The notes under the pieces are model-generated. The model was not told where the DNA came from, did not search any database, and saw nothing but the letters and a program-made list of their open reading frames with translations. A program made the position numbers and the translations under genes. Positions 1 through 64,000 of a stretch of 64,000 nucleotides of DNA are shown piece after piece (positions within the stretch are counted from its first letter, which is position 1; each line of letters begins with the position of its first letter). This DNA comes from Candidatus Methanoperedens sp. GTDB lineage: Archaea > Halobacteriota > Methanosarcinia > Methanosarcinales > Methanoperedenaceae. The DNA is taken from contig VEPM01000021.1 in NCBI GenBank assembly GCA_012026795.1, forward strand, positions 1 through 64,000, in the 5' to 3' direction.

Positions 1-1
1 A

Positions 2-289
2 TCTGGTTGGTCAAAAACATATACTTGGAAATTAGTCCCTAATGGAGCTTGGAAAGGCGGAAACGCACCTATAAACATAGTGGTTCAATTCAATAAAGGT
101 ATGACTGACAAAAAAATCCAATTCACCATCGCAAACCCCTACATCCTTGACGAGCAGTACTCCGGCGCCCCCACGACTCCCGCGCCGGAAATAACAGGAA
201 CTGGCGCCCCGACGAAAGAGACGCCGTTCCTTCCGGCAATATTCACGGTCAGCGCACTATTGCTGGCATGGCGCTTGAAAAAATCGTGA
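2..289 (+). CDS. C-terminal end of an exported, membrane-anchored surface protein (partial)
   Basis: The frame is open from the first bases of the window, so this is the tail of a gene starting upstream; the GTG at 80 is an internal codon. The visible part has aromatic and polar residues as in a secreted beta-rich domain, then a Thr/Pro/Ala linker, then one hydrophobic helix ending in two lysines. Linker plus helix plus basic tip is the layout of archaeal C-terminal sorting signals (PGF-CTERM-like), although the exact PGF triplet is absent (TPFLPA is in its place). It probably sits on the outer face of the membrane or in the S-layer. The function of the missing N-terminal part cannot be told. 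Confidence 0.7.
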   Translation, partial: SGWSKTYTWKLVPNGAWKGGNAPINIVVQFNKGMTDKKIQFTIANPYILDEQYSGAPTTPAPEITGTGAPTKETPFLPAIFTVSALLLAWRLKKS

Positions 290-330
290 GATGGGGCATA
301 CAATAAACACTTTCAGTCAACGTTGCTTTA

Positions 331-371
331 CGGCGCTGGGGTTGCGACCCCAGACCGGCGGAAGCGCCGCC
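331..371. other. GC-rich double hairpin
   Basis: A short GC-rich patch in an AT-rich intergenic stretch holds two adjacent perfect hairpins: a 7-bp stem (336-342 with 347-353, loop TGCG) and a 5-bp stem (356-360 with 365-369, loop GAAG). It lies after the surface-protein stop codon and could be a terminator, a REP-like repeat or part of a small RNA. No T-tract follows directly, so a simple terminator is not certain. Confidence 0.4.
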
Positions 372-565
372 GCTGGCAGGTTTAACATGAAATTTCAGAA
401 ATTTTAATTATACAAAGATTTTATTAAAAAGATATTTAGTATATTGAACCATCATTCATTTGATTGAACTATAATCAGGCGGCTTAAAATGTAGTCTCAA
501 AGGATTAAATTATCTCAAAGATAATCGTTAAATACTTTGAAAAATGATATGACTGTGAAACTAAT

Positions 566-793
566 ATGCTCAGTGAAACAGTAATATCAAAGGGATACCA
601 GACCGTAGTACCTGCAAAAATAAGGAAAGCGCACAAAATAATACCCGGAGATGTTCTCGAATGGATTGACACCGAAAAGGGAATAATTGTGCTGCCAAGA
701 AAAAAAAGGACATTGAAGGATATAATCGGGCTGGTAAAAGCGGGTGGGGATGCCGTTGAGTCCAAAAAGCAGGTCCAGAAGGGACTTAAATGA
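566..793 (+). CDS. vapB: AbrB/MazE-type antitoxin (VapB-like)
   Basis: This 75-residue protein starts with a SpoVT/AbrB swapped-hairpin DNA-binding domain (residues about 3-45: SKGYQTVVPAKIRKA, then GDVLEW and IIVLPRKKR). The C-terminal tail would wrap and neutralise the toxin. Its stop overlaps the start of the PIN-domain gene by 4 nt (ATGA), the usual arrangement for a vapBC pair. Such antitoxins repress their own operon by binding the promoter. An AT-rich TATA-like stretch lies about 30 nt upstream of the ATG, so the transcript may be leaderless. Confidence 0.85.
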   Translation: MLSETVISKGYQTVVPAKIRKAHKIIPGDVLEWIDTEKGIIVLPRKKRTLKDIIGLVKAGGDAVESKKQVQKGLK

Positions 794-1176
794 TCTTTGC
801 GGATTCTTCATATTTTATCGCCATTGCACGAGAAAAGGACAGGTGGCACAAAGATGCTCTGAAGGTATCTGAAAAAACCAGGGAATCCCTGCTGATCTCT
901 GAGCTTATCATAAGCGAAAGCATAACAATAGTGGGTTCATTTGAAGGCGGGAAGGCAGGAAAAATCCTCTACGAATACTTCATCGATAATTGTAAAATAG
1001 AATTCCTGAATAAAGAATTAATGGAAAAGGCGGTGGACACATTCTTGAAGTACGACGGCTCGATATCTCTGGCTGACGCTTCATCTGTCGGGATTATGAG
1101 AAAACATGGAATTAAAAAGATAATTTCATTTGATAGCGATTTTGATAAAGTAAATGAGATCGACAGGATCAGGTAG
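790..1176 (+). CDS. vapC: PIN-domain ribonuclease toxin (VapC)
   Basis: A 128-residue single PIN domain. The acidic metal-binding residues are in place: D5 in the first strand (FADSSYF), E38/E43, D96 (SLADASS) and D115/D117 near the end (SFDSDFD). VapC toxins cut tRNA or rRNA using Mg or Mn when released from VapB. It is translationally coupled to the antitoxin just upstream by an ATGA overlap. Length and motif order are normal, so it looks intact. Confidence 0.87.
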   Translation: MIFADSSYFIAIAREKDRWHKDALKVSEKTRESLLISELIISESITIVGSFEGGKAGKILYEYFIDNCKIEFLNKELMEKAVDTFLKYDGSISLADASSVGIMRKHGIKKIISFDSDFDKVNEIDRIR

Positions 1177-1189
1177 ATAATTGAAAGAA

Positions 1190-1318
1190 ATGTTCACCAC
1201 AATACGAGGTCAGAAAATCCTCTTCTCATTATTAACAGCCAGGGATTCCCAGAAATTCCCGGAGTTAAGAAAAGACGCAAAAGATGGTGGCGTTGTGGCA
1301 GAAGTTATAAAGGTTTAA
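1190..1318 (+). pseudogene. Short remnant resembling a DinD/BRO-type protein
   Basis: A 42-codon frame between vapC and the TusA-like gene contains LLTARDSQKFPELRKDAK, which resembles a stretch I remember from DNA-damage-inducible protein D (roughly TARD-x-PEFPELRKDAK-x-GG). The rest of that about 280-residue protein is absent on both sides. I read it as the leftover of a deleted gene; a real micro-protein is less likely. The match is from memory. Confidence 0.4.
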
Positions 1319-1350
1319 TATTAATATACCAACCATTCATAATAGTCAAT

Positions 1351-1569
1351 ATGGAAAGCCTTGATCTTCAGGGTAAAGTATGCCCCTTTGTATTATTTCA
1401 TACAAAGAAAAAACTTGAAACAATACCTGTTGGTGAAAAACTGGAAGTAATAACAAACGATCCCACCGCAAAAGATACAATATCAGGATGGTGCAAGACG
1501 CATCATCATGAGGTACTGGAAATAAAAAACCAGGGGACTCATATTAAGATTGTAATTCTTAAACACTAA
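1351..1569 (+). CDS. TusA/SirA-like sulfurtransferase
   Basis: A 72-residue protein with the TusA-family fold. The N-terminal motif KVCPFV carries the catalytic Cys-Pro pair (C11-P12); these proteins hold sulfur as a persulfide on this cysteine and pass it on for tRNA thiolation, molybdopterin or other sulfur chemistry. Length is typical (70-80 residues). The second half has two extra cysteine/histidine features (GWCKTHHHE). A TATA-like stretch (about 1314-1327) precedes the start. It has no obvious partner among its neighbours, so its acceptor is unknown. Confidence 0.8.
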   Translation: MESLDLQGKVCPFVLFHTKKKLETIPVGEKLEVITNDPTAKDTISGWCKTHHHEVLEIKNQGTHIKIVILKH

Positions 1570-1736
1570 CGGACTTTTTGATTGATTAATTAATTTATTT
1601 TAATAGTTATATTGTTATGCAGAAAGTATATCAACTACTTTTACAATTTAATATTTGCTTCTTCTAACTCAAAGTACAGGTGAATGCCATCTGGGAAAAG
1701 TGATGCAGGAAGTTAAAATATAAACAAGGTATTACA

Positions 1737-2312
1737 ATGGAAACGACGCTTACAAATTTTAATGTAAAGGATATGACCGAGAATTCAAAGAATGTTAACG
1801 CCACTCTTAAAGTAATTGAGATAGGAGAGGTCAAGGACATAAAATCACAATATGGTGATAAACGAGTCTGTGAAGTAAAAGTTGCAGATGCGACAGGAAG
1901 CATCCTATTATCCTTATGGGATGACCAGATCGGCAAAATTGCAGCAGAAGATAGCATCTCGATCCAGAATGGTTATATTTCCGTAGTAAGAAATTCCATG
2001 AGATTGAACATAGGAAAATACGGGAAGATGTTGTTATCAGAAGAACCGGTTGTTGAAGTCAACACTGAACTTAATATGTCTGATAAGCACGTGGAAATGC
2101 CAGACAGGCCAAGACGCACCGGAGGATACAGCGGAGGCGGTGGTCGCGGTGGCAGCGGAGGTTATGGCAGCATGTACGGTAGCGGAGGAGGCGGCTATGG
2201 CGGAGGAGGATTCGGCGGGGGCAGAGGCGGCGGAGGTCGCGGCGGAGGCAGCGGGGGCAGGGACCGCGGCCGGGATTCAAGAGATAGAAGAGGCGGCGGA
2301 AAAAGAAGATAA
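1737..2312 (+). CDS. OB-fold single-stranded nucleic-acid-binding protein with RGG-rich tail
   Basis: Residues about 10-115 form one OB fold of the RPA/SOSS-B-like type, with the strand pattern around VCEVKVADATGSILLSLWDDQ typical of archaeal SSB proteins. Residues about 125-191 are an extremely Gly/Arg-rich disordered tail with many GGG, RGG and GYG repeats ending in basic residues. In known proteins OB domains bind ssDNA or RNA while RGG tails add low-specificity nucleic-acid or protein contacts and can promote condensates. Most likely a single-OB SSB acting in repair or RNA metabolism. It is a lone gene upstream of rio2. Confidence 0.8.
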   Translation: METTLTNFNVKDMTENSKNVNATLKVIEIGEVKDIKSQYGDKRVCEVKVADATGSILLSLWDDQIGKIAAEDSISIQNGYISVVRNSMRLNIGKYGKMLLSEEPVVEVNTELNMSDKHVEMPDRPRRTGGYSGGGGRGGSGGYGSMYGSGGGGYGGGGFGGGRGGGGRGGGSGGRDRGRDSRDRRGGGKRR

Positions 2313-2373
2313 TATTCTTCTTTTTTTGTTTTTATTAACCTTTTTTATAGTCAGCAGTATAATATAGTAAATA

Positions 2374-3243
2374 ATGCTTGAAAATATTCCGGAGATATTT
2401 CTTTCTATCACGAACAAGGAATTTCGTGTTCTTGTTGCTATCGAAAACCAGATGAAATCCCATGAATGGGTTCCAATAGAAGAGATCGTGAATTTTACGA
2501 CATTTGACAGGAAGGAAGTGGAATATATTCTCTCAAACCTGGCACAAAACAAGCTTATTCAAAGGAATGTCCAGGCTTATGAAGGATACAGGATATACTT
2601 TGAAGCATACGACCTGCTTGCACTGAATGCGTTCGTGAAGCGAGGATCTGTGAATGCACTGGGTGAAATAATCGGGAGGGGAAAAGAATCTGTAGTATAT
2701 GAAGCAACAGGCGGCATTATTGACCGGCATGTTATAATTAAACTACACAGGGAAGGAAAAATGAGCTTCAGGCATGTCAGGACAAAAAGAGAAACTATCG
2801 GGGAAAGGCGGCATCTTTCCTGGTTATATGCTGCACGTCTTGCAGCTAAAAAAGAATATGATGCCCTTGTTGCTCTTTATCCGAAAGTCAGTGTCCCTGA
2901 GCCGATAGATCATAACAGGCATGGGATCGTGATGTCCAAAGCAATGGGTCAACAGCTTGCGCATACCCGGCTGGATGAACCTGGTTGGTATCTGGATGAG
3001 ATATTAAGACAGATAAAAAGAGCATACGGACTCGGGATTATCCATTGTGACCTGAGTGAATTTAATATCTTTGTTAATCCCGCAGGATGTGAGATCATCG
3101 ATTGGCCCCAATTCATCAAACCGACTCATCCTAATGCACATCAGTTTCTTCACAGGGATGTTGATAATGTATTATCATATTTTAACCGTAAATACAGGAT
3201 CAAAAGAGACACTGGCGAGATAATAAATACTATTATAACATGA
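2374..3243 (+). CDS. rio2: RIO2 serine/threonine protein kinase
   Basis: A 289-residue protein with the RIO2 domain order: N-terminal winged helix (about 1-85), then a compact kinase fold. The nucleotide loop reads IGRGKESVVYEA, the catalytic loop IIHCDLSEFNIFV and the metal-binding loop IIDWPQF, all diagnostic of RIO kinases. RIO2 acts late in 40S/30S subunit maturation as an ATPase-driven release factor. An archaeal TATA-like stretch lies just upstream. The stop is followed after only 3 nt by the DUF460 gene, so the two are probably co-transcribed. Confidence 0.93.
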   Translation: MLENIPEIFLSITNKEFRVLVAIENQMKSHEWVPIEEIVNFTTFDRKEVEYILSNLAQNKLIQRNVQAYEGYRIYFEAYDLLALNAFVKRGSVNALGEIIGRGKESVVYEATGGIIDRHVIIKLHREGKMSFRHVRTKRETIGERRHLSWLYAARLAAKKEYDALVALYPKVSVPEPIDHNRHGIVMSKAMGQQLAHTRLDEPGWYLDEILRQIKRAYGLGIIHCDLSEFNIFVNPAGCEIIDWPQFIKPTHPNAHQFLHRDVDNVLSYFNRKYRIKRDTGEIINTIIT

Positions 3244-3246
3244 ATT

Positions 3247-5220
3247 ATGCCGGAAAATATAATTTTTGGTATAGACATTGCTAAAGGTTCTTTACATGCA
3301 AGGGAAAAACCAGCCTATGCCGTAGTGATACTCAGAAATGGGGATATTGAACATCACAAAATGGTAAGCCTCCATAAATTCATGCGAATGGTCTGGAAAG
3401 AAAAACCATCGTTGATCGCTGTTGATAATATTTATGAATTAGTTTCGGATAAGCATGACCTTATTTCGTTCCTTGAGAAATTACCCCCTGATACGAAACT
3501 TGCCCAGGTAACAGGGGGTGAGCAGCTTTTACCACTTACAAAACTAGCCCGCCAGCAGGGACTATCCTTTGACAGGTTTGACCCTGGCGCTGAGGCCCTC
3601 ATATGCGCGCAGCTTTCACAAATAGGGGTGGGTTATGAAGTGTCGGCATTTGAGGATAAAACGGTTATCAAGGTCAGCAGGGGGCGCTCACCGGGCAGAG
3701 GCGGATGGAGCCAGAACAGGTACAGGCGCAAAATGCATGGGTATGTCAGGCAAAGAGCAAGGGAGATCGAAGATTCCCTGAATGAACTCTCAAGAACCAG
3801 GGGATTCACATTTTCCCAGAATATAACAGAGAGGTTCGGGGGATATTCAAAAGCTGAATTCACCGTGGATGCACCAAGAAGCCAGATCCATATCGGTTCG
3901 GGAAAATACGGGGATGTGCAGGTGAGTGTAAAAGGCATAGAACGTGATTCCGTGGTTTTTAAGCCGCTAAAAGTGAAAAAAAGAGATTATATCATCGTTG
4001 GAATCGACCCTGGAACCACGACAGCTATTGCCGTTCTCACACTTGATGGTGAATTGCGAAAGCTCCATAGTTCAAGGACTATTTCGATACCTGAAGTCAT
4101 TGAAATGATCGCACAGGAAGGAAGACCGCTTGTTATAGCAAGTGATGTATTCCCTACCCCCAATGCTGTTGAAAAGATCAGAAGGGCATTTAATGCCGTA
4201 TCAAGCTCTCCTTTTGAAGTACTCTCGGCCGGGGATAAGATTGAGTTTGCAGCACCATATGGTTATTCAAACAACCATGAACGTGATGCCATTGCAGCTG
4301 CCGTATCGTTTTATCGCAAAAACAAAAATAAGTTCGAACAGATCAAAAAGAAGACACCTCCAGGAGTAGATGCCAGCGAAGCGATAGCGCAGGTCGTGAG
4401 GGGAAAATCTGTTGAGGCTGTTATCTCAGGATTGACCAGGACGGAAATTAAAGAGCCTTATGTCCAGATAATTCCTGAAAAAAAAGATGAGGATGCATTT
4501 CACTTGAGGGAATCCATCCGGAAATATGAAGATATAATTAATGAAATGAGGACAAGACAAGAATCTCTGGAAAAAGAACTTCTCATCAGGAACGAAAAGA
4601 TCCGGGAATTTGAAGAGCTAATAAGAAAGCAGCGTTCAGATGTATACAAAAAAATAAAAAAAGACAAAACAATACAAATCAGGGATATGGATATACAGCG
4701 ATTGCAAAACAAGATATCTGAGAAAAACAGGAAAATTTCCGAATTAAATGAAAGGATCCATAAACTGAAAAAGGTCCGAAGACTTGAAATAAGCGGCCGT
4801 GTTCTTCCTGTGAAGATAATATTTTCTTTTACGAAAGACAGTATCCTTAAAACCCGGGAAACAGTGGGAATAAAAACAGACGACATCATCCTGTTGAAGG
4901 ATTCAAGCGGTGGAGGAACAATTACCGCTAAAATGCTTGCTGACCTCGGTGTGCGGGCGATCATCATCTGTAATGATATGTCGCATGCTGCAGAAGAAGA
5001 ACTTTTCAACCTTGGTGTGCCTGTTTTAAAAGCACAGGATGTGAATATCCAGTTTGATCCAGCAGAAGAGCTTGCTGTTATCGATCCTGATGATATGAGA
5101 AATGCAATAGAAGACTGGAATAAGAAAGCGCAACAACGCAGGGTTGAGGCAAAAGAAGAATGGCTAAAATCGCTAGTGGATGAGTACAGGAGCGAGAGAA
5201 GAAAAGAGCTGAAAGGTTGA
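3247..5220 (+). CDS. DUF460 archaeal protein with RNase H-like fold and coiled coil
   Basis: A 657-residue protein. The N-terminal third begins IIFGIDIAKGS and the middle has a second such strand, IVGIDPGTTTAIAVL, both typical of RNase H-like folds with a metal-binding Asp. Residues about 415-520 are a long charged coiled coil. The C-terminal part (about 525-640) is another alpha/beta domain. The DUF460 family is archaeal and predicted to be a Holliday-junction-resolvase or RNase-like nuclease; the exact role is not known. Its position directly behind rio2 suggests an RNA or ribosome link. Confidence 0.8.
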   Translation: MPENIIFGIDIAKGSLHAREKPAYAVVILRNGDIEHHKMVSLHKFMRMVWKEKPSLIAVDNIYELVSDKHDLISFLEKLPPDTKLAQVTGGEQLLPLTKLARQQGLSFDRFDPGAEALICAQLSQIGVGYEVSAFEDKTVIKVSRGRSPGRGGWSQNRYRRKMHGYVRQRAREIEDSLNELSRTRGFTFSQNITERFGGYSKAEFTVDAPRSQIHIGSGKYGDVQVSVKGIERDSVVFKPLKVKKRDYIIVGIDPGTTTAIAVLTLDGELRKLHSSRTISIPEVIEMIAQEGRPLVIASDVFPTPNAVEKIRRAFNAVSSSPFEVLSAGDKIEFAAPYGYSNNHERDAIAAAVSFYRKNKNKFEQIKKKTPPGVDASEAIAQVVRGKSVEAVISGLTRTEIKEPYVQIIPEKKDEDAFHLRESIRKYEDIINEMRTRQESLEKELLIRNEKIREFEELIRKQRSDVYKKIKKDKTIQIRDMDIQRLQNKISEKNRKISELNERIHKLKKVRRLEISGRVLPVKIIFSFTKDSILKTRETVGIKTDDIILLKDSSGGGTITAKMLADLGVRAIIICNDMSHAAEEELFNLGVPVLKAQDVNIQFDPAEELAVIDPDDMRNAIEDWNKKAQQRRVEAKEEWLKSLVDEYRSERRKELKG

Positions 5221-5353
5221 AATTATTTCATCTTTGAATTAATATAATATTTTTGAAGGATAAGTTTAAGTATTTTGCAGATTAAACTGAACTGAATATA
5301 TCATTATTAATGATTTGAATAATAATAATAATGGTGATGATAGGAGTATTCAT

Positions 5354-6304
5354 ATGATAGATAAAAACGTTTTAAAGATAATTATAGGATTGGTTTTTGT
5401 GCTCTTAGCTTTGCAGGTAATTCAACCAGCAGCGTCAAAAGCACCGGATTTACCTAATAACTCATGTGCTGATTGCCACCGCCAATTGCTTTTTAGTTCA
5501 GAATCACAAAGGCAATTTATCGATATTCGCATCAAGCATCTTGAAAGCGGTATTTCATGTTCGATCATTTGCCATGAGGATAGGCTCAATAAATCAACTG
5601 CCAGTACTTATGCCATGTGGTCAATATCCACACACGCTCTTTTTGAAGTAACATGTGAAAAATGCCATGGTGGAGACCCGTCAAAGGTTTTGAAACAGGA
5701 AGCACATGTTGGTGTTTCAAATTCCAGCATATTACGCGCAAATACTCCCGAAATGTGCGGTAAATGCCACGGGCCTGAACTTGAAGAATTCAAGAGTTCC
5801 CAGCATTTCAAGAAATTAGAATCAAACCAGGAAGGACCCGCACCCGCATGCATCACCTGTCACCAGGCGCATAGCGTCCGGGTTTTAACAGCATCTGAAA
5901 TTGAGGATTTCTGCAGCAATTGCCATAATAACATCACGGGTATAAATCCTGGAGTGCCAAAGAAAGCAGAAACAGCCCTGTCTTCGGTAAGGGAATTGCA
6001 GCTTGAAATATCAAAGGCAAGAAGCTCTGTTCTTGCGGCAAAAGCCTCAGGAAAGGATGTTACAGCAGCCGAAGCAGACCTTGAATCAGCAAAGACAATA
6101 CTAAAAAATACTCCGTCTGTCTGGCACAGGTTTAACCTGACTTACTTTGATACGGAAGTCCATAAAGGAATAACAGATGCCCAGAATGCAGAAAAAGCGA
6201 TGCCTGATAATAATGAAACAGCGGTTCCAACAAAAGCACCAGGATTTGGAGTTTTCCTGATGGTATCAGGCCTGGTAGCAGCATATCTGTTAAAACGGCA
6301 TTGA
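5354..6304 (+). CDS. Hexaheme c-type cytochrome, membrane-anchored (copy 1)
   Basis: I place the start at the ATG at 5354 because TAGGAG lies 7-8 nt upstream; an upstream TTG at 5315 would add an Asn-rich stretch. The 316-residue protein has a signal peptide, five CXXCH sites (about residues 38, 101, 135, 166, 187) and one CX3CH site (CSIICH, about 69), so up to six hemes c. A coiled-coil-prone helix follows (about 210-260), then a PGFGV motif, one hydrophobic helix and a basic end, an archaeal sorting anchor. It should sit outside the membrane. It is a paralogue of the next gene and heads the Rieske/cytochrome b operon, hence probably the electron acceptor or exit of that complex. Confidence 0.88.
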   Translation: MIDKNVLKIIIGLVFVLLALQVIQPAASKAPDLPNNSCADCHRQLLFSSESQRQFIDIRIKHLESGISCSIICHEDRLNKSTASTYAMWSISTHALFEVTCEKCHGGDPSKVLKQEAHVGVSNSSILRANTPEMCGKCHGPELEEFKSSQHFKKLESNQEGPAPACITCHQAHSVRVLTASEIEDFCSNCHNNITGINPGVPKKAETALSSVRELQLEISKARSSVLAAKASGKDVTAAEADLESAKTILKNTPSVWHRFNLTYFDTEVHKGITDAQNAEKAMPDNNETAVPTKAPGFGVFLMVSGLVAAYLLKRH

Positions 6305-6347
6305 CAAATCATCATATTAATTTAATATACAAACAAAAGGTGATTGA

Positions 6348-7289
6348 ATGAATATAAAAAAAACGATTGTATTAGCTGGTTTCATGTTTATATTTGCGAT
6401 ATTAGCCATATTAGCCATGCCAGTATCAGCAGCAGACAATAATTCATGCCTGGATTGCCATGAAAAACTTACAGCATTCAATGAGACAGAAAAACAACTT
6501 AATGAGGTAAGAATAAAACATCTTCAAAGGGATGTTGCCTGTTCTCTTGAGTGCCATGCAACTATTATCGACAAGATTGCGAAAAGCAATTATGAACAGT
6601 GGACAAATTCCAAACATGCCATGTTCAATGTCACATGCGATAAATGTCATGGGGGCGACGTCGGTTCTGATATAAAGGAAACAGCACATGCAGGTGTTTC
6701 ACGCTCATCAGAAACAAACAGTACTGTCTTTTACAGGAATGTACCCGAAACTTGCGGTAAATGTCATGTTAATGAATTAAATCAGTTCAAAGATTCCTTA
6801 CATTATCAGAGATTAAAGGCACTGAAACAGGCACCAACGTGCGATACATGCCACATGCCACATGAATTCAAAGTGTTAAATTCCAGTGAATTCCAGAATC
6901 TATGCAGTAGCTGTCATAATATTGATATGAAAATTGCCCCTGACATTCCTGACAAAGCTGTGGTAGCAATTGATAATACTGAAATACTCAGGAACGAGAT
7001 TAGGATTGCAGATGAGGCTATAAAACAGGCAAAACAGCAGGGAAAAGACGTCACAGTCGCACAAAAAGAGCTTGATTCTGCACTGGCCATCCGGGATAAT
7101 CTTCCCATACTCTGGCATAGTTTTAACCTTCCCAACTTCCAGAATGTAACTGAAAATGGCATTGTATTTGCCAAGAAAGCACAAACAGAGTTAGGGTTAC
7201 CCCAGACCAAGCCGTCAACTCCCGGATTTGGAATAATATTATCCGTTATGGGAATAATTTCAATATACCTGCTAATACGCAGAAGATAA
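6348..7289 (+). CDS. Hexaheme c-type cytochrome, membrane-anchored (copy 2)
   Basis: A 313-residue paralogue of the preceding gene with the same layout: signal peptide, five CXXCH sites (about residues 34, 97, 136, 165, 186), one CX3CH site (CSLECH, about 65), a helical linker with the same WH(S/R)FNL stretch, then PGFGI, a hydrophobic helix and RRR. Conserved histidines (IKH, SKHAMF, LHY) are candidate axial ligands. A GGTGA Shine-Dalgarno lies upstream. Tandem duplication followed by divergence is likely. Together the two copies could give a 12-heme wire on the outer face, next to the quinol-oxidising complex encoded downstream. Confidence 0.88.
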   Translation: MNIKKTIVLAGFMFIFAILAILAMPVSAADNNSCLDCHEKLTAFNETEKQLNEVRIKHLQRDVACSLECHATIIDKIAKSNYEQWTNSKHAMFNVTCDKCHGGDVGSDIKETAHAGVSRSSETNSTVFYRNVPETCGKCHVNELNQFKDSLHYQRLKALKQAPTCDTCHMPHEFKVLNSSEFQNLCSSCHNIDMKIAPDIPDKAVVAIDNTEILRNEIRIADEAIKQAKQQGKDVTVAQKELDSALAIRDNLPILWHSFNLPNFQNVTENGIVFAKKAQTELGLPQTKPSTPGFGIILSVMGIISIYLLIRRR

Positions 7290-7305
7290 AAGAGGTGAAA
7301 CCAGA

Positions 7306-7653
7306 ATGAACAAAAAACGAATAAATCAAATCATATTGTTGGTTGCATTAGTTCTCCTGCTATTAATGCCCTCTTTAACATCGGCACGGCCCGAATATGC
7401 AGTAAAGGAAAGCAGGAATTGCCCATATTGCCATACAAGGGATGGCCCGCCGCAGCTCAACGAGATCGGAGTTTATTATGCTACCCACAATTATTCTATG
7501 GAAGGTTATGTTCCAACACCAACAGTGACGCCAACTCCTGAACCTACAAAGGAGATCGAGATAGGGGTTCATATGACAACATGGGATGTAGGGATACGAG
7601 GATTGGCTCTTATCCTGCTTGTGCTTGCCATAGTTTATGTAATAAGGTTGTGA
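7306..7653 (+). CDS. Membrane-bound monoheme cytochrome c
   Basis: A 115-residue protein: signal peptide or N-terminal helix (about 7-27), one CXXCH heme site (CPYCH, about 40-44), a Thr/Pro-rich linker (about 70-85) and a C-terminal transmembrane helix (about 95-113). The strong AGAGGTGA ribosome site 16 nt after the previous stop marks it as part of the same operon. It is best seen as a small c-type subunit of the Rieske/cytochrome b complex, in the place where cytochrome c1 or f would act, although it is much smaller than either. The family is not otherwise known to me. Confidence 0.78.
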   Translation: MNKKRINQIILLVALVLLLLMPSLTSARPEYAVKESRNCPYCHTRDGPPQLNEIGVYYATHNYSMEGYVPTPTVTPTPEPTKEIEIGVHMTTWDVGIRGLALILLVLAIVYVIRL

Positions 7654-7660
7654 GGTAATC

Positions 7661-7936
7661 ATGCATATTGAGAAAATAGAATATGGGCCGGAGAAAGAAG
7701 GCCTGTGGTCGCAGGTTGCTTTTGTATTGATAATTCTTTTGGCACTTGTCGCAGCCGGAATTACAGGAATATTTTTTTGGAGAATCTTAACAAGCGATGT
7801 CCAGGTTGCATCTACAAGACAATTCAATGAGGACATAGGAAAATTACTTGCTTATCTCCTGTTTGACCTGGCAGCTATCATTTATCTATATGTTAAAGAG
7901 CTGCTGCAAGACGAATATGTTACAACACTGGAGTGA
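7661..7936 (+). CDS. Small two-helix membrane protein of the cytochrome operon
   Basis: A 91-residue protein with two predicted transmembrane helices (about 18-42 and 60-78) and no heme or metal motif. It starts 7 nt after the monoheme cytochrome stop and ends just before the Rieske gene. Position and size suggest a structural subunit of the bc-type complex, like the small subunits of b6f. I do not recognise a family. Confidence 0.7.
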   Translation: MHIEKIEYGPEKEGLWSQVAFVLIILLALVAAGITGIFFWRILTSDVQVASTRQFNEDIGKLLAYLLFDLAAIIYLYVKELLQDEYVTTLE

Positions 7937-7940
7937 GAAC

Positions 7941-8435
7941 ATGGATGATAAAATAACTTTTACAATTACAAGAAGGAAGCTTACTGAGCTTATTATGGCA
8001 CTTGTTGCATTATTCTTTGCAGGAGGCGCCCTGGCATCGATATTGAAATACCTCTGGCCTGCCACTTCTGCAAAAGGCGATGCCGCCGAAATAAAAATTG
8101 CAAATGCAGATGAAGTTCCGACAGGCAGTGCCAGGAAGTTCATGTTTAACGGGAAAGCGGCCGTACTCCTGCATATGCCCGCAGGTTTTCGAGCTTTCGG
8201 ATCCGTTTGCACGCATCTTGGATGTATCTCTTACTGGAAAGAGGATGAAGGCATCCTGTTCTGCCCATGCCACCTGGGAAAGTTCGATCCGAACACAGGC
8301 GCTGTAATATCAGGACCGCCCCCATCCCCATTACCGGCAATTGATATTGTCGTAAAAGAAGGAGCGGTCTATGCGCTTAAATGGAAAGATCCTGCATATG
8401 TGAGGACCATTTCATTCTATGCCGGAGCTGCCTAG
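7941..8435 (+). CDS. Rieske [2Fe-2S] protein
   Basis: The start is the ATG at 7941, four nt after the preceding stop; a longer frame exists upstream but runs through the previous gene. The 164-residue protein has an N-terminal membrane helix (about 14-38) and a Rieske domain with box 1 CTHLGC and box 2 CPCHLGKF, giving the two Cys and two His cluster ligands, then a GPPPSPLP Pro loop. This subunit takes one electron from quinol and passes it to a c-type cytochrome on the outer face. It forms a complex with the cytochrome b subunits encoded next. Confidence 0.93.
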   Translation: MDDKITFTITRRKLTELIMALVALFFAGGALASILKYLWPATSAKGDAAEIKIANADEVPTGSARKFMFNGKAAVLLHMPAGFRAFGSVCTHLGCISYWKEDEGILFCPCHLGKFDPNTGAVISGPPPSPLPAIDIVVKEGAVYALKWKDPAYVRTISFYAGAA

Positions 8436-8445
8436 GGGTGATCAT

Positions 8446-9108
8446 ATGAGACTTGAAGATAAGATATACAAATGGTTCGATGACAGGTTTAAGTTAAAAG
8501 AATTACTCACCCCGATTATCAAGCATCCTGCTCCGGAATATGCGGTGACAAACCCTTTGTACTGCCTCGGAGGGATTGCTTTCCTGTGTTTCCTGATACT
8601 TGTTGGAACTGGCGTATTCCTGGCAATGTACTATAAGCCTACACCACTTGAAGCATATAAAAGCGTTGAACATATCATGACCGCAGTTCCCATGGGAAGC
8701 CTGATAAGGAGCCTCCACCACTGGGCTGCAAATACTATGATCGCCGCAGTAATGCTTCATATGATGAGGATATACTTCATGGGAGCATATAAGAAACCGC
8801 GGGAATTGAACTGGGTTGTTGGTGTAACACTCCTATTGATCACCACAACTTTCGGGTTCTCAGGATACCTTCTGCCATGGGACCAGCTTGCGTTCTGGGC
8901 AACAAAAATAGGAACAGGGATCGCGGGATCGATACCAGTCATAGGAGAATATATTTCCTTAATACTGGTAGGAGGAACAGACATTGGCGCTGAGACAATG
9001 ACAAGGTTCTTTGCCATTCATGTAATGATCCTTCCAATAACCATTGCAATTCTCCTGTTAATGCATTTTGCCATGGTCAGGATACAGGGAATTTCAGGGA
9101 GGCTCTGA
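8446..9108 (+). CDS. petB: Cytochrome b, N-terminal (b6-type) subunit
   Basis: Start at the ATG at 8446 with AGGGGTGAT upstream. The 220-residue protein has four membrane helices and the four heme-ligand histidines of the cytochrome b/b6 N-terminal half: SLHHWAAN and MLHMMR in one region, FFAIHVM and LLMHFAM in another. The conserved GYLLPWDQ stretch at the quinol-oxidation site is present. It ends after helix D, so cytochrome b is split as in b6f complexes, with the C-terminal half encoded by the next gene one base later. It oxidises quinol (probably menaquinol) and pumps protons by a Q cycle. Confidence 0.93.
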   Translation: MRLEDKIYKWFDDRFKLKELLTPIIKHPAPEYAVTNPLYCLGGIAFLCFLILVGTGVFLAMYYKPTPLEAYKSVEHIMTAVPMGSLIRSLHHWAANTMIAAVMLHMMRIYFMGAYKKPRELNWVVGVTLLLITTTFGFSGYLLPWDQLAFWATKIGTGIAGSIPVIGEYISLILVGGTDIGAETMTRFFAIHVMILPITIAILLLMHFAMVRIQGISGRL

Positions 9109-9109
9109 T

Positions 9110-9568
9110 ATGTCATTGATCGAAATTGAAAAGCATGAGGTGGAAGAGGAGAGCCATGAGCCTGTCAGGATACGCGGACTTCCGTTTTTCCCGCATTTCC
9201 TGCTTCGTGAAGTAGTTGTAATGTGTCTCGTTGCAGGGAGCCTGATATTGATGGCCTCGATTTACCCGGCAGGTCTTCTCAAGCCGGCAGATCCATTCGA
9301 TACACCAACGCCTATCTATCCTGAATGGTATTTCCTTTATGTCTTCGGGTTCCTCAAATTCTGGACATGGAATATCGGGCCAATAGAAGCAAAAGTGATC
9401 GGTGTGACTTTACCTATGGTATTATGGTATGGCCTTCTGTTCCTGGTACCCTTCATAGACAGGAACCCGTCAAGTGATATAAGGAAAAGAAAAATTGCAG
9501 TTGCCCTTGGAGTTATTGCAATTCTCGGGATTCTGTATTTCACATACTATAGCATTGTCTACCATTGA
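9110..9568 (+). CDS. petD: Cytochrome b C-terminal subunit (subunit IV type)
   Basis: The start is the ATG at 9110, sharing one base region with the petB stop and preceded by GGGAGG. The 152-residue protein has three membrane helices and the PEWYFLY motif, which is the PEWY signature of the quinol-oxidising pocket in cytochrome b and subunit IV. It completes the split cytochrome b. No heme ligands are expected here and none is seen. It is immediately followed by a small membrane protein. Confidence 0.92.
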   Translation: MSLIEIEKHEVEEESHEPVRIRGLPFFPHFLLREVVVMCLVAGSLILMASIYPAGLLKPADPFDTPTPIYPEWYFLYVFGFLKFWTWNIGPIEAKVIGVTLPMVLWYGLLFLVPFIDRNPSSDIRKRKIAVALGVIAILGILYFTYYSIVYH

Positions 9569-9570
9569 CG

Positions 9571-9759
9571 ATGATAAAACTGCCAGGATCAAAATATAAT
9601 AAAATAGATGCATTATCTAAATTCATTGGCCTGATATTAATCGCAGTGAGTATAGATAATGTATCAAAGGGCAATTATTATATTGCCCTGTTTCTTTTTG
9701 GCCTGGGCGGAATAATAGGCATTCTACCAATATTCATTGAAGTGGATACTTCTGCTTAA
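9571..9759 (+). CDS. Small membrane protein at the end of the Rieske/cytochrome b operon
   Basis: A 62-residue protein with two hydrophobic helices (about 14-30 and 34-54). The ATG at 9571 lies 2 nt after the petD stop; a TTG at 9565 overlapping that stop is the alternative. No motif is recognisable. As the last cistron of the operon it may be a small structural subunit of the complex or an assembly factor. Confidence 0.6.
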   Translation: MIKLPGSKYNKIDALSKFIGLILIAVSIDNVSKGNYYIALFLFGLGGIIGILPIFIEVDTSA

Positions 9760-9883
9760 GCAAGGCTGTTAATGTTTTCCTGTTCACAATCCACAAAAAA
9801 TATTCTCAATGCTATTTGACACGTTCTTAAAGCGTTGCTATTTTAGAAAGAATTTGCAGTATATTCATATTTAAAAAGAATAA

Positions 9884-9901
9884 CCCGGTTGACCCACCGG
9901 G
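9884..9901 (-). terminator. Hairpin with downstream T-rich stretch after the KGG protein gene
   Basis: CCCGG (9884-9888) pairs with CCGGG (9897-9901), with an 8-nt loop. Read on the minus strand it comes 14 nt after the stop of the stress-protein gene and is followed by TTATTCTTTTT. This fits a terminator; T-tracts are the main signal in archaea. Confidence 0.5.
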
Positions 9902-9914
9902 AATTTGAGATTAT

Positions 9915-10364
9915 TTATCCGGCGGCCTCTGCAGCTGCTGCAGCAGGTTTCTCTCTTGTAAAGTGGTAACCGCTTTCTTCAAGCATTGGCCTTATACTAT
10001 TCTCCCAGTCCTGAGCATCCTGCTCATTTGAGAAGGTGACATCTATATCTTTTCCACTGCGTTTTACAACCACTTCTCCTCCTCTTTCAGATGATCTTCC
10101 CATTTCAGAAGTTTCTTCCATCTTAGACGATCTCTCTTGTCCAGAAGCTTGTCCCCCCTTTCTGCCGATCTCCTGATAGAACTCACGGCCGTGTGTTTCC
10201 TTAGTTGCCTCTCCACCCTTGCGTCCTGCTTCAGAACGGGATGATGTACCCACTTTCGAAGTTTCCCGTCCACGGGATTCTGCGCCCTTGCGGCCAGCCT
10301 CTTCTTTAGTCATTTTGCCAGTTTCTTTTGTCCCTTCTTTTCTCTTCTCTTCTTTCTGCGGCAT
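9915..10364 (-). CDS. KGG-repeat stress protein with C-terminal alpha/beta mini-domain
   Basis: A 149-residue, very hydrophilic protein. Residues about 15-75 carry three copies of a short repeat (AGRKGAES, AGRKGGEA, GRKGGQA), the KGG motif of GsiB/Con-10-like general stress proteins, which are disordered and desiccation- or stress-induced. Residues about 95-138 form a separate domain (VTFSNEQDAQDWENSIRPML) and the end is an Ala-rich tail. A GGGAGTGAT ribosome site precedes the ATG. The gene downstream of the same promoter region at 10399 encodes a stand-alone version of this C-terminal domain. Confidence 0.75.
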   Translation of the reverse strand: MPQKEEKRKEGTKETGKMTKEEAGRKGAESRGRETSKVGTSSRSEAGRKGGEATKETHGREFYQEIGRKGGQASGQERSSKMEETSEMGRSSERGGEVVVKRSGKDIDVTFSNEQDAQDWENSIRPMLEESGYHFTREKPAAAAAEAAG

Positions 10365-10398
10365 ATTATATCACTCCCTATTTTTAATTTTATTCAGT

Positions 10399-10575
10399 TT
10401 AGTCTCTTCCACCGACCTTATATCCGTCATCTTTCAACTTTGATACTATCTGGTCTTCCCATTTCTGGGCTTCCTCTTCGGTTGAAAAAGAAATATTTAA
10501 GTTACCTGCTCTTGCTCTCATAAAAATCTCTTTTTCCCCGGATGCAACTCCTCTTTCCTCTTCTCTTCTTGGCAT
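10399..10575 (-). CDS. 58-residue paralogue of the stress-protein C-terminal domain
   Basis: An ORF of 58 codons starts MPRREEERG and contains ISFSTEEEAQKWEDQI and KLKDDGYKV, which matches FSNEQDAQDWENSI and LEESGYHF of the neighbouring 149-residue protein. Both genes are preceded by the same GGGAGTGAT ribosome site and lie head to tail 34 nt apart, so they are probably one operon. The conserved pattern (two strands, then a helix with WE, then GY) suggests a small folded domain. Function unknown; a stress-related role is guessed from the partner. Confidence 0.65.
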   Translation of the reverse strand: MPRREEERGVASGEKEIFMRARAGNLNISFSTEEEAQKWEDQIVSKLKDDGYKVGGRD

Positions 10576-10736
10576 TTTAGATCACTCCCTTATTGATGTG
10601 AGTAATTGTAACTATATCTTTTTGGAAATTTAGTGCCCAGCCAGGCAACAAAATGTTATTGGCTTATAGTTACTTTACCCCTGTAAATACATTACATTTC
10701 ATAATATAAGAATATTTTGGTAGAAAAATGATATTC

Positions 10737-10745
10737 TTTATATAA
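10737..10745 (+). promoter_or_regulatory. TATA box for a probably leaderless transcript
   Basis: TTTATATAA centred about 26 nt upstream of the ATG at 10768. In archaea transcription starts about 25 nt downstream of the TATA centre, so the mRNA would begin at or near the start codon. Confidence 0.45.
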
Positions 10746-10767
10746 CCCCTTTCTCCTAAAGTCACCG

Positions 10768-11688
10768 ATGCTCCGTACACGACTCCGTGATTTCATCGTA
10801 ACAAAAGACGACTGGATATTCGCAGTTGCAGATTACTGCCATGAAGGTGGAATCCGCTCGATCCTGAGATATGTTCCGGACCCGCAGGGCTCAAGGGGAA
10901 GCGGGAAAAAATATCGTAAAATGGATTTTGATGATGCATTCATATTCATGAAGAAAGCCCGCCCCGGATGGGTGAGTGACGTGCATATCGTGCCATGGGA
11001 TTCGGTCAAAGAGATACTTGCGCCTGATAAAAGGCTGCCGCAGCTAATAGAAAAGAACGGAAAAGTAAAGGCAATTGTACAATCGCTTGAAAAATATGTG
11101 CCTGTTGGAAATATGGGTGTTACCGGGTCTCTTCTTCCCGGTCTTGAAATAGGATCATCAGATATTGATTTTATCGTTTATGGAAACTCATGGTTCACTG
11201 CACGTGATATTATCCGGCTGGAAAAACAAAAGAAAAACCCGATCACAGAAATCAGTGATGATATGTGGCAGGATATTTATAAGAAACGCAGGCCTGATAT
11301 CTCATTCGATGAATTCCTGCTCCATGAGACCAGGAAAGGTAACAGGGGAATGGTGGGAGGAACGTATTTTGACCTGCTTTATGTCCGTGATTGGAAGGAT
11401 ATAGCGCCATGTTTACGCGGAACGGATATCGGCAATAAAACCATTGAGGCAACCGTTACAAATGCTGATTTTGCATTTGACAGCCCTGCGATCTATAAAA
11501 TTGACCATCCTGAGATAAGTTATGTGCTATCTTATACACATACCTATGCAGGGCAGGCGCTGGTGGGCGAGCGAATCGAAGCGCGCGGCATGGTGGAGAT
11601 TGCGGGAAACATGAAACGGCTTATTGTGGGGACAACCAGGGAGCCTAAAGGGGAATGGATAAGGTCGTTGACGCTGCTTGAAGGATGA
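10768..11688 (+). CDS. Predicted archaeal nucleotidyltransferase
   Basis: A 306-residue protein. The central region contains GSLLPGLEIGSSDIDFIVYG, the GS...D-x-D signature of the DNA polymerase beta-type nucleotidyltransferase superfamily; another acidic residue follows in YFDLLYV. Lengthy N- and C-terminal regions flank it. It resembles the uncharacterised archaeal group COG1665. The substrate is not known. It is preceded by a TATA box but no clear ribosome site, consistent with leaderless expression, and its last 44 nt overlap the end of a convergent small gene. Confidence 0.72.
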   Translation: MLRTRLRDFIVTKDDWIFAVADYCHEGGIRSILRYVPDPQGSRGSGKKYRKMDFDDAFIFMKKARPGWVSDVHIVPWDSVKEILAPDKRLPQLIEKNGKVKAIVQSLEKYVPVGNMGVTGSLLPGLEIGSSDIDFIVYGNSWFTARDIIRLEKQKKNPITEISDDMWQDIYKKRRPDISFDEFLLHETRKGNRGMVGGTYFDLLYVRDWKDIAPCLRGTDIGNKTIEATVTNADFAFDSPAIYKIDHPEISYVLSYTHTYAGQALVGERIEARGMVEIAGNMKRLIVGTTREPKGEWIRSLTLLEG

Positions 11689-11896
11689 AAAACTTGTGAT
11701 ATACGGTTCTGTCAAGCCTCGTCAGGATTTCCCTGATATCTCCTTTCAATTCAGCATCGCTTAAACGGGATTCTTCACGGTATGCCCTGAACTCTTCTTC
11801 TAACTTTACAATCCTATCAGTGTTTTCCCAGACTTTATCTGTAATTGTAACAAGTTCTTTGAGCTTCTCGTAGATATCGCCAAGTCCTATTGCCAT
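11645..11896 (-). CDS. Small coiled-coil protein
   Basis: An 83-residue frame, mostly helical with heptad-like spacing (YEKLKELVTITDKVW, RIVKLEEEFRAYREE, DIREILTRLDRTV). No enzyme motif. It overlaps the 3' end of the convergent nucleotidyltransferase gene by 44 nt; only the last about 14 residues are in the overlap and they look unlike the rest, so the true end is uncertain. No strong ribosome site. Function unknown. Confidence 0.55.
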   Translation of the reverse strand: MAIGLGDIYEKLKELVTITDKVWENTDRIVKLEEEFRAYREESRLSDAELKGDIREILTRLDRTVYHKFFILQAASTTLSIPL

Positions 11897-12039
11897 TTAC
11901 ACTGAAATTCTAAACTACTTAATACTTTCACGACAGGCTATAAGCCCAAAGTATTCGTTGGTTTTCTCTGCTTATTCTACATCAACATAAGATTTATGGT
12001 TCATTTTTGATGATAGTTGAAGTAATGGTCGCTCTCGGA

Positions 12040-13203
12040 CTAACATTCAAGCTTCCTTCTCCAGGTTCCTGATATTGATGAATGGGGCATGATCCAGCCA
12101 TTATATTTCAATTTGGAATTCGATTTGATCGGAGGATTTGGAACGCCGATAAGGACTTCCTCGATCTTTGTCTCAAAATCATCCCCCAACTGCAATTCAA
12201 ATGTTGCTCCCTTTGTATATGAAATGAATTCATAAGTCCATAGATCAAAAACAGGCACAATTCCTTTTACTTCAAAAAAGAGCTCGATGAACTCTTTTGG
12301 AGGGATCTCAATATTAAAATATGCATTTAATTTCAGGATCTTATTCCCATCGCTCTGGCTTATTATATCATAAACAACGAATAGTCTGGGCTTGATTTCC
12401 GTTTCATCGTTTGAATTATGCGGTCTGCAATTCTCAAGATCAAAATCATTTCTCCTTATGTAAACCGGCTCAAGCGGAGTAAGATTCTTATTGCACATAT
12501 ATCCGCTTATTTCAAATGAAGTAGAAAATTTGAAGGAAATATCCTGGTATTTGTGAATATTTTTCAGGATCTCTTCCTCTTCCCCGGTTGTTAATCCCTG
12601 AACAGCAAAATCGAACAATGCAACAAGACCGTCCCTGTTGATCAATTTTGAAGCACTCCCTTCTTTTGCCTCATTTTTTACCATATAATCATACATCCTG
12701 TTCAGGACAATCTTATCATTTTCACCTTCCACTTCACCTTCTTTCTTGAATATTATTGAAAGATTGGACGTTCTGGGTTCTTCGGACAATTCGAGCAAAC
12801 CATGTTTTTCATACAAAGAATATATTTCATCATCTACTTGTTCATATTTATTTAAATTCCGTGTTCCTTTTAAAATAAATCCTACCAGTTCATTCCTTGT
12901 AAAATGCCTGTCTATTATTTCATCTATAATGGATTTTGACACATCTTTAACCATCATTGTAAGAGGATGCTCTTCCAGGACAAAAACAACAAAACCTGAA
13001 AGTATAAAGGCTTCACCCACTTTGCCAAAAAGCTCAATAATAACATTCAGGATATGTAAGATACCAGTTGGCTGTGAAACAGGGATCAATTCCTTTGCAA
13101 GTAGAGATAGAAGCAAAAGGATGATACCGTTCAACCCTATTTTGACCGCTAAGCTCCTGCGTTTTTCAAACAGGTCTTTAAATATCGATTTTTTGTAAGT
13201 CAT
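12040..13203 (-). CDS. Membrane-anchored protein of unknown function
   Basis: A 387-residue protein. Two hydrophobic helices lie near the N-terminus (about 22-42 and 52-78); the remaining about 300 residues are soluble, with a helical, charged first half and a beta-rich C-terminal half (LNAYFNIEIPPKEF, FELQLGDDFETKIEE). No known domain is recognised. Gene density and codon use match the surroundings. It stands alone between two intergenic gaps. A role as a membrane-linked cytosolic sensor or effector is possible but nothing in the sequence proves it. Confidence 0.6.
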   Translation of the reverse strand: MTYKKSIFKDLFEKRRSLAVKIGLNGIILLLLSLLAKELIPVSQPTGILHILNVIIELFGKVGEAFILSGFVVFVLEEHPLTMMVKDVSKSIIDEIIDRHFTRNELVGFILKGTRNLNKYEQVDDEIYSLYEKHGLLELSEEPRTSNLSIIFKKEGEVEGENDKIVLNRMYDYMVKNEAKEGSASKLINRDGLVALFDFAVQGLTTGEEEEILKNIHKYQDISFKFSTSFEISGYMCNKNLTPLEPVYIRRNDFDLENCRPHNSNDETEIKPRLFVVYDIISQSDGNKILKLNAYFNIEIPPKEFIELFFEVKGIVPVFDLWTYEFISYTKGATFELQLGDDFETKIEEVLIGVPNPPIKSNSKLKYNGWIMPHSSISGTWRRKLEC

Positions 13204-13687
13204 AATAAGAATGTTGTATGGAATAATATATATATTTTTAGTTCATTTATTGTCGATTCAATATACATCGCGTATTTTTTAATAGATACGATATTTTGAT
13301 TTGATTGAATGACCTGACTTTGCCTGAGGATTTGATGCCATGCGGTGTTTACTTCGGCATAATTTATTGAGAGACTATGAGGTCTCAATGTTAAGGCCAG
13401 TTGTGTCGTAAGTTATGAAGATAACCATCACAAATGTTAGTATAACTGCAAATTTAATAAGTTTATCGATAGTTTAATATGTTTTTTTGGTTTTAAACGT
13501 ATTTAATGATTTATTTTATAGATTTAACGTCTATTATTGGTTTTCTAAGATTATTAGTCACAATAATGGTTATTGAATTCATCGAATTTAAAAATCATCA
13601 CATCTGAAAGCGCGCAAAAGGTCATTTATGCTTGATTCATGCCAAGATTTATAACGAAACAAATTGATATTTAAGAGTAGTGGGAAA
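13204..13687. other. AT-rich intergenic gap between divergent genes
   Basis: About 480 bases without a convincing gene. It must hold the promoters of the membrane protein (minus strand) and the SIMPL protein (plus strand). Only short unsupported frames are present; no repeat or tRNA was seen. Confidence 0.6.
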
Positions 13688-14425
13688 ATGACACAGGAAA
13701 TATCCGGCAATAAATTATATTCAGTCCTTTTTATTCTGTCTATTGCCATAGTACTAATGGCAGTTTTACTATTCACCAGACCTGCGGCCATATCCGGGCA
13801 AAAAGAAGAGCACACTCTCACAATTTCAGGCACTGCGAGTAAAAATGTAGCCCCTGATACTGCTTCATTGAGCATTGGTGTTGTTGTTCAGGCACAAACT
13901 GCAAAGGAAGCTTCAGATAAGAATGCCATTTCAATGAATGCAGTAATTAATGAACTCAAGAATCTCGGGCTTGAGGATAAAGACATTCAAACGTCTTTTC
14001 TTTCCATCCAGCCTGTTTACAAAACTAATGGCATACAAACCATTGAAACTTATTCTGCATCCAATAATGTACAGGTTACGACCAGGATGTTAGATAAACT
14101 GAGCGATATTATTGACAGATCCGCAGCCGCAGGGGGCAACCAGATTGGAGGAATATCCTTTTCCGTATCCGAACAACAACAAAAGGAACTTCAGGAGGAG
14201 CTGCTGACAGAAGCTGTATCGAATGCATCATCAAAGGCCAATGATCTTGCTAAAAATCTGGATGTCAGGATAGTCGGTGTGAAGACATCTTCCATAAGTG
14301 ATGGCGGGATTATTCAACCATTTCTCAGGGAGGCATCAATTTCGCAAGGAAAAGTTGCTACACCAGTTAATCCCGGGGAGACAAAAGTTTCATTAACTGT
14401 CCAGGTAACATACATAATTGAGTAA
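13688..14425 (+). CDS. SIMPL-domain (DUF541) exported protein
   Basis: I use the ATG at 13688 (245 residues); a TTG at 13664 would add eight residues. There is an N-terminal signal-anchor helix (about 12-34), then a SIMPL/DUF541 domain: the opening LTISGTASKNVAPDTASLSIGV is typical, followed by a pattern of LKNLGLEDKDIQTSFLSIQPVY and a C-terminal strand VSLTVQVTYIIE. The family includes bacterial oxidative-stress proteins such as BP26 and YggE, with unclear mechanism. It should be anchored with the domain outside the cell. Stands as a single gene. Confidence 0.85.
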   Translation: MTQEISGNKLYSVLFILSIAIVLMAVLLFTRPAAISGQKEEHTLTISGTASKNVAPDTASLSIGVVVQAQTAKEASDKNAISMNAVINELKNLGLEDKDIQTSFLSIQPVYKTNGIQTIETYSASNNVQVTTRMLDKLSDIIDRSAAAGGNQIGGISFSVSEQQQKELQEELLTEAVSNASSKANDLAKNLDVRIVGVKTSSISDGGIIQPFLREASISQGKVATPVNPGETKVSLTVQVTYIIE

Positions 14426-14502
14426 TCATAATAATAACAATTATTTTGAGCATTAAAATATTATATCAGCTATATAAGCGATTAAATACATTTTTACTAT
14501 TG

Positions 14503-14640
14503 ATGAACATTCTTGAAATTACAGAAGATAAGATCTTCCAGACCTTAGGTAAAGGAAGAGACCCGCAATATGAGCCAATAGACAAAACCAGATGGATAAA
14601 AAAATTTGAACCGTTTGATTATACTTGCCTCGTAAAGTGA
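14503..14640 (+). CDS. Possible 45-residue protein
   Basis: A short frame starting at ATG 14503 (MNILEITEDKIFQTLG...). A TATA-like TATATAAG lies about 30 nt upstream, and the composition (balanced charge, aromatic end) is protein-like. There is no ribosome site and no known family, so this is only a possible gene. Confidence 0.3.
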   Translation: MNILEITEDKIFQTLGKGRDPQYEPIDKTRWIKKFEPFDYTCLVK

Positions 14641-14880
14641 AAACTGAAATTTATATTTTGATCTTTCATCCCATATACCTCGTCTGAGGGCAGAGTTACC
14701 ATCATCCGCTTCGTTGCAAAGGCATTTGAATCAGGACACCACCCCATCATTTTTTTTATGTTCAGAAAAGATAACCGCAATCAATTTTTGATTCGATGTT
14801 CCAAACTTCACACTTCCCTATATATTCGTGTGAATTGTAAATATAAATAATAATCATATATTTAATTTCAGGAGATAAAT

Positions 14881-15018
14881 ATGAGATATGTCCATATCCA
14901 GTCAGTACTTCCCCAGGAAGACGTGATCGCTTTGAAAGTGAAGTCCGGGGAATCTTCAATAAAAGATGCCATTGCCAAGGCAATCTACCATTATTTAAAA
15001 TGTGAGCTGGCGGACTAA
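14881..15018 (+). CDS. 45-residue conserved-looking small protein (DUF5371-like)
   Basis: A short frame with an excellent ribosome site (CAGGAGATAAAT then ATG). The product begins MRYVHIQSVLPQEDVIALK and ends in a helix AIAKAIYHYLKCEL, which looks like a mini ribbon-helix-helix or helix-turn-helix. I recall similar short proteins, beginning with a V-H-x-Q-S/T-V-L-P stretch, in Methanosarcinales, so it is probably conserved (DUF5371 is my best guess). It lies just upstream of a zinc-finger helical protein. Function unknown. Confidence 0.6.
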   Translation: MRYVHIQSVLPQEDVIALKVKSGESSIKDAIAKAIYHYLKCELAD

Positions 15019-15084
15019 AATTAATATATGAATCAACTATATATCTGAGAAAATACCTATTATTTTTTATTGGTGAATTTTTTT

Positions 15085-15597
15085 ATGAGTCAAAGGGAAG
15101 AATTAGAAAAGTTGGCAAAAGCATGCGAAGAGTGTTCGGGTAAAGATATAGCATCACTGGATGAACATCTTGAAAAGTGTCCTGCATGCCAGGAGTACAA
15201 GATGAAAGCTGAAAAAATCAATCAGATGATGGAAGCCGTACACATGCTTGCATTGAAACCGGATGAAGAACGGCGCAAGATTTTGAGCGCGCGCATGGAG
15301 CAATTCTCGGCCATGCCGGAAGATAAGAGAATGACAGCAATAAGCGATATGCTTGATTCAATTGCAGAACTCCCTGAGGAAGACAGGATAAAGATCGTAA
15401 AAACAAGAACAGATATTATCACAAGTTTACCCGAACAAAAAAAAGATATTTTAATGGAAACCTTGAAGAAAGTAATGGCCGGATGGACCCATGACAGGAA
15501 GATGATGGAAAAACAGGCTGTAATGGCGGCTACCCAGGATTATTTCATATTGAAAAGAATGATTATCAGAAAGATGTTTGAGAAAATGCTGGAATAA
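15085..15597 (+). CDS. Helical protein with N-terminal HC2-type zinc finger
   Basis: Start at ATG 15085, since GGTGA lies just upstream; the frame can be opened at 15070. The 170-residue product begins with CEECSGKDIASLDEHLEKCPACQ, with the HxxxCxxC pattern of anti-sigma/zf-HC2 fingers. Residues about 60-130 contain three related helical units, each having a P-E-(D/E)-(D/R)-(K/R) turn (KPDEERRKIL, MPEDKRMTAI, LPEEDRIKIV, LPEQKKDILM). The C-terminus is a basic, Met-rich helix. It may be a regulator using its finger for protein contact. No family name known to me. Confidence 0.6.
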   Translation: MSQREELEKLAKACEECSGKDIASLDEHLEKCPACQEYKMKAEKINQMMEAVHMLALKPDEERRKILSARMEQFSAMPEDKRMTAISDMLDSIAELPEEDRIKIVKTRTDIITSLPEQKKDILMETLKKVMAGWTHDRKMMEKQAVMAATQDYFILKRMIIRKMFEKMLE

Positions 15598-15630
15598 GGT
15601 GAATTTAACGCCTGGCATATAATCTCATAA

Positions 15631-16458
15631 TTACACTCCCTTCCTATGCAATATTTTCATCGCCTCATAATTTCTTGTGCGCTCAGAAATATCATAGAAA
15701 ATCAGTACAATACCAATAATGTTATTTCCATCAATTTTGATGCTTGAACCGATAATATCAACAGGTATTTTCATACCTTCCTTTGTTATCAATATTGTAT
15801 GATCCGCAAGACCATAGAAAATATCTTCTTTGACTGCCTTTCTTACAGGATCTTCTAATTTTATATTGGTTTCGCTGATAATATTAAAGACACACGTCAG
15901 AGGTTTTCCTATCGCATCGTTCTGCTTCCAGCCTGTCAATGCCTCTGCGATCGGGTTCATAAGTCTTATTGATCCATCCGGATCAGTGGCAATGACCGCA
16001 TCACCTACGCTTTCAATAACTGCTGTCAGCCACTGGTTTTTCTCTCTCAAACTCTTTTCACTCTCTTTTAGTTTCTGTCCCATTCCATGTTTGTAGAGAG
16101 CTATCTCAATTGTAATCTGTAATTCTCTATCTTTAAACGGTTTAATTAAATACCCAAAAGGCTCTGTTATTTTTGCTCTTTCCAGTGTTTTTTCATCAGC
16201 ATAAGCAGTAAGGTACACGACAGGGATGTCAAAAAGAGAATGTATTTGTGCTGCAGTTTCAATTCCGTCTATCTTACCATGTATTACGATGTCCATCAAC
16301 ACCAGATCAGGATTATTTTCTTTTACCTTTTTGACAGCCTCTTCCCCTGAAGATGCTATTCCGATAATATCATATCCCATCGTCGTTAATTTCCTTTGTA
16401 AGCCTTCTGCAATAATGACTTCATCTTCAACAATAATTATTTTTTTTGCAGTATTCAT
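15631..16458 (-). CDS. Response regulator with receiver and PAS domains
   Basis: A 275-residue protein: receiver domain (residues 1-120) with the acidic pair ED near residue 11, phospho-acceptor D56 (LVLMDIV), the switch Thr (LTAYAD) and the conserved Lys (LIKPF), followed by a PAS domain (about 145-265; VGDAVIATDPDGSIRLMN, ALTGW). No DNA-binding domain is present, as is common for archaeal response regulators, which act by protein contacts. Its start overlaps the stop of the histidine kinase gene by 4 nt, so the two form a cognate pair. Confidence 0.88.
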   Translation of the reverse strand: MNTAKKIIIVEDEVIIAEGLQRKLTTMGYDIIGIASSGEEAVKKVKENNPDLVLMDIVIHGKIDGIETAAQIHSLFDIPVVYLTAYADEKTLERAKITEPFGYLIKPFKDRELQITIEIALYKHGMGQKLKESEKSLREKNQWLTAVIESVGDAVIATDPDGSIRLMNPIAEALTGWKQNDAIGKPLTCVFNIISETNIKLEDPVRKAVKEDIFYGLADHTILITKEGMKIPVDIIGSSIKIDGNNIIGIVLIFYDISERTRNYEAMKILHRKGV

Positions 16459-18653
16459 TTTATCCCTCCGAACTTAATTTGAAATTCCGTCCCTGTATCT
16501 GTATTTACATTGATTTCACCATGTAGCTGGTTTTCTGCCAGTATTGTGACCAGATGCAAACCCAATGAGCTGGTTTTTCTAAAATCAAGGTCTCTTGGCA
16601 GGCCGATGCCATTATCGCCGATCACAAGTTCAAACATTTCTTCATCCATTTTTCGTAATGCTATCCTGACTTCACCTTTTTTGCCCCCTGGAAATGCGTA
16701 TTTTAAAGAATTAGTGACCAGTTCATTGATTATCAGTCCACATGGAATGGCAGAATCAATATCTAACTGGATATTTTCAATTTTTATGTTAAGTGTTATT
16801 TTGTCCGAATTGACTACATAAGACTGAAAAAGATTAGCAGCCAGATCATTGATGTAATCATTGAAGTCAATTTTTGCCAGATCTTTGGATTGATAGAGTT
16901 TTTCATGAACAAGAGACATGGAAGTTATTCTGTTCTGGCTTTCGGTAAATATGTCAATCACATTTTTATCTTTGATATAATGGGCGTGACAATCCAGAAG
17001 ACTGGAAACAATCTGCATATTGTTCTTGACACGATGATGGATTTCTTTTAGAAGCGTTTCTTTTTCCTTTAGGGAGATTTCAATTTGTTTTTCTGCCAGC
17101 TTTCGTTCAGTAATGTCCCTTGACACATAAATAACATTTACAACCTTCCCGGTTTTATCCTTTATGGGCGATGTAGAAACCTCAACATATTGCTTTTTTC
17201 CACCCCTGATATAATGCACATGCTCTGCTTCTGAATATTTACCCGAATTCAAAGTATTAATTAGAGGGCAGATATCGTCTGGAGAAGTACATGGCGAAGA
17301 ACGTTTATGTGTGATCTCGTAACAGGTTTTTCCCATCAATTCTTCTTTCTTCATCCCATAAATCTCCAGGAAAACCGAGTTTACATCGGTTATCCTGAAA
17401 TTATTAATATCAATGATAGCAATAGCGTCATTCATACTGTTAATCACGGTTTCGGCGAATTCCTTTGATTTATTCAGTAAATCTTCTGCTTTTTTGCGTT
17501 CAGTAATATCACGAACTATGAATGACAGACCAGCTAAATTCTGATTCAAATCCAGCAATTGAGACGTTGTCAAATTCACAAAAATCCTGGTACCATCTTT
17601 ACGCATGTATATTGTTTCTACCCCGGAAGCCGATTTGCCATTTATAGTATTACGGATGAGATCTTCCCTGTAAATCTGTAAATTTAACGGAACTATCAGG
17701 CTGGAAAGTTTCTTTTCCATTACTTCATGTGCATTCCATCCAAAAAGATTCTCCGCGCTGCGGTTCCATGAAGTAACTTTATCTTCAAGGTCCGTTGTTA
17801 TGATTGCATCATTTGCATTATCGAATATATTAAGGTACTTATTCTCTGCTCTTATGCGAAGATTTTCCTCTGCTATGGCCAGCTTTTCATATGGTAATTC
17901 TATGGATGATCTATATAGGCCAAGATAAAAATAAAAAAAACTGGCAATTATCAGGAAATGTCCTGAGAATTCACTATAAAGGTAGACCATATTACTGAAA
18001 ATTATTATAACAGAACCATATGTTAAATATTGAAGGTTTCTCTGCCCTGTTTCCCTGGCTCTTTTTGCATAAAGGTAGCCTGCAACTAAAATAATTATTG
18101 TTGTTATGAATAATAACATTACAGCTGGAATGGAATAATTATCAAGGGTAAATCCCAGAAAGAACATATTATCGTGGACGAAAACAGAAGACAGGAAAAC
18201 TGACAATATTACTATTACAGACAAAACCATTACTTTTTTGTTAATCAATTTAGGAAGTGAATCATTATGAATATATACACTTGATATAAGTGAAACAGCC
18301 AGGATGAATCTGGATTCAAAAAAGAAAATCCCTGCTTTGTGAGACGAGTTGGAATTGATGAAATCCGGCATAAAAGGATAAGAAAGTAAATGAAACAGAA
18401 TTAAAAGTCCAATAATTAAGAAAGCGGAACCAAGAAAAAGAGAATGATTATCCCGGCTTTTATTATATGCATACCACGTTATAGTAAAAATTGAAATAGC
18501 CACAAACACAGCGAACAGGTCAGATATAATCTCTAAAAGTTCTCCCGGTGATTCGGCATTATTTAACGTTGATAATTCTATAGATTCTTCCAGAACGTAT
18601 CCTATAAAGGAAACAAACGCAACCAGGATCACTAATTTCCATATTGGATTCAA
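16455..18653 (-). CDS. Membrane-bound PAS sensor histidine kinase
   Basis: A 732-residue protein. Residues about 1-250 have seven or eight membrane helices of the MASE3 type (HLLSYPFMPDF, FESRFILA). Then come two PAS domains (about 275-390 and 400-520). The second has the segment CYEITHKRSSPC...DDICPL, a Cys/His pattern seen in some redox-sensing PAS domains. The kinase is of the HisKA_2/HWE-like type, with the phospho-His in EIHHRVKNNMQ, an N box (INELVTNSLKYAF), and G boxes (GDNGIGLP, SLGLHLV). Coupled with the response regulator by an ATGA overlap. The signal sensed is not known. Confidence 0.88.
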   Translation of the reverse strand: MNPIWKLVILVAFVSFIGYVLEESIELSTLNNAESPGELLEIISDLFAVFVAISIFTITWYAYNKSRDNHSLFLGSAFLIIGLLILFHLLSYPFMPDFINSNSSHKAGIFFFESRFILAVSLISSVYIHNDSLPKLINKKVMVLSVIVILSVFLSSVFVHDNMFFLGFTLDNYSIPAVMLLFITTIIILVAGYLYAKRARETGQRNLQYLTYGSVIIIFSNMVYLYSEFSGHFLIIASFFYFYLGLYRSSIELPYEKLAIAEENLRIRAENKYLNIFDNANDAIITTDLEDKVTSWNRSAENLFGWNAHEVMEKKLSSLIVPLNLQIYREDLIRNTINGKSASGVETIYMRKDGTRIFVNLTTSQLLDLNQNLAGLSFIVRDITERKKAEDLLNKSKEFAETVINSMNDAIAIIDINNFRITDVNSVFLEIYGMKKEELMGKTCYEITHKRSSPCTSPDDICPLINTLNSGKYSEAEHVHYIRGGKKQYVEVSTSPIKDKTGKVVNVIYVSRDITERKLAEKQIEISLKEKETLLKEIHHRVKNNMQIVSSLLDCHAHYIKDKNVIDIFTESQNRITSMSLVHEKLYQSKDLAKIDFNDYINDLAANLFQSYVVNSDKITLNIKIENIQLDIDSAIPCGLIINELVTNSLKYAFPGGKKGEVRIALRKMDEEMFELVIGDNGIGLPRDLDFRKTSSLGLHLVTILAENQLHGEINVNTDTGTEFQIKFGGIK

Positions 18654-18797
18654 GATTTCTACCTGTTTTAAAATTGTTGAGTGTCTTTTCTAATAATGAT
18701 GATTAATATTATTATAATAAATAGTTTGCCCGATCAAATATGATTATGGCAAAATAACTAATAATGTGTCAGACATATAATTAAAATAGTTATAAAC

Positions 18798-19562
18798 ATG
18801 AAACGAATTTTTATAGCATATAATGGCAAATTCGGGGAGCGCGTAATAGGGAACCTGTTAAATTACAGGAATTTCTGTATTTCCTGTGATAAATTGTGTA
18901 TTTTTTGCAGGGACAATAAAAACCTGGATTTTTCAAAAAACATTATCGGGATATATATACAACCCCTGGATCTGCCCGGATATATTGAAGAGCCAAAAAA
19001 ATACCTGCCCCATGTTCTTCCGGAAAACGACATATTGCTGGCAATTAACCTTCACCCGGATATTATCACCGAACTCCCGGTAATGGCAAAGGATTCCGGA
19101 ACACGCTTGATAATAGCTCCTGTTGAAGAACCGAATTGGCTGTCGCCAGGATTAAGGAACCAGTTAAAAGAAAAATGCGAAAAATCCGGAATTGTATTTG
19201 CTGCGCCAAAACCATTCTGCTCCCTTAAAAAAGGTGATAATCCCTTAATTGACGATTTTATAGGGCAATTTGGAATTGGCTTTCCAGGATTTAAGATTAC
19301 AGTCCAGAATAACAAAATTATTTCCGTACAGATCCTGACCAGCCAGCCATGCGGATGTGCATATTATGTGGCACAGAAACTTAAGAACACTCCGGTGGAT
19401 AGCAAACTTGATGAGGTCATATCAGGGGCGCACCATGCATATCCCTGCACTGCCGGGATGGAAAGAGATACCGAACTCAAAGATACTATCCTGCACAAAG
19501 CAGGGTACATTATCAGGGAAGCAGTTCATAATGCCCTGGAAAATAAAGAATACATCTTCTAA
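18798..19562 (+). CDS. DUF166 family protein
   Basis: A 254-residue protein matching the archaeal DUF166 family: MKRIFIAYNGKFGERV at the start, CISCDKLCIFCRDN with paired cysteines, and a C-terminal motif TSQPCGCAYYVAQKL...HHAYPC. The spaced cysteines suggest a metal or Fe-S site. The family was once labelled thymidylate synthase-like in methanogen genomes, and the function remains unproven. It is preceded by an AT-rich promoter (TTATAAAC just before the ATG) and converges with the flavoprotein gene, overlapping by 4 nt. Confidence 0.78.
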   Translation: MKRIFIAYNGKFGERVIGNLLNYRNFCISCDKLCIFCRDNKNLDFSKNIIGIYIQPLDLPGYIEEPKKYLPHVLPENDILLAINLHPDIITELPVMAKDSGTRLIIAPVEEPNWLSPGLRNQLKEKCEKSGIVFAAPKPFCSLKKGDNPLIDDFIGQFGIGFPGFKITVQNNKIISVQILTSQPCGCAYYVAQKLKNTPVDSKLDEVISGAHHAYPCTAGMERDTELKDTILHKAGYIIREAVHNALENKEYIF

Positions 19563-19996
19563 AACTTGATCTTCTCGGTTTCTGATTCCCTCATATTGTT
19601 TTCCATTGTCCAGAAATATGCTTCCCCGGTATATATTTTAAATACTGCAAAGAGCGGGTCATCAGGCTTTCCTGTCCCAATTGCTTTCAAGAAAGGTCTC
19701 TCCTCAAGTAATCTCGCTTTGAGTTTGAGATCATCAAGAAACTTCACTTTTCCCGCTAATCTCATCATCTTCATTTTCGCAGGGTCCTGTGACGGGGCTA
19801 TAAAGCAAACTTCAATTTTTGGATTCTTCTGTAATTGTTTGCATACACTTTTCGTAGTCCCCGTATGGAAATAAAAACCGCTTTCATCGGCATACCACAT
19901 CAGGAACCCCCTTACTCTGGGCTGGTCAATGTCTGCGGTCGCAAGATAACATGCAGGATTCTTGTTTGCAAATTCAATATAATCTTTTAAATCCAT
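19559..19996 (-). CDS. Pyridoxamine 5'-phosphate oxidase-like flavin-binding protein
   Basis: I place the start at ATG 19996, preceded by GGTGGA; an upstream frame to 20047 lacks a site. The 145-residue product has the split-barrel fold of FMN or F420-binding PNPOx-like proteins (CYLATADIDQPRVRGF, FYFHTGTTKSVCKQL, KIEVCFIAP). Single-domain members are usually flavin reductases or F420-dependent oxidoreductases of unknown substrate. It is transcribed convergently to DUF166 and follows the hom/taw2 operon on the same strand. Confidence 0.8.
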   Translation of the reverse strand: MDLKDYIEFANKNPACYLATADIDQPRVRGFLMWYADESGFYFHTGTTKSVCKQLQKNPKIEVCFIAPSQDPAKMKMMRLAGKVKFLDDLKLKARLLEERPFLKAIGTGKPDDPLFAVFKIYTGEAYFWTMENNMRESETEKIKF

Positions 19997-20052
19997 AATT
20001 TCCACCGCCACTTGATTGATTTGCATATATAAATCAGTTATGGACACTAAGA

Positions 20053-21045
20053 CTAATCCACCCTCGCATCCACAACCACATGCCAGACCCCGGGCGCATA
20101 TTTCTTGATCCTGTGCATCCCGATTATCTTCGCACTCCTTCCATGCCTCTTAGAAGCATCCAATATCCTCTCCGCGGGACGCTGCTCAATAGCCTCCGGC
20201 ACAGCCTCATGATAATGCAGGATACCTCCCGGTAACAGGGCGCTGATCCCTTGAGGGAGATATTCATGGCCATCCAGGTATCCCATAATAACGCGGTCTG
20301 CTATTGCACAGGGAGTTACTTCTGCACAATCCCCTGCTATGGGTACAATGATATTCCCTGCCCTGTTGAGAGTGATATTTTCCTTCAGAAACCCGAATGA
20401 AACCGGGTTTATTTCAATGGAAATTATTTTTTTGGGTTTTGAGTGGACTGCCATGGGTATTGAAAAATAACCTACCCCTGCGAACATATCAACGACAGTT
20501 TCATCCTTTCCAAGTCTGCTCATTCGTTTTTTTTCAGCAAGATTTCCCTGCGAGAACATGACCCGCATGGTATCAAGCTTAAAAAAGCAACCGTTTTCTT
20601 TATGAATTGTTTCAGTGCAACTCCCGGCTATGATCTCACGCAGAGGCTCTCTCATCCGGCCGATTATACCCCTGTCAAGAAGCACTGTTTTACATCTTGG
20701 ATAAAGTGTGAGTAATGCTTCCCCTACCTCTTTTTTTCGATGTTCCAGATTTTCATTAAGAGTTACAATTATTATTTTCCCGATGACCTGCCATCCCCGC
20801 GGCAATAATTTTTTCTCAGTGTCAGGAATGTTAAGGATGCTGCTGAGTGTTTTTTCCTGAAAATAATATTCAGGTCTGTCTTGCTCAAACAAAAAAAATT
20901 CATCTGTTTTAAATGATTCCATAACAGGAATCTCAATAAAACCATTCTTTTTCACTAACTTCCTGTTTGTATCAAGAGCCGATTCTGAAAGTAGTTTCTG
21001 GCGGACTGATTCTGATTCTCCTGCACTTACGCGGACAGCTTTCAT
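20053..21045 (-). CDS. taw2: Taw2/Trm5-family tRNA-modifying SAM enzyme
   Basis: A 330-residue Rossmann-fold protein of the Trm5/TYW2 family. The SAM site reads VVDMFAGVGYFSIP, followed by an acidic residue in ISIEINP. In Trm5 methyltransferases the motif IV reads NLP or NPP; here it is DRVIMGYLDG, which fits the Taw2 branch that transfers the aminocarboxypropyl group from SAM to 4-demethylwyosine-37 of tRNA-Phe. An N-terminal D1/D2-like region (about 1-140) is present. It is coupled to homoserine dehydrogenase by an ATGA overlap. A Trm5-like methylase is the alternative. Confidence 0.75.
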   Translation of the reverse strand: MKAVRVSAGESESVRQKLLSESALDTNRKLVKKNGFIEIPVMESFKTDEFFLFEQDRPEYYFQEKTLSSILNIPDTEKKLLPRGWQVIGKIIIVTLNENLEHRKKEVGEALLTLYPRCKTVLLDRGIIGRMREPLREIIAGSCTETIHKENGCFFKLDTMRVMFSQGNLAEKKRMSRLGKDETVVDMFAGVGYFSIPMAVHSKPKKIISIEINPVSFGFLKENITLNRAGNIIVPIAGDCAEVTPCAIADRVIMGYLDGHEYLPQGISALLPGGILHYHEAVPEAIEQRPAERILDASKRHGRSAKIIGMHRIKKYAPGVWHVVVDARVD

Positions 21046-22040
21046 GAACTTCGGGCAATATACAGGATATCGCTAAGGATTGAGCTTGCAGTTTCAATCG
21101 AACCGGCACCCTTGCCGCTGATAGTGATCCTTCCTGCAAGGTCTGTTAGTATTGATGCCACGTTCAACGTTCCTCCTACTGCAAGGGGATGGCGTTTCGG
21201 AACAAGCCGGGGCGCTACCGTGAGTTTTCCTTCCCGTGCTTCGCAGATAAGTTTGACGACATAATTATTCCTGTTAGCCAGTTCAAGCGCTTCAGGCGTT
21301 ATTTTCGTGATGCCCGTAACATCAACATCCCTGTAAGTAGAATCAAGCCCGAAAATGGAGTTTGCAATTATTACAAGCTTTATCGCAGAATCAATACCTT
21401 CAACATCATACGCAGGGTCGGTTTCGGCTATCCCCAGTTCCTGCGCTTCCTTAAGAACAAGATCATACGGCATTCTTTCTTCGGACATCCTCGTCAAGAT
21501 GTAATTGCATGTGCCATTTAAGATCCCTTCTATCCCGGTGACAGTGTTTCCTGCCAGTGCTTCATGAACAAGGTTAAAAATCGGGACTGCTCCGCCCACA
21601 GTTGCCTCATACCTGAAGAAAAGACCGTTATCCTCTGCTGCCTCTTTCAATTCGTTAAAATGCAACGCTAAAGGGCCTTTATTAGATGTTACAACATGTT
21701 TTCCAGATTTGAATGCCAGGCGCATATTGCTGAGTCCAGGTTCCCCATTATTTATATTTGTAGGAGTGGCTTCAACAACAATATCATGTTCTACATCGCG
21801 AATGATATCAAGTGCATTCTTCGAACCGTCTGCAACTGAGCCTTTTTGTTTTTTTCTTAAAAGCGCGCTCTCAAGATCAATTCCTTTGGTATTTATTTCA
21901 CAGCCTCTTGAATCTGATATTCCCACAACGCGAAGGTCAATTCCTTCTTTTTTAAGATATTCCTGCTTTGATAAAATGGAACGTGCGACACCCTGGCCTA
22001 CTGCGCCAAATCCGATTATAGAAATATTGATTATTCTCAT
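21042..22040 (-). CDS. hom: Homoserine dehydrogenase
   Basis: A 332-residue enzyme reducing aspartate semialdehyde to homoserine in threonine and methionine synthesis. The N-terminal NAD(P)-binding motif is IIGFGAVGQGVA; the catalytic region has KHVVTSNKGPLAL, GGAVPIFNL, LNGTCNYILTRM and AETDPAYDVEGIDSAIKL, all conserved. It lacks the C-terminal ACT domain of longer bacterial enzymes. An ACT-domain protein is encoded directly upstream with a 4-nt overlap, so regulation is probably supplied in trans. Confidence 0.93.
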   Translation of the reverse strand: MRIINISIIGFGAVGQGVARSILSKQEYLKKEGIDLRVVGISDSRGCEINTKGIDLESALLRKKQKGSVADGSKNALDIIRDVEHDIVVEATPTNINNGEPGLSNMRLAFKSGKHVVTSNKGPLALHFNELKEAAEDNGLFFRYEATVGGAVPIFNLVHEALAGNTVTGIEGILNGTCNYILTRMSEERMPYDLVLKEAQELGIAETDPAYDVEGIDSAIKLVIIANSIFGLDSTYRDVDVTGITKITPEALELANRNNYVVKLICEAREGKLTVAPRLVPKRHPLAVGGTLNVASILTDLAGRITISGKGAGSIETASSILSDILYIARSS

Positions 22041-22549
22041 GATCCCACCGAATTCAGGCGAATAGGCTCTATCAGAAGAAGGTCTTTCTTGGCTGCAACT
22101 TCTCTCATTATATCAAGTGCCTTGCCCAACTCTTTTTCACCGATTGCATTGATCACAAGATAAGCTGATGAGGTTTTTTCAATAGCTGGCATTGAAAGAG
22201 ACATATCCACGACTTCAGCAAATCCTGTTGAATCAATTTTATCAATAGTATCTCCCATATCAGAATGAACGATATGCCCGATAAGAACAACAGAAACCGT
22301 TGACCTTAATCTTTCTTCCCCGACCCTTGCTACTTTTACACCACTTTTTTCAAGCCGGTCAATAAGCTTGTTCAATACGCTGTGTTCTATCTCAAATGTT
22401 ATCTGTACAGGTATTGATCCGCGTGGTGTTTTCTCGTCATGCTGGTGAACTACGCTCATGATATTCCCGTGGAATTCCGATATTGGCGAGAGCGCCAGCA
22501 CCAGTTGTCCGGGGATATCCTTAAGCTCCAGGGTCATCGAAACTATCAT
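22037..22549 (-). CDS. ACT-domain regulatory protein linked to homoserine dehydrogenase
   Basis: A 170-residue protein whose first about 80 residues form an ACT domain (MTLELKDIPGQLVLALSPISEFHGNIMSVVHQHD). A second ACT-like repeat follows (about 85-160, ending DIMREVAAKKDLLLIEP). ACT domains bind amino acids. Because it is translationally coupled to hom, it most likely binds threonine or another aspartate-family amino acid and controls the dehydrogenase. A GGGGAC ribosome site precedes the start. Confidence 0.85.
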   Translation of the reverse strand: MIVSMTLELKDIPGQLVLALSPISEFHGNIMSVVHQHDEKTPRGSIPVQITFEIEHSVLNKLIDRLEKSGVKVARVGEERLRSTVSVVLIGHIVHSDMGDTIDKIDSTGFAEVVDMSLSMPAIEKTSSAYLVINAIGEKELGKALDIMREVAAKKDLLLIEPIRLNSVGS

Positions 22550-22584
22550 GTCCCCAAGTATGCACAGGTAATTAATAAGTTTTT

Positions 22585-22725
22585 TTAGTGATGTCTTTTT
22601 GTTGATGAGAGACTTTTATAGGAATCCATGCACCCCAGAGTACAGAACATTTTTTCCCTGACTTGTTCACGGTTTATATATATTTCTTTGCTGCAATTCT
22701 CGCATTTGACTTCGATTATTTCCAT
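22585..22725 (-). CDS. 46-residue zinc-finger protein
   Basis: A very short frame with a strong GGAAGGAGAA ribosome site before its ATG. The product (MEIIEVKCENCSKEIYINRE...) has a CENC pair and, 15 residues later, CTLGC, giving a four-cysteine treble-clef-like zinc site (CX2C...CX3C). Basic C-terminus ending in two histidines. Small proteins of this pattern can bind nucleic acid or protein partners. It stands alone between the ACT gene and a membrane protein gene, all on the minus strand. Confidence 0.65.
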   Translation of the reverse strand: MEIIEVKCENCSKEIYINREQVREKMFCTLGCMDSYKSLSSTKRHH

Positions 22726-22895
22726 GTTACATTCTCCTTCCAATTTTATGTTTGGATTTTAGCGTCCGAAAATTCAGACAACTCCCATTTCTGTATTCCC
22801 GGACATACTAAGCGAACGTCCCCTGTCAGCTTATTCCAATATCATTGGATAATATGATGTTAAGGTTTAAATGATTTTGCTTTCCCAGAGTGATG

Positions 22896-23372
22896 TCAAT
22901 TTTGAAAGTCTCTCCATGCAAGCAATCCACCGGCTGCAACCATAGTGCCTGCAAGTGCAACCATATACAGGCCGTACCCTGCACCTGATTGCATGGATGC
23001 GCCCATAAAGTCGCCGGAGAATTCCCAGATACTTCTTATATTTACTACCCAGCCACCGATTATCAGGACACCGCATATTAACATCGCCATACTCCGGATT
23101 TTTTCCATGAGGAATACACTGACAGCTATGCTGACGATCCCCAGGGCAAGAACTCCCAGTCCCTGGAATTCCCATGTTGCTTTCTCACTCCAGAGGCCAA
23201 GCAGAAGCCCGGTTCCGCTGGCATAGCCAAGACCATTTACAGATATGCTTGATGCCGCGCCAAACATGCTTCCTTTTGCGCTGTACCATGGTAAAAAGAC
23301 GCTTATTATAGATACAATTCCACCAGCCAATGCAAGAATTTGTGCATTTCCAAATCCATTTTTAGTTCCCAT
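22896..23372 (-). CDS. Four-helix membrane protein of unknown function
   Basis: A 158-residue protein with four predicted membrane helices (about 10-30, 45-62, 72-112 as two helices, 130-152), Gly- and Ala-rich, no charged catalytic residues in the helices. The N-terminal IVSIISVFLPWYS resembles many archaeal small membrane proteins with an FLPWY motif. Function not known. No operon partner. Confidence 0.6.
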   Translation of the reverse strand: MGTKNGFGNAQILALAGGIVSIISVFLPWYSAKGSMFGAASSISVNGLGYASGTGLLLGLWSEKATWEFQGLGVLALGIVSIAVSVFLMEKIRSMAMLICGVLIIGGWVVNIRSIWEFSGDFMGASMQSGAGYGLYMVALAGTMVAAGGLLAWRDFQN

Positions 23373-23437
23373 GCTGGCATTTTATGTATTTATAATATAA
23401 ATTCGTTACCCACATCGAACCTGTCCGGATTTGTGAT

Positions 23438-23602
23438 TTATGAGATTATTTTTTTCCCGGATATTTTATAAGCCCATCTGTTGGAGCTGTTTATATAATA
23501 TATTTCTTCAGAATTCCCCTTTTCGATAAATTGAATATTTCCTTCCTGTACTTCACCTGATTCAAGTCTGAATCTTACAGCATCCCCGATAGTATATTTC
23601 AT
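23438..23602 (-). CDS. 54-residue SH3-like small protein
   Basis: Start at the ATG at 23602 behind AGGATGAGAG. The product begins MKYTIGDAVRFRLESGEVQEG and continues with alternating strands ending in NRWAYKISGKKI, the look of a small SH3-like or hypervariable beta barrel. It follows a 37-residue cysteine-rich ORF by 17 nt and may share its transcript. Function unknown. Confidence 0.55.
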   Translation of the reverse strand: MKYTIGDAVRFRLESGEVQEGNIQFIEKGNSEEIYYINSSNRWAYKISGKKIIS

Positions 23603-23619
23603 ACTCTCATCCTGCCAGG

Positions 23620-23733
23620 TTAACAATGATCCGGATCTATTGTATCTGTCATATCATTCTTAGTTCTCATCGGGCAATCCGGACATAGCCGTCTGCATCT
23701 TCTCTCTTCATCAATTTGTGCCTCATTATTCAT
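23620..23733 (-). CDS. 37-residue cysteine-rich micro-protein
   Basis: A 37-codon frame preceded by GAGGTCG. The product (MNNEAQIDEERRCRRLCPDCPMRTK...) has CxxxCxxC and a last cysteine four residues further plus a C-terminal Cys (DPDHC), a possible metal site. It lies 17 nt upstream of the SH3-like small gene. It is too short to judge by composition, so it could be spurious. Confidence 0.4.
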   Translation of the reverse strand: MNNEAQIDEERRCRRLCPDCPMRTKNDMTDTIDPDHC

Positions 23734-23827
23734 ATTTATTCGACCTCAGACCCATCTAATAATATATTATATTATATTAAATATCCGGTTAGAAAATGAG
23801 CATGATATTTCGATTAATCAAAAAGTG

Positions 23828-24574
23828 TTACATTTTCCTGAAACTCAGTATACCGATCTCCATCATGATAGCCGCAAACAATACCAGCACCCCGGCATCC
23901 AGCAGGATTGGAAAATGGTTTATCCCCAGGATGATACCGCGCATGGCATCCACTCCGTAGGTCAGCGGGTTGATATAAGTGACAGCAGAAAGCCAGGGCG
24001 CAAGATTGTTCACAGGGAAAAGAGCGCCGCTGAAGAAGAACATGGGCCACATTACAAAGTTAATCACAAGGCTGAAACCCTCGGGGCTTTTCAGGTTCGC
24101 TCCTATTACAAGACCTATACTCACCATTGCTATTGAGATAAGGAGAAGCATCAGGAACGCTTCTACGATCACAAGAGGGGTAAAGGGAATACTTATAAAA
24201 AATCCTATAATTATGAGATATACCACCTGCACCATTGCATCAGTTGCCCCGCCCAGCATCTTTCCCGCAAATACGCTTGCTCTTGATATGGGCGCAACAA
24301 GCACTTCCTTTAAGAAATCAAGTTTCCTGTCCCAGATAATGTACACGCCATAAAAAAGCGATGTGAATAATACTGTCATGACCATTATCCCGGGATAGAT
24401 AAATATCTGATACGGATACCCGCTGACTTTTTCGACTGTTGAGCCAAGACCTGCCCCGAACCCGAATATCCAGAGAAGCGGCGAGATGACCGATGAAATA
24501 AGCCGCTCTTTCTCACGAATATAGATTTTTGCTTCCCGAAGCCAGACTGCATATATACCTTCTATCTCGCTCAT
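23828..24574 (-). CDS. ABC-2 type transporter permease
   Basis: A 248-residue membrane protein with six predicted helices and an amphipathic N-terminal stretch (LREAKIYIREKERLISSVISPLLW), typical of ABC-2 (DrrB/NodJ-like) permeases. The signature near the last loop, NPLTYGVDAMRGI, is present. It overlaps the ATPase gene by 4 nt, so the two make one exporter, probably of a lipophilic compound, lipid or polysaccharide. The substrate cannot be read from sequence. Confidence 0.9.
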   Translation of the reverse strand: MSEIEGIYAVWLREAKIYIREKERLISSVISPLLWIFGFGAGLGSTVEKVSGYPYQIFIYPGIMVMTVLFTSLFYGVYIIWDRKLDFLKEVLVAPISRASVFAGKMLGGATDAMVQVVYLIIIGFFISIPFTPLVIVEAFLMLLLISIAMVSIGLVIGANLKSPEGFSLVINFVMWPMFFFSGALFPVNNLAPWLSAVTYINPLTYGVDAMRGIILGINHFPILLDAGVLVLFAAIMMEIGILSFRKM

Positions 24575-25524
24575 CTTTTCATCACCCTTTCCCAGAATCC
24601 GCCTTCAGCCTCTGCTTCACGGATATCCCTGCCTGTGTAATGCAAGAATACATCATTTAGCGTTCCTCTTCTTACCTCCACAAAATCAATCGGACCTGTG
24701 TTTAAAAGCAAATCCTGGAGATGTTTGCCTGCATCCTTTATGGAAATAAGAAGTACCCCTTCTTTCTCCTCAACTTTAATAACATAATCAAGTTTCCTGA
24801 TTCTTTCGATATCAGGTGTTTTTTGTCTGATACTGATCACATCCCCTGCTATCTTTTTCTTCAGGGCAACAGGTGAATCTAACGCGACAATCTTTCCATA
24901 ATCGATGATTGCAACCCTGTCGCAAAGCTGCTCTGCTTCTTCCATATAATGAGTTGTAAGTAAAACTGTCATGCATTCTTTCTGCGCAAGGTCTTTTATA
25001 TACTCCCATATATGCTCTCTTGTCTGCGGATCAAGACCAAGTGTAGGCTCATCAAGGAAAAGGATTTTAGGATGGTGCATTATCCCGCGGGCAAGTTCCA
25101 GACGCCTTCGCATTCCGCCTGAATAAGTATTTACAAAGTCATCAGCCCTTTTTTCAAGATTCACAAGAGACAGGACTTCATCAATACGCTGCGACCTTAC
25201 AGCTTTTGGGACTTCAAAAAGCAGGTTATGAAGAGCGAGATTTTCCCGTCCGGTCAGAAGGTCATCAACGCTTGCCTGCTGAAAGACGATACCTATTGAT
25301 TTTCTCACCTTTCCCTGTTCTTTGACTATATCAAAACCATTGACCCAGGCTCTTCCTGATGTGGGTTTTAAAATAGTGCACAGCATTGAGATAAGAGTTG
25401 TTTTCCCAGCGCCGTTGGGGCCAAGAAGCCCGAATATCTCACCCTCTTTTACTTCGAGGTTCAATTCGCTAACAGCGGTTATTTTACCGAATGTTTTGGT
25501 AAGAGCCTCGGTTTTGATGCTCAT
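24571..25524 (-). CDS. ABC-2 type transporter ATPase
   Basis: A 317-residue DrrA-like ATPase. Walker A is GPNGAGKTT, the signature YSGGMRRRLELARG, Walker B ILFLDEPTLGLD, and the switch His is in LLTTHYMEEAEQL. The C-terminal about 90 residues form the accessory domain found in DrrA-type proteins. It energises the permease encoded next. ATG start; no other gene in the operon is evident. Confidence 0.92.
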   Translation of the reverse strand: MSIKTEALTKTFGKITAVSELNLEVKEGEIFGLLGPNGAGKTTLISMLCTILKPTSGRAWVNGFDIVKEQGKVRKSIGIVFQQASVDDLLTGRENLALHNLLFEVPKAVRSQRIDEVLSLVNLEKRADDFVNTYSGGMRRRLELARGIMHHPKILFLDEPTLGLDPQTREHIWEYIKDLAQKECMTVLLTTHYMEEAEQLCDRVAIIDYGKIVALDSPVALKKKIAGDVISIRQKTPDIERIRKLDYVIKVEEKEGVLLISIKDAGKHLQDLLLNTGPIDFVEVRRGTLNDVFLHYTGRDIREAEAEGGFWERVMKR

Positions 25525-25567
25525 ACCAATTAATATGGTTTTACATATTAAAAAATTGATTGCCAGA

Positions 25568-25927
25568 TTACAGGTTTGTTACATCACTTGCGCTTTCAAC
25601 TACGATCTCTCGTGCATTCTTATATTCTGCGACTTTACCATTAATACGTACTTTGTCACCTATTTTCAAATTATCATACACTTCTTTTGCCCCATTGTCT
25701 TTTGAGATGAATACTTTGATATTGAGATTTGAAATTGAAAGGATCAGGTTATCCCCTTTTGCTGTCATCTGTTTTGAGAGGATCGTTCCTTCTGCATATA
25801 CTTTCTCCCCGATCCTGGAATCTTCTGGATATGCGGCAACCTGCGGAATAAAACCAAAATAACCGATAATAAGTGAAAGGACTGCCATTATCAGCAGTAC
25901 GATCACTATTTTTTCTTCTTTTTGCAT
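25568..25927 (-). CDS. Membrane-anchored OB-fold protein
   Basis: A 119-residue protein with one N-terminal membrane helix (about 7-27) and a five-stranded OB-like domain outside (YAEGTILSKQM, LILSISNLNIKVFIS, KIGDKVRINGKVAEYKNAREIVV). The domain resembles the OB-fold nucleic-acid-binding or CcmE-like group, but I see no CcmE heme-binding His motif. It starts 4 nt after the FKBP gene ends, so the two are one operon acting at the cell surface. Role unknown. Confidence 0.65.
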   Translation of the reverse strand: MQKEEKIVIVLLIMAVLSLIIGYFGFIPQVAAYPEDSRIGEKVYAEGTILSKQMTAKGDNLILSISNLNIKVFISKDNGAKEVYDNLKIGDKVRINGKVAEYKNAREIVVESASDVTNL

Positions 25928-25931
25928 TATC

Positions 25932-26801
25932 TCATTTATCTATCGAGACCAATGTTACATTGAAGATAAGGGTTTTTCCTGCAACTTCAGGGTTCTGGTC
26001 AAAAATTACAGATGTCTCATTGAAACTGATTTTTGTGGGGATCATCTGGCCGAACATACTGGGAAGTTCCACTGTTGTATCAGGGATCGGGTTACGTCTT
26101 AAAGTGATATTTGTATCATTTATATCAGTAACTGTCGTGGTAAAGGGATAACCTGGCTCCTGTATAACCTGGTTTTTCTTAACATTTGATCTTAACGTAA
26201 TATTCTTTTCATCAATTTTTATTACTGTTTGATTCCATGGGGCTCTTGCATCCCATACATTGGATCCCAGTTTAAAGTCATAGGTAAATGACACTTCAGA
26301 TGAGATATTATTGATAGTTATATTGATATTTGTATTTGGAATTTGCAGGGATTCGCCCACAGTATGATTTTCACCAAAAAATTGTTCAAATTGATCTAAC
26401 GGAAGTACCTCTCCCTTTTTAACCGTATTATTTACCGGGACATCAATTATTATTGGACTTGCATAGATTTGTCCGGGATTAACAGGATACGCTTTTTCAG
26501 GAGGAATTGTTAATTTTTTGGTCTCTCCCACTTTCATTCCGACAACCCCTTCATCAAATCCTTCTATGACTGATTTTTTTCCTACAGTGAAATTCAACGG
26601 TTCGTAAGTCGCACCGGGAGTAAACAAACCGTTAGTCTTAGCAACACTTTCAATAGAAGTATCAAAAACTGTTCCGTTCTCGAAGCTTCCAACATAATTA
26701 ACGGAAATATTATCCCCCTTTTTTACTGTTTGTGCTGTTTTATCCACGCAGCCGCTCAATAATACTCCAGCTGCTAATATTAGAATTAATAATTTTTTCA
26801 T
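25932..26801 (-). CDS. FKBP-type peptidyl-prolyl isomerase lipoprotein (SlyD-like)
   Basis: A 289-residue exported protein with a lipobox (LLSGC, Cys at residue 18). The FKBP domain (about 27-175) starts VKKGDNISVNYVGSFENGTVFDTS and has GFDEGVVGMKVGETKKLTIPPEKAY, the usual active-site stretch, interrupted by a large insert-in-flap as in SlyD-like archaeal FKBPs. The extended C-terminal half is beta-rich and Asn/Thr-rich (many N-x-T/S sites). It likely assists folding of exported proteins such as the surface cytochromes. A GAGGTGATATC ribosome site precedes the ATG. Confidence 0.85.
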   Translation of the reverse strand: MKKLLILILAAGVLLSGCVDKTAQTVKKGDNISVNYVGSFENGTVFDTSIESVAKTNGLFTPGATYEPLNFTVGKKSVIEGFDEGVVGMKVGETKKLTIPPEKAYPVNPGQIYASPIIIDVPVNNTVKKGEVLPLDQFEQFFGENHTVGESLQIPNTNINITINNISSEVSFTYDFKLGSNVWDARAPWNQTVIKIDEKNITLRSNVKKNQVIQEPGYPFTTTVTDINDTNITLRRNPIPDTTVELPSMFGQMIPTKISFNETSVIFDQNPEVAGKTLIFNVTLVSIDK

Positions 26802-26896
26802 GATATCACCTCATCCAGAGTGATGATAACATATAAGTAATTTGTGATTATTCTGGGAGAACATATTTAAATCCTTTATTCATCCGGGAAATCGAT

Positions 26897-27925
26897 ATGG
26901 AAATACCGCCATTACTTAAACCATTAATAACACTGGGCATCAGTCTGGTAATAGCTGCTGCAATAAGTGTTATAATAAAGATCCTTCAAAAAAGAGCCGA
27001 AAAGACAAATACAAAACTTGATGATATTATTCTTCATGCAATCGGGAGACCGCTTTACATACTTGTTATTGTTGCAGGCATTTATTATGCCATCCACCAG
27101 ACCCCCTATCTGGCAGGCCTGATAAATAGATATGACCAGGGTTACATGTACAGGCGCTTTATTATCACTATTTTTATAACATGGATAGCTGCATCTCTGG
27201 CAAAGAGGATCATTAAAGAGTATGGCTATGATATTGCAGCGAAGACCCAGGGAGACATGGATGACAGGCTCGTGGCCCTTGCAGATATGTCAGTAACTTA
27301 CATTATCTGGCTGTTTGGTATTATGACCGCCCTGTTGAATATCGGATATAATATAACAGCGTTCATCACAGGTATGGGAATCCTGGGTCTGGCCATCGCG
27401 CTTGCAGCCCAGAACCTGCTTTCAAACGTATTCGGGGGCGTCACCATCACCCTTGACCAGCTTTATAAAGTCGGGGACAGGGTGGAAATGGGCGGGGTCT
27501 ATGGGGATGTCTACGAAATAAAACCCAGATATACCAATATAAAAACACTTAATAATACCATTATCACAATTCCCAACTCCAAAGTAATCAATGAGCAGAT
27601 AATTAATTATGCAGTCCCTGATGCCTCGGTAAGGGTAAAGATACCTGTCAGCGTTGCATATGGTACTGATCCAAAACAGGTGGAGAAAATCCTTCTTGAA
27701 ATTGCAGGTAAAACACCACTTATCCTGAAAGAACCTGAGGCTTCTGTCCGCTTTACTGAATATGCTTCGTCGTCCCAGAACTTCGAATTGATTGTATGGG
27801 TAAGACATTATGATGACAGGCATCCCATTATTGACCGGGTTTTCAGGGAGATTTTCATTCGCTTTAAAAATGAAGGGATTGAGATGCCATTTAACCAGAT
27901 GGATGTGCATATAAAGAAAGACTAA
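26897..27925 (+). CDS. mscS: Small-conductance mechanosensitive channel (MscS family)
   Basis: A 342-residue protein: four N-terminal membrane segments, the pore helix with Gly/Ala repeats (GMGILGLAIALAAQNLLSNVFGG) and a C-terminal MscS beta and alpha/beta domain (KVGDRVEMGGVYGDVYEI, TIITIPNSKVI). It opens under membrane tension and releases solutes on osmotic downshock. The start is a lone ATG with a TATA-like sequence about 25 nt upstream. It is divergent from the FKBP operon. Confidence 0.92.
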   Translation: MEIPPLLKPLITLGISLVIAAAISVIIKILQKRAEKTNTKLDDIILHAIGRPLYILVIVAGIYYAIHQTPYLAGLINRYDQGYMYRRFIITIFITWIAASLAKRIIKEYGYDIAAKTQGDMDDRLVALADMSVTYIIWLFGIMTALLNIGYNITAFITGMGILGLAIALAAQNLLSNVFGGVTITLDQLYKVGDRVEMGGVYGDVYEIKPRYTNIKTLNNTIITIPNSKVINEQIINYAVPDASVRVKIPVSVAYGTDPKQVEKILLEIAGKTPLILKEPEASVRFTEYASSSQNFELIVWVRHYDDRHPIIDRVFREIFIRFKNEGIEMPFNQMDVHIKKD

Positions 27926-28157
27926 TCTTGAATATCCTATACAGGCTGATTGTTCCTGAGGGCCTCTTTCAACGGCATTGACAGTTATACTGCATACAGA
28001 CCTCTTCAATACGTAAAATCCGTTCTTGTGTCATATTTATGCCTGGTTTCCCATATTCATAAGTATAAGCTAAAAAACCATCTTAAGAACAAAACAATAA
28101 GATTACCAGCCGGAGCTAAATTTATCCGGGTGAAGTTTATAAGATGCTGTACTGCTT

Positions 28158-28316
28158 TTATCTCGCCCTGCTTTTTTCGCTGCTTACATCTATATATGCA
28201 TCTATATATGCCCAGCCAGTATATTCTCCGGATTTCCGTTCGAAAGCGAATTTATTAGAGTCTTTCCTCTTTTGATCTTCCGAAGTATGCGGCGATCCTG
28301 CTACATATTGTGCCAT
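28158..28316 (-). CDS. 52-residue hydrophilic small protein
   Basis: A 52-codon frame with a GTGAGGAGAA ribosome site 4-10 nt before the ATG. The product starts MAQYVAGSPHTSEDQKRKD and has a charged N-terminal part and a YIDAYIDVSSE middle. It is embedded in a long gap with no other gene. The ribosome site and the codon pattern support it, but no family is known to me. Confidence 0.45.
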   Translation of the reverse strand: MAQYVAGSPHTSEDQKRKDSNKFAFERKSGEYTGWAYIDAYIDVSSEKSRAR

Positions 28317-28722
28317 ACATTTCTCCTCACTCATTTAAGCGATTTCTATCGCTATGATACATTTCTGTACACAATAATTCTTAGAATTTACTCATATATA
28401 TAACCTGGGTGGAGAAAGAGCCCATCCAATAGATCCGATCTAACGAGTGGAGCATAAATGAGCCGCAGAGGCACTGAGAGCTTGTCTGGAAATTTTACCA
28501 GCAGTTGGTTTACACACCGATTCGATGCACATAATTGGTTATGAGTGAGTATTCAGATGCGTTCCTGGACAGGATTACAGGATTTACAGGATGGAAATTA
28601 ATCCTGTCCATCCTGTAAATCCTGTCCAAAATAAATATTCAGACAAGCTCTGAGGTATAGAGACGCCAATGAGGATCAATTACCGATGATTATAATATAT
28701 ATAAATTACTATAGGTACCTAT
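28317..28722. other. Intergenic gap with an inverted repeat
   Basis: About 400 bases without a supported gene. It contains the palindromic repeat at 28566-28628 (listed separately), a small inverted repeat near 28340 (AGCGATTTCTATCGCT) and a TATA-rich stretch (28689-28706) that is the probable promoter of the RelBE pair. Confidence 0.55.
28566..28628. repeat. Palindromic CCTGTAAATCCTGTCC-type dispersed repeat
   Basis: The right arm (28601-28628) consists of the stacked units ATCCTGTCC and ATCCTGTAA; the left arm (28566-28594) is its inverse with an 8-nt extra unit (TACAGGAT). The whole can fold into a long hairpin. Repeats of this very type are scattered in many bacterial and archaeal genomes; copy number here is not testable. 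Confidence 0.65.
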
Positions 28723-28959
28723 ATGACGGCTACCACAACGATATGTATAGATCCACGGGTAAAGGATAAACTTACCTCTCTGAAATCTCATCCGCGCGAA
28801 TCGTATAATTCCATTATAGAAAGATTGACAAACCTGGCAATAGATGAAGAACCCCTCAGCGATGAGGCGATAAAGGGAATCGAAGAAGCCCTCGAAGATA
28901 TAAAACACGGGCGCCTGCATTCCGAAGAAGAGATCATGAAAGATTTTGACCTGAAATGA
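28723..28959 (+). CDS. relB: RelB-like antitoxin (ribbon-helix-helix)
   Basis: A 78-residue protein. The N-terminal MTATTTICIDPRVKDKLTSLK and the following helix are a ribbon-helix-helix DNA-binding fold; the acidic C-terminal helix (EEPLSDEAIKGIEEALEDI) would clamp the toxin. Its stop overlaps the toxin start by 4 nt. A strong TATA stretch lies about 20-30 nt upstream and is the likely operator. Confidence 0.83.
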   Translation: MTATTTICIDPRVKDKLTSLKSHPRESYNSIIERLTNLAIDEEPLSDEAIKGIEEALEDIKHGRLHSEEEIMKDFDLK

Positions 28960-29222
28960 GTTACAGGGTCGAATATACTTCAAAAGCAAGAAAAGATCTC
29001 AAAAAATTACCTCTGGATATCGCACAGAGCATAATCCGATCAATCAACAGAATAAAAGATGACCCTTATCCTCATGTAAAAAAGATCAAAGGGGCGCAAA
29101 AGAACCCTTTATATACTCACCGCATTGGTGAATATCGGGCTATCCTTTACATAGGAAATGAGCATTTGCTGGTCCTGGTGATAGAAGCAGGTCACAGGAA
29201 AAAGATCTACCGGAAACACTGA
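28956..29222 (+). CDS. relE: RelE/ParE-family mRNA interferase toxin
   Basis: An 88-residue protein with the RelE fold: YRVEYTSKARKDLKKLP at the start, IKGAQKNPLYTHRIGEYRAILYIGNEHLLVLVIEAGHRKKIYRK at the end. Conserved Arg/Lys residues of the ribosome-dependent RNase site are present (R in RIGEYR, R and K in HRKKIYRK). It is coupled to the antitoxin by ATGA. The pair looks intact and opens the accessory region. Confidence 0.87.
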   Translation: MSYRVEYTSKARKDLKKLPLDIAQSIIRSINRIKDDPYPHVKKIKGAQKNPLYTHRIGEYRAILYIGNEHLLVLVIEAGHRKKIYRKH

Positions 29223-29287
29223 GAACATGAAGGCATGTTGCAATATTCTTCCGTGGAATCATACGCTACAGAATCAACAAAGAATGT

Positions 29288-29773
29288 TTGTTACGTTTTG
29301 GTGGACAATCATTTTTAAATTCTGTCAGCCCAATTCTTATTCCTCTCCCTTTAGCGGAAGTAATTCTAAATGGCATTAATAATAACTTGGATATTGATGA
29401 TTTTTACAAAAATCAAGAATGTAGGATCTTGATCGATGAAAAATCCATATGTTATAATTTCGAACGACTTATATTTATTAAAAATACTGCAAAAAATATG
29501 GATAAAATCTAATATAAAGAACGAATAAGTACCACTAACTCAGCATGTTATAAAGTCAGCTTTCCCTCAGAACTCCCCTCAAAATTTCTCCAAAAAAGAC
29601 ATAAACGTCTTTTATCTATATTGAAATTATATATTGATAATATGACTGAGAAAAAAATTAATAAGGATTCCAAAGAAAAAAAGTGTAGAGCACTTACTGA
29701 TGAAGATATTAATCTTTTAGATGCCAGTATGAACTATAACGACAAGTTGCTTAAACGACTTGCTCAGATGTAG
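29288..29773 (+). pseudogene. Gene remnants with repeated KNMDK-stop segment
   Basis: Two short frames in one reading frame: one up to a TAA at 29510-29512 (ending KNTAKNMDKI) and then an open frame to 29773 with a possible ATG at 29642 (MTEKKINKDSKEKKC..., 43 residues). The segment from about 29475 to 29580 resembles the segments at 32510-32610 and 36890-36945, including the stop after MDK(I/T). I take it as decayed coding sequence or a dispersed repeat. No family is recognised. Confidence 0.4.
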
Positions 29774-29969
29774 TGCTGGTATTTCTTTTTAACCATTTTA
29801 TAATTTAAGAATCCCTTGCTCTCCTCCATATCTCTTAATAATTTTATAATGAATCTCGATAATCTTTTGTGTATTTAATGAATCCATTCAAAGATATAGA
29901 TTCTTTTGTAAAGTTATAGGTTTTTGGGATAATAGAAATTTCGCTTTTTCCTTATTGCAGGAGTCCCTA

Positions 29970-30300
29970 TAATCCATGACTTACCCGATTCCGCCTGCAG
30001 GCGGTCAAGTATTCCCGCAGGGCAAACCCTGGGCGCATAGCATTTGCGGGCGCAGGGGACAGATTTCTTTTTGCATGAACGAAAGGGCGGTATTAGTTTT
30101 TCGAATCCTCTTTAGGGAAAGGGACAGCGTGAGATATCACATAAACCGCGAATGTCCGGGCATCCGGCACAGGACTGTCGCCCAACACCGTCCTCGCAGG
30201 GATTCGGCAAGCAGAACCGTTGGCGGCGCGCCGGGTGGTGGGCGCCCCGTTCCCCGTCTTGACTCATATACAATAATTGACCGTCAGGGTGGGGAGATGG
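29970..30300. other. GC-rich block of foreign composition, no supported gene
   Basis: This block is far richer in G and C than the surroundings. A 111-codon frame (29976-30311) runs through it but its product is Arg/Pro/Gly-rich with no domain. Small palindromes such as CCGCCTGCAGGCGG (29990-30003) and several G/C runs suggest structured RNA or acquired DNA. It lies between the decayed genes and the GHKL/STAS/PIN cassette. Confidence 0.4.
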
Positions 30301-30447
30301 ATTTTTGTTAGATTAGTGATAAAAAAAATACTTCTAAATTTGTGTAATTTAAATCGATAGGTTCATAAAAAGCAATAAACCAAAAACTATTTTATCTAAG
30401 TCAGAGTAATGCAGCCACATTCATTTTGTTTTACGGAGTTTATATTT

Positions 30448-31320
30448 ATGCGCATATCAGCAGGTAAGGGAGAACTTATAAGTAATTACAGTGGATTTCA
30501 GCGAATTATAAATCTCCACAAGCAAATAAAAACAATAAATTCCGGAGATGAGTTAATAGTAGAAATGCCCCATTGGTTTGATGCAAACATGTGTGCTCCT
30601 TTTGGGGCGATTTTATCATTTATAAAAAATAAAAATATTATTACTCTTAATGTTACAGATTCGGTTATGGAAATCTTGCAGAAAAACAAATTTTTTGACA
30701 AAGTTGGTTTTATTACCCCTCCTAAACTAGATAATTATAAATCTACTATTGAATATTTCCAATTTGATGTAAATGAGGATAATGCGTTCAAAAAATATGT
30801 TGAAACTCATTTTGGGAATAATAAACATGGAATTCCGAGAATGAGTAAAGAGCTCCTCAGAAAATTCAGAGAAAGTCTATACGAAATATTTGGAAACTCG
30901 GTCCTTCATTCAGAAACGGATTACATATTTGCATGTGGTCAACATTTTCCTTCCCAAAAACGTCTTGATTTTTCAATTGTTGATTTAGGCATTGGATTTC
31001 ATGGAAATATAAATAAAATAATGAATTTAGATTTATCGCCTGAAGAGGCTATAGTTTGGGCAATGGAAGAAAATAAGACAACTAAAAGGGGTGGCGTTCC
31101 AGGTGGATTGGGATTAAAATTGATAAAGGAATTCATTGAAAAAAACAAAGGAAAAATGCAAATTGTAACCTACAACGGGTATTGGGAATTTTCGAATGGA
31201 AAAACAAATTTAAAAAAATTTGTTTCTGATTTTCCGGGGACTGCAGTGAATATAGAAATAAACACGGCAGATTCTACCTTTTATTATCTTGAGTCTGAAA
31301 ATTATGAAAACATATTTTAA
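30448..31320 (+). CDS. GHKL-type ATP-binding protein (anti-sigma/kinase-like)
   Basis: Start at ATG 30448 with GGAG 10 nt upstream; the frame opens 13 codons earlier. The 290-residue product has an unfamiliar N-terminal half (about 1-135) and a GHKL ATPase domain (about 140-285) with N box ESLYEIFGNSVLHS, G1 VDLGIGF and G2 GGLGLKLIKEF. No His-phosphorylation domain is present. It belongs with free-standing ATPases that pair with STAS-like proteins, by analogy with RsbW/SpoIIAB. The next two genes encode a STAS-like protein and a PIN nuclease, so this may be the switch kinase of a three-part system. Confidence 0.75.
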   Translation: MRISAGKGELISNYSGFQRIINLHKQIKTINSGDELIVEMPHWFDANMCAPFGAILSFIKNKNIITLNVTDSVMEILQKNKFFDKVGFITPPKLDNYKSTIEYFQFDVNEDNAFKKYVETHFGNNKHGIPRMSKELLRKFRESLYEIFGNSVLHSETDYIFACGQHFPSQKRLDFSIVDLGIGFHGNINKIMNLDLSPEEAIVWAMEENKTTKRGGVPGGLGLKLIKEFIEKNKGKMQIVTYNGYWEFSNGKTNLKKFVSDFPGTAVNIEINTADSTFYYLESENYENIF

Positions 31321-31343
31321 TTAATGAGACGTATAGGTGTATA

Positions 31344-31706
31344 ATGAATAATATAGTAAAAATTAATGTAGTTGAAATAGTAGGGGATAGAATCTGTGTT
31401 ACTGATAAAGATGGGAAAAAAGTATATGATGTTATTTTTGATGCCCTTTCCAATAAAAAGGAAATCATACTTTCATTCGATGGTGTTACGGATTTAACAT
31501 CAGCATTTTTGAATAATGCCATTGGTCAACTTTACGGTAATTTTAAGGAAGATTATATCAAATCAAAACTATCCGTTACTGATATGCCTAAAAATGACAT
31601 GGTCATTTTAAAGAGAGTAGTTGATCGAGCAAAAAGTTTTTTTGAAGATCCAAAACACTTCATAAAAGTTGCTGATGCTGCTCTTGGTGATGACAGTGGT
31701 AACTAA
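31344..31706 (+). CDS. STAS-like (DUF4325) protein
   Basis: A 120-residue protein with the DUF4325/STAS-like fold: an alternating strand-helix pattern with KEIILSFDGVTDLTSAFLNNAIGQLYG, where the Ser/Thr cluster matches the place of the phosphorylation site in anti-anti-sigma STAS proteins. It starts 23 nt after the ATPase stop with TAGGTG upstream. In known families such proteins are often found next to GHKL ATPases. The end overlaps the PIN gene by 17 nt, a sign of one operon. Confidence 0.78.
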   Translation: MNNIVKINVVEIVGDRICVTDKDGKKVYDVIFDALSNKKEIILSFDGVTDLTSAFLNNAIGQLYGNFKEDYIKSKLSVTDMPKNDMVILKRVVDRAKSFFEDPKHFIKVADAALGDDSGN

Positions 31707-32271
31707 AATTACGCACATAAACGATTATTCTCCGAATGTTGGAGATAGGTTATTTTTTGATGCTAATATTTGGTTGGCCATATATGGTCCATCACCTGCA
31801 CATTGGACCCAAACACCATGCTCTTCTCTGTTTTATAAATTAATCAAAAACAACATTGATATTTACACAAACAGCCTAATAATTTCGGAAGTAGTCAATT
31901 CTTGGGCACGTCTTGAATTTAATCAGCAAAGAACAGTGCTTAATTTTAAAACAAATGAATTTAAAAAGTTTAGAGAAACTCCTGAATATCTGAATGTTGC
32001 GGAAGAAATATCAATTAACATAGAAAAAATACTAAGATGGTCAAAACGATTTGATTCCGGTTTAGAATCAATTGATATGGAAATCATAAATTCTAAATAT
32101 AAATCCGGAACTTATGACTTTAATGATCTCATATTCAGAGAAATCTGTAAGGCCAATAATTTCATTCTTGTCACTAATGATAGGGATTTCTGTACAACTG
32201 ATGTAAATATTCTTACGGCTAACAGCAATATGTTAACGATGCTTAGGATGTCTAACAATAGATGTCCGTGA
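31690..32271 (+). CDS. PIN-domain nuclease of the GHKL/STAS cassette
   Basis: Start at ATG 31690 preceded by GGTG; a start at 31669 is also possible. The 193-residue product has a PIN fold: RLFFDANIWLAIYG (first Asp), LIISEVVNSWAR (Glu), DFNDLIFREICKA and FILVTNDRDFC (late Asps). It is longer than VapC because of a helical insert (about 70-120). There is no VapB-like gene next to it; instead it overlaps the STAS-like gene, so it may be controlled by that protein and the ATPase. It is probably an RNase, though the target is unknown. Confidence 0.72.
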   Translation: MTVVTKITHINDYSPNVGDRLFFDANIWLAIYGPSPAHWTQTPCSSLFYKLIKNNIDIYTNSLIISEVVNSWARLEFNQQRTVLNFKTNEFKKFRETPEYLNVAEEISINIEKILRWSKRFDSGLESIDMEIINSKYKSGTYDFNDLIFREICKANNFILVTNDRDFCTTDVNILTANSNMLTMLRMSNNRCP

Positions 32272-32373
32272 TATTTATATGGTTATAATGTGCCGGTTTT
32301 CAGTTCAAGACGATGCACAAAATGAGTATGGATACAGTCACAAACCTTGGACTTATAGCTTGTTTTTAGACCT

Positions 32374-32564
32374 CCCAACATTATTTGAAACGATATCCAA
32401 AATTTCTTCTTTTATTAAGAAAGTATGGTTAGTTTCATAATGTTAATTATCAATATACCTAACATGACCAATGAAAAATCCTCTATAAGTGCTGAATTAA
32501 AACTAATTACACCTATTAAAATAATGTCAAAAAATATGGATAAAACATAATATTAAGAAAGATT
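32374..32564 (+). repeat. Direct repeat copy 1 (about 190 bp)
   Basis: This stretch and 36753-36944 are alike over about 190 bp (about 85% identical by eye), including a perfect 31-nt core that starts with AGTTTCATAATG. Both are in the same orientation and flank the P-loop ATPase gene and the IS element. Each contains an ORF of 36 codons ending in KNMDK(T/I) and TAA. Confidence 0.7.
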
Positions 32565-32972
32565 AAGAACTACTAACCCAGTATTTCACAGCGTCAGTTT
32601 TCACTCAGAACCTCTGGTTCGAATTTACTATCTTATGGAATACGTGCGGTCTATATTTTCTTTTGATAAAACAGAAATTTCTGAGGATGTTAATCGAATA
32701 ATTGATTTGGTCCATAAACAAATGCGGGACCAGGATAAAATATCTAAATGGATAAGAAGATTTGATCTCAGTTTGGAGGATATTGTAAAAAAACATCTAT
32801 AGCTACTGGTATTAAGGAAGAAATTATTTACTGTCTAAAAGATGTTGATATTCTTGAGATCTGTTGGGAAATCAGGAATTTAAAGAAATCATTACTGAAT
32901 AAAGGTATTATCGAATCTATAACTGACGATATTGGAATTAAAAAGCGTGGAAAGTATAAGATTTCGCCCTAG
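32551..32972 (+). pseudogene. Decayed coding sequence with a frameshift
   Basis: The frame following the stop after MDKT can be read as ERLRTTNPVFHSVSF..., then an ATG at 32635 opens 55 codons ending HL (stop 32800-32802). Coding-like sequence then continues in another frame (EEIIYCLKDVDILEI..., to the stop 32970-32972). Together this looks like one gene broken by a stop and a frameshift. The first 20 codons parallel the remnant at 29513. No family is recognised. Confidence 0.4.
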
Positions 32973-33209
32973 TTTAAACCCATATTCCGTACCCTTTTTA
33001 GGAAGTGAAAAATAATTTTACTGCGCTTGGTTTTAAAATTTAACCGCGTATATTTTTTATACAAAATGCGGAAAATGGGCATATTTTCGCATTTAACGAT
33101 TAATATTTTAATTGAGTATATTTAAAATAATAATTTTAAATCGAGATGCAAAGACAATAGACTTAAATTAAAATTTCTAAGAGTTAAGGGTACGGAATGT
33201 GGGTTTAAA
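32973..33209. mobile_element. MITE-like element with 24-bp terminal inverted repeats
   Basis: Bases 32973-32996 and 33186-33209 are inverted repeats of 24 nt with one mismatch, starting TTTAAACCC. The 189 bp between is AT-rich and has no ORF. Both ends carry TTTAAA, which could be part of the repeat or a palindromic target-site duplication. Size and structure fit a non-autonomous insertion element; no transposase with matching ends is in the window. Confidence 0.65.
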
Positions 33210-33349
33210 GATATGCTTAATACCTATAAACCAGAGGGATATGAGTTATTCTTGCCCGGGGTTATACCCAATATTCAAAGCATGAACCGAGGAGACCATG
33301 ATGAAAAATAATAATCCTGTATGAAATTATTCGAGGAGAACAATAGTTA

Positions 33350-33457
33350 ATGAATGTGAAGTTTTATCTGTTTTTTACCGATCAGAGCATCAATATGGAT
33401 GGTCATAGCCTTGGCATTACCATCGGTTTGTACGATAAATATAATGGTATTTATTAA
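33350..33457 (+). CDS. Possible 35-residue peptide
   Basis: A short frame with CGAGGAGAA upstream of ATG 33350 (MNVKFYLFFTDQSINMDG...). An earlier copy of the same CGAGGAG sequence precedes an 8-codon ORF (MMKNNNPV) at 33299. The twin ribosome sites could mark the leftover of deleted genes. No family is known to me. Confidence 0.3.
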   Translation: MNVKFYLFFTDQSINMDGHSLGITIGLYDKYNGIY

Positions 33458-33475
33458 TAAATTCTCTTACAATTT

Positions 33476-35053
33476 TTAATTATTAACAGTTGGGTCATAA
33501 ATCATAGATTTTCTACGTAATTCTTCAATTGATGACTGTAGCCAAAAATCGATCATTTTAAAACCGCGTATTTTACGAGCCCCTGTATATTGACTAACAT
33601 CTAACATATATGCTTCATATATTTTTCCAGGACAAGCGCTTACAGTTACACGCGATTTGACTTTATGGATTAATCGTAAATCTACAAGTTCATGAATATG
33701 TTTAATGTTTTCTGTTTTTTCATCTATATCCAATAAGAACAAGTTAGCCTTTGCTTGATTAATGCAGAAATTACGTATTTTTTGCCATTCACTTTCGAGT
33801 TTTACTTGGTCTTCAAGAGTATCTCTTTTGAATTCTTCTTTTTTAGTTGATTCATACTTTCCTACTGCAACGTTCACATCTTCCGCTCCAATTTTTTCGC
33901 CTCTATGATTTCTTCCTCGTTCACGTGCCACGTCGATAGATTTTCTGAAGACACCTAAGAAATCTCTGGCAACTCCTCCGCTTGCCAGAACGAGTCGATC
34001 AACTGCTCCTTCACTTAAGATTTGGTCTATTGAGATTTTTCCACTTTCAATTAAAAAACCATTTAATATTTTAACGAGAAATTGCTTTGTTTGAGAATAG
34101 CTTTCCAATGTTAAATCAAGATCAATTTCGTCCGCATCATCTCCTATTTTGACTCCTACTGGAGGATCACTATGGATATACCACAGAGATCTATGACGTA
34201 TTGTCCCAACTTTGAGCCATAGGTTATTTCCCTTGGCAATCCTGTGAAAGTAGTCTATAACATTTGCTTGGTCATTTCGACGTATATGATAAAGATCATC
34301 CAAAAAAATGTAAGAATCACCACTACTGAGTTCAGAAATTTGATGGAAAAGATTCTGATATTCTTTGATGTTTCTAAGAAGAAAATCAAATTTTTTCCTG
34401 TGAAAAGCTTCTTTTACTTCTTCACTTGCTGTTTCTTTCTCACTACCAGCAGATTTACCCTCTAAAGCAAATCCTTTGTTATCAGTACCTGCTTTAAGTT
34501 CATTTTCCTTAAATTTTTCTTTATCTAATTTAACTGTTTTTTCGGTTTCAATTTCATCGGCTGAATGAAGCAGTTCTTTAAGTTTTTTAATCTGTTCATC
34601 AAGGGATACTGAAATCTCTTTAGCCTTTTTCTTATCCATACCTGAACGATTTTTTTTATTTCTAAAAATCTTTTGACAAATCTTTTCAACAAAAGAAAAT
34701 TTTTTATCATCAGATAATGCAAGTTCATTGAGCACAATTTCAAACTTCGTTAATGATTCTATTAATACACTTATTAGAACATCTGGAAAACTATGTCCTT
34801 TGTATGTTTCAAGATCAATGTAAGCAATCGGGCGTCGGTCTTTCTTAAGGTCACTAACTGCTTTTCTTAAAAGACTTGATTTGCCCGAACCTCTTCGTCC
34901 AAAAACTATTTGGTGTTGCTTGCTTTTTGCTCTATTAAGAGTTCCTTTGGCTGGCTCAACAAATCTTTTTATACCTTCTTCTGTTGAGCGTATAGCTTCC
35001 TCGATAATGGTTGAGAGTTTTTCGATTTCAGGGGAATCTAATATTTCATTCAT
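33476..35053 (-). CDS. Large P-loop ATPase of unknown function
   Basis: A 525-residue protein. Walker A is in VFGRRGSGKSSLLRKA, Walker B is YIFLDDLYHI and a likely arginine-finger or sensor region is VGTIRHRSLW. Between Walker A and B there is a highly charged Lys/Glu insert (about 125-225). The C-terminal part looks like a winged-helix region (SRVTVSACPGKIYEAYML). This resembles Orc/Cdc6- or STAND-like AAA ATPases. It lies in an accessory region next to a transposase, so phage defence or plasmid maintenance are possible roles, not shown. Its promoter side is bordered by the IS element. Confidence 0.65.
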   Translation of the reverse strand: MNEILDSPEIEKLSTIIEEAIRSTEEGIKRFVEPAKGTLNRAKSKQHQIVFGRRGSGKSSLLRKAVSDLKKDRRPIAYIDLETYKGHSFPDVLISVLIESLTKFEIVLNELALSDDKKFSFVEKICQKIFRNKKNRSGMDKKKAKEISVSLDEQIKKLKELLHSADEIETEKTVKLDKEKFKENELKAGTDNKGFALEGKSAGSEKETASEEVKEAFHRKKFDFLLRNIKEYQNLFHQISELSSGDSYIFLDDLYHIRRNDQANVIDYFHRIAKGNNLWLKVGTIRHRSLWYIHSDPPVGVKIGDDADEIDLDLTLESYSQTKQFLVKILNGFLIESGKISIDQILSEGAVDRLVLASGGVARDFLGVFRKSIDVARERGRNHRGEKIGAEDVNVAVGKYESTKKEEFKRDTLEDQVKLESEWQKIRNFCINQAKANLFLLDIDEKTENIKHIHELVDLRLIHKVKSRVTVSACPGKIYEAYMLDVSQYTGARKIRGFKMIDFWLQSSIEELRRKSMIYDPTVNN

Positions 35054-35103
35054 AATATTGTCTCTTAAGTTGTAAAATTCTCTTAATATCGAACCTTTAA
35101 TTA

Positions 35104-36556
35104 GCTTGACTTTGTCAGATTACCTCCCTCTTTTATGGTGAGATAATTTTGCTGAGTCCCGTGCTTTATGTTTTTTCTTGATCAATTTTAAGATTTCTTT
35201 ATCCGTCACCTTTCTTTTAGGCATAATAACTTCAAAAATCTCCCTCACATCCCTAATAGTAAGTAGTGGTGCTTTCAATTCCCATTTGTCCTGCATCTCA
35301 AGAAGAAACAGCATTGCCATAAAAACCATAGCCACATGATGATTCCAGCCAATATAACCTCTGACTTCATAATCTGCTAAACCTACCTCTCCTTTAGCAT
35401 CCTCAATGGCACGCTCAATCCAGTAACGGCTGCAAGACATTTTTCCAATTCTCTCAATGCTTGTATCGATCGAAGCATTTGAGAACTGGTATTTTGTCTC
35501 AGTTTCCCCCTCATTACTTCGAATAACAAGCCAGCACTCCTCACCCGGCAATTTATCCGTGACTGGAAAAACCCTCAGATATGCAAGCTTGCACCACATT
35601 TCTTTTCGTTCAGAATTCCTAAGATATACCCTTTGCCACTGTGAAGGGTCTAATTCGTTTGCTAACTTATCTACTCGTATCGGGTTACTATCATTATTAA
35701 GAACCTTTTCGATTGTTGGATTCCGTCCTCGGATTCCATTTTGGGGTACTCCAACATCAGGTCTGTTCAACCATACTCTTGTATCACAGGGTATGTCAGC
35801 AATATAAACAATCCTCTCTTTTTCAAGTTCAGCAAGAAACCATGGTTGTTGCCCGTAAAAAGAATCCATCCCAATCCAACCAAAAGGGATGTCTCGTCTT
35901 TTGGCATCAAGTATCATTTCCAGCCCAAGCTCAGCTTTGGTTTTAAAAACCAGATCATCCGGGATGCCGCATTTCTTTCTGCGTTCGATATCATCTACCC
36001 ACTCCTGAGGAATGTAAAGACGTTTATCCATTAATATCCTCTTGTTATTGTTTACATAACCCAGGAAAACTCCTACCTGGCAGTTTTCTATTTTTCCCAG
36101 TCGTCCACAGTATTGCCTTTGCACTCCTGCTGAACTATCGCCTTGTTTTGGAAATCCTGACTCGTCTAACTGAAGAGAGCCATTTTCTTTGTCACCGATC
36201 AGTTCAACCAAACGGTCCTGAATGTCGTGTATGAGACCATTTTCGTCCCATAACGAATCTGATATAAAGTGCTGGAGTGATTGATTATTGCAGTTCGGAA
36301 CAGTCTTTGCTATTTCTGTCATAGTCCCCCTTTTTTGTACGGTCAAGCAGCCATAGAGATATTTCTTGGATTGCTCAATAACTTTGCGTGTTCTGGTCTT
36401 AAAACGTTCTATGAAATAGTTATGGTAGATCTTTAATTCGATCCTTGCCTGTATTATGTCCTCTCTTATAAGTTTGAAAAATATCTTAATATGTACTCCC
36501 CATATTTAAGAGGGCAATCAAAATATAATAGAGTGGCTAATGTGACAATGTCAAGT
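35104..36556 (-). mobile_element. IS701-like insertion sequence
   Basis: Terminal inverted repeats of about 21-22 bp are at 35104-35124 (GCTTGACTTTGTCAGATTACC) and 36535-36556 (inverse of ACTTGACATTGTCACATTAGCC), with about four mismatches. The 1.45-kb unit holds one transposase gene on the minus strand. I could not identify a clear target-site duplication at its ends. Element size fits IS701. Confidence 0.75.
35120..36490 (-). CDS. IS701-family DDE transposase
   Basis: The product has the IS701-family layout, beginning FIERFKTRTRKVIEQSKKYLYG, then GTMTEIAKTVPNCNNQSLQHFISD, the first catalytic Asp in LQLDESGFPKQG, the second in IGMDSFYG, and the Glu in IERAIEDAKGE. No ATG or GTG is in frame for 48 codons before the TTG at 36346, yet the conserved N-terminus lies there. 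The codon ATT at 36488-36490 is preceded by GGGGAG, so I extend to it (456 residues); a decayed start is the alternative. Intact otherwise. It is next to the start of the P-loop ATPase gene. Confidence 0.8.
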   Translation of the reverse strand: MKIFFKLIREDIIQARIELKIYHNYFIERFKTRTRKVIEQSKKYLYGCLTVQKRGTMTEIAKTVPNCNNQSLQHFISDSLWDENGLIHDIQDRLVELIGDKENGSLQLDESGFPKQGDSSAGVQRQYCGRLGKIENCQVGVFLGYVNNNKRILMDKRLYIPQEWVDDIERRKKCGIPDDLVFKTKAELGLEMILDAKRRDIPFGWIGMDSFYGQQPWFLAELEKERIVYIADIPCDTRVWLNRPDVGVPQNGIRGRNPTIEKVLNNDSNPIRVDKLANELDPSQWQRVYLRNSERKEMWCKLAYLRVFPVTDKLPGEECWLVIRSNEGETETKYQFSNASIDTSIERIGKMSCSRYWIERAIEDAKGEVGLADYEVRGYIGWNHHVAMVFMAMLFLLEMQDKWELKAPLLTIRDVREIFEVIMPKRKVTDKEILKLIKKKHKARDSAKLSHHKRGR

Positions 36557-36946
36557 TAGTATTAAAGCTATTTTAATCTTTCATACATAATGTTTCTTTA
36601 GTTTCACTATACTTCTCCGAGCATGAAATCCCGATCTCCTTCAGTCACTAAACCCCATATTGAAGATAACTACCAACAAATGCAATGAAAGTTTATGCGA
36701 AATATAGCGTGTTTTAGGTCAACCATAAAATGTGTTGCACTTTGGCCTAACTACCAACATGATTTGAAACGGTCTCCAAAATTTTTTCTTTGATCAAGAA
36801 AGTAGGATTAGTTTCATAATGTTAATTATCAATATACCTAAGATGGCCAATAAAAAATTCTCTACAAGTGTTGAATTAGACCTAATTACACCTATTAAAA
36901 AAACGACAAAAAATATGGACAAAATCTAACATCAAGAAAGATTGAA
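36557..36946. other. Gap between IS and membrane protein, with direct repeat copy 2
   Basis: About 390 bases between the IS and the next gene. The right half is direct repeat copy 2 (36753-36944), which ends just before the ATG at 36947. The left half (36557-36750) has no gene that I can support. Confidence 0.55.
36753..36944 (+). repeat. Direct repeat copy 2 (about 190 bp)
   Basis: The partner of 32374-32564 in the same orientation. Its 36-codon ORF (36819-36929) ends in KNMDKI and TAA. The last bases run up to the start of the next membrane protein gene, so this copy may supply its promoter and 5' region. Confidence 0.7.
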
Positions 36947-37387
36947 ATGTATCTAACACGAAAATCGATACTCACAGCAGGGTGCGCAATCGTATTAACA
37001 TCAGGACTGGCAATTCTTCTTGTTCTTCTAACCGCTTTCCCAATATCCTATTTTTCAATTCCTGTTCAAAAACTTACTCTGCTCTTGATTTTTATAATTT
37101 CATTAATTGTTGCAATACCTCTCATATTTAAAAAATTAAACCGTCTTCCCAACGAGAAAAAGATACTCGGCTGGACCTTTATGGGACTCGGTGCTGAATT
37201 CATCTTATTTCCGTTCATGCTTTTGATCTATATTTTCAATTTTTCATCGGTATTTAGCATAATTATCGGAGGAACAATTATAATGATTTCTTTAATATTC
37301 GGGTTATCTGTCGGCTTAATAAGTATTGTAATAGGAATGTTACTGGTCAGGAGAAAATATAGAGATTTAAATCCTGAGAAAAGATAA
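36947..37387 (+). CDS. Four-helix membrane protein of unknown function
   Basis: A 146-residue, very hydrophobic protein with four predicted membrane helices (about 8-32, 42-60, 75-96, 103-132) and a basic tail (RRKYRDLNPEKR). No motif is recognised. It starts at the edge of direct repeat copy 2 and is followed 8 nt later by a thioredoxin-like gene, so they may share an operon. Confidence 0.6.
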   Translation: MYLTRKSILTAGCAIVLTSGLAILLVLLTAFPISYFSIPVQKLTLLLIFIISLIVAIPLIFKKLNRLPNEKKILGWTFMGLGAEFILFPFMLLIYIFNFSSVFSIIIGGTIIMISLIFGLSVGLISIVIGMLLVRRKYRDLNPEKR

Positions 37388-37395
37388 GAGGATGT

Positions 37396-37737
37396 ATGAA
37401 CGAAGATGATGAACTTGCACAGATAAAAAAGAAAAGACTTGAAGAACTGATGAAGCGCCAGCAGGATGCTGTTACCCCGAAACGCCAGATTGTGATTGAG
37501 GTATTTACATCACCGACATGTCCCCACTGCCCCACCGCTGTTGCGATGGCAAAGGAAGTTGCCTCGCAGACACAGGGTGTACAGGCGTTTGAGATTTCAA
37601 CAGGTACCCCGCAGGGTTTTGCTAAAGCTGCGCTTTATGGTGTTAAGGCCGTCCCAACAGTATTCATTGATCACAAATGCGCTTTTGTCGGAGCGCCGCC
37701 ATCTATCGAAGCGTTGCGAAAGGCGTTGAAAAATTAA
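37396..37737 (+). CDS. Thioredoxin/glutaredoxin-like protein
   Basis: A 113-residue thioredoxin-fold protein. The active site reads SPTCPHCPTAV (CPHC), and the cis-Pro loop is VKAVPTVFID. In archaea such proteins act as small protein-disulfide oxidoreductases. A 25-residue N-terminal helix, DDELAQIKKKRLEELMKRQQ, closely resembles the N-terminus of PDCD5, encoded 5 kb away. It follows the membrane protein gene in the same direction and its stop overlaps the convergent gene by 4 nt. Confidence 0.85.
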   Translation: MNEDDELAQIKKKRLEELMKRQQDAVTPKRQIVIEVFTSPTCPHCPTAVAMAKEVASQTQGVQAFEISTGTPQGFAKAALYGVKAVPTVFIDHKCAFVGAPPSIEALRKALKN

Positions 37738-38195
37738 ATATCAAACGGGATTTTCTCAAAATTCCCATCTTTAAGGTTCTTAAACTCAACCCCGCCTTTA
37801 ACCCCTGATATCTCAACACCGTCAAAATCACCCGGGCCGCATAAGACGTCCTGTTCGGGATGTGTTCCAGGCATTATGCTGCAGCTTACCCGCGTCCTGT
37901 CACCGGCAGAAACAACGATCTTTAAGCGTCTTGATGCAGGGTGCTTTTTAGGAAGGGCAATAAAAGGCGACCCCACTTCACGTATCATAAAAAGAATGCA
38001 TCTTAAGCCTTTTATTATGGTGTCATCAGTCCCAAAACCTGACGCTATAATCAAATCCTCCGGTTCAAGGGCAAGTATTATTTCCTCTTTATCCGTTTCC
38101 AGGAAGAATTGTTTATCTTCTCCTACTTTAACTATTCCGAGGGTTCCTTCTTTTCCCCGGACAAGGAGCAATTCCGTTTTATTTAAAGGGATCAT
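37734..38195 (-). CDS. Euryarchaeal protein of unknown function, coupled to a zinc ribbon
   Basis: I choose the ATG at 38195, which overlaps the stop of the small zinc-ribbon gene (ATGA); an earlier ATG at 38234 lies inside that gene. The 153-residue product is beta-rich (LLLVRGKEGTLGIVKV, RLKIVVSAGDRTRVSCSIMPG) with no motif I recognise. It seems to be a soluble protein. The tight coupling suggests it works with the zinc ribbon. Confidence 0.65.
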   Translation of the reverse strand: MIPLNKTELLLVRGKEGTLGIVKVGEDKQFFLETDKEEIILALEPEDLIIASGFGTDDTIIKGLRCILFMIREVGSPFIALPKKHPASRRLKIVVSAGDRTRVSCSIMPGTHPEQDVLCGPGDFDGVEISGVKGGVEFKNLKDGNFEKIPFDI

Positions 38196-38356
38196 TCTTC
38201 CGGGAACATAAGGCTCGTTTTGCTTGACTGGCATGACGGGCAGATCACTTTTTTCCCGATGCCCTTGAACTCATTGTTACAATCAGCACATTTATAATAT
38301 TTTGCTGATAACACATCATCACATTCCATCTTCATTACATCACCGACACTGCACAT
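38192..38356 (-). CDS. 54-residue zinc-ribbon protein
   Basis: A short gene with a very strong ribosome site (TTAGGAGGTGAAC before the ATG). The product has YKCADCNNEF and VICPSCQSS, two CXXC knuckles 15 residues apart, a typical zinc ribbon, plus an N-terminal Cys-containing stretch. It overlaps the next gene by 4 nt in the translation-coupling manner. Such small ribbons often bind RNA or a protein partner. Confidence 0.72.
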   Translation of the reverse strand: MCSVGDVMKMECDDVLSAKYYKCADCNNEFKGIGKKVICPSCQSSKTSLMFPEE

Positions 38357-38414
38357 ATTTTTGTTCACCTCCTAAATATCATGATCGTATAGGTTAAATC
38401 ATGCTCACGATATA

Positions 38415-38921
38415 TTAACCTTTTGCAAAACATTTGTTGATATATCGTTCGTATACCGCAGCTTCCACGGTCTTACCTGCCCAGAACTTAATAAGTTCTC
38501 CCCCGTTGATTATTGCTGTCAGGGGGAGCTTCTTCTCTTCTGCTTCTTCATGGAAGATAACCTGGTATAACAAACCTTCAGGCCTATCCTCGATCACTTC
38601 AAATATCTCTATCTTATTCCCGTATTTTTCTTTGATTTCAAGTATGTTTGGCTCATTGCCCTCACATATCTTGCATTTATCCTCTCGCATCCTGTCGCGC
38701 CTGATATTCAGGAAAACAGGGATTTCTATTTCATTTATCCTTTTGACAACCTGTGAAACCTGGTTGTACCTTTCACCTGCAAATTGCTCGATAAAAGACT
38801 TGAAATCAACCTTTACCTCATCAACTGTCATTGAATTCTTTTCTGCCAGTGCTTCGATAAATCTCTGTTTGAAGGATTCTTTATGTGCCGCTAAGAGGTC
38901 TGTCAGGTTCATGGTGTTCAT
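38415..38921 (-). CDS. Thioredoxin-like protein with CKIC motif
   Basis: A 168-residue protein. The first half is helical (LLAAHKESFKQRF..., SFIEQFAGERYNQV). The second half looks like a thioredoxin fold with a CKIC motif (about residue 83), then the strand IFEVIEDRPEG and a PLTAIINGGEL segment in the place of the cis-Pro loop. It may exchange electrons with other thiol proteins in this region. Its start has ATGs at both 38921 and 38912. Family unknown to me. Confidence 0.6.
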   Translation of the reverse strand: MNTMNLTDLLAAHKESFKQRFIEALAEKNSMTVDEVKVDFKSFIEQFAGERYNQVSQVVKRINEIEIPVFLNIRRDRMREDKCKICEGNEPNILEIKEKYGNKIEIFEVIEDRPEGLLYQVIFHEEAEEKKLPLTAIINGGELIKFWAGKTVEAAVYERYINKCFAKG

Positions 38922-39006
38922 GGTAATCCATCAGAAATATATGTCCAATGGTTAAAGGATTTTGATTACCAAAAATAAAAAAGAAAATGGTAGGTAAAAT
39001 ATCTAC

Positions 39007-40491
39007 CTACTTCTTATCGACTGGTGCGGCTTTTGGAGCTTCCTTTGCCGCAGGCGGTTCTGCCTTCGGGGCTGCCTCAGCTTTCGGAGCCTCTTTTACA
39101 GGAGCTTTGGGTGCTTCAGCTTTCGGAGCTGGTGCAGCTACCGGTGCTTCCGCAGCTTTTGGTGCTTCCACCTTCGGAGCTGCCGGTGGTTTGGGCGGGA
39201 TCGTCTGCGTCCTGAAAAGGTCGCTTATGGATTCCATTGGAGCGCCCGGTGCGGGTGGTTTGACATCGGTACTCAGACCCATCAAATTAGCTGTAAGAAC
39301 TACAAGGTCGTCCACGTTCATGTCAAGTTTGAGTTCATTCCTGCCATCAAGGAGGTTTCTCCTGCAGAACGGGCATGTGCTTATCAATGCTTCTGCACCT
39401 GTCTCTTTTGCATCAGTGACACGTGCTTTTGCCACGCCGAGTGCAAGGTCGGGAATACCTGCTTTTACGCCTCCGCCAGCGCCGCAGCATCTCTGTTCCT
39501 TGCGGTTTCGTTTCATTTCCACAAGTTTGATTCCAGGCATGCTTTTTATGACTTTCCTGGGCTCTTCGAACACACCAACATGTCTTCCAAGATGGCATGG
39601 GTCATGGTAAGTGACTGTCTTGTTAAGGCTCTTTTCCCACTTTATCTTCCCGGCCTCAACTTGCTCTGCCAGGAACTGGGACATATGGATCGCTTCAAAG
39701 GGCAACGCTTTTCCATAAGCACGCGGCCAGTCGATCTTTGCTGCCCTGAAACATCCGGCGCAGGCAAATATGACTCTCTTTGCGCCTCTTGCTTTCAGTG
39801 CTTCAACATTATGAATCGCGGCTTTCTTCGGGGTATCATTTATATGCTGCTGGCCTGTTCTTATAAGGGCCGAAGAGCAGCACCATTCATCTTCTCCAAG
39901 GACCATGAACGGTACATTGAGCTTATTCAATATCCTGGCAGTGCTGACACCCAGAACCTGCTGGTTGTATCCTGCTGTGCATCCTATGAAATATGCAATA
40001 TCGGATTTTTCGGCTATCTTGATATCAGGTGTCATCCATGCAAGGCGGTCTTTTTGCTGCTTCATGTATGGATTATGCCCTTCTTCAATGAGTTTTGGGA
40101 AAAGGCTCTGCTTGCCGAAAGGACCGGTTCCGTGTTTTACAAGGTTCGCTCTTGTGGATTCCCATAGTTCGATAGTGTTGATACCCGCAGGGCATACTGT
40201 TCCGCACATACCGCACGTAGTACAATTATACAGGTCATCTGTGAACTTCTTTATTTCCTCAGGAGAAATTTTTTCCGGCCCGAAAAGCCTTGCTTTCAGA
40301 CCATAACTCTTGGTCATAAAAGCCCGCCACCGCAGGATCTTATCTCTTGGTTCGATGTCCTGGTTCTTATCCCTTGCATCAAAGGTCGGGCAGTACTTTA
40401 CACACTCGCCGCACCGGGTACATGCATCAAATTCCATCAACTGTGCTGCAGTGAAATTTACCGTGTTTAATGAAGGTTTCTCTTTAGCCAA
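39007..40491 (-). CDS. hdrD: Heterodisulfide reductase subunit D (HdrD)
   Basis: Start at the TTG at 40491 (494 residues) with GGAGG 8 nt upstream, inside the end of hdrE; an earlier TTG at 40515 has no such site. Two ferredoxin-type [4Fe-4S] motifs are near the N-terminus ([11 protein letters not shown] and [11 protein letters not shown]), then two CCG domains with [10 protein letters not shown] and CCGAGGG that hold the noncubane cluster reducing CoM-S-S-CoB. The last about 75 residues are an unusual Ala/Pro/Lys/Glu tail with EAPKA repeats. Together with HdrE it couples methanophenazine or menaquinone to the heterodisulfide; in methane oxidation it runs in reverse. Confidence 0.93.
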
Positions 40492-40492
40492 T

Positions 40493-41299
40493 TTACTCGC
40501 CTCCCTGGTTGACAAGAATGGTCAGGGGTGCTGTTATCATATGGAAATACTTGCTAAATGGAAGATAAGCAACACAGAATAGCAGGGTAAAGACCTCATG
40601 GAATAGCACAGTTATATTATCAAAAAATCCTGGAGCTTTCGCTTCATATACTGAGATTACAGCCCTTTCAAGACCTGCTGTCTCACGGATAGCTTGTGCA
40701 TAAAATCCTGTGATTACGACAATTAGCAGGCCAATAATCAATATCCAGTCGACATCCGCGTTGCGGGCCTGAACATCTTTCCCGGTTGAGAATAATCTTC
40801 TTCCTATGGCGATAATAATGCCTGCAACGAGCATATAACCGAAAATGTCATTGGGAAGCTCCAGGGATTTCCACATATTGATGAAGAATTCAGGCCCTGC
40901 TCCAAGGGCAAAAGGCCCATAGAATTCAGCTGCTGCGGCAACAATAGTCAATATTAACAATCCGATCCAGCCCCAGAAGATCAGGATATGCATGAACCAT
41001 TCAAGTTTCCTGCGCCTGTATGTCCTGCGCTGGAATGCCACATCAAGTATCAACACTTCAAGGGCATGTCCTAAACCTTTTTCAAATATCCTGCTGATTA
41101 TCATCTTGAGAGCGCCCCATGCACCATATGGTTTTGTAGCGCCTTCGGGGATTGCTCGCCCCCATTTTTCTAATTGTATGTATATTCCAACAATGAACAG
41201 GATGATAGATATGATCGCTGCGATAACCATGATCCTGTAATCGATGAAAAGCGTATCGAATACCGTTTTACCAAATATTGTAAGGCCTTCTGTTGCCAT
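40493..41299 (-). CDS. hdrE: Heterodisulfide reductase cytochrome b subunit (HdrE)
   Basis: A 268-residue membrane protein with five to six helices of the NarI/HdrE cytochrome b type. Histidines suited to bind two hemes b are in [31 protein letters not shown] and KYFHMITAP. It hands electrons between the quinone-like carrier in the membrane and HdrD. The gene precedes hdrD and their ends nearly touch (TAA then one base, then TTG), which is strong translational coupling. Confidence 0.9.
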
Positions 41300-41460
41300 T
41301 TTTATCCTCCTATTATAGCCTGACGGCTTTCAGTCTCCTAAGAATCTATGTAATATTAAGCTTTCTATATGAAGTCAGGGTGTTGAGATATTGTCCGAAT
41401 CCTGACATATAAAGGCATGACACATGTTTTAATATGTTACAAAATAGATAGAAACTTATA

Positions 41461-42726
41461 ATGCTGGAACTTTTTAATTCTCTTACCAGAAAAAAAGAAA
41501 CATTTGAACCATCAGGAAACATAGTCGGAATATATACATGCGGCCCCTCGGTTTACCAGTATGCACATATCGGGAATTTCAGGACTTTTGTATTTGAAGA
41601 TGTGCTTGTAAGGTATCTAAAATTTAAAGGCTACGCAGTAAAAAGAGTAATGAATCTTACTGATATTGAGGATAAAGCAATAACCACTGCAAAAAAGGAA
41701 GGAAAGAAGCTTTCCGAACTGACGGAATACTATTCAAAGATTTTTTTCGAGGATATGGAAACCCTGGAACTATTACCTGCCGATGTTTTTCCAAGAGCCA
41801 CACAACATGTGCCTGAGATAATCGATATTATAAAAAAGATAATGAGAAATGGTTACGCTTACACTGGTAAGGACGGATCGGTTTATTATGATGTCCCAGA
41901 GTTCAAAGATTATGGTAAACTCTCGCATCTTAAGCTGAGGGCAGGAAAGAAAAAAATTAAAAGGGACGAATGGGGTGAAGATACTTCAATTATCTCGGAT
42001 TTCGCTCTCTGGAAGTCATATGAGAAAAAAGACGGAGATGTTTTCTGGGAAACTGAACTCGGAAAAGGCCGCCCAGGCTGGCATATAGAATGTTCTGCCA
42101 TGTCTTCAAAGCATCTTGGCAAACGCTTTGATATTCATGTTGGAGGGATTGATAATATTTTCCCGCATCATGAGAACGTAATAGCGCAAAATTTCGGAGC
42201 ATTCGGTATTAATCCTTCCAGATACTGGCTTCATTGCAAGCATCTCATGGTTGATGGCAACAAGATGTCAAAATCCGGCGGTAATTTCTACACGCTCCAT
42301 GACCTGATCCGGAAAGGATGGGAACCAATGGCGATAAAATATCTGCTGCTTTCCATTAACTACAGGCGAAGGCTGAATTTCACACTTGAAGGACTCAGGG
42401 AAGCCACTGAAAAAATTGACATGACCTGTGCTGCGATAAAACGCCTGAAAACAATAAATGGCAGTGATAATATTCAAAAAATCGTGACCAGAACAAGAAA
42501 AAAATTTGAAAATGTGATGGATGATAACCTTAATACAGGAAAAGCGCTAAAAATTATGGAAAAGTTCGTAGAGGAGGTAAGTAAATTGAATCCTGACAAA
42601 AAATCCTCTGAAGAGATTCTTGGATTATTCAGGGATTTTGACCTGGTGCTCGGATTACAGCTATTTACATCCTCCGAATCTGCATTTCATGCTTCTTGGG
42701 CTGAAGCTGCATCAGGAGCGCCTTAA
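41461..42726 (+). CDS. cysS: Cysteinyl-tRNA synthetase
   Basis: A 421-residue class I synthetase. C27 (IYTCGPSVY) is a zinc ligand at the active site, HIGN (residues 36-39) is the HIGH motif, and KMSKSGGN is the KMSKS motif. [18 protein letters not shown] holds other zinc ligands. The length is shorter than bacterial CysRS (about 460) because of a reduced C-terminal anticodon region. An AT-rich promoter precedes it. The last 62 nt overlap the end of the convergent PDCD5 gene. Confidence 0.94.
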
Positions 42727-43003
42727 GTTTTGCATCATCGATTTTTCCTGCAAGTCTTCCGCTCTGGGCAAGTGACACAAGCTGTGCCTCGACATTTGCA
42801 ACAAGCTCAGGCTTTGTCATCTTAAGAGTGTTCAATCTCTCTCTTGCTTCAGGCGTAAGGATCTGGCGCAGGATAGACTGCTTTTTAGCCTCATACTCCG
42901 CGCGCGCCTGCTCCTGCTGAGCAGCCTGTGCCTGGGCTGAATACTGTTGCTGCTGTAATTGCTCAAGCCTGCGTCTTTTTATTTCTTCTAGATCCTCATC
43001 CAT
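42665..43003 (-). CDS. PDCD5-family DNA-binding protein
   Basis: I take the ATG at 43003 (112 residues); a TTG three codons earlier is possible. The archaeal PDCD5/TFAR19 layout is clear: N-terminal charged helix [19 protein letters not shown], Gln/Ala-rich linker, then [36 protein letters not shown] and a basic C-terminus. Such proteins bind dsDNA. It follows rps19e closely in the same direction. Its 3' end overlaps cysS. Confidence 0.93.
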
Positions 43004-43040
43004 ATTGATCAATTTCCGTATTCAGTACGGAATCCTTAAT

Positions 43041-43490
43041 TTAGTATTTGGCAAGAGCCGGGTTGGTTTTTACAAGGTCGGATTTGACTTCATTTGCCGA
43101 ATTGTCCATGAATGCCTGGCCTGATGGTGAGATTATCCTTCCAGTCTTCTGGTTTTTTACAAATCCTGCCTTTTCAAGCTGCTGCAAGGCTTCTCTTGCA
43201 ATAGAGCCACTTCCTTTGGCATGATGGATCGGTTTATTTCCATTCCGGTGGCGCCCGCCATAGAAACTCCTTAGTCTTGAAACCCCCACCGGTCCGTCAA
43301 TATAGATACGTCTTAAAATTGAAGCGCATCTTACATACCACCAGTCAGCATTATCCGGTGAAAGCTCTTTGTAAGCGCCTGTTTTAACAAAACCCGCCCA
43401 CTCGGGCGGTTTGGCTTTCCCGTTCGTTTTCAGTTTCTGCGCCACATTGTTTATGAGCATCTCTGCGGGCACATCATATATTGTTGTCAA
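43041..43490 (-). CDS. rps19e: 30S ribosomal protein S19e
   Basis: A 149-residue ribosomal protein with conserved MTTIYDVPAEMLI, DWWYVRCASILRRIYIDGPVGVSRLRSFYGGRHRNG and ALQQLEKAGFV. It starts at TTG 43490 with a perfect CGGAGGACTAAC ribosome site. The neighbourhood with PDCD5 and the CRM-domain gene is the common archaeal ribosome-biogenesis cluster. Confidence 0.95.
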   Translation of the reverse strand: MTTIYDVPAEMLINNVAQKLKTNGKAKPPEWAGFVKTGAYKELSPDNADWWYVRCASILRRIYIDGPVGVSRLRSFYGGRHRNGNKPIHHAKGSGSIAREALQQLEKAGFVKNQKTGRIISPSGQAFMDNSANEVKSDLVKTNPALAKY

Positions 43491-43576
43491 GTTAGTCCTC
43501 CGTAAAATTATCTTTATATGTAATCAAGATAGTCTCTTGAATGATTCAAGGGTCTTATTTAATTATCGTATAGTAT

Positions 43577-43831
43577 TTACCTTTTTCGGCAAAAAACCGC
43601 CGTATTACCCCTGACCTCAATAAGTTCCGATCCTGAAAGGTCAGCAAGTTCCTGAGCAAGTTCTTTCTTCCCGGTTTCGGCAAAAGCAGATTTAAGAATT
43701 TTAACTTTTACCATATTCCTGTTCTTCAACTGGATTTTTAATTCTTCAACCACACCACCAATACCTGATTTCCCTACTTGTAATGTGGTTTCAATAGAAG
43801 TGGCTTCTGCTCTTTTCTCCTGTTTGTTCAT
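43577..43831 (-). CDS. YhbY/CRM-domain RNA-binding protein
   Basis: An 84-residue protein that is a single CRM domain: TTLQVGKSGIGGVVEELKIQLKNRNMVKVKIL and LSGSELIEVRGNTAVFCRKR. The central GKSG loop is the RNA-binding GxxG motif. CRM/YhbY proteins associate with pre-50S ribosomes. Its start overlaps the stop of the roadblock gene by 4 nt. Confidence 0.9.
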   Translation of the reverse strand: MNKQEKRAEATSIETTLQVGKSGIGGVVEELKIQLKNRNMVKVKILKSAFAETGKKELAQELADLSGSELIEVRGNTAVFCRKR

Positions 43832-44196
43832 GTTAATATCTCTTTTAACTTTTTCGCGGATTTATCAAGTTCCAGAAGAATCAAGCCCAGGCCGATATCC
43901 GGACTGGCAAGAAGGATCAACAAGGCCTTGTGTCCCGCTCCGACAACTATTAATTTTCCATGATCCGATTCGACAATTACTCTTGTAGGTATACCCATAT
44001 CAATATGCGTTGTTGCAGTCTCAGCCGCTCCGAGCATTGTGGCGGACATCGCAGCCATGGATTCTACGATTTGTTCTTTCTGCATAATAGCCCGGATGAG
44101 CAATCCATCACGGCTTGCAGCGGCACATGCGATCACACCGCCTACTTTTTTAAGATCGGTCAATAACTTATCTACCATTTCTATTGTATCGGACAA
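43828..44196 (-). CDS. Roadblock/LC7 domain protein
   Basis: A 122-residue single roadblock/LC7 domain: VGGVIACAAASRDGLLIRAIM, MAAMSATMLGAAETATTHIDMG and IVVGAGHKALLILLASPDIGLGLI. The start is TTG at 44196, chosen because GGGAGGGATCTGA lies right before it. Such proteins dimerise and bind small GTPases, acting as activators (MglB-like). The upstream gene encodes a RecA-GTPase fusion and touches this start (TGATTG), so the partner is very probably that GTPase. Confidence 0.9.
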   Translation of the reverse strand: MSDTIEMVDKLLTDLKKVGGVIACAAASRDGLLIRAIMQKEQIVESMAAMSATMLGAAETATTHIDMGIPTRVIVESDHGKLIVVGAGHKALLILLASPDIGLGLILLELDKSAKKLKEILT

Positions 44197-45366
44197 TCAG
44201 ATCCCTCCCGTGACCCTGTCCAGTAATACTTCAAATGCTTCATACACCCCGATCTTATCTTTTGCTATTGCACGAACGATAGGTATATCCTCCGGTAGAT
44301 GGAATTGTTCCCTTATTTCTTCAGGAGTTAATGCCCCTGGCAAATCCTGTTTATTTGCGACCACAACATACGGAAGTCCATAGGACTTTGTAATATCAAG
44401 CATATGTTTTGCCCTAATAAAATCAGAAGGATTTGTTGAATCCACAATAAGAAAAACACCCATTGATTCACCGCTGAGCAATTTAATGATAGGGTCAAAT
44501 CGTTCCTGCCCCGGTGTTCCGAATATATCAGCACTAAAACCCTTATAATCCACATGACCGTGGTCCATGGCAACAGTGGTGCCGAGCCTGTCAACCGATA
44601 TCGCCCGCGTGGACAGAGCATGGACAAATGTGCTCTTCCCGGCATCAAAAGGACCTGTGACAAGTATTTTAGGTATGAATATCTTTATACCGCCCGGCCT
44701 TAAAACCCTGAAAAGCATTGATTTCCTGGATGCTTCTACCCAGTCTGATTTCATTATTCCGAAATACTGCCCGAAAATAACACGTTCAGCTATTCCGCCG
44801 ATAGAAATAATCGAATTGAAAAGGTCTCCCTTGATCTGATTTAATGTTTCATCAGAATAAGGCCATGCCGTGAAATTATAAACGATGGTATGATCATACA
44901 ACATCGCCATCTTGTTCCATGTCCTGACCGCTTCAATTGTTTCTTTCTCCCCGCACAGGTCCATTATTGTTGAAAGAGAACCGAAAACGATAGTACTTGG
45001 TGGTAATTCTTTTATGATATCCATTATTGTCTTGTGAAAATCTTCTATCTTATCCGGATTCGAAACAATGTACTTTTCATTAGATGGGGCACCGATTAAA
45101 GGATTATAGGAATCGACAAAAAATAATTTATCCTTGAATGAGTTAATATCCCAGCCAAACTCGCTAAACTGGCCTTTTACAATATCGGGTATGGTGCTTG
45201 ATACGACAAAAACGCATGTTCCACCCGCCTTGAGTGTACCATAAACTGTCTGCAATCCAAATATCTCACCTTCAACACCTGGCTGGCTGTAATAAACAAG
45301 ACTCTTCCCTCTTGGAATACCTCCCCCCAGGAATTTGTCAAGCTTAGGGATTCCTGTCTCTATCAT
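44197..45366 (-). CDS. RecA/KaiC-like domain fused to a Ras/Arf-like GTPase
   Basis: A 389-residue fusion. Residues about 1-225 are a KaiC/RAD55-like RecA fold (GIPKLDKFLGGGIPRGK); its Walker A position reads YSQPGVEGEIF, lacking the GK(T/S), so it probably does not hydrolyse ATP. Residues about 235-389 are a small GTPase: P loop GPFDAGKST, switch II FGTPGQERF (the usual Asp of DTAGQE is Gly, the Gln is kept), VANKQDLPG (NKxD) and a final AIAKDKIG. The operon holds a roadblock protein and a second KaiC-like ATPase. It is a probable signalling or membrane-position switch. The domain order is unusual. Confidence 0.88.
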   Translation of the reverse strand: MIETGIPKLDKFLGGGIPRGKSLVYYSQPGVEGEIFGLQTVYGTLKAGGTCVFVVSSTIPDIVKGQFSEFGWDINSFKDKLFFVDSYNPLIGAPSNEKYIVSNPDKIEDFHKTIMDIIKELPPSTIVFGSLSTIMDLCGEKETIEAVRTWNKMAMLYDHTIVYNFTAWPYSDETLNQIKGDLFNSIISIGGIAERVIFGQYFGIMKSDWVEASRKSMLFRVLRPGGIKIFIPKILVTGPFDAGKSTFVHALSTRAISVDRLGTTVAMDHGHVDYKGFSADIFGTPGQERFDPIIKLLSGESMGVFLIVDSTNPSDFIRAKHMLDITKSYGLPYVVVANKQDLPGALTPEEIREQFHLPEDIPIVRAIAKDKIGVYEAFEVLLDRVTGGI

Positions 45367-45367
45367 A

Positions 45368-46072
45368 TTAATTTCCCCTTATTATCTTTATATTGTAGCC
45401 ATCGATCTCATATTCAAACCATGGTGTTGGTTTTTGAGATATTCCGACCACTCGTATAAAATTTTTATCCTCCACAGATTTAATCTCTATCATGCCGTCA
45501 AATAATTGTTTTAAAGTTGCGACCGCCTGGTCATCATGCATACCGCTCTCTATTACATAAATTCCCAGAGCACCCGCTGCCTTAATACGACCGGTAAAAA
45601 CATGAAGGAACCTGAAAACAGTCTGAATATTTGAATACATTAGTATTGTTGAGAGTGAATTTATATATAACTGGATCTTCTGGGTATTCTTTTTCATAAA
45701 GAATTCCTCAAAAAACTGGCTGATCTTGACCCCTATACCCGTAAGATCAACGGGACTGCTTGCGATTTTTATATTCTCATTCTCGATCGAAGCACCACCA
45801 AGGGTTTTTGTAACACAGTCGATTATCCCGATCCTTGACATGGGAAGATTCAAATCATGCTCCTTGAACCATTCAAGAATATGGACGGCGGATTCACGCG
45901 TATTGACTGTAATAATTGCATTTTCATTTTTTACAGCGCCATTGTACATAATGTGGTTCAGGATGGCTTCCTTCCCACTCATGGGTGGTCCTATAAGCAT
46001 TATATTCGACCCTTTTCTGATACCTCCAATCGCATCATCCAGTTCCTTAATACCTAATGTATAGTCGCTCAT
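45368..46072 (-). CDS. KaiC/RAD55-like RecA-superfamily ATPase
   Basis: A 234-residue protein with a RecA fold like RAD55 proteins: TLGIKELDDAIGG, Walker A LIGPPMSGKEAIL, then LYINSLSTILMYSN. It differs from the RecA half of the fusion gene by keeping a canonical GxxxxGK. It ends 1 nt before the fusion gene start, so the two are coupled. A heterodimer of an ATP-binding and a non-binding RecA domain is plausible. Function unproven. Confidence 0.85.
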   Translation of the reverse strand: MSDYTLGIKELDDAIGGIRKGSNIMLIGPPMSGKEAILNHIMYNGAVKNENAIITVNTRESAVHILEWFKEHDLNLPMSRIGIIDCVTKTLGGASIENENIKIASSPVDLTGIGVKISQFFEEFFMKKNTQKIQLYINSLSTILMYSNIQTVFRFLHVFTGRIKAAGALGIYVIESGMHDDQAVATLKQLFDGMIEIKSVEDKNFIRVVGISQKPTPWFEYEIDGYNIKIIRGN

Positions 46073-46178
46073 CGTAATCGTGCTTATGATGCTATTAGGA
46101 TTTTGGTGTATATAAATCCTAACAAAGCTTTTGAAAATTCATAATTATCATACAGTTAGTCAAAGTATCCTGAGGACT

Positions 46179-48869
46179 TTATATTTCCTCCTTCAGATCA
46201 AGCGTTGCTCTTTCTGTACCATCATCCAACGATTCAATTGTAAATCCCATTTCCTGAAACAGTTTTATTGCCCTGTAATTATCGGATAGCATCACTGCGC
46301 TGATTTTGTCAAGTTGCTTATCCCTGCAAATCTCTATCATATAGTCCACCATTTTTGAACCAAGGCCCTGGCCCTGCCATGGGTCAGCAACGATAAAAGA
46401 GATCTCACCTGAATTTTCAGCCGGGTCGATATTAAGCCTGACAACTCCGAGCAATTTTCTTTTCTCTTCTTCCTCTATTTCTGCCACAATGGCAAGTTCC
46501 CTATCATAGTCGATATTACAATATCTGGCACTGTACTCGTGTGCTACCGGCCCCATTACAGTTTGAAATATCCTGAAATGTAAGGACTCCTGCGAAAAGT
46601 TACGGACCATCTCAAGCCATAATGGTTCATCTTCAGGTTTTATTGGTCTTAAGATTACCATTCTTCCATCACGGAGCTTCCATAAGGACCTGTATTTTTC
46701 AGGATATGGGCTAATGACAAGATGCTCGTGAGGCTTTGCTTTTAACATTTCTTTATCGATCACTCCGCGTGCATCAAGGGCAAGAGCCTCATTTTCATTA
46801 ATCAGCAGTGGATTTATCTCAAATTCTTTCAACTGCGGGAAATCCACAAGCATCTGGGAAAAACGGACAATTATTTCTTCTAAAAGAGTGATATTGGCAG
46901 GTGGAATATTTCTGTAGCCTTTGAGAAGCCGATATACTTTTGTTTCTTCCAACATTCTTCTTGTAAGAGTCTGATTAAGCGGCAAAAGCCCGATAGCAAC
47001 ATCTTTGTATATTTCCACATCTATTCCGCCTCTCCCGAACATAATTACAGGACCGAAAAGAGAATCGGTTTTTGCGCCAAGAATTATTTCAATCCCATTT
47101 TTCCTGACCATCTTCTGTACAGTTATTCCCTGGATTTTCGCATCTGGATTGTGCTTTTTTACACTTTTCATTATGTCGTTATAAGCCGCTCGAAGTTCGG
47201 GTTCGGAATTGATGTCAAGCCTAACGCCCCCTACGTCTGTTTTATGAGATATTTGAGGCGACAGGATCTTAAGGACAACAGGATAACCAGTCCGGAGTGC
47301 GTAAGTTACGGCTTCATCTGCGGTTTTTGCCAATCTTGTTTTAACAACAGGAACATTATAATATTCAAGGAAACGTTTTGATTCGGTTTCCGTCAGGATT
47401 TTTCGACCCTCCCTGACAGCAGTTCTAATAATAGAAGCCAGGGGCTGTTTTGGCGGAGTGCTTTCTACAGGCAACTCTACAGGGGTTTCGTACAGCAGCT
47501 CAAGGTTGCGCTTATACTGGTACATATACATGTACGTCGCAACTGCCTGTTCTGGAGTGGAATAAGTCGGTACGCCATTATCAGTCAAAATATGATTTGC
47601 TTTTTCCACGTCTTCGTAGCCCATAAAAGAAGTAAAATATGGTTTGGAAAACTTTTTCGTTCTATAAATATCCAAAATCTTTACTGCTATTTCAGCAGGA
47701 TCAGAACTTCCCTGTGGGGTATAGATTATCAGCACACAATCAACATTTTCATCACTAAAGCATGCTTCTGTCGCAGCTGCATATCTGAAAGCATTTGCAT
47801 CTCCAAGCAGGTCAATCGGGTTACTTTTACTCCAGTGCGAAGGGAGAATTCCATTTAGCTTCTCAATCGTCACGCTACTTAATCGGGCAAGTTTCCCGCC
47901 AAGGGACATGATTGCATCGGAAGCCATTACACCGGGACCGCCCGCGTTTGTAATTATGGCAAGGTTTGGCCCCCTGGGGAGCGGCTGCTTACCAAGAGCT
48001 TCTGCGCAGTTGAACAGGTCCGCAATATCTTTTACACGTACAATACCTGCCCGCTTAAATGCAGCATCATATACCATGTCTTCGCCGGTTATAGCTCCTG
48101 TGTGTGAAGCTGCTGCCTTTGCACTCTCAACGGATCTTCCTGATTTCACAACAATTATTGGTTTTGTTCTTGAAAAGTGCCGCGCTGCGCTCATGAATTT
48201 CCTGGCATCGGTGATACCTTCGATATACATCAGAATGCTTCTTGTTTTGGGATCAGTGCCAAAATAATCGATCAGGTCGCCGAAATTCACATCGATCATT
48301 GAACCTACTGAAACAAAATTGCTAAAATTAATGTTCTCATGGGTGGCCAGGTCAAGAATTGCTGATCCCAGCGCCCCGCTTTGAGATATGAAGGCAATAC
48401 TACCTGTTTTTTGCTTCTTGGAAATAAAAGTTGCGTTAAGACCGATATCAGGATGGATTATACCAAGACAGTTTGGACCTATTATCCTCATGTCGTATTT
48501 CTTTTTTATTTCAATGATCTTTTCTTCCAGTACTTTTCCTGATTCCCCTACCTCCTTAAATCCTGCTGAAATTATAATCAGTCCCCTGATTCCGGCAATT
48601 CCGCACTGTTCCACTATATCAGGAACTGTTGTTGCGGGGGTGGCAATTATAGCAAGATCAACGGCCATGGGAAGCTGGGGAATTCCAGGGTATGCTTTTT
48701 TTCCAAGTATCTCGGATTTATGAATGTTAACAGGATAAACCTGCCCCCGATATCCCATTTCGGTTAAATTTTTCATTAAGATGTATCCAACCGAGCCTAC
48801 TTCGTCACTTGCCCCTACCAATGCAATACTTTTCGGATTGAAAATACTATCCAGATTTAATGATGCCAA
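46179..48869 (-). CDS. ADP-forming acyl-CoA synthetase fused to GNAT acetyltransferase
   Basis: An 896-residue protein starting at TTG. Residues about 1-460 are the CoA-binding and ligase domains (alpha; SIALVGASDEVGSVGYIL, GPNCLGI, KAAASHTGAITGED with the phospho-His), about 470-700 an ATP-grasp domain (beta), and about 715-896 a GNAT domain (LGVVRLNIDP, VADPWQGQGLGSKMVDY). The arrangement equals that of the Pat/YfiQ protein acetyltransferases, where the synthetase part binds acetyl-CoA as a sensor. Here the catalytic His is kept, so making acetate plus ATP from acetyl-CoA remains possible. Confidence 0.9.
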   Translation of the reverse strand: MASLNLDSIFNPKSIALVGASDEVGSVGYILMKNLTEMGYRGQVYPVNIHKSEILGKKAYPGIPQLPMAVDLAIIATPATTVPDIVEQCGIAGIRGLIIISAGFKEVGESGKVLEEKIIEIKKKYDMRIIGPNCLGIIHPDIGLNATFISKKQKTGSIAFISQSGALGSAILDLATHENINFSNFVSVGSMIDVNFGDLIDYFGTDPKTRSILMYIEGITDARKFMSAARHFSRTKPIIVVKSGRSVESAKAAASHTGAITGEDMVYDAAFKRAGIVRVKDIADLFNCAEALGKQPLPRGPNLAIITNAGGPGVMASDAIMSLGGKLARLSSVTIEKLNGILPSHWSKSNPIDLLGDANAFRYAAATEACFSDENVDCVLIIYTPQGSSDPAEIAVKILDIYRTKKFSKPYFTSFMGYEDVEKANHILTDNGVPTYSTPEQAVATYMYMYQYKRNLELLYETPVELPVESTPPKQPLASIIRTAVREGRKILTETESKRFLEYYNVPVVKTRLAKTADEAVTYALRTGYPVVLKILSPQISHKTDVGGVRLDINSEPELRAAYNDIMKSVKKHNPDAKIQGITVQKMVRKNGIEIILGAKTDSLFGPVIMFGRGGIDVEIYKDVAIGLLPLNQTLTRRMLEETKVYRLLKGYRNIPPANITLLEEIIVRFSQMLVDFPQLKEFEINPLLINENEALALDARGVIDKEMLKAKPHEHLVISPYPEKYRSLWKLRDGRMVILRPIKPEDEPLWLEMVRNFSQESLHFRIFQTVMGPVAHEYSARYCNIDYDRELAIVAEIEEEEKRKLLGVVRLNIDPAENSGEISFIVADPWQGQGLGSKMVDYMIEICRDKQLDKISAVMLSDNYRAIKLFQEMGFTIESLDDGTERATLDLKEEI

Positions 48870-49039
48870 TATATCCCCCGAAATAATACCTATAAGAGTC
48901 TTGAAAAATAAATCTTTGCTTTCTTGGCCAGAATTTATTCACCGCTTATAGTATTATATCGATAAGAGCCTCATAATTATAACTATAAGACGAATAAGTA
49001 TTTATATAGCAAAAGAATATTATATCAAGGTTGAATTTC

Positions 49040-49810
49040 ATGGTTGATAAGAAAAAGATTAAGACAGAAAAAGCTGACTCAAAGCGTGTTCCTACGGGGA
49101 TAGAAGGTTTTGACGAATTGTGTGGCGGTGGATTACTAAGAAACAGGTCATATCTATTATCAGGAGCAGCCGGTTGTGGAAAGACCATATTTGGGCTCCA
49201 GTATCTCTATAATGGCATAACGAAATATGGAGAAAATGGCATATATATAGCGACAGAGGAGCGACCCGATCAGGTCAGGGAAAATGTCCTGAAGTTCGGG
49301 TGGGATTTTGAAGCCCTTGAGGATGAAGGAAAACTTGCGATAATTGATGCATGTTCTACCAAGATAGGCATTCCATCCCATGAAAAATACGTTGATGTAA
49401 GACCTTTTGACCTTCGATCCATGATGGATCAGATAATTGCCATACAGGATACGATCGATGCCAAGAGGGCGCTTGTTGATGGAACAACATCTATTGGTTT
49501 TTACCTGCAGGAACCTTCAAAAATAAGAGTCGAGCTTTTAAAATTGAGCACAACTCTTGAAGTGCTGGGATTGACTTCATTTATGACATGTGAAATAATA
49601 GATGAAAATTCAACCAGCAGGTTTGGGGTTGAAACGTTCGTAACCGAAGGCACAATAGTGATGTATAACAAACGGGTTAATGATGTCAGGATTAGAAGTG
49701 TCGAGGTTTTCAAAATGAGAGGATCGGACCATAGCAAAGGTATCCATCCATATGAAATCACACCAACCGGAATAGTAGTGCATCCCGGAGAAGGAGTATA
49801 TACCTCGTAA
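49040..49810 (+). CDS. KaiC-domain ATPase
   Basis: Start at ATG 49040 behind AAGGTTGA; the frame also opens at TTG 49031. The 256-residue product is a single KaiC domain: VPTGIEGFDELCGGGLLRNRS, Walker A SGAAGCGKTIFGLQYL, ATEERPDQVRENVLKFGWDF and a Walker-B-like KRALVDGTTS. Archaeal single-domain KaiC proteins are common near signalling genes. It stands alone between the divergent acyl-CoA synthetase gene and tpiA, and could be the partner of the KaiC-GTPase operon 3 kb away. Confidence 0.9.
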   Translation: MVDKKKIKTEKADSKRVPTGIEGFDELCGGGLLRNRSYLLSGAAGCGKTIFGLQYLYNGITKYGENGIYIATEERPDQVRENVLKFGWDFEALEDEGKLAIIDACSTKIGIPSHEKYVDVRPFDLRSMMDQIIAIQDTIDAKRALVDGTTSIGFYLQEPSKIRVELLKLSTTLEVLGLTSFMTCEIIDENSTSRFGVETFVTEGTIVMYNKRVNDVRIRSVEVFKMRGSDHSKGIHPYEITPTGIVVHPGEGVYTS

Positions 49811-49843
49811 ATATACTTCTTAATTTTTTTAGATTCTATTCCC

Positions 49844-50515
49844 ATGGGTCAAAAACCACTTATAGTATTGAATTTCAAAACCTATGCCGAAAGCATGGGT
49901 GAGAAAGCAGTACTGATGGCGAAATACTGCGAAGAAGTCAGTACCGGGTCAGGCATCGAGATAATTGCCTGTCCGCAGACACCTGATCTTTTCAGGGTCG
50001 CAGGTGTGGTAAAAACACCTGTGTTCGCCCAGCATATCGACAGCGCTGGCGCGGGAAGTTACACAGGTCACATAACTGCTGATTGCATCCGGTCAGCAGG
50101 AGCAAAAGGAACACTTATCAACCACTCGGAGCGCCGTATCCTGTTGTCAGAAATCGATTCGGCAATCCAATCAGCAAAAAAAGCCGGATTAGTGACGATA
50201 ATCTGCACGAATAATATTGCAGTAACATCAGCAGCAGCAGCGCTTTCCCCTGATTTTGTGGCAGTCGAGCCACCTGAACTCATCGGTTCTGGTATTCCTG
50301 TTTCTAAGGCAAATCCCGAAATTGTAAGCGGTTCGGTGAACGCTGTGAAAAAAATAAACCCACGGGTCAAAGTCCTTTGCGGCGCCGGGATTTCAACCGG
50401 GGATGATGTTGCTGCGGCAATTGAACTGGGGACACAAGGCGTGCTTCTGGCATCAGGGATCATTAAGGCAAAAGATCCGAAGGCGGCGCTGTTTGAACTG
50501 GTGAAGAAAATATAA
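49844..50515 (+). CDS. tpiA: Triosephosphate isomerase (archaeal type)
   Basis: A 223-residue protein of archaeal size, smaller than bacterial TIM (about 250). The active site residues are N10/K12 (LNFKTYAE), His in LINHSERR and Glu in VAVEPPELIG; phosphate-binding loops are GAGIST and VLLASGII. It interconverts dihydroxyacetone phosphate and glyceraldehyde 3-phosphate in gluconeogenesis. It follows the KaiC gene by 33 nt. Confidence 0.95.
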   Translation: MGQKPLIVLNFKTYAESMGEKAVLMAKYCEEVSTGSGIEIIACPQTPDLFRVAGVVKTPVFAQHIDSAGAGSYTGHITADCIRSAGAKGTLINHSERRILLSEIDSAIQSAKKAGLVTIICTNNIAVTSAAAALSPDFVAVEPPELIGSGIPVSKANPEIVSGSVNAVKKINPRVKVLCGAGISTGDDVAAAIELGTQGVLLASGIIKAKDPKAALFELVKKI

Positions 50516-50913
50516 GAAAATAATACAAATAGCAGTCAGAATAATACAAATCAGTGTTCTTTCGAGCGCGCAGATTTTTTTATGCTTTTGTTGCATCTGG
50601 CAAAGTAACCGCAGATGAACACAGATAAACACAGATACACATCGTGATTTTGGGCGCGCGAGAAGTTATATATTTTTATATAATAATTTTGGTTGTAACC
50701 GAGATATCAATATGATTTTCAGAAAGCGTAGCAATAAATCTGTGTTCATCTGTGTTCATCTGTGGTTCCATTTACTCATATTCCATAAACAACAATATTT
50801 CAAAATATATAATTATTATTCTTATTAGAGCAATTAAAGAAGAAAGAGAGAATAAATCAAAATAGGATGGAGACTATAGGTATTTTATAGAAGATTAAAT
50901 TAATTTGAAATAA
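50516..50913. other. Gap with inverted dispersed repeat
   Basis: About 400 bases without a gene between tpiA and elp3. A 30-bp inverted repeat (50607-50636 and 50738-50767) frames about 100 nt that contain a TATATATTTTTATATA palindrome. The A/T-rich end after 50780 should include the promoter of the elp3 operon. Confidence 0.6.
50607..50767. repeat. Inverted AACCGCAGATGAACACAGAT-type repeat
   Basis: The two 30-bp arms differ at two positions. Units of (C/A)CAGATGAACACAGAT are repeated inside each arm. The type is scattered widely in prokaryotic genomes and is of unknown function. Confidence 0.7.
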
Positions 50914-52521
50914 ATGACCCCCACCGAATCAGCAGCCAGGGAAATCATAGAACAACTCCTTCGAAACGATATCCTGGACGAAAAAACCCTCAATTCAGCA
51001 AAAAAAGCTGCCAGCATCCGCTATAAACTTTCGTCCCTTCTGGGTAATTCCCAGATCCTTGCCGCTGCCCACAACAATGAGGAGAAACAATATGTCCTTG
51101 AACATCTGCGGTTAAAACCCGTAAGAACGATATCAGGTGTCGCTGTAATTGCAGCGATGACATCCCCTGCGCCATGTCCTCATGGCCTGTGCATCCCATG
51201 TCCCGGGGGCATTGAATCAAAATTTCACTCACCGCAGAGCTATATGGGAGCTGAACCCGCAGCCAAACGGGCTTTTGAGAATGATTTTGATCCCTATTTG
51301 CAGGTCTTTTCGCGCTTAAAACAGCTTTCACAAATCGGCCATCCTGTGGAGAAAGCGGAACTTATCATAATGGGTGGAACTTATACCTCGCGTACTTTGT
51401 GCTACCAGGAATGGTTCGTTAAACGCTGTATTGAGGCCATGAATGATTTTTATGGAACAGAATGGCGAAAAGACCGGGGTTATGTTCCGGTAGAAGAAGT
51501 CCAGTCTGCAAACGAGAGCGCCCGTGTCCGCAATGTCGGGATTACCATTGAGACAAGACCCGACTGGACAAAAACAGAGCATATTGATACTATTCTTGAA
51601 CTGGGTGCGACAAAGGTGGAAATCGGAGTACAGAACACGTATGATTTCATCCTTGCAGGCATACAGCGCGGGCATACGGTTGCAGCAAGCGCTGATGCCA
51701 ATATGAGACTCAGGGACAGCGGACTGAAGGTCGGGTTCCATATGATGCCCGGGCTTCCGGGTGCAACATTTGATTCCGATCTTCGGATGTTCAAAAGATT
51801 ATTCGAAGATGAGCGCTTTATGCCGGATTATCTTAAGATATATCCTACACTTGTCACAGAAGGAACACGGCTTCATGGGATGTGGGAACTGGGGAATTAT
51901 GCACCTCTTGAGGTGCTTGAAGCTGTCGAGTTGCTTGCAAAGATAAAAGCCCTGCTGCCCAAATGGGTACGCCTGCAAAGGATCCAGCGCGATATTCCCG
52001 CATACCAGGTGCTTGCGGGTATAAGAAAAAGCAATATCAGGCAGCTTGCAAAAGAACGGCTCATTGAAATGGGAGGAAAATGCAGGTGCATCAGGTGCCG
52101 TGAAGTCGGGCATAAGGAACTTTCAGGAATAAAACCTGAGAATATTGAACTGATAAATGAAAAATACAGGGCTTGCAAAGGTCTGGAACACTTCATTTCA
52201 TTTGAAGATGCAACAATGGATGTATTGATCGGCTTCCTGAGGCTGCGTTTCCCGGCAGCGCCCCACCGGCCTGAACTTGAAGGCGCAGCACTTATACGTG
52301 AACTGCATGTCTACGGCTCGATGGTAGCGCCAGGTGAGGATGCGGGTGAATCACAGTGGCAGCACAAGGGCTATGGAGAGGAGCTTCTGACCCATGCGGA
52401 AGAAACTGCAAGAGCTTCCGGATATAAGAAAATTGCGGTAACAAGCGGTATAGGTGTAAGGGATTACTACAGGAAATTCGGATATGAGCGAGAAGGACCA
52501 TACATGACAAAAAGAGTGTGA
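50914..52521 (+). CDS. elp3: Elp3, radical SAM tRNA U34 carboxymethyl-forming acetyltransferase
   Basis: A 535-residue enzyme. The radical SAM cysteines are C88, C93, C96 in the motif CPHGLCIPC (CX4CX2C). Then the SAM core continues (ETRPDWT, EIGVQ), a Zn-binding loop CRCIRCREVGH, and the GNAT domain (about 430-535: GYGEELLTHAEETARASGYKKIAVTSGIGVRDYYRKFGYE). Elp3 uses acetyl-CoA to start cm5U/mcm5U at tRNA wobble uridine. It works alone in archaea. The next gene overlaps its stop (GTGA), making an operon. Confidence 0.95.
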   Translation: MTPTESAAREIIEQLLRNDILDEKTLNSAKKAASIRYKLSSLLGNSQILAAAHNNEEKQYVLEHLRLKPVRTISGVAVIAAMTSPAPCPHGLCIPCPGGIESKFHSPQSYMGAEPAAKRAFENDFDPYLQVFSRLKQLSQIGHPVEKAELIIMGGTYTSRTLCYQEWFVKRCIEAMNDFYGTEWRKDRGYVPVEEVQSANESARVRNVGITIETRPDWTKTEHIDTILELGATKVEIGVQNTYDFILAGIQRGHTVAASADANMRLRDSGLKVGFHMMPGLPGATFDSDLRMFKRLFEDERFMPDYLKIYPTLVTEGTRLHGMWELGNYAPLEVLEAVELLAKIKALLPKWVRLQRIQRDIPAYQVLAGIRKSNIRQLAKERLIEMGGKCRCIRCREVGHKELSGIKPENIELINEKYRACKGLEHFISFEDATMDVLIGFLRLRFPAAPHRPELEGAALIRELHVYGSMVAPGEDAGESQWQHKGYGEELLTHAEETARASGYKKIAVTSGIGVRDYYRKFGYEREGPYMTKRV

Positions 52522-53504
52522 AACCCATAAGAAAATATAAATTAACGGTAAATAATTGGTGCATCGTGCAAAAAAAGACCGCAATTACTGCTCTTGTTCC
52601 GCCGGAATTGATATTTGCGTGCAATAGCGAGCCCTTTGATGTCAATAATGTCATCCCCGGATCAAAAAAATATCCGCGCAACAAATTATGCGCCTGGACC
52701 GCCATCTGGCAGGAGATGCTTTCAAAAAGAGAGATCAATATCGATTCTCTTATCGTGGTTGCAGGCGGGGACTGCCATAATGCGCTTGTGGATGGCCAGA
52801 AAGTTGCTATGAGCGGCATTCCCACCCATTTTTTCTTTTATCCTTTCGACGGGGACCCCGATTATCTGGAATCACAATTGTACGGACTCAGTGATTTCCT
52901 GGGAAACATTGGCTCACCCGAAAAACCCGGACAGATCAGGGAGCTTAAAAGATCAGGGCAAAAGATTGATAAAAAAAGAGCTGACGGGAAGATTTCGGCA
53001 GGTGATGCTTTCAGGGTCATGATATCTTTTTCAGACTTAATGAGTGATCTTGATAAATTCAGGGAAGTTATTTCATCAACAAAAGAGCAAAAAATTGACC
53101 TGGACAACAGGGTTGCGTTAATCGGTGTTCCTCCGATATTCCATGATTTCCATGATGTTGCAGGGGATCTGGGCCTTGCTATAGTATTTGATGAGCTTCC
53201 TTTTGAATTTATCAGGCACTCAGGAGCTGATATTCCTGGTATCGCCCGTGATTATTGCAACTACACATTTGCAAGGCCGCTTGATTTCAGGATAAAATTC
53301 CTCCAGGAGGAACTTGAAAAAAGAAAAGTTGACGGAGTAATACATTATACGCAATTTGCCTGTCACCATATGCTTGAAGATGAGATCATGAGGTCAGAGC
53401 TTGATTATCCGATGCTGACAATCCAGGGGGACCTTCCGGGTAATACTCCGGAGCAGATAAAATTGAGGCTTGAAGCCTTCAGGGAGTTGCTTGAGAGATC
53501 ATGA
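52518..53504 (+). CDS. 2-hydroxyacyl-CoA dehydratase-like Fe-S protein (HgdB/BzdN type)
   Basis: Start GTG at 52518 overlapping the elp3 stop by 4 nt. The 328-residue product matches the HGD-D family: ACNSEPFDVNNVIPG, KYPRNKLCAWTAI, GDCHNAL and FACHHMLEDE, whose cysteines bind a [4Fe-4S] or double-cubane cluster. It is shorter than usual dehydratase subunits (about 380-450). The next gene is the matching ATPase activator. The pair would use ATP to drive low-potential electron transfer; the substrate (an acyl-CoA, or a small molecule as in double-cubane proteins) is open. Confidence 0.82.
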   Translation: MKPIRKYKLTVNNWCIVQKKTAITALVPPELIFACNSEPFDVNNVIPGSKKYPRNKLCAWTAIWQEMLSKREINIDSLIVVAGGDCHNALVDGQKVAMSGIPTHFFFYPFDGDPDYLESQLYGLSDFLGNIGSPEKPGQIRELKRSGQKIDKKRADGKISAGDAFRVMISFSDLMSDLDKFREVISSTKEQKIDLDNRVALIGVPPIFHDFHDVAGDLGLAIVFDELPFEFIRHSGADIPGIARDYCNYTFARPLDFRIKFLQEELEKRKVDGVIHYTQFACHHMLEDEIMRSELDYPMLTIQGDLPGNTPEQIKLRLEAFRELLERS

Positions 53505-54187
53505 TAGGGCTTGACGTGGGCAGTACGACTGCCAAAAAAGTTTCAATTGAAGATGGTGAAATAAAATACCAGATAACAGGGACGCATAACTGGAAAGACC
53601 TGGTAACCGGAATTGACGGGAATGATATTATTTCAACCGGGTACTTTCGGAACCTGGTCTCACATCGCGCCTCTGTCACTGAAATAACGGCTGCCATTTA
53701 TGGTGTCCGGCATTATTTTCCTGATGCTGATGTTATTGTTGATATCGGGGGACAGGACACAAAAGTCATTGACGTCAAGAAAAATAATTTTGTAATAAAC
53801 GACAAATGCAGCGCAGGCACAGGCGCTTTCCTTGAATTCGTTGCAAATTATTTCAGGATCGAACTAAAGGATATGGGTTCATTTCACAGCAGGGCAAAAC
53901 GAATCCCTGCGATAAATAATACATGCGGGGTATTTGCGCTCTCAGAGATGATCTCACAGCTTGTTGCAGGATACACACAGGAAGAAGTCATTGCAGGGAT
54001 GCATTATGCATTTGCGCGCAGGATCTCGTTTATGGTGCCGGAGGCGCAAAAACTTGTTCTTATCGGCGGGACAGTAAAGAATACAGGGATGTTATCAGCG
54101 CTTGAAGATATCCTCAAAAAAGAAGTCCTTGTGCCGGATGAGCCGCAGATCGTGAATGCCCTGGGCGCGCTTAAGTATCATTCCTGA
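53501..54187 (+). CDS. BadF/BadG/HgdC-family ATPase activator
   Basis: A 228-residue ASKHA-fold ATPase: the phosphate loop MIGLDVGSTTAK, IVDIGGQDTKVI, the CSAGTGAFLE motif with the cluster-binding Cys, NTCGVFALSEM with the second Cys, and LIGGTVKNTGML. Such activators are homodimers bridging one [4Fe-4S] cluster; ATP use energises one electron for the partner. Its start overlaps the stop of the previous gene by 4 nt. The protein is short compared with HgdC (about 260). Confidence 0.9.
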   Translation: MIGLDVGSTTAKKVSIEDGEIKYQITGTHNWKDLVTGIDGNDIISTGYFRNLVSHRASVTEITAAIYGVRHYFPDADVIVDIGGQDTKVIDVKKNNFVINDKCSAGTGAFLEFVANYFRIELKDMGSFHSRAKRIPAINNTCGVFALSEMISQLVAGYTQEEVIAGMHYAFARRISFMVPEAQKLVLIGGTVKNTGMLSALEDILKKEVLVPDEPQIVNALGALKYHS

Positions 54188-54257
54188 TTCGAATTATATA
54201 CCCAAAGAATTACCCACAATTCTTATTAAGTGTAAGAGCAAGTATCGGTGGGATTTC

Positions 54258-55283
54258 ATGGAAAGATTCAAATCGAGAAATATTCTGTTTGTAATTGTAA
54301 TCGGTGCAATTATTTTTACAATTTTTGCAAAACAGATAGGATTTGAGAAATTTTTTAGCCTGGTAAATAACGCCAATAAACCTTTACTTCTCCTTGCAGT
54401 ATTTTTTAATTTATTGAATATGATAACCTTCACAATCTCATGGCGATGCCTGATCCCTGCAAAGATCAGCCTTTATAAATTATTCAAATTCTTTATGGCT
54501 GGAACATTTATCAATAATATAACGCCGTCATTCGGGACAGCCGGAGAACCTGTAAAAGCCATGTATCTCGGAAAAGAAACAGGAACGAGCAAGTCTGAAT
54601 GTTTTGCTGGTATAGTCTCAGTGAGGATGCTGAATATGTTCCCATTCTTAACGATCGGTATGTTTGGTATCTGGCTCCTGTTTTCCAATCCCATGATAAA
54701 ACTGGGGTTCTGGGAGATAGTTGGGTTGGTATTCTCTATCGGGCTTACTCTTTCAATATTCTTTCTTATAATATATTTTTATATAAGGAAAGATAAATTA
54801 TCTTCATTTGTCCATTCATCCATACGCTTTTTTGCTCCATTCATCGGACTGGTGAAAAAAGGTTTTGACCATACCGCATACCTTGTTGCTGTGGACAAAT
54901 CAATTAACTCATTCCATGGGGGTCTCAGGAATATTAAGCAGGATAAGAAAGGCCTTGCAAAAGTCCTGGTATTATCATATTTCGGATGGGTTTTTGACCT
55001 GATGGCGATATATATGGTATTTCTGTCCATAGATGAAACTCATATCCATATCAGTGTATTGATCATTTCCTATACCATCTCTATGGTCAGTAGCTGGCTC
55101 CCTCTTTTCCTGCCAGGTGGACTTGGAATTGTTGACACTACAATGGCAATCCTTTTCATAGCCGGAGGCGTGCCTGCCCAGACGGCAATACTTGCAACAT
55201 TACTTTACAGGCTTTCATCCTACTGGTTCAATACTATTTTAGGAGCTTACTATTTCTGGGCTCTTTTAAAAAAAGATAGCTGA
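54258..55283 (+). CDS. Flippase-like membrane protein (LPG-synthase TM / UPF0104 family)
   Basis: I take the ATG at 54258 (341 residues) with GGTGGGAT just upstream; a longer frame to 54156 runs back through the previous gene end. Eight or so membrane helices with the family motif FGTAGEPVKAMYLGKETG and GLGIVDTTM. The family includes the membrane part of lysylphosphatidylglycerol synthase and archaeal flippase-like proteins. The 3' end overlaps the convergent ATP-grasp gene by 34 nt. Confidence 0.83.
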   Translation: MERFKSRNILFVIVIGAIIFTIFAKQIGFEKFFSLVNNANKPLLLLAVFFNLLNMITFTISWRCLIPAKISLYKLFKFFMAGTFINNITPSFGTAGEPVKAMYLGKETGTSKSECFAGIVSVRMLNMFPFLTIGMFGIWLLFSNPMIKLGFWEIVGLVFSIGLTLSIFFLIIYFYIRKDKLSSFVHSSIRFFAPFIGLVKKGFDHTAYLVAVDKSINSFHGGLRNIKQDKKGLAKVLVLSYFGWVFDLMAIYMVFLSIDETHIHISVLIISYTISMVSSWLPLFLPGGLGIVDTTMAILFIAGGVPAQTAILATLLYRLSSYWFNTILGAYYFWALLKKDS

Positions 55284-56185
55284 TCCTTCGTAAAAGTGAA
55301 ACTGCCATTTATTTCCACATGATCCGGAAGTTCCCCGAATTTAGACTTTAGTATCAGGTCAGCAATTTGTGTTTCCATCACTTTTGATATCCCTATTATG
55401 GATGAGGTTGGTCTTGGATTAACATCTACCACATACGGTTTATCCCCAAGAACAATATCTATGCCTGAATATCCGCGGCATCCCAGGATTCTTGCAGTTT
55501 TTTTTGCTACATCTATTATCTCTCCGTTCCTTTCGCAATGATATGGCACTACGCTTCCTTTATAGGAAAAGTTGTCTTTGATTTCAATCAACTGCCTGTT
55601 TACTGTAAGGGGCAGCTGGGTCTTGCCGGTTATCAAACTGACGCTTAAGTGTTCTCCTTCAACAAATGCAGTAGCGATGAAACCTTCTTTTATTTTTCCT
55701 CTTTTGCTTCTATATATTCCTTCGGAAGCGCAGCCAAACCTGGGTTTAATTACGAAATCACCGTTAAAATCACCATTATATCCCACTCCGTATTCACCGC
55801 TCCCAATGGTTTCCGGGACAGGTATGCCTGCATGAGAAAGAATACGGGTACATTCCAGTTTATCCGCACACAGGCGTATTGAATCTGACGGGCATCCAAG
55901 GTTTACGGAATTTTTTTCAATTATTTCGGTCAGGTCACCGAGGATTTCATCAGGCGCAATAACCAGAGCTGCATCACATTCTTTTGACAATTTCCTCACC
56001 GTTCCTTCAAACCCGGTTGTCCTGATGGCCTTTCCCGATTGGAGTTTTACGCCTGCCGAAGGATATAATACAACATGTCCGCATGAAACAAAGCTTTTTA
56101 CAAGGGTATCAAGCATTGCTTTTCCTTCAAGCATGAATTCCTCGATGCCGGCGCCTACTGCATATTCTGTCACAAGGATTTTCAT
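55250..56185 (-). CDS. mfnD: ATP-grasp ligase, probable tyramine-glutamate ligase MfnD
   Basis: A 311-residue ATP-grasp protein: MKILVTEYAVGAG at the start, ATP-binding DFVIKPRFGCASEGIY, KGSVVPYHC and a metal-binding end YVVDVNPRPTSSI. N-terminus, length and archaeal setting match MfnD, which adds the first glutamate to tyramine in methanofuran biosynthesis. Methanofuran is required in methanogens and reverse methanogenesis. Other ATP-grasp ligases of similar length are possible. The next gene is separated by 27 nt on the same strand. Confidence 0.65.
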   Translation of the reverse strand: MKILVTEYAVGAGIEEFMLEGKAMLDTLVKSFVSCGHVVLYPSAGVKLQSGKAIRTTGFEGTVRKLSKECDAALVIAPDEILGDLTEIIEKNSVNLGCPSDSIRLCADKLECTRILSHAGIPVPETIGSGEYGVGYNGDFNGDFVIKPRFGCASEGIYRSKRGKIKEGFIATAFVEGEHLSVSLITGKTQLPLTVNRQLIEIKDNFSYKGSVVPYHCERNGEIIDVAKKTARILGCRGYSGIDIVLGDKPYVVDVNPRPTSSIIGISKVMETQIADLILKSKFGELPDHVEINGSFTFTKDQLSFFKRAQK

Positions 56186-56212
56186 TAAAATGATGTAATG
56201 GGCTGGTAAGTA

Positions 56213-56752
56213 TTAAAACTGCGGTTTCTTTTTGAAGTAACGTTCTTTCTCACTGAAAATGCAACCGCAATATTTTTGCATATAAAGTCCAAGATCCCTC
56301 GATATATTACGGGATTCCTGATATCCTTCCCTGAAATCCTCATAATAGAACGCGATCCCGAACTCATGAGCTATTTTTTCCCCAACCCTGGCGAGTATAT
56401 CATGTTTCTGGTATGGTGAAATGAGAAGAGTGGTAGTGAAAGCATCAAATTCCAGATGTTTTGCCATTTTTGCGGTCTGTTCAAGTCTGGCAGTATAGCA
56501 GAATGTGCATCGTTCTTCTGCAGAAAGTGCCCCCCGGAGATAGTCTTCAATCTCGTAATTATTATCGTAGATAACTTTTGTTCCTTTTAACTCCACATAT
56601 TTTTCCACAGATTCCAGGCGATTTTTATATTCCTGGAAAGGATGAATATTGGGGTTATAAAAAAAAGCTGTTACATCGTGTCCTTCCTCAAGCATTCTTT
56701 TATGAGGATATGTGAAACAGGGGGCGCAGCAAACATGGGTGAGAATTTTCAT
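56213..56752 (-). CDS. QueH-like (DUF208) epoxyqueuosine-reductase-family protein
   Basis: A 179-residue protein with the whole QueH signature: THVCCAPC, CTFCYTARLEQ, YYEDFREGYQ and KYCGCIFSE, giving the cysteines for the [4Fe-4S] cluster and the extra Fe site. In bacteria QueH turns epoxyqueuosine into queuosine. Archaea make archaeosine, not queuosine, so its role here is unclear; queuosine in the tRNA or another deoxygenation is possible. It lies upstream of the MfnD-like gene on the same strand. Confidence 0.85.
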   Translation of the reverse strand: MKILTHVCCAPCFTYPHKRMLEEGHDVTAFFYNPNIHPFQEYKNRLESVEKYVELKGTKVIYDNNYEIEDYLRGALSAEERCTFCYTARLEQTAKMAKHLEFDAFTTTLLISPYQKHDILARVGEKIAHEFGIAFYYEDFREGYQESRNISRDLGLYMQKYCGCIFSEKERYFKKKPQF

Positions 56753-56830
56753 AATATCTATTTACCTCTTTAAAATAAATACACCATAGAATACTAATAA
56801 ATAATAAATTAGAGTAAAATATGAGTAAAT

Positions 56831-57106
56831 ATGATAATTGAAAATCTTAAACCATTTAAAGGGCAGCATTGTGAAACTACAACAACGGGGACATTGCTAA
56901 AACATATTGGCATAGAACTGTCCGAACCAATGCTTTTTGGATTAGGTGAAGGATTGGGCTTTATATTCTGGAACATGAAAATCATGGATTTTCCCTTTAT
57001 TGGAGGAAGAATCAAAACAGACCTGCTGACCCAGAATATTGCCAAAAACTTAAACTTGAGATTGGAGATATCTGAAACTTCATCCATTTTCAGAAATTCT
57101 TATTGA
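56831..57106 (+). pseudogene. Truncated BtrH-like N-terminal domain
   Basis: 91 codons: the N-terminus matches BtrH_N (butirosin H-like acyltransferase/peptidase fold), with GQHCETTTTGTLLKHIGIELSEPMLFGLGEGLGF. The active-site Cys (HCETT) is there, but the family has about 330 residues and the frame breaks off at 57104 after unusual residues (SIFRNSY). No later part is seen, so it is a truncated remnant. Confidence 0.7.
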
Positions 57107-57310
57107 TTTATCCGGGAAGGAAAAATCGGCAATGGAAATTTTGATGGAAATTGATAAAAGTTGATTAACATGAATAAAAAAGTTGAGCGCAAATAGTAGT
57201 GAATCGATGGCCAGACAGTGTCTTTGGCCAGAGCCAATAAGCAAGATATCCGGCTCATCATCTTTTTTAATTGACTTGAACCAATCCCTCTCTCCAGTGC
57301 CAGACTGCAG

Positions 57311-58072
57311 CTACTGTGAGACCAGTCCTCCATCTACGACCATTGGATGACCTACGACAAACGAAGCCGCATCTGAGCACAGCCATACCACAGCCTCAGC
57401 TACTTCTTCCGGTGTACCCAACCGCCCTACCGGTTCAATTTTGATATACTGCGCTTCAAACTCTTGTTTGCCGCCTGTGAGCCTTTCAACCATTGGCGTG
57501 CGGATAACGCCAGGGCATACGGCGTTAATACGAATGCCCCTGTCTGCATATTCCAGCGCAGCCGCGCGCGTAAGCGAAATTATGCCGCCTTTGGATGCAC
57601 AATAGGCAGGTATATACCTGAAACCTACAAGCCCGGCCACAGACGATGTATTGACTATGGCACCACCTTTCTGCCTGAGCATCTGAGGTATCTCGTACTT
57701 CATGCACAGCCACACACCTTTGAGATTGATATCAATAACACGGTCCCAGTTCTCCTCGGTGCAGTCTGCGGTGAGGGTTCTGGCTCCCTCGATACCCGCA
57801 TTGTTGTGGGCGCAGTCCAATCTGTTGTAGGTACTGACTGCGGTACTGATCAATTCCTCAACATCGGAAGCCTTTGATACATCAGCTTTAACGAATATGG
57901 CTTCACGACCTGTATCTTTAATTATCCTTACTGTTTCCTCTCCGCCCTTCACCTGCACATCAGCCACCACGACCTTTGCCCCTTCCCTGGAAAACGCCAG
58001 CGCAGAAGCTCTTCCGATCCCGGAACTGCCACCGGTCACAAGTGCAACCTTACCCTCTAACGACCCGGTCAT
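57311..58072 (-). CDS. Short-chain dehydrogenase/reductase
   Basis: A 253-residue classical SDR. Cofactor motif TGGSSGIGRAS, acidic residue after beta 2 (VVADVQ) suggesting NAD(H), NNAG motif, catalytic Ser (NTSSVAG), and YxxxK (YCASKGG). The C-terminal GHPMVVDGGLVSQ is typical. A GGAGGCGCC site precedes the ATG. Its neighbour is an FAD oxidase on the same strand. Substrate not assigned. Confidence 0.93.
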   Translation of the reverse strand: MTGSLEGKVALVTGGSSGIGRASALAFSREGAKVVVADVQVKGGEETVRIIKDTGREAIFVKADVSKASDVEELISTAVSTYNRLDCAHNNAGIEGARTLTADCTEENWDRVIDINLKGVWLCMKYEIPQMLRQKGGAIVNTSSVAGLVGFRYIPAYCASKGGIISLTRAAALEYADRGIRINAVCPGVIRTPMVERLTGGKQEFEAQYIKIEPVGRLGTPEEVAEAVVWLCSDAASFVVGHPMVVDGGLVSQ

Positions 58073-58158
58073 TTCGGCGCCTCCTTTTTATTTAATATAT
58101 ATTTGTCAGCTTTTTCCATAGTAACTCCTCCCTTATAGAACATCTATTTTCCATCGCC

Positions 58159-59580
58159 TTATAATTTTCCCGGCTTGATGTTCTGGTTCAGGCTGAAGAA
58201 GTTTGTGGGATCATACTTGTTCTTTAGCGCCGCGAGCCGCTCGTACTTCTTCTTGCCGTAGGCAGCCATTACCCTATCAGCCCCCTCGGTCATCAGGAAG
58301 TTCACGTATACGCCACCTGTTGCGAAGGGCTGCACAGCGTTCCACAGGTCGCGTGCCCATTTGATATTCTCATCATTCTTCGTGGTGTCTTGCCACATAC
58401 CGACGATGTTGATGATGAAGGGCGCATCACGGTGATTATAAGGCGTTTCGTCATCGCCCACACGGCTCACAGCACCCATGAGATGACCAATAAGCATCTT
58501 CGACATGGGTGAAGGTCTTTTTGCAGCATAATCGATGAGGATATCAATGGCTTCATCACTTAAATCTTTCAGGTACTCAGACTTCCAATAGTTCTGCCAT
58601 CCCGGTGGATTCCCGGCATCCAACATTTTTTGCAGTGCCGTGTATGGAGTGGGGCCGAGAAGATCGATTGCTGGCGGGCAAGACGTTCTTAGGGATTTGA
58701 TGACACGTTCTCCCTCCTTGATCGGCCCGGTATAGCAGATGATAACAAAGAGTACAGTTTTTCCCTGAATATTTTCTGGCATTGGCGCTGCTTTTGGCGC
58801 TGTCACGAAGGCAAGGATGGTATCTAAATCATCAGGAGCTTTAGCTATGAATCCACGATAGAATTGCAAGACTTCTTTTGCCTTTTCAATGGGATAGATC
58901 AACCTGCCTCCGAGTACTGTTGGACCGACTGGATAAAGTTTGAACTCGAATGATGTTACTATCCCGAAGTTACCGCCGCCGCCTCGTATGCCCCAGAATA
59001 GATCGTCATTCTCTTTATCGCTGGCGATCAGAAGCCTTCCATCCGCGGTTACTACATCTGCCGACAGGAGGTTATCTACTGTCAGACCGTACTTTCGTGA
59101 AAGGTAACCAAAACCACCGCCAACAGTAAAACCAGCAATGCCAGTCGTGGACTGTATGCCGCCTGGTAGTGCCAGACCAAACGCCTGGGTCTCCCGGTCG
59201 AAATCGGCCCACGTAAGACCAGGTTCGGCGCGGGCGATTCGCCTGACCGGATCGACACGGATACCTTTCATTCGCGACAGGTCAATGACAATGCCGCCGT
59301 CACAGACCGCATTACCTGCCACGTTATGCCCACCACCACGCACTGCCACAAGTTGCTTATTGGCGCGGGCAAAATTGACAGCGTTGATGACATCTACAGC
59401 TCCGGTGCAGCGCGCAATGAGCGCAGGATATTTGTCAATCATCCCGTTCCATATTTTACGTGCTTCATCGTAACCTGCGTCCCCTGGACGGATGAGCTCA
59501 CCCCGGAAGCCTGCTTTAAATTTTTGAACGATCGCCTCATTAAGGGTCTGACCCTTGGTGATTGTGATTTGTTCTACCAT
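58159..59580 (-). CDS. FAD-linked oxidase of the berberine-bridge (BBE-like) family
   Basis: A 473-residue protein with FAD_binding_4 domain: VAVRGGGHNVAGNAVCDGG holds the His that binds FAD covalently, and GIAGFTVGGGFGYLSRKYGL follows. At the position of the second covalent Cys of BBE the residue is not Cys, so only one bond to flavin is likely. The C-terminal BBE motif is YVNFLMTE plus YERLAALKNKYDPTNFFSLNQNI. Such enzymes oxidise sugars or alkaloid-like alcohols with O2 or another acceptor. Unusual in an anaerobe; acquisition from bacteria is likely. Confidence 0.9.
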   Translation of the reverse strand: MVEQITITKGQTLNEAIVQKFKAGFRGELIRPGDAGYDEARKIWNGMIDKYPALIARCTGAVDVINAVNFARANKQLVAVRGGGHNVAGNAVCDGGIVIDLSRMKGIRVDPVRRIARAEPGLTWADFDRETQAFGLALPGGIQSTTGIAGFTVGGGFGYLSRKYGLTVDNLLSADVVTADGRLLIASDKENDDLFWGIRGGGGNFGIVTSFEFKLYPVGPTVLGGRLIYPIEKAKEVLQFYRGFIAKAPDDLDTILAFVTAPKAAPMPENIQGKTVLFVIICYTGPIKEGERVIKSLRTSCPPAIDLLGPTPYTALQKMLDAGNPPGWQNYWKSEYLKDLSDEAIDILIDYAAKRPSPMSKMLIGHLMGAVSRVGDDETPYNHRDAPFIINIVGMWQDTTKNDENIKWARDLWNAVQPFATGGVYVNFLMTEGADRVMAAYGKKKYERLAALKNKYDPTNFFSLNQNIKPGKL

Positions 59581-59897
59581 AAATTTGCACCTTTCACTCT
59601 ATTTGCCAATTTATTCATGATTTTACCTCCATTGGGGCGTGGATTTCAAAACCGACATTCCCTTTAAGCCACGCACTTGCACTCAGTAATTAATCTCTGT
59701 TCCCGGTATAAATAAATTTGTATGAATCGATATAAGTTGCTTTCATACTCATGAAAAAATCGCAGTCGGACAAGCTATCTTAGCCATTTAAACTGGTAGC
59801 GTGAGTTCGTTTCAGTTCGTACGAGTTCGTTGTTAATTTTTTTTTCAAAGTCCGCAAAGATAGTTTGAATTGTTTGGTTTTTAACAATAATTTCCCC
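59581..59897. other. Gap without a gene
   Basis: About 315 bases with the promoter region of the FAD oxidase gene (TTGTATGAATCGATATAAG around 59720) and a short run of AGTTCGT repeats (59810-59832). No gene or structural RNA seen. Confidence 0.5.
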
Positions 59898-60473
59898 TTA
59901 TTTTGTAGGAGCATAGCGAAGCATGACGACTCCATTACTGAAGGTCTTAGCTTCAAGAAGCTTCAGGTCATGTTTTTGTTCGATATCCTTAAACAATGGT
60001 TTTCCACTACCCAGGACAACAGGATGAAGTAATAAATGATACTCGTCAATTAAACCAAGATTTGTGAGTTGTTGCACAATACTGGCACTTCCAATGACCA
60101 GGATATTCTTACCCTTCCCCTGCTTCATCTTTTCTATTTCTTCAGGATTGATCTCTTTAAGAATTTTTGAATTTTTCCATTCAACGCCTTCCATGGAATG
60201 AGAAAAAACAATTTTGGTTATATTGTTAATCTTGTGCGCCATTTCGATATTGCCCTGTGAAGTTGCTGGATTTGAGGCAGCCGTGGGCCAATAGCCCTCA
60301 AAAATTTTGTACGTTGTTCTTCCAAGAAGCAGGGTGTCAGCATTGTCATAGAGGTTGCTTTCTTATTTTCCCATTTCATCGTTGAAACTACCCAGGACCC
60401 ACTTCATTTTATCTTCCGGATCGGACATGAGGCCGTCTAACGTGTAGAATTCAGATACAATTATTTGTCTCAT
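59898..60473 (-). pseudogene. RibD/DHFR-like reductase interrupted by an in-frame stop
   Basis: A full-length frame (190 codons with the interruption counted) starts at ATG 60473 (MRQIIVSEFYTLDGLMSDPE) and continues to ...GNIEMAHKINNITKIVFSH and ILVIGSASIVQQL, typical of RibD_C/DHFR-like proteins of the YyaP type. Codon 37 is TAA (60363-60365) in GK-stop-ESN. The rest of the frame is open. It is therefore a nonsense pseudogene or a sequencing error. The downstream part alone starts at 60242. Confidence 0.8.
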
Positions 60474-60970
60474 AATGGTTTCCTTCCCTTATTTCGATAG
60501 CGAAAGTTGCCTTAGATTCGAGATGCCCGACGTCTGCGAACAAAGGTTTCCCACGACCGTTAATGTTTACAAATGTCGCCCCTTTTCTCTTAAATATTGT
60601 TATGGTTTTGAGATTTATAAAGATGTTGTTTTCGGTTTTGGAGAAAACATATTATTATCCCCCTTCATTACAAATCGAAATTTACTTAAAAATGTGAGTA
60701 TGAACAAACTTTTTTTCCAGTGCCCCAATTTTAGCGCCATGACCGTTATTCTTGTCGTAGATATTCAAAGGACAACGATTTTAATATGTGAAAATAATTA
60801 TAGTATAGATCATTAAATTCTGTTTCTGTTGATATAGCTGATTTTCAGGTTCGTATCCTGCAATTTCATCTCAGGAAATTCCTTCCGCAATACTCTGCTG
60901 TTTCCACCCTTGAAATAGCATCAAAAAATGCCCAATGGCTTTTATTTGTGAAAAGTGTGCTATAATCTTT
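60474..60970. other. Gap without a supported gene
   Basis: About 500 bases. A 113-codon frame on the plus strand (60475-60816) has no family features, rich Phe/Cys/Asn composition and starts inside the reductase promoter, so I do not accept it. Nothing else convincing. Confidence 0.5.
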
Positions 60971-62272
60971 TTATTTAATAGTTGCATCGTACAGTAATTC
61001 GCATTTCTTGAATTCATCCTCTATTAGTTCATCAGTTTTATAATCATATTCTAATATATATTCTAAAGCCTTGCTGCGAATTTTTTTACTTCCAAAATCT
61101 TTAATAACTTGATTATTTGATGCTTTTAAACGGTATATATTCTCTGTAGCATAATCAGGCCAGTATTTCATTTCAAAAGAACAGATGACCCATAAAAACT
61201 TTAATGAATCCTCTATTGGATTTTCGAATTTATCACTATCTTTTTTGTAGGCTTGATCGGCAATTCTTTCTAAACCATCTAAAACGATGTCGATCATATA
61301 CGGGATCTTTGCAACCCTAACTCCTATTTCTGATAAACCCAATAATGCTTCAGAGATAGTACTTTTACTCAAATCGCGATCTATGGATTGTACACCTATT
61401 TCACTCAATCTTTCTATTGTAGACTTTGTTATATCCATTTTCCAATGTTTCAATTTTGTATCCATGGCTTCAACTTCTATTTCCTTTAATGCCATTAGAA
61501 CTTTCTTAATTGGACTGTAAATATGGTCTTTACCATCTAATTCTTTCTCCGTGGTTTTCATTCCAATTTTTTCCAGTTCATCTTTGCTTTTTTGTGCTGT
61601 ATCTCTCCATCCTTTATCTATAGCCTTTAATCCTATTTCTCTCAAATTGTCGATAATTTCTATTGTTTTATCTTCAAGCATTTCATCTGCAGAACTTATA
61701 CAAAGTTCTGCAAGCTCTTTGACATTATTTGAAGCCTTTAGTTCCTGGTTAGAATAGAAAGCTTCAGAAATTTCATTATTTAGTATTGATACTCCCCCTT
61801 CATATTTCATAATACGATTGACTCTCATCAAATACGGTATTATTGCCAAAACGCAAAAAGTTGCAATTCCCAAGTCGATGCTCAAGCTGAGTTGCGCCGT
61901 ATCGAGAAGATTCAGGTGAAGCAAATCCTCATCAGTCCGTAATTGCATCATAGGTAAAATTATCCCAATAGAAAAAATAATCATTAAAATTATAGCCCAC
62001 TTATTATCTATCATCTTATCCATTGCGGTGAATTTTCTCATCATTTGAGAACCAAAAATTGTGATTGTAAATATTAAGGTGAATATTGCTGCAAGCCCTT
62101 GGGATATGGTACTTAATAAATACAACGTAGCATCAATTTGCGGCAAAGGAAGAAAATATGAAACTATCGCTACTAATAGACCCGCACCAACAGCTATTAT
62201 CCAATATATTTCGACTTTATTATCTAAATTATTCTTGATATATGAAATGATTTTTTGTTTTGTCAGATTCAT
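60971..62272 (-). CDS. DUF2254-like membrane protein with helical repeat tail
   Basis: A 433-residue protein. The first about 155 residues have four membrane helices (about 22-42, 50-72, 88-110, 128-148). The remaining 280 residues are a soluble alpha-helical region with repeated units in which EIG or EIE occurs (LREIGLKAID, LEKIGMKTTE, LSEIGVQSID, LSEIGVRVA), spaced about 28-36 residues, like an armadillo or HEAT-type array. The N-terminal part resembles DUF2254 proteins. Role unknown. TAGGGATG lies just upstream of the ATG. Confidence 0.65.
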   Translation of the reverse strand: MNLTKQKIISYIKNNLDNKVEIYWIIAVGAGLLVAIVSYFLPLPQIDATLYLLSTISQGLAAIFTLIFTITIFGSQMMRKFTAMDKMIDNKWAIILMIIFSIGIILPMMQLRTDEDLLHLNLLDTAQLSLSIDLGIATFCVLAIIPYLMRVNRIMKYEGGVSILNNEISEAFYSNQELKASNNVKELAELCISSADEMLEDKTIEIIDNLREIGLKAIDKGWRDTAQKSKDELEKIGMKTTEKELDGKDHIYSPIKKVLMALKEIEVEAMDTKLKHWKMDITKSTIERLSEIGVQSIDRDLSKSTISEALLGLSEIGVRVAKIPYMIDIVLDGLERIADQAYKKDSDKFENPIEDSLKFLWVICSFEMKYWPDYATENIYRLKASNNQVIKDFGSKKIRSKALEYILEYDYKTDELIEDEFKKCELLYDATIK

Positions 62273-63186
62273 AGCATCCCTATAACTTTCATTCTATCTT
62301 CACGCCTGAATTCTTAATTTAATAAGATAGTTCTTAATTTAAATCATCCCATTAGAGCTTGAATCTTTGCGTTCATGCTGTCACAAACCCCTGACTAAGT
62401 ACGGGGCCGGTAGCTGGCGTTTTAATTGCTATCGAGGTATTGACTGATTATTTTTCTGACAAAGTCAACTTTAGCTCATGGCACAACAATCGAAAATGCC
62501 TTCCCCTCCCGGTAATAGAGTATCTGCACCACATGGCGACCGGAGTATAAGTTTGATATGACTCCCCCATCTGGGGTTGCCCACTGGCAGGCAATATAAA
62601 AATTTTCAAGACCGGAAGGGTCTTTTTGATTTGAACATTGATAATTTCCGATGACATCAGCCACCCCGGAAGGCTCAGTTATTATTTTAATTTCACCTAC
62701 AGATCAAACACCCATTCGCCCGGCGCCTTCCCTTCATGCCAATTAACCTGCTCCTCTAACCCATTATACCAACCAAACTCCCCTTTCTGCATTCCTATAT
62801 ACTCATATTTGTTCTCTTTTATCCAGTCCCATAGATGTTTCCCAGGCATTTCCAATATCATCCAGATTCTGAATCGAAGAACCGCATATATCCCGCCCTG
62901 CCCAATATCAATATCCCTCCGGCTCAATGTCCCGGCCGACCGTCAGGAAAAATTCATAGCCGTGCGTCAGTCGGATATGTGTTCCTGCCACGAGCCCCCT
63001 TATCAAGCAACCCTTTTTGGCTTAGCCCAAGCCAGGCTGATATTGAAACTGCTATCAAGGACATGGTCAAAGGGAATTTTGAGGGGTTGGGGTATAAATA
63101 AAATCAAGGCTAAGTTAAAGAATATTCTAATAAATCTAAAGTTCAATGTAGAAAATGGTCAAAATAAAAAAATTTGGAGATACAAT
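62273..63186. other. Eroded gap with GyrI-like remnant
   Basis: About 900 bases without an intact gene. On the minus strand 62697-63020 reads as pieces of a GyrI/effector-binding-domain protein in two frames (RLTHGYEFFLTVGRDIEPEG, then GGIYAVLRF and GEWVFDL), broken by a frameshift. A second unassigned piece of 62 codons is at 62476-62664. The area looks like degraded accessory DNA. Confidence 0.4.
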
Positions 63187-63393
63187 ATGTCTGAAGCACA
63201 ATTATTACAAAAAATAGCATCCGATCTTGATTTCTTAAAAACAAAAATAATATCCATCGAAGAAACCATAGAGGATATAGATAACGATCTGCATCATGTC
63301 AAGCCAGAGTATATCCGAAAGCTTGAATCAATAAAAAAAGAAGGTACTATTTCCAGTTCAGATTTTGAAAAGAAATTTGGTGTCCGGCTTTGA
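63187..63393 (+). CDS. Small antitoxin-like protein
   Basis: A 68-residue protein with the ATG at 63187 behind TGGAGAT. It is helical (QLLQKIASDLDFLKTKIISIEETIEDI) with an acidic C-terminal part (ISSSDFEKKFGVRL), typical of the archaeal antitoxins paired with RelE toxins. The stop overlaps the start of the next frame by 4 nt (TTGA). Confidence 0.65.
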   Translation: MSEAQLLQKIASDLDFLKTKIISIEETIEDIDNDLHHVKPEYIRKLESIKKEGTISSSDFEKKFGVRL

Positions 63394-63490
63394 AATACAA
63401 TTACGAAATCAGCAGGCAGCTTGAGAGGGAATTGGATAAACTCAGGGGAAAAAATAAAAAGCAATTCGAGATTGTTGAAACTGAAAATAA
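63390..63490 (+). pseudogene. Truncated RelE-like toxin
   Basis: From TTG 63390 the sequence begins MKYNYEISRQLERELDKLRGKNKKQFEIV, which is the first quarter of a RelE-type toxin. The frame stays open to 63608, but after about residue 33 it is only antisense to the convergent radical SAM gene and contains no toxin features. So the toxin is broken at about 63490. Confidence 0.6.
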
Positions 63491-63509
63491 ACCGATTTTA
63501 CACCCACCT

Positions 63510-64000
63510 TTAATAATCCTTATATGCGTTCTTCATCTGCCCTGCAACTTTCATTCTAAGAGCTATCAAACCCGGTATTTCTTTCAATGGATATCTCCTC
63601 ATGAATGAAATACTTTTTCCCAGAGGTATTGTATCAAAATACAACGAATTGAGATTATTGAAAAATTCTTTCAAAGGGAGTTTTGTTGGAAGCTGGGTAT
63701 GAATAAAATCAAAGAGATCATAATCATCAGTAATGAGACGGTCTTTAACTTCTTCATACAGATCTGTCCCTGGTAATGGAGTAAGAACAGAGAAGCTTAG
63801 GAAAGTGAACTCCATTTTCCTGCAATATTCTTTAAATTCTTTAAAATCTTCTTCATTAAAATCCGGCCTGACAATAAATGAAGCATATATTTCTATGCCG
63901 TTTGATTGCAATATTTTAATTGCCTCTTTATTATTTTCTACAGTTGAACCTTTATTTATATATTTAAGGTCTACATCCCTGAAAAATTCAAGTCCCACAA
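63510..64000 (-). CDS. C-terminal part of a B12-type radical SAM enzyme (partial)
   Basis: The gene runs off the right edge; the GTG at 63998 is only an internal codon. The about 163 visible residues are the end of a radical SAM domain (MGLEFFRDVDLKYINKGS, NGIEIYASFIVRPDF, LTPLPGTDLYEEVKD) and a helical C-terminus (LPTKLPLKEFFNNL...). It resembles the last part of B12-binding radical SAM proteins such as HpnR-like methylases. The Cys motif and cobalamin domain would lie outside the window. Its substrate cannot be assigned. Confidence 0.75.
   Translation of the reverse strand, partial: VGLEFFRDVDLKYINKGSTVENNKEAIKILQSNGIEIYASFIVRPDFNEEDFKEFKEYCRKMEFTFLSFSVLTPLPGTDLYEEVKDRLITDDYDLFDFIHTQLPTKLPLKEFFNNLNSLYFDTIPLGKSISFMRRYPLKEIPGLIALRMKVAGQMKNAYKDY

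Follow-up and report, generated by a model that had tools for sequence, protein, structure and literature searches.

Organization of the locus

The window, by which is meant the whole stretch of 64,000 nucleotides that was analysed, carries three reading frames at 30448-32271, all on the + strand and in the order vapK-vapS-vapC, which were found to be intact in an ORF and translation check (Table 1). The first-pass annotation had described three adjacent genes, of which the second and third share 17 nt, and this arrangement was confirmed; the overlap (31690-31706) has this length if vapC starts at the ATG of 31690, the GTG of 31696 being a possible alternative. The naming of the second protein as DUF4325/STAS-like and of the third as a PIN protein also held, given that Pfam assigns DUF4325 to VapS (E 1.1e-16), with no other domain in its 120 aa, and PIN to VapC (E 2e-7), both matches passing the cut-off.

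Table 1. Features of the vapKSC locus and its surroundings, in window coordinates
Feature	Coordinates	Strand	Details
Accessory segment with vapKSC	27922..36930		about 9 kb; comparison with same-genus genomes
Toxin-antitoxin candidate pair	28723-29222		DUF7557/VapB-like and ParE-like genes
vapK	30448..31320	+	290 aa; predicted STAS-like domain (about 1-95) and SpoIIAB-like GHKL kinase domain (97-275), no HTH
vapS	31344..31706	+	putative DUF4325 STAS antitoxin; phosphoacceptor position S53; C-terminal segment present
vapC	31690..32271	+	193 aa; putative PIN nuclease toxin; acids D24, E67, D146, D164, D166
P-loop ATPase gene	33476-35053		weak matches to Sll1717 family and defence models mad8 and DS41_1
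DDE_5-type transposase (IS element), inside the accessory segment	35120..36346	-	PF13546, E 5.2e-50
Direct repeats around vapKSC and the IS block	29444-29573, 32372-32611, 36751-36943		193 nt at 87%, 130 nt at 74%

The first protein had been called a free-standing GHKL ATPase, a description of which the GHKL part stood. Pfam alone makes no such call for VapK (HATPase_c at E 0.032, below the cut-off) and PADLOC gives a weak match, while in an AlphaFold model built with 36 aligned relatives (pLDDT 91) residues 97-271 superpose on SpoIIAB with a Z of 10.2 (rmsd 3.0, 130 aligned). The protein as modelled holds a SpoIIAB-like GHKL kinase fold, and would presumably act as a kinase. In addition, the residues E146, N150 and H154 (N-box), D179, G181, G220 and G222 are invariant in all 88 full VapK proteins, and the window protein has every one of them.

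The protein is not free-standing in the sense intended, given that its approximately 95 N-terminal residues appear to form a further domain. When the first 105 residues were modelled separately (pLDDT 75), the six best structural rows all belonged to STAS proteins or to transporters with a STAS domain (Z 5.6-6.8). The matches, whose Z falls from 6.8 to 5.2, begin with the C-terminal part of SLC26 transporters, which is their STAS domain, and continue through RsbS and a Thermotoga homologue to RsbV and SpoIIAA; a MutS2 chain is also among them. Foldseek, run on this part alone, returned no match at E 0.001, and its profile comparison with VapS gave a probability of 17.8%, which is too low to use. 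As the Z values are middling, “STAS-like” is the proper strength of wording, and the model is suggestive of such a domain. VapK begins directly in this part, which leaves no space for an HTH.

Position 43, which lies in this region, is aromatic in 86 of the 88 proteins (W in 76, F in nine, Y in one) and is W43 in the window; this residue may be the counterpart of Escherichia VapK F54 and of CapK W68. In a Desulfobacterales contig (L093:45-2885), VapK is fused behind a P-loop AAA-type NTPase in a protein of 946 aa, which may represent a different sensor feeding the same kinase.

Relationship to the bacterial vapKSC system

The profile searches of the PDB, which used VapS and VapC alignments headed by the window proteins, each returned a single match at E 0.01, i.e., the VapS (E 2.3e-27) and VapC (E 2.9e-21) chains of entry 9Z7O. 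This structure belongs to the vapKSC system of Escherichia sp. E4736, described by Chambers et al. (EMBO J, June 2026; PMC13373217), whose text records 289 instances in “diverse bacterial groups”, and it presents VapSC as a 2:2 complex in which S48 of VapS is buried in the interface (PMC13373217; PDB 9Z7O). In the 9Z7O alignment, window S53 stands opposite this S48, and window VapC D24 aligns with Escherichia D28, the numbering agreeing with the protein lengths given in PMC13373217. Among the VapC relatives, D24 is found in 98/98 and E67 in 97/98, D146 and D164 in 95/95 of the proteins reaching that far, and D166 in 93/93; all five acids are present in the window.

According to the same paper, the toxicity of Escherichia VapC disappears when D28 is mutated, and VapC is neutralised by VapS, which loses this capacity when its C-terminus is deleted, and which neither binds nor restrains VapC when it carries the phosphomimic S48E (PMC13373217). 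The operon provides approximately 2-log protection against one coliphage, Bas42, and this protection is abolished by VapC D28A, VapS S48A or VapK F54A (PMC13373217). The phosphorylation of VapS by VapK and the activation by ssDNA were both inferred in that study, in part from the sister pair CapK-CapS, because VapK was insoluble and could not be purified (PMC13373217).

The existence of this sister pair raises the alternative of a CapKS-type system at the window, in which the PIN gene would merely be a target regulated by a STAS protein that binds DNA as a repressor, given that the kinase/STAS logic and the position in the operon are as in capKS (PMC13373217). However, the window VapS, with its 120 aa, has no winged helix, VapK has no N-terminal HTH, and the direct homology runs to VapS-VapC, which makes this alternative highly improbable.

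Genomic setting of the window copy

The operon lies in an accessory segment, which is absent from one genome of the same genus (G394), where window position 27921 meets 36931 (in L206), and the place of which is filled, in a second such genome (G368), by other genes, of polysaccharide type as named by sequence inspection. One of the direct repeats that surround vapKSC and the IS block has a counterpart at the corresponding position in another genome of the genus, and pieces of the segment flanks are found repeatedly across the genus. Given the missing segment in the one genome, the other genes in the second, the repeats and the transposase, the operon seems to have come only recently to a variable spot.

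VapS is present in 1/34 genomes of the window's own family, and the nearest relative of the operon is found in a GoM-Arc1 archaeal MAG, with 77% identity in VapK, 80% in VapS and 81% in VapC, followed by a genome of the Methanosarcina family (G308), with 61, 68 and 67%, respectively; the three copies form a fully supported clade in the VapS tree. The rarity of VapS in the family, together with the abundance of repeats and the IS in the segment, might suggest that the module is decayed or silent in this host, a functionless passenger of a mobile segment. This is unlikely, given that the three frames are intact, that every catalytic residue has been kept, and that 77-81% identity is maintained with the copy in another archaeon.

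A location typical of defence islands had also been proposed, of which the mobile setting was recovered, i.e., the accessory segment, the repeats and the IS transposase. The label “defence island” itself is not supported, as none of the eight neighbouring window proteins matched PADLOC at E 0.001 and the P-loop ATPase of the segment has weak matches. A second candidate toxin-antitoxin system, of ordinary type, is formed in the same segment by a DUF7557/VapB-like and a ParE-like gene. No Rfam family was found in window 27500-37000.

Distribution of the three genes

A scan with the VapS alignment of one genome per species, covering 84,980 species, yielded 327 relatives, and the gene content of the best 80 of these 327 loci was established by iterated profiles across all frames. 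The three genes occur together in 71 of these 80 genome loci, which were picked by VapS similarity alone, so that their association is not due to chance, and the co-occurrence of the three families, suggested earlier as a check, is not unique to the window. The refuting conditions set in the first-pass annotation do not hold. Several of the nine genome loci without the full triad are clipped by contig ends (L054, L064, L097 and L107). The 71 complete loci belong to 19 named phyla, with three loci unassigned, and include four archaeal loci. In most loci an overlap of the VapS and VapC frames is possible, the overlap lengths being an upper bound because the earliest possible start was used. An intact VapK is present in another frame at L095, and there is a VapK remnant beside IS elements at L044 and a remnant only at L107, both of which were classed as broken.

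The full triad was also found in 10/11 viral loci, and VapK relatives in 3/50,697 phage records. Scans of viral contigs yielded no close relatives with VapS alone, and no match with the Escherichia VapS. In plasmids, relatives of VapS occur in 1/72,556 records, whichever of three queries is used, so that plasmids are not the usual carriers. In the Streptococcus phage Javan172, the repressor and the integrase flank the trio, whose PIN gene (L040:7218-7748) is unannotated as such. In a 143-kb viral contig, a BCS1-like AAA ATPase carries a fused VapS-type DUF4325 domain (L129:3634-5271), the phosphoacceptor position of which is occupied by Met; neither VapK nor VapC was found within the 10 kb examined.

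Presence of the kinase and identity of the phosphoacceptor

The residue at position 53 of VapS was tabulated for 134 distinct loci, with the exclusion of 18 repeat records and three very weak VapS rows (L168, L182 and L183). Where VapK is present (91 loci), the position is S in 78, T in 12 and H in one, that is, Ser/Thr in 90/91; where VapK is absent despite sufficient room (38 loci), it is P in 30, A in four, M in one and S in three, that is, other than Ser/Thr in 35/38. At three more loci, which end too early upstream, the residue is A, A and P, and it is S at both loci with a broken VapK. The surrounding motif is otherwise unchanged, passing from LTSAFLN to LTPAFLN or LTAAFLN, and solo VapS genes in other lineages also have no Ser, as in the Poribacteria, where Ala is found. 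The exception among the loci with VapK, with His at 53, is that of a Marinitoga phage (L041), where no PIN gene was found.

None of the 120 VapS columns is as informative about the presence of the kinase as column 53, which has 0.72 bits against 0.55 for the next (128 loci, uncorrected for kinship) and still ranks first when the Pro loci are left out, with 0.218 against 0.186 (99 loci, eight of them kinase-less, likewise uncorrected for kinship). In the VapS tree, computed without column 53 and with one partial second copy (L173) omitted, the kinase state changes seven times and the Ser state seven times. Three independent pairs were available on well-supported branches, with a mean of 2.5 concordant and none opposite; the sign test was not significant, and with so few independent kinase losses it cannot reach 0.05.

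There are also counter-examples, in that the kinase-less archaeal loci L167, L179 and L181 retain Ser53. Two of these, L179 (3186-4904) and L181 (3870-4752), come from one genus in another family of the class and combine Ser and VapC with no adjacent VapK, which is encoded elsewhere in the L179 genome and was not found in that of L181 (79% complete), and L167 is a solitary VapS with Ser in a genome that is 65% complete. The VapS proteins of L179 and L181 are N-terminally extended, and in L179 a DUF2299 gene occupies the position of VapK.

These loci bear on a second alternative, i.e., that the window encodes an ordinary two-part VapSC, beside which the GHKL protein would work separately, as a conformational ATPase or a sensor, and would not phosphorylate VapS, since three kinase-less loci keep the Ser and the VapSC of Methanosarcina stands without VapK. 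However, the loss of VapK coincides with the loss of exactly the phosphoacceptor, VapK shows a SpoIIAB-like kinase fold and motifs in its model, and the S48A exchange ended phage protection in Escherichia (PMC13373217), so that a two-part system is distinctly unlikely. As judged from these sequences, the kinase and its acceptor site both seem to have disappeared in related archaea, and this joint loss provides evolutionary support, as an independent clue, for the published mechanism, in which VapK acts on VapS.

VapSC pairs without a kinase in Methanosarcina

Genomes of the Methanosarcina type hold VapS and VapC without VapK, with Pro at the acceptor position, and VapK was found nowhere in 22 genomes with the Pro-type VapSC (E 1e-15; 30 genomes were searched altogether). 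VapC is present at 32 of the 38 kinase-less loci, where D24 and E67 are kept in 31/32 and D146 and D164 in 30/32, the remaining acid positions being gaps and one other residue, and the inhibitory C-terminus of VapS is retained in Methanosarcina.

A gene for a LigD 3'-phosphoesterase (PF13298, E 2.2e-42 in one member) lies directly upstream on the same strand, at a distance of 51-419 nt, in 34/34 Methanosarcina-type records (28 distinct loci), a count to which locus L171 does not belong, and a rubrerythrin-like gene is found in 32/34 records. The VapC of these loci (L023:5767-5960 and similar loci) is extended at its N-terminus, often by a stretch with many basic residues, and this extension is not seen in the window VapC, L021 or L027.

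Taken jointly, these observations favour, with modest confidence, the reading that vapKSC can shed its kinase and that the Methanosarcina pair is a fixed chromosomal, kinase-independent and perhaps DNA-repair-linked kind of toxin-antitoxin system. The antitoxin of such a pair would not be switchable by phosphorylation, because its acceptor Ser is a Pro. Two genomes (G231 and G300) each hold a Ser-type vapKSC as well as a Pro-type VapSC, so the Pro may insulate the latter from the resident kinase.

Proposed mechanism and significance

The window locus is interpreted, with a probability of roughly 0.87, as a vapKSC operon, that is, as a three-part toxin-antitoxin or abortive-response module carried by an archaeon that belongs to the Methanosarcina order, the functions of its products being predicted from their sequences. 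At rest, VapS would sit on VapC, with the C-terminal helix of VapS blocking the nuclease. The activation of VapK, which in the bacterial relative is probably due to ssDNA from damage or phage attack, held between the STAS-like and GHKL domains, would lead to the phosphorylation of VapS at Ser53, after which VapS would be released, and VapC would cut RNA and bring growth to a stop. For this archaeon, the kinase activity of VapK, its trigger, the RNase activity of VapC and the protection of the cell are proposed by analogy. The first-pass annotation had envisaged a GHKL/STAS switch gating the PIN nuclease in a kinase-controlled toxin or defence module, and this idea is supported by the sequence relationship with vapKSC and by the intact key residues.

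A partner-switch of the type that controls sigma factors in bacteria would govern a nuclease in an archaeon, as part of a module that spans 19 named phyla and also occurs in temperate phages. The kinase-less relatives represent a natural experiment, in which the kinase is gone, the presumably phosphorylated residue is usually gone as well, and the rest of the motif stays. Because of this co-loss, the inferred step of the published mechanism can be put to the test with simple swaps, using archaea that are culturable and genetically tractable, and the kinase-less branch is the part most worth following.

Comparison with known systems

The vapKSC system itself is already known, and what is new here are its archaeal members and the kinase-less VapSC pairs of Methanosarcina with a Pro acceptor. 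No prior report of an archaeal vapKSC or of a kinase-less VapSC was found in the open-licence PMC literature, and in the text of PMC13373217 the word “archaea” belongs to the reference list only, in the 12 of its 14 places seen, an archaeal entry in Dataset EV3 being possible. The window operon resembles that of Escherichia sp. E4736 in its K-S-C order, in its kinase with a STAS-like and a GHKL part and no HTH, in its DUF4325 antitoxin with a phosphoacceptor Ser, and in its PIN toxin with the same acids (PMC13373217). It differs in its archaeal host and in the Trp of VapK, as against the reported Phe54, if the two positions are indeed equivalent.

The capK-capS pair likewise has a STAS and GHKL kinase, the target of which is a conserved Ser in a STAS partner, whereas CapK has an HTH and CapS, which has a winged helix, is a promoter repressor with no PIN partner (PMC13373217). 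The SpoIIAB-SpoIIAA and RsbW-RsbV pairs share with the window the GHKL kinase fold (Z 10.2) and the logic of phosphorylation, but the target in the window would be a nuclease rather than a sigma factor, and the kinase appears to bear a STAS-like domain of its own. Finally, VapBC systems also combine a VapC toxin of the PIN type with an overlapping partner gene, although the antitoxin proposed here would be a kinase-controlled STAS protein (DUF4325) and not a DNA-binding VapB.

Follow-up and report, generated by a model that had tools for sequence, protein, structure and literature searches.

Organization of the locus

The window (the whole 64,000-nt stretch of Candidatus Methanoperedens DNA analysed here) carries on its minus strand three tightly coupled open reading frames (ORFs), K, F and R, followed by the RNA-binding protein gene yhbY:

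45368..46072, minus strand: K, single-domain KaiC-like protein (DUF7504), 234 aa (Pfam, motifs across loci, AlphaFold)
44197..45366, minus strand: F, P-loop-less RecA/KaiC domain (residues ~1-220) joined to an MglA/Arf-like small GTPase (~221-389), 389 aa (Pfam, alignment, model)
44707..45366, minus strand: dead RecA/KaiC half of F, with PGVEGEIF at the P-loop position and IVFGSLST at Walker B (motifs)
44200..44706, minus strand: GTPase half of F, with G1 GPFDAGKST, G2 LGTT, G3 FGTPGQERF and G4 ANKQD (motifs, PDB profile matches)
43828..44196, minus strand: R, roadblock/LC7 protein, 122 aa, with a TTG start right after the F stop codon (Pfam Robl_LC7, 8e-11)
43577..43831, minus strand: yhbY, YhbY/CRM RNA-binding protein (Pfam CRS1_YhbY, 5.3e-17; synteny)

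Transcription runs from K (46072-45368) through F (45366-44197) and R (44196-43828) to yhbY (43831-43577). The coordinates that the earlier note gave for three coupled ORFs are confirmed, with intergenic gaps of 1 nt between K and F and 0 nt between F and R. The start of yhbY shares 4 nt with the end of R, and the operon therefore comprises at least four genes; yhbY probably belongs to the transcription unit yet lies outside the switch. F and R share one reading frame with a TGA between them, and the stretches AAGGGGAA upstream of F and GGGAGG upstream of R are plausible ribosome-binding sites. Downstream of yhbY lie rpS19e and a PDCD5-like gene, and the placement of yhbY beside R is conserved by synteny in Methanoperedenaceae and ANME-2 families. 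The host genome (3.59 Mb) carries six roadblock genes, with F as the sole match of its GTPase family at E<=1e-12, and Candidatus Methanoperedens strain BLZ2 has the same gene neighbourhood, its fusion protein being 97% identical.

Elsewhere in the window, near the operon but on the far side of an acyl-CoA synthetase gene, a gene for a KaiC-like ATPase (49031-49810, plus strand) keeps its P-loop intact (GAAGCGKT), and several Methanoperedens genomes repeat the gene order TIM-KaiC-ACD-K-F-R. By eye, an ORF at 35120-36346 (minus strand) resembles an IS-type transposase, and the translations at 5315-9568 (plus strand) resemble multihaem cytochromes followed by Rieske and cytochrome b-like proteins, probably forming a respiratory cluster.

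Conservation and changing neighbours across archaea

The K-F-R order is found in 30/30 Methanoperedenaceae loci at the genus and family level, with F-R gaps of -8 to 0 nt and K-F gaps of mostly 0-2 nt, and it recurs across two phyla, so that the fusion reported earlier is real and no product of assembly. Among 30 wider Halobacteriota loci, 26 are K-F-R, one is R-F-K and two are R-k-F, and 19 of 20 Thermoplasmata loci read R-F-K. A second, paralogous R-F-K cluster, hereafter order B, is present in ANME-2 families. Two arrangements of the same trio in two phyla argue for function and not for inherited synteny alone. All 37 good-quality genomes among 60 relatives match F, some via the KaiC half only, and four of five sampled families of the order have full-length F orthologues. 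At E<=1e-40, F is matched in 63 of 393 Halobacteriota genomes, a count that includes divergent K-F pairs; within the Thermoplasmata phylum, 32 of 294 genomes match. Carriers of the trio thus comprise Methanoperedens, ANME-2, other Halobacteriota (some with complete genomes) and Thermoplasmata, and the fusion arrangement is widespread, not peculiar to the window genome.

The roadblock gene stays close to the fusion: R adjoins F in nearly all loci with flanks examined. The exceptions are families f16, f19 and f25, in which K-F lacks R in the operon and is followed by a tetrapyrrole-methylase-family gene resembling dph5 (diphthine-synthase-like); all six genomes checked of this type, without an adjacent R, have roadblock genes elsewhere. 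Three genomes of family f5 without F (at E<=1e-40) gave no Robl_LC7 match whatsoever.

The genes around the trio change between lineages. In 4/5 ANME-2 order-B loci a co-directional PAS-domain protein ends just before R; these proteins contain 6-9 PAS domains in forms of 843-1234 aa, or are split, and no histidine-kinase domain was found in them. At one order-B locus (L053:7937-8877), two overlapping ORFs of 163 and 150 aa without Pfam match replace the PAS protein upstream of R, and a conserved 87-88 aa protein without Pfam match, apparently membrane-bound, is convergent to the cluster in L051 (5503-5769), with equivalents in L049 and L052. In Thermoplasmata metagenome-assembled genomes, a response-regulator receiver protein lies convergent right after R-F-K (L112:4893-5294 and L114:9872-10297), and an Archaeoglobi-like genome has a V4R-domain protein after R. 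The labels “Archaeoglobi-like”, “Methanocella-like” and “Thermoplasmata-like”, which we presume to fit the G-numbered genomes concerned, serve as leads only. A link to type IV pili, considered on account of roadblock arCOG02603 in pilus loci, was dropped, as no pilus genes were recognised among the flanking ORFs inspected. Searches of defence (PADLOC) and phage (PHROGs) libraries returned nothing informative.

Domains of the F, K and R proteins

In F, Pfam detects KaiC at residues 2-151 (3.8e-18) and Arf (9.9e-12) or Ras (1.1e-10) at residues 233-385, and it finds both halves in 19/19 members of a diverse alignment. Both domains are placed confidently by AlphaFold, most of the RecA part scoring above 90, and this half resembles the PH0284 structure (2dr3; TMt 0.85). 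The loss of its P-loop, first read as a missing Walker A lysine in the window motif PGVEGEIF, holds throughout: GK[ST] occurs at the aligned P-loop position in 0/103 distinct F proteins. A regular-expression search of the N-terminal 90 residues for GK[ST] did return 71 matches, all of the GGIPxGKS type, and these were rejected because GGIPxGKS belongs to a KaiC segment ahead of the first strand, outside the P-loop, and no such motif stands in the aligned P-loop column. In the tabulated loci, Gly, Glu or some other residue stands for the Walker B Asp. A paralogue of the RecA half (L071:5345-6997; 61% identity) is fused to an unassigned ~320-aa C-terminal part in place of the GTPase, suggesting that the pseudo-KaiC half swaps outputs.

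The GTPase half of F, by contrast with its dead KaiC half, retains its motifs: GPFDAGKST, FGTPGQERF with the switch-II Gln and NKQD are read in the window, as described before, and these together with the TT of G2 are kept with few changes in nearly all of the 103 distinct F proteins. FGTPGQERF is exact in 64/103, most of the others differing by one change, and Thermoplasmata mostly have FGIPGQERF. The G2 segment, VDRLGTTVA, lies ~20 residues past the P-loop Lys, with GAT in Thermoplasmata. A few proteins lack the G3 Gln (FGTPGHRLF in a tri-domain protein described below, FGLPGLERF in two), which argues that GTP hydrolysis is not universal.

Which class of GTPase this is can be read from G3, where Gly replaces the Asp of the canonical DxxGQ, giving GTPGQ. 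GTPGQ in G3 and a Thr replacing the G2 arginine mark MglA groups 2-5; archaeal MglA proteins form group 4, come almost all from methanogenic Euryarchaeota and are without the insertion that bacterial members have between G1 and G2 (PMC4316618). F has GTPGQ in G3, Thr instead of Arg next to the G2 Thr, no insertion between G1 and G2, and a coupled MglB/roadblock gene, which in L148 is fused to it. MglA proteins are single-domain and 150-240 aa long, whereas F is 389 aa long and begins with a RecA domain, and it is thus best called a KaiC-fused variant. The survey of Wuichet and Sogaard-Andersen (2014) excluded sequences >240 aa and reported group 4 without conserved neighbours (PMC4316618); a KaiC-GTPase fusion would have escaped it. 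Profile comparison with the PDB gives the Arf family as best match (~1e-18), and a single-sequence PDB search matches MglA at 1.2e-6. Of the earlier description as Ras/Arf-type, then, the Arf likeness stands and Ras does not: on its motifs, the GTPase is of the MglA class with the GTPGQ signature of groups 2-5, rather than a plain Ras. Free-standing archaeal relatives with GTPGQERF (~160-230 aa, with some open frames as long as 272) occur in some families, with no roadblock gene within about 2 kb.

K matches DUF7504 (1.6e-25) and KaiC (7.6e-10) in Pfam, and its AlphaFold model adopts the KaiC fold (pLDDT 90.2), with PH0284 (2dr3; TMt ~0.77) and KaiC as closest structures; FlaH (4yds) matches as well. 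In the window K, Glu takes the place of Ser/Thr in Walker A (GPPMSGKE) and Asn that of Asp in Walker B (YINSLST). Among 100 distinct K proteins GK[ED] is the commonest form (63), canonical GK[ST] is found in only 11, and some lack the Lys. At Walker B the window K and most of its relatives have Asn, and Asp is found in order B, Thermoplasmata and others; both K' of the order-B cluster in ANME-2 and the K of family f9 keep GK[ST]. With Walker A altered in most K proteins and Walker B in that of the window, an ATPase role for K is doubtful. The intact Walker A and B pair of KaiC ATPases/autokinases is present neither in F nor in the window K, and the complete GTPase/GAP/ATPase switch that the earlier note envisaged is doubtful in its ATPase part; in the window genome, a nucleotide-sensing or structural role for K is the likelier one.

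R is closest in the PDB to the roadblock proteins 7f8m (4.3e-16), 9jue and 7yh1, and weakly to conservon CvnB5 (3leq; 3.6e-4); a conserved SRDGLLI segment gives it the Asp-Gly pair of MglB-like proteins in addition to the roadblock/LC7 fold. In one genome (G076, locus L148) a single 546-aa frame without stops joins RecA (30-251), GTPase (252-421) and roadblock (429-543) domains, with K directly upstream. Pfam identifies all three (KaiC 3.5e-14, Arf 1.3e-8, Robl_LC7 7.8e-13), and a separate Robl_LC7 model search recovered the same frame. As a piece of sequence evidence, this fusion argues strongly for R working on F, and nothing else in our data does so as well. Its G3 Gln is changed to His, and the protein may be a non-hydrolysing version. 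When F and R were modelled with AlphaFold as one read-through protein, no R docking was displayed, but the R part, mostly below pLDDT 50, is unreliable, because in the alignment MAFFT put R-only rows onto F, leaving only two other fused rows usable. Tree distances of all four domains are correlated (r 0.72-0.85), every pair being high, which mostly reflects shared descent and does not discriminate between them.

A candidate roadblock-regulated GTPase switch

We propose, at odds of roughly two in three, that K-F-R is a small-GTPase switch in which an MglA-class GTPase, carried on a pseudo-KaiC scaffold, is regulated by a roadblock protein. The GTPase domain of F would cycle between GTP and GDP states, and, like MglB with MglA, an R dimer would bind its switch face and set how fast GTP is hydrolysed. 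K and the RecA half of F would assemble via RecA-type interfaces as a scaffold or nucleotide sensor, not a motor, and hold several GTPase domains together, with input arriving via K, R or separate sensors such as the multi-PAS proteins of the paralogous ANME-2 cluster. These steps differ in strength. That F and R influence one another is very probable from the gene pairing and the fusion; that R regulates hydrolysis in a GAP-like manner has slightly better than even odds, by analogy with MglB; and a mixed RecA-type assembly of K and F is conceivable at somewhat under even odds. More speculative still is a ring or filament of pseudo-KaiC domains bearing MglA-class GTPases, gated by roadblock dimers and served by interchangeable sensors (PAS in ANME-2) throughout the two phyla. 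The likeness to MglA/MglB drawn in the earlier note accordingly stands for the conserved GTPase/roadblock pair and for a scaffold-like KaiC half, the GAP activity being putative.

Roadblock proteins elsewhere also act as plain scaffolds or in a GEF-like manner. R could likewise be a scaffolding or anchoring dimer of the Ragulator type that recruits F, with hydrolysis intrinsic or otherwise controlled, a reading that we consider possible though not probable. Its proximity to 7f8m, 9jue and 7yh1 over CvnB5 suits such a role, as do the six roadblock genes facing one such GTPase in the host genome and the finding that partners of groups 2-5 MglA share little but the Asp-Gly pair and have no arginine finger (PMC4316618). 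However, fusion of R to the GTPase C-terminus and the constant 1:1 coupling fit a dedicated partner, an argument that does not separate GAP from scaffold.

Two other functions are unlikely. The module might serve ribosome assembly or translation, given yhbY, rpS19e and the PDCD5-like gene in the window, the K-F-R-YhbY order in Methanoperedenaceae and two ANME-2 families, and the dph5-like gene after K-F in three families; yet translation-type neighbours are fully replaced in Archaeoglobi-like, Methanocella-like and Thermoplasmata-like genomes, and PAS sensors stand in their place in order B. Slightly less likely again is an ordinary KaiC-type ATPase hub, with K as the active enzyme and the GTPase half as effector only. 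KaiC hubs have been proposed for archaea, as cited in passages of PMC6393860 and PMC5847659, and the K proteins that keep GK[ST] or the Walker B Asp would suit one, but the window K, with Glu in its P-loop and Asn at Walker B, and the prevalence of GK[ED], up to loss of the P-loop Lys, speak against it. Chance adjacency or an assembly artefact is ruled out for practical purposes by the 30/30 conserved loci and the cross-phylum occurrence.

Archaeal small GTPases figure centrally in the debate over how eukaryotic Arf/Rab signalling arose, and Makarova et al. reportedly described archaeal KaiC hubs in mBio in 2017. No description of KaiC, GTPase and roadblock as one system was found in the literature searched, and K-F-R looks like an uncharacterised signalling module, its novelty being provisional. 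The trio gives an archaeal MglA-type GTPase a constant roadblock and a constant KaiC-like partner, in contrast to the lack of conserved neighbours in the 2014 survey (PMC4316618). It also offers a specific example in support of inactivated KaiC domains serving in signalling, and its spread, which includes complete genomes, makes the biochemistry testable at once. If the ring or filament reading were true, the KaiC fold would be a passive scaffold for G-protein signalling.

Several known systems share parts of this design. The actinobacterial conservon (CvnA-D, MfpB/MfpD) resembles order B in combining a roadblock protein, a GTPGQ GTPase and a sensor (PAS in ANME-2); unlike the conservon, the PAS proteins have no histidine kinase domain and KaiC-like components are present instead, and neither a CvnA histidine kinase nor CvnC DUF742 was seen among F neighbours. 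PH0284, KaiC and ArlH/FlaH have the RecA/KaiC fold common to K and the N-terminal half of F, but F differs from these KaiC-like archaeal ATPases in lacking a P-loop and in its C-terminal GTPase, and the P-loop of K is mostly altered. The eukaryotic Arf family, the best PDB profile match of the GTPase half, keeps the DxxGQ Asp that is Gly in F and has an N-terminal amphipathic helix where F has a RecA domain. With MglA/MglB of bacterial group 1 and archaeal MglA of group 4, K-F-R shares a small GTPase coupled to a roadblock gene; archaeal MglA further shares with F the GTPGQ of groups 2-5, Thr for Arg at G2 and the absence of the G1-G2 insertion. Unlike MglA, the GTPase of F forms one protein with a dead KaiC domain and has K as a companion.
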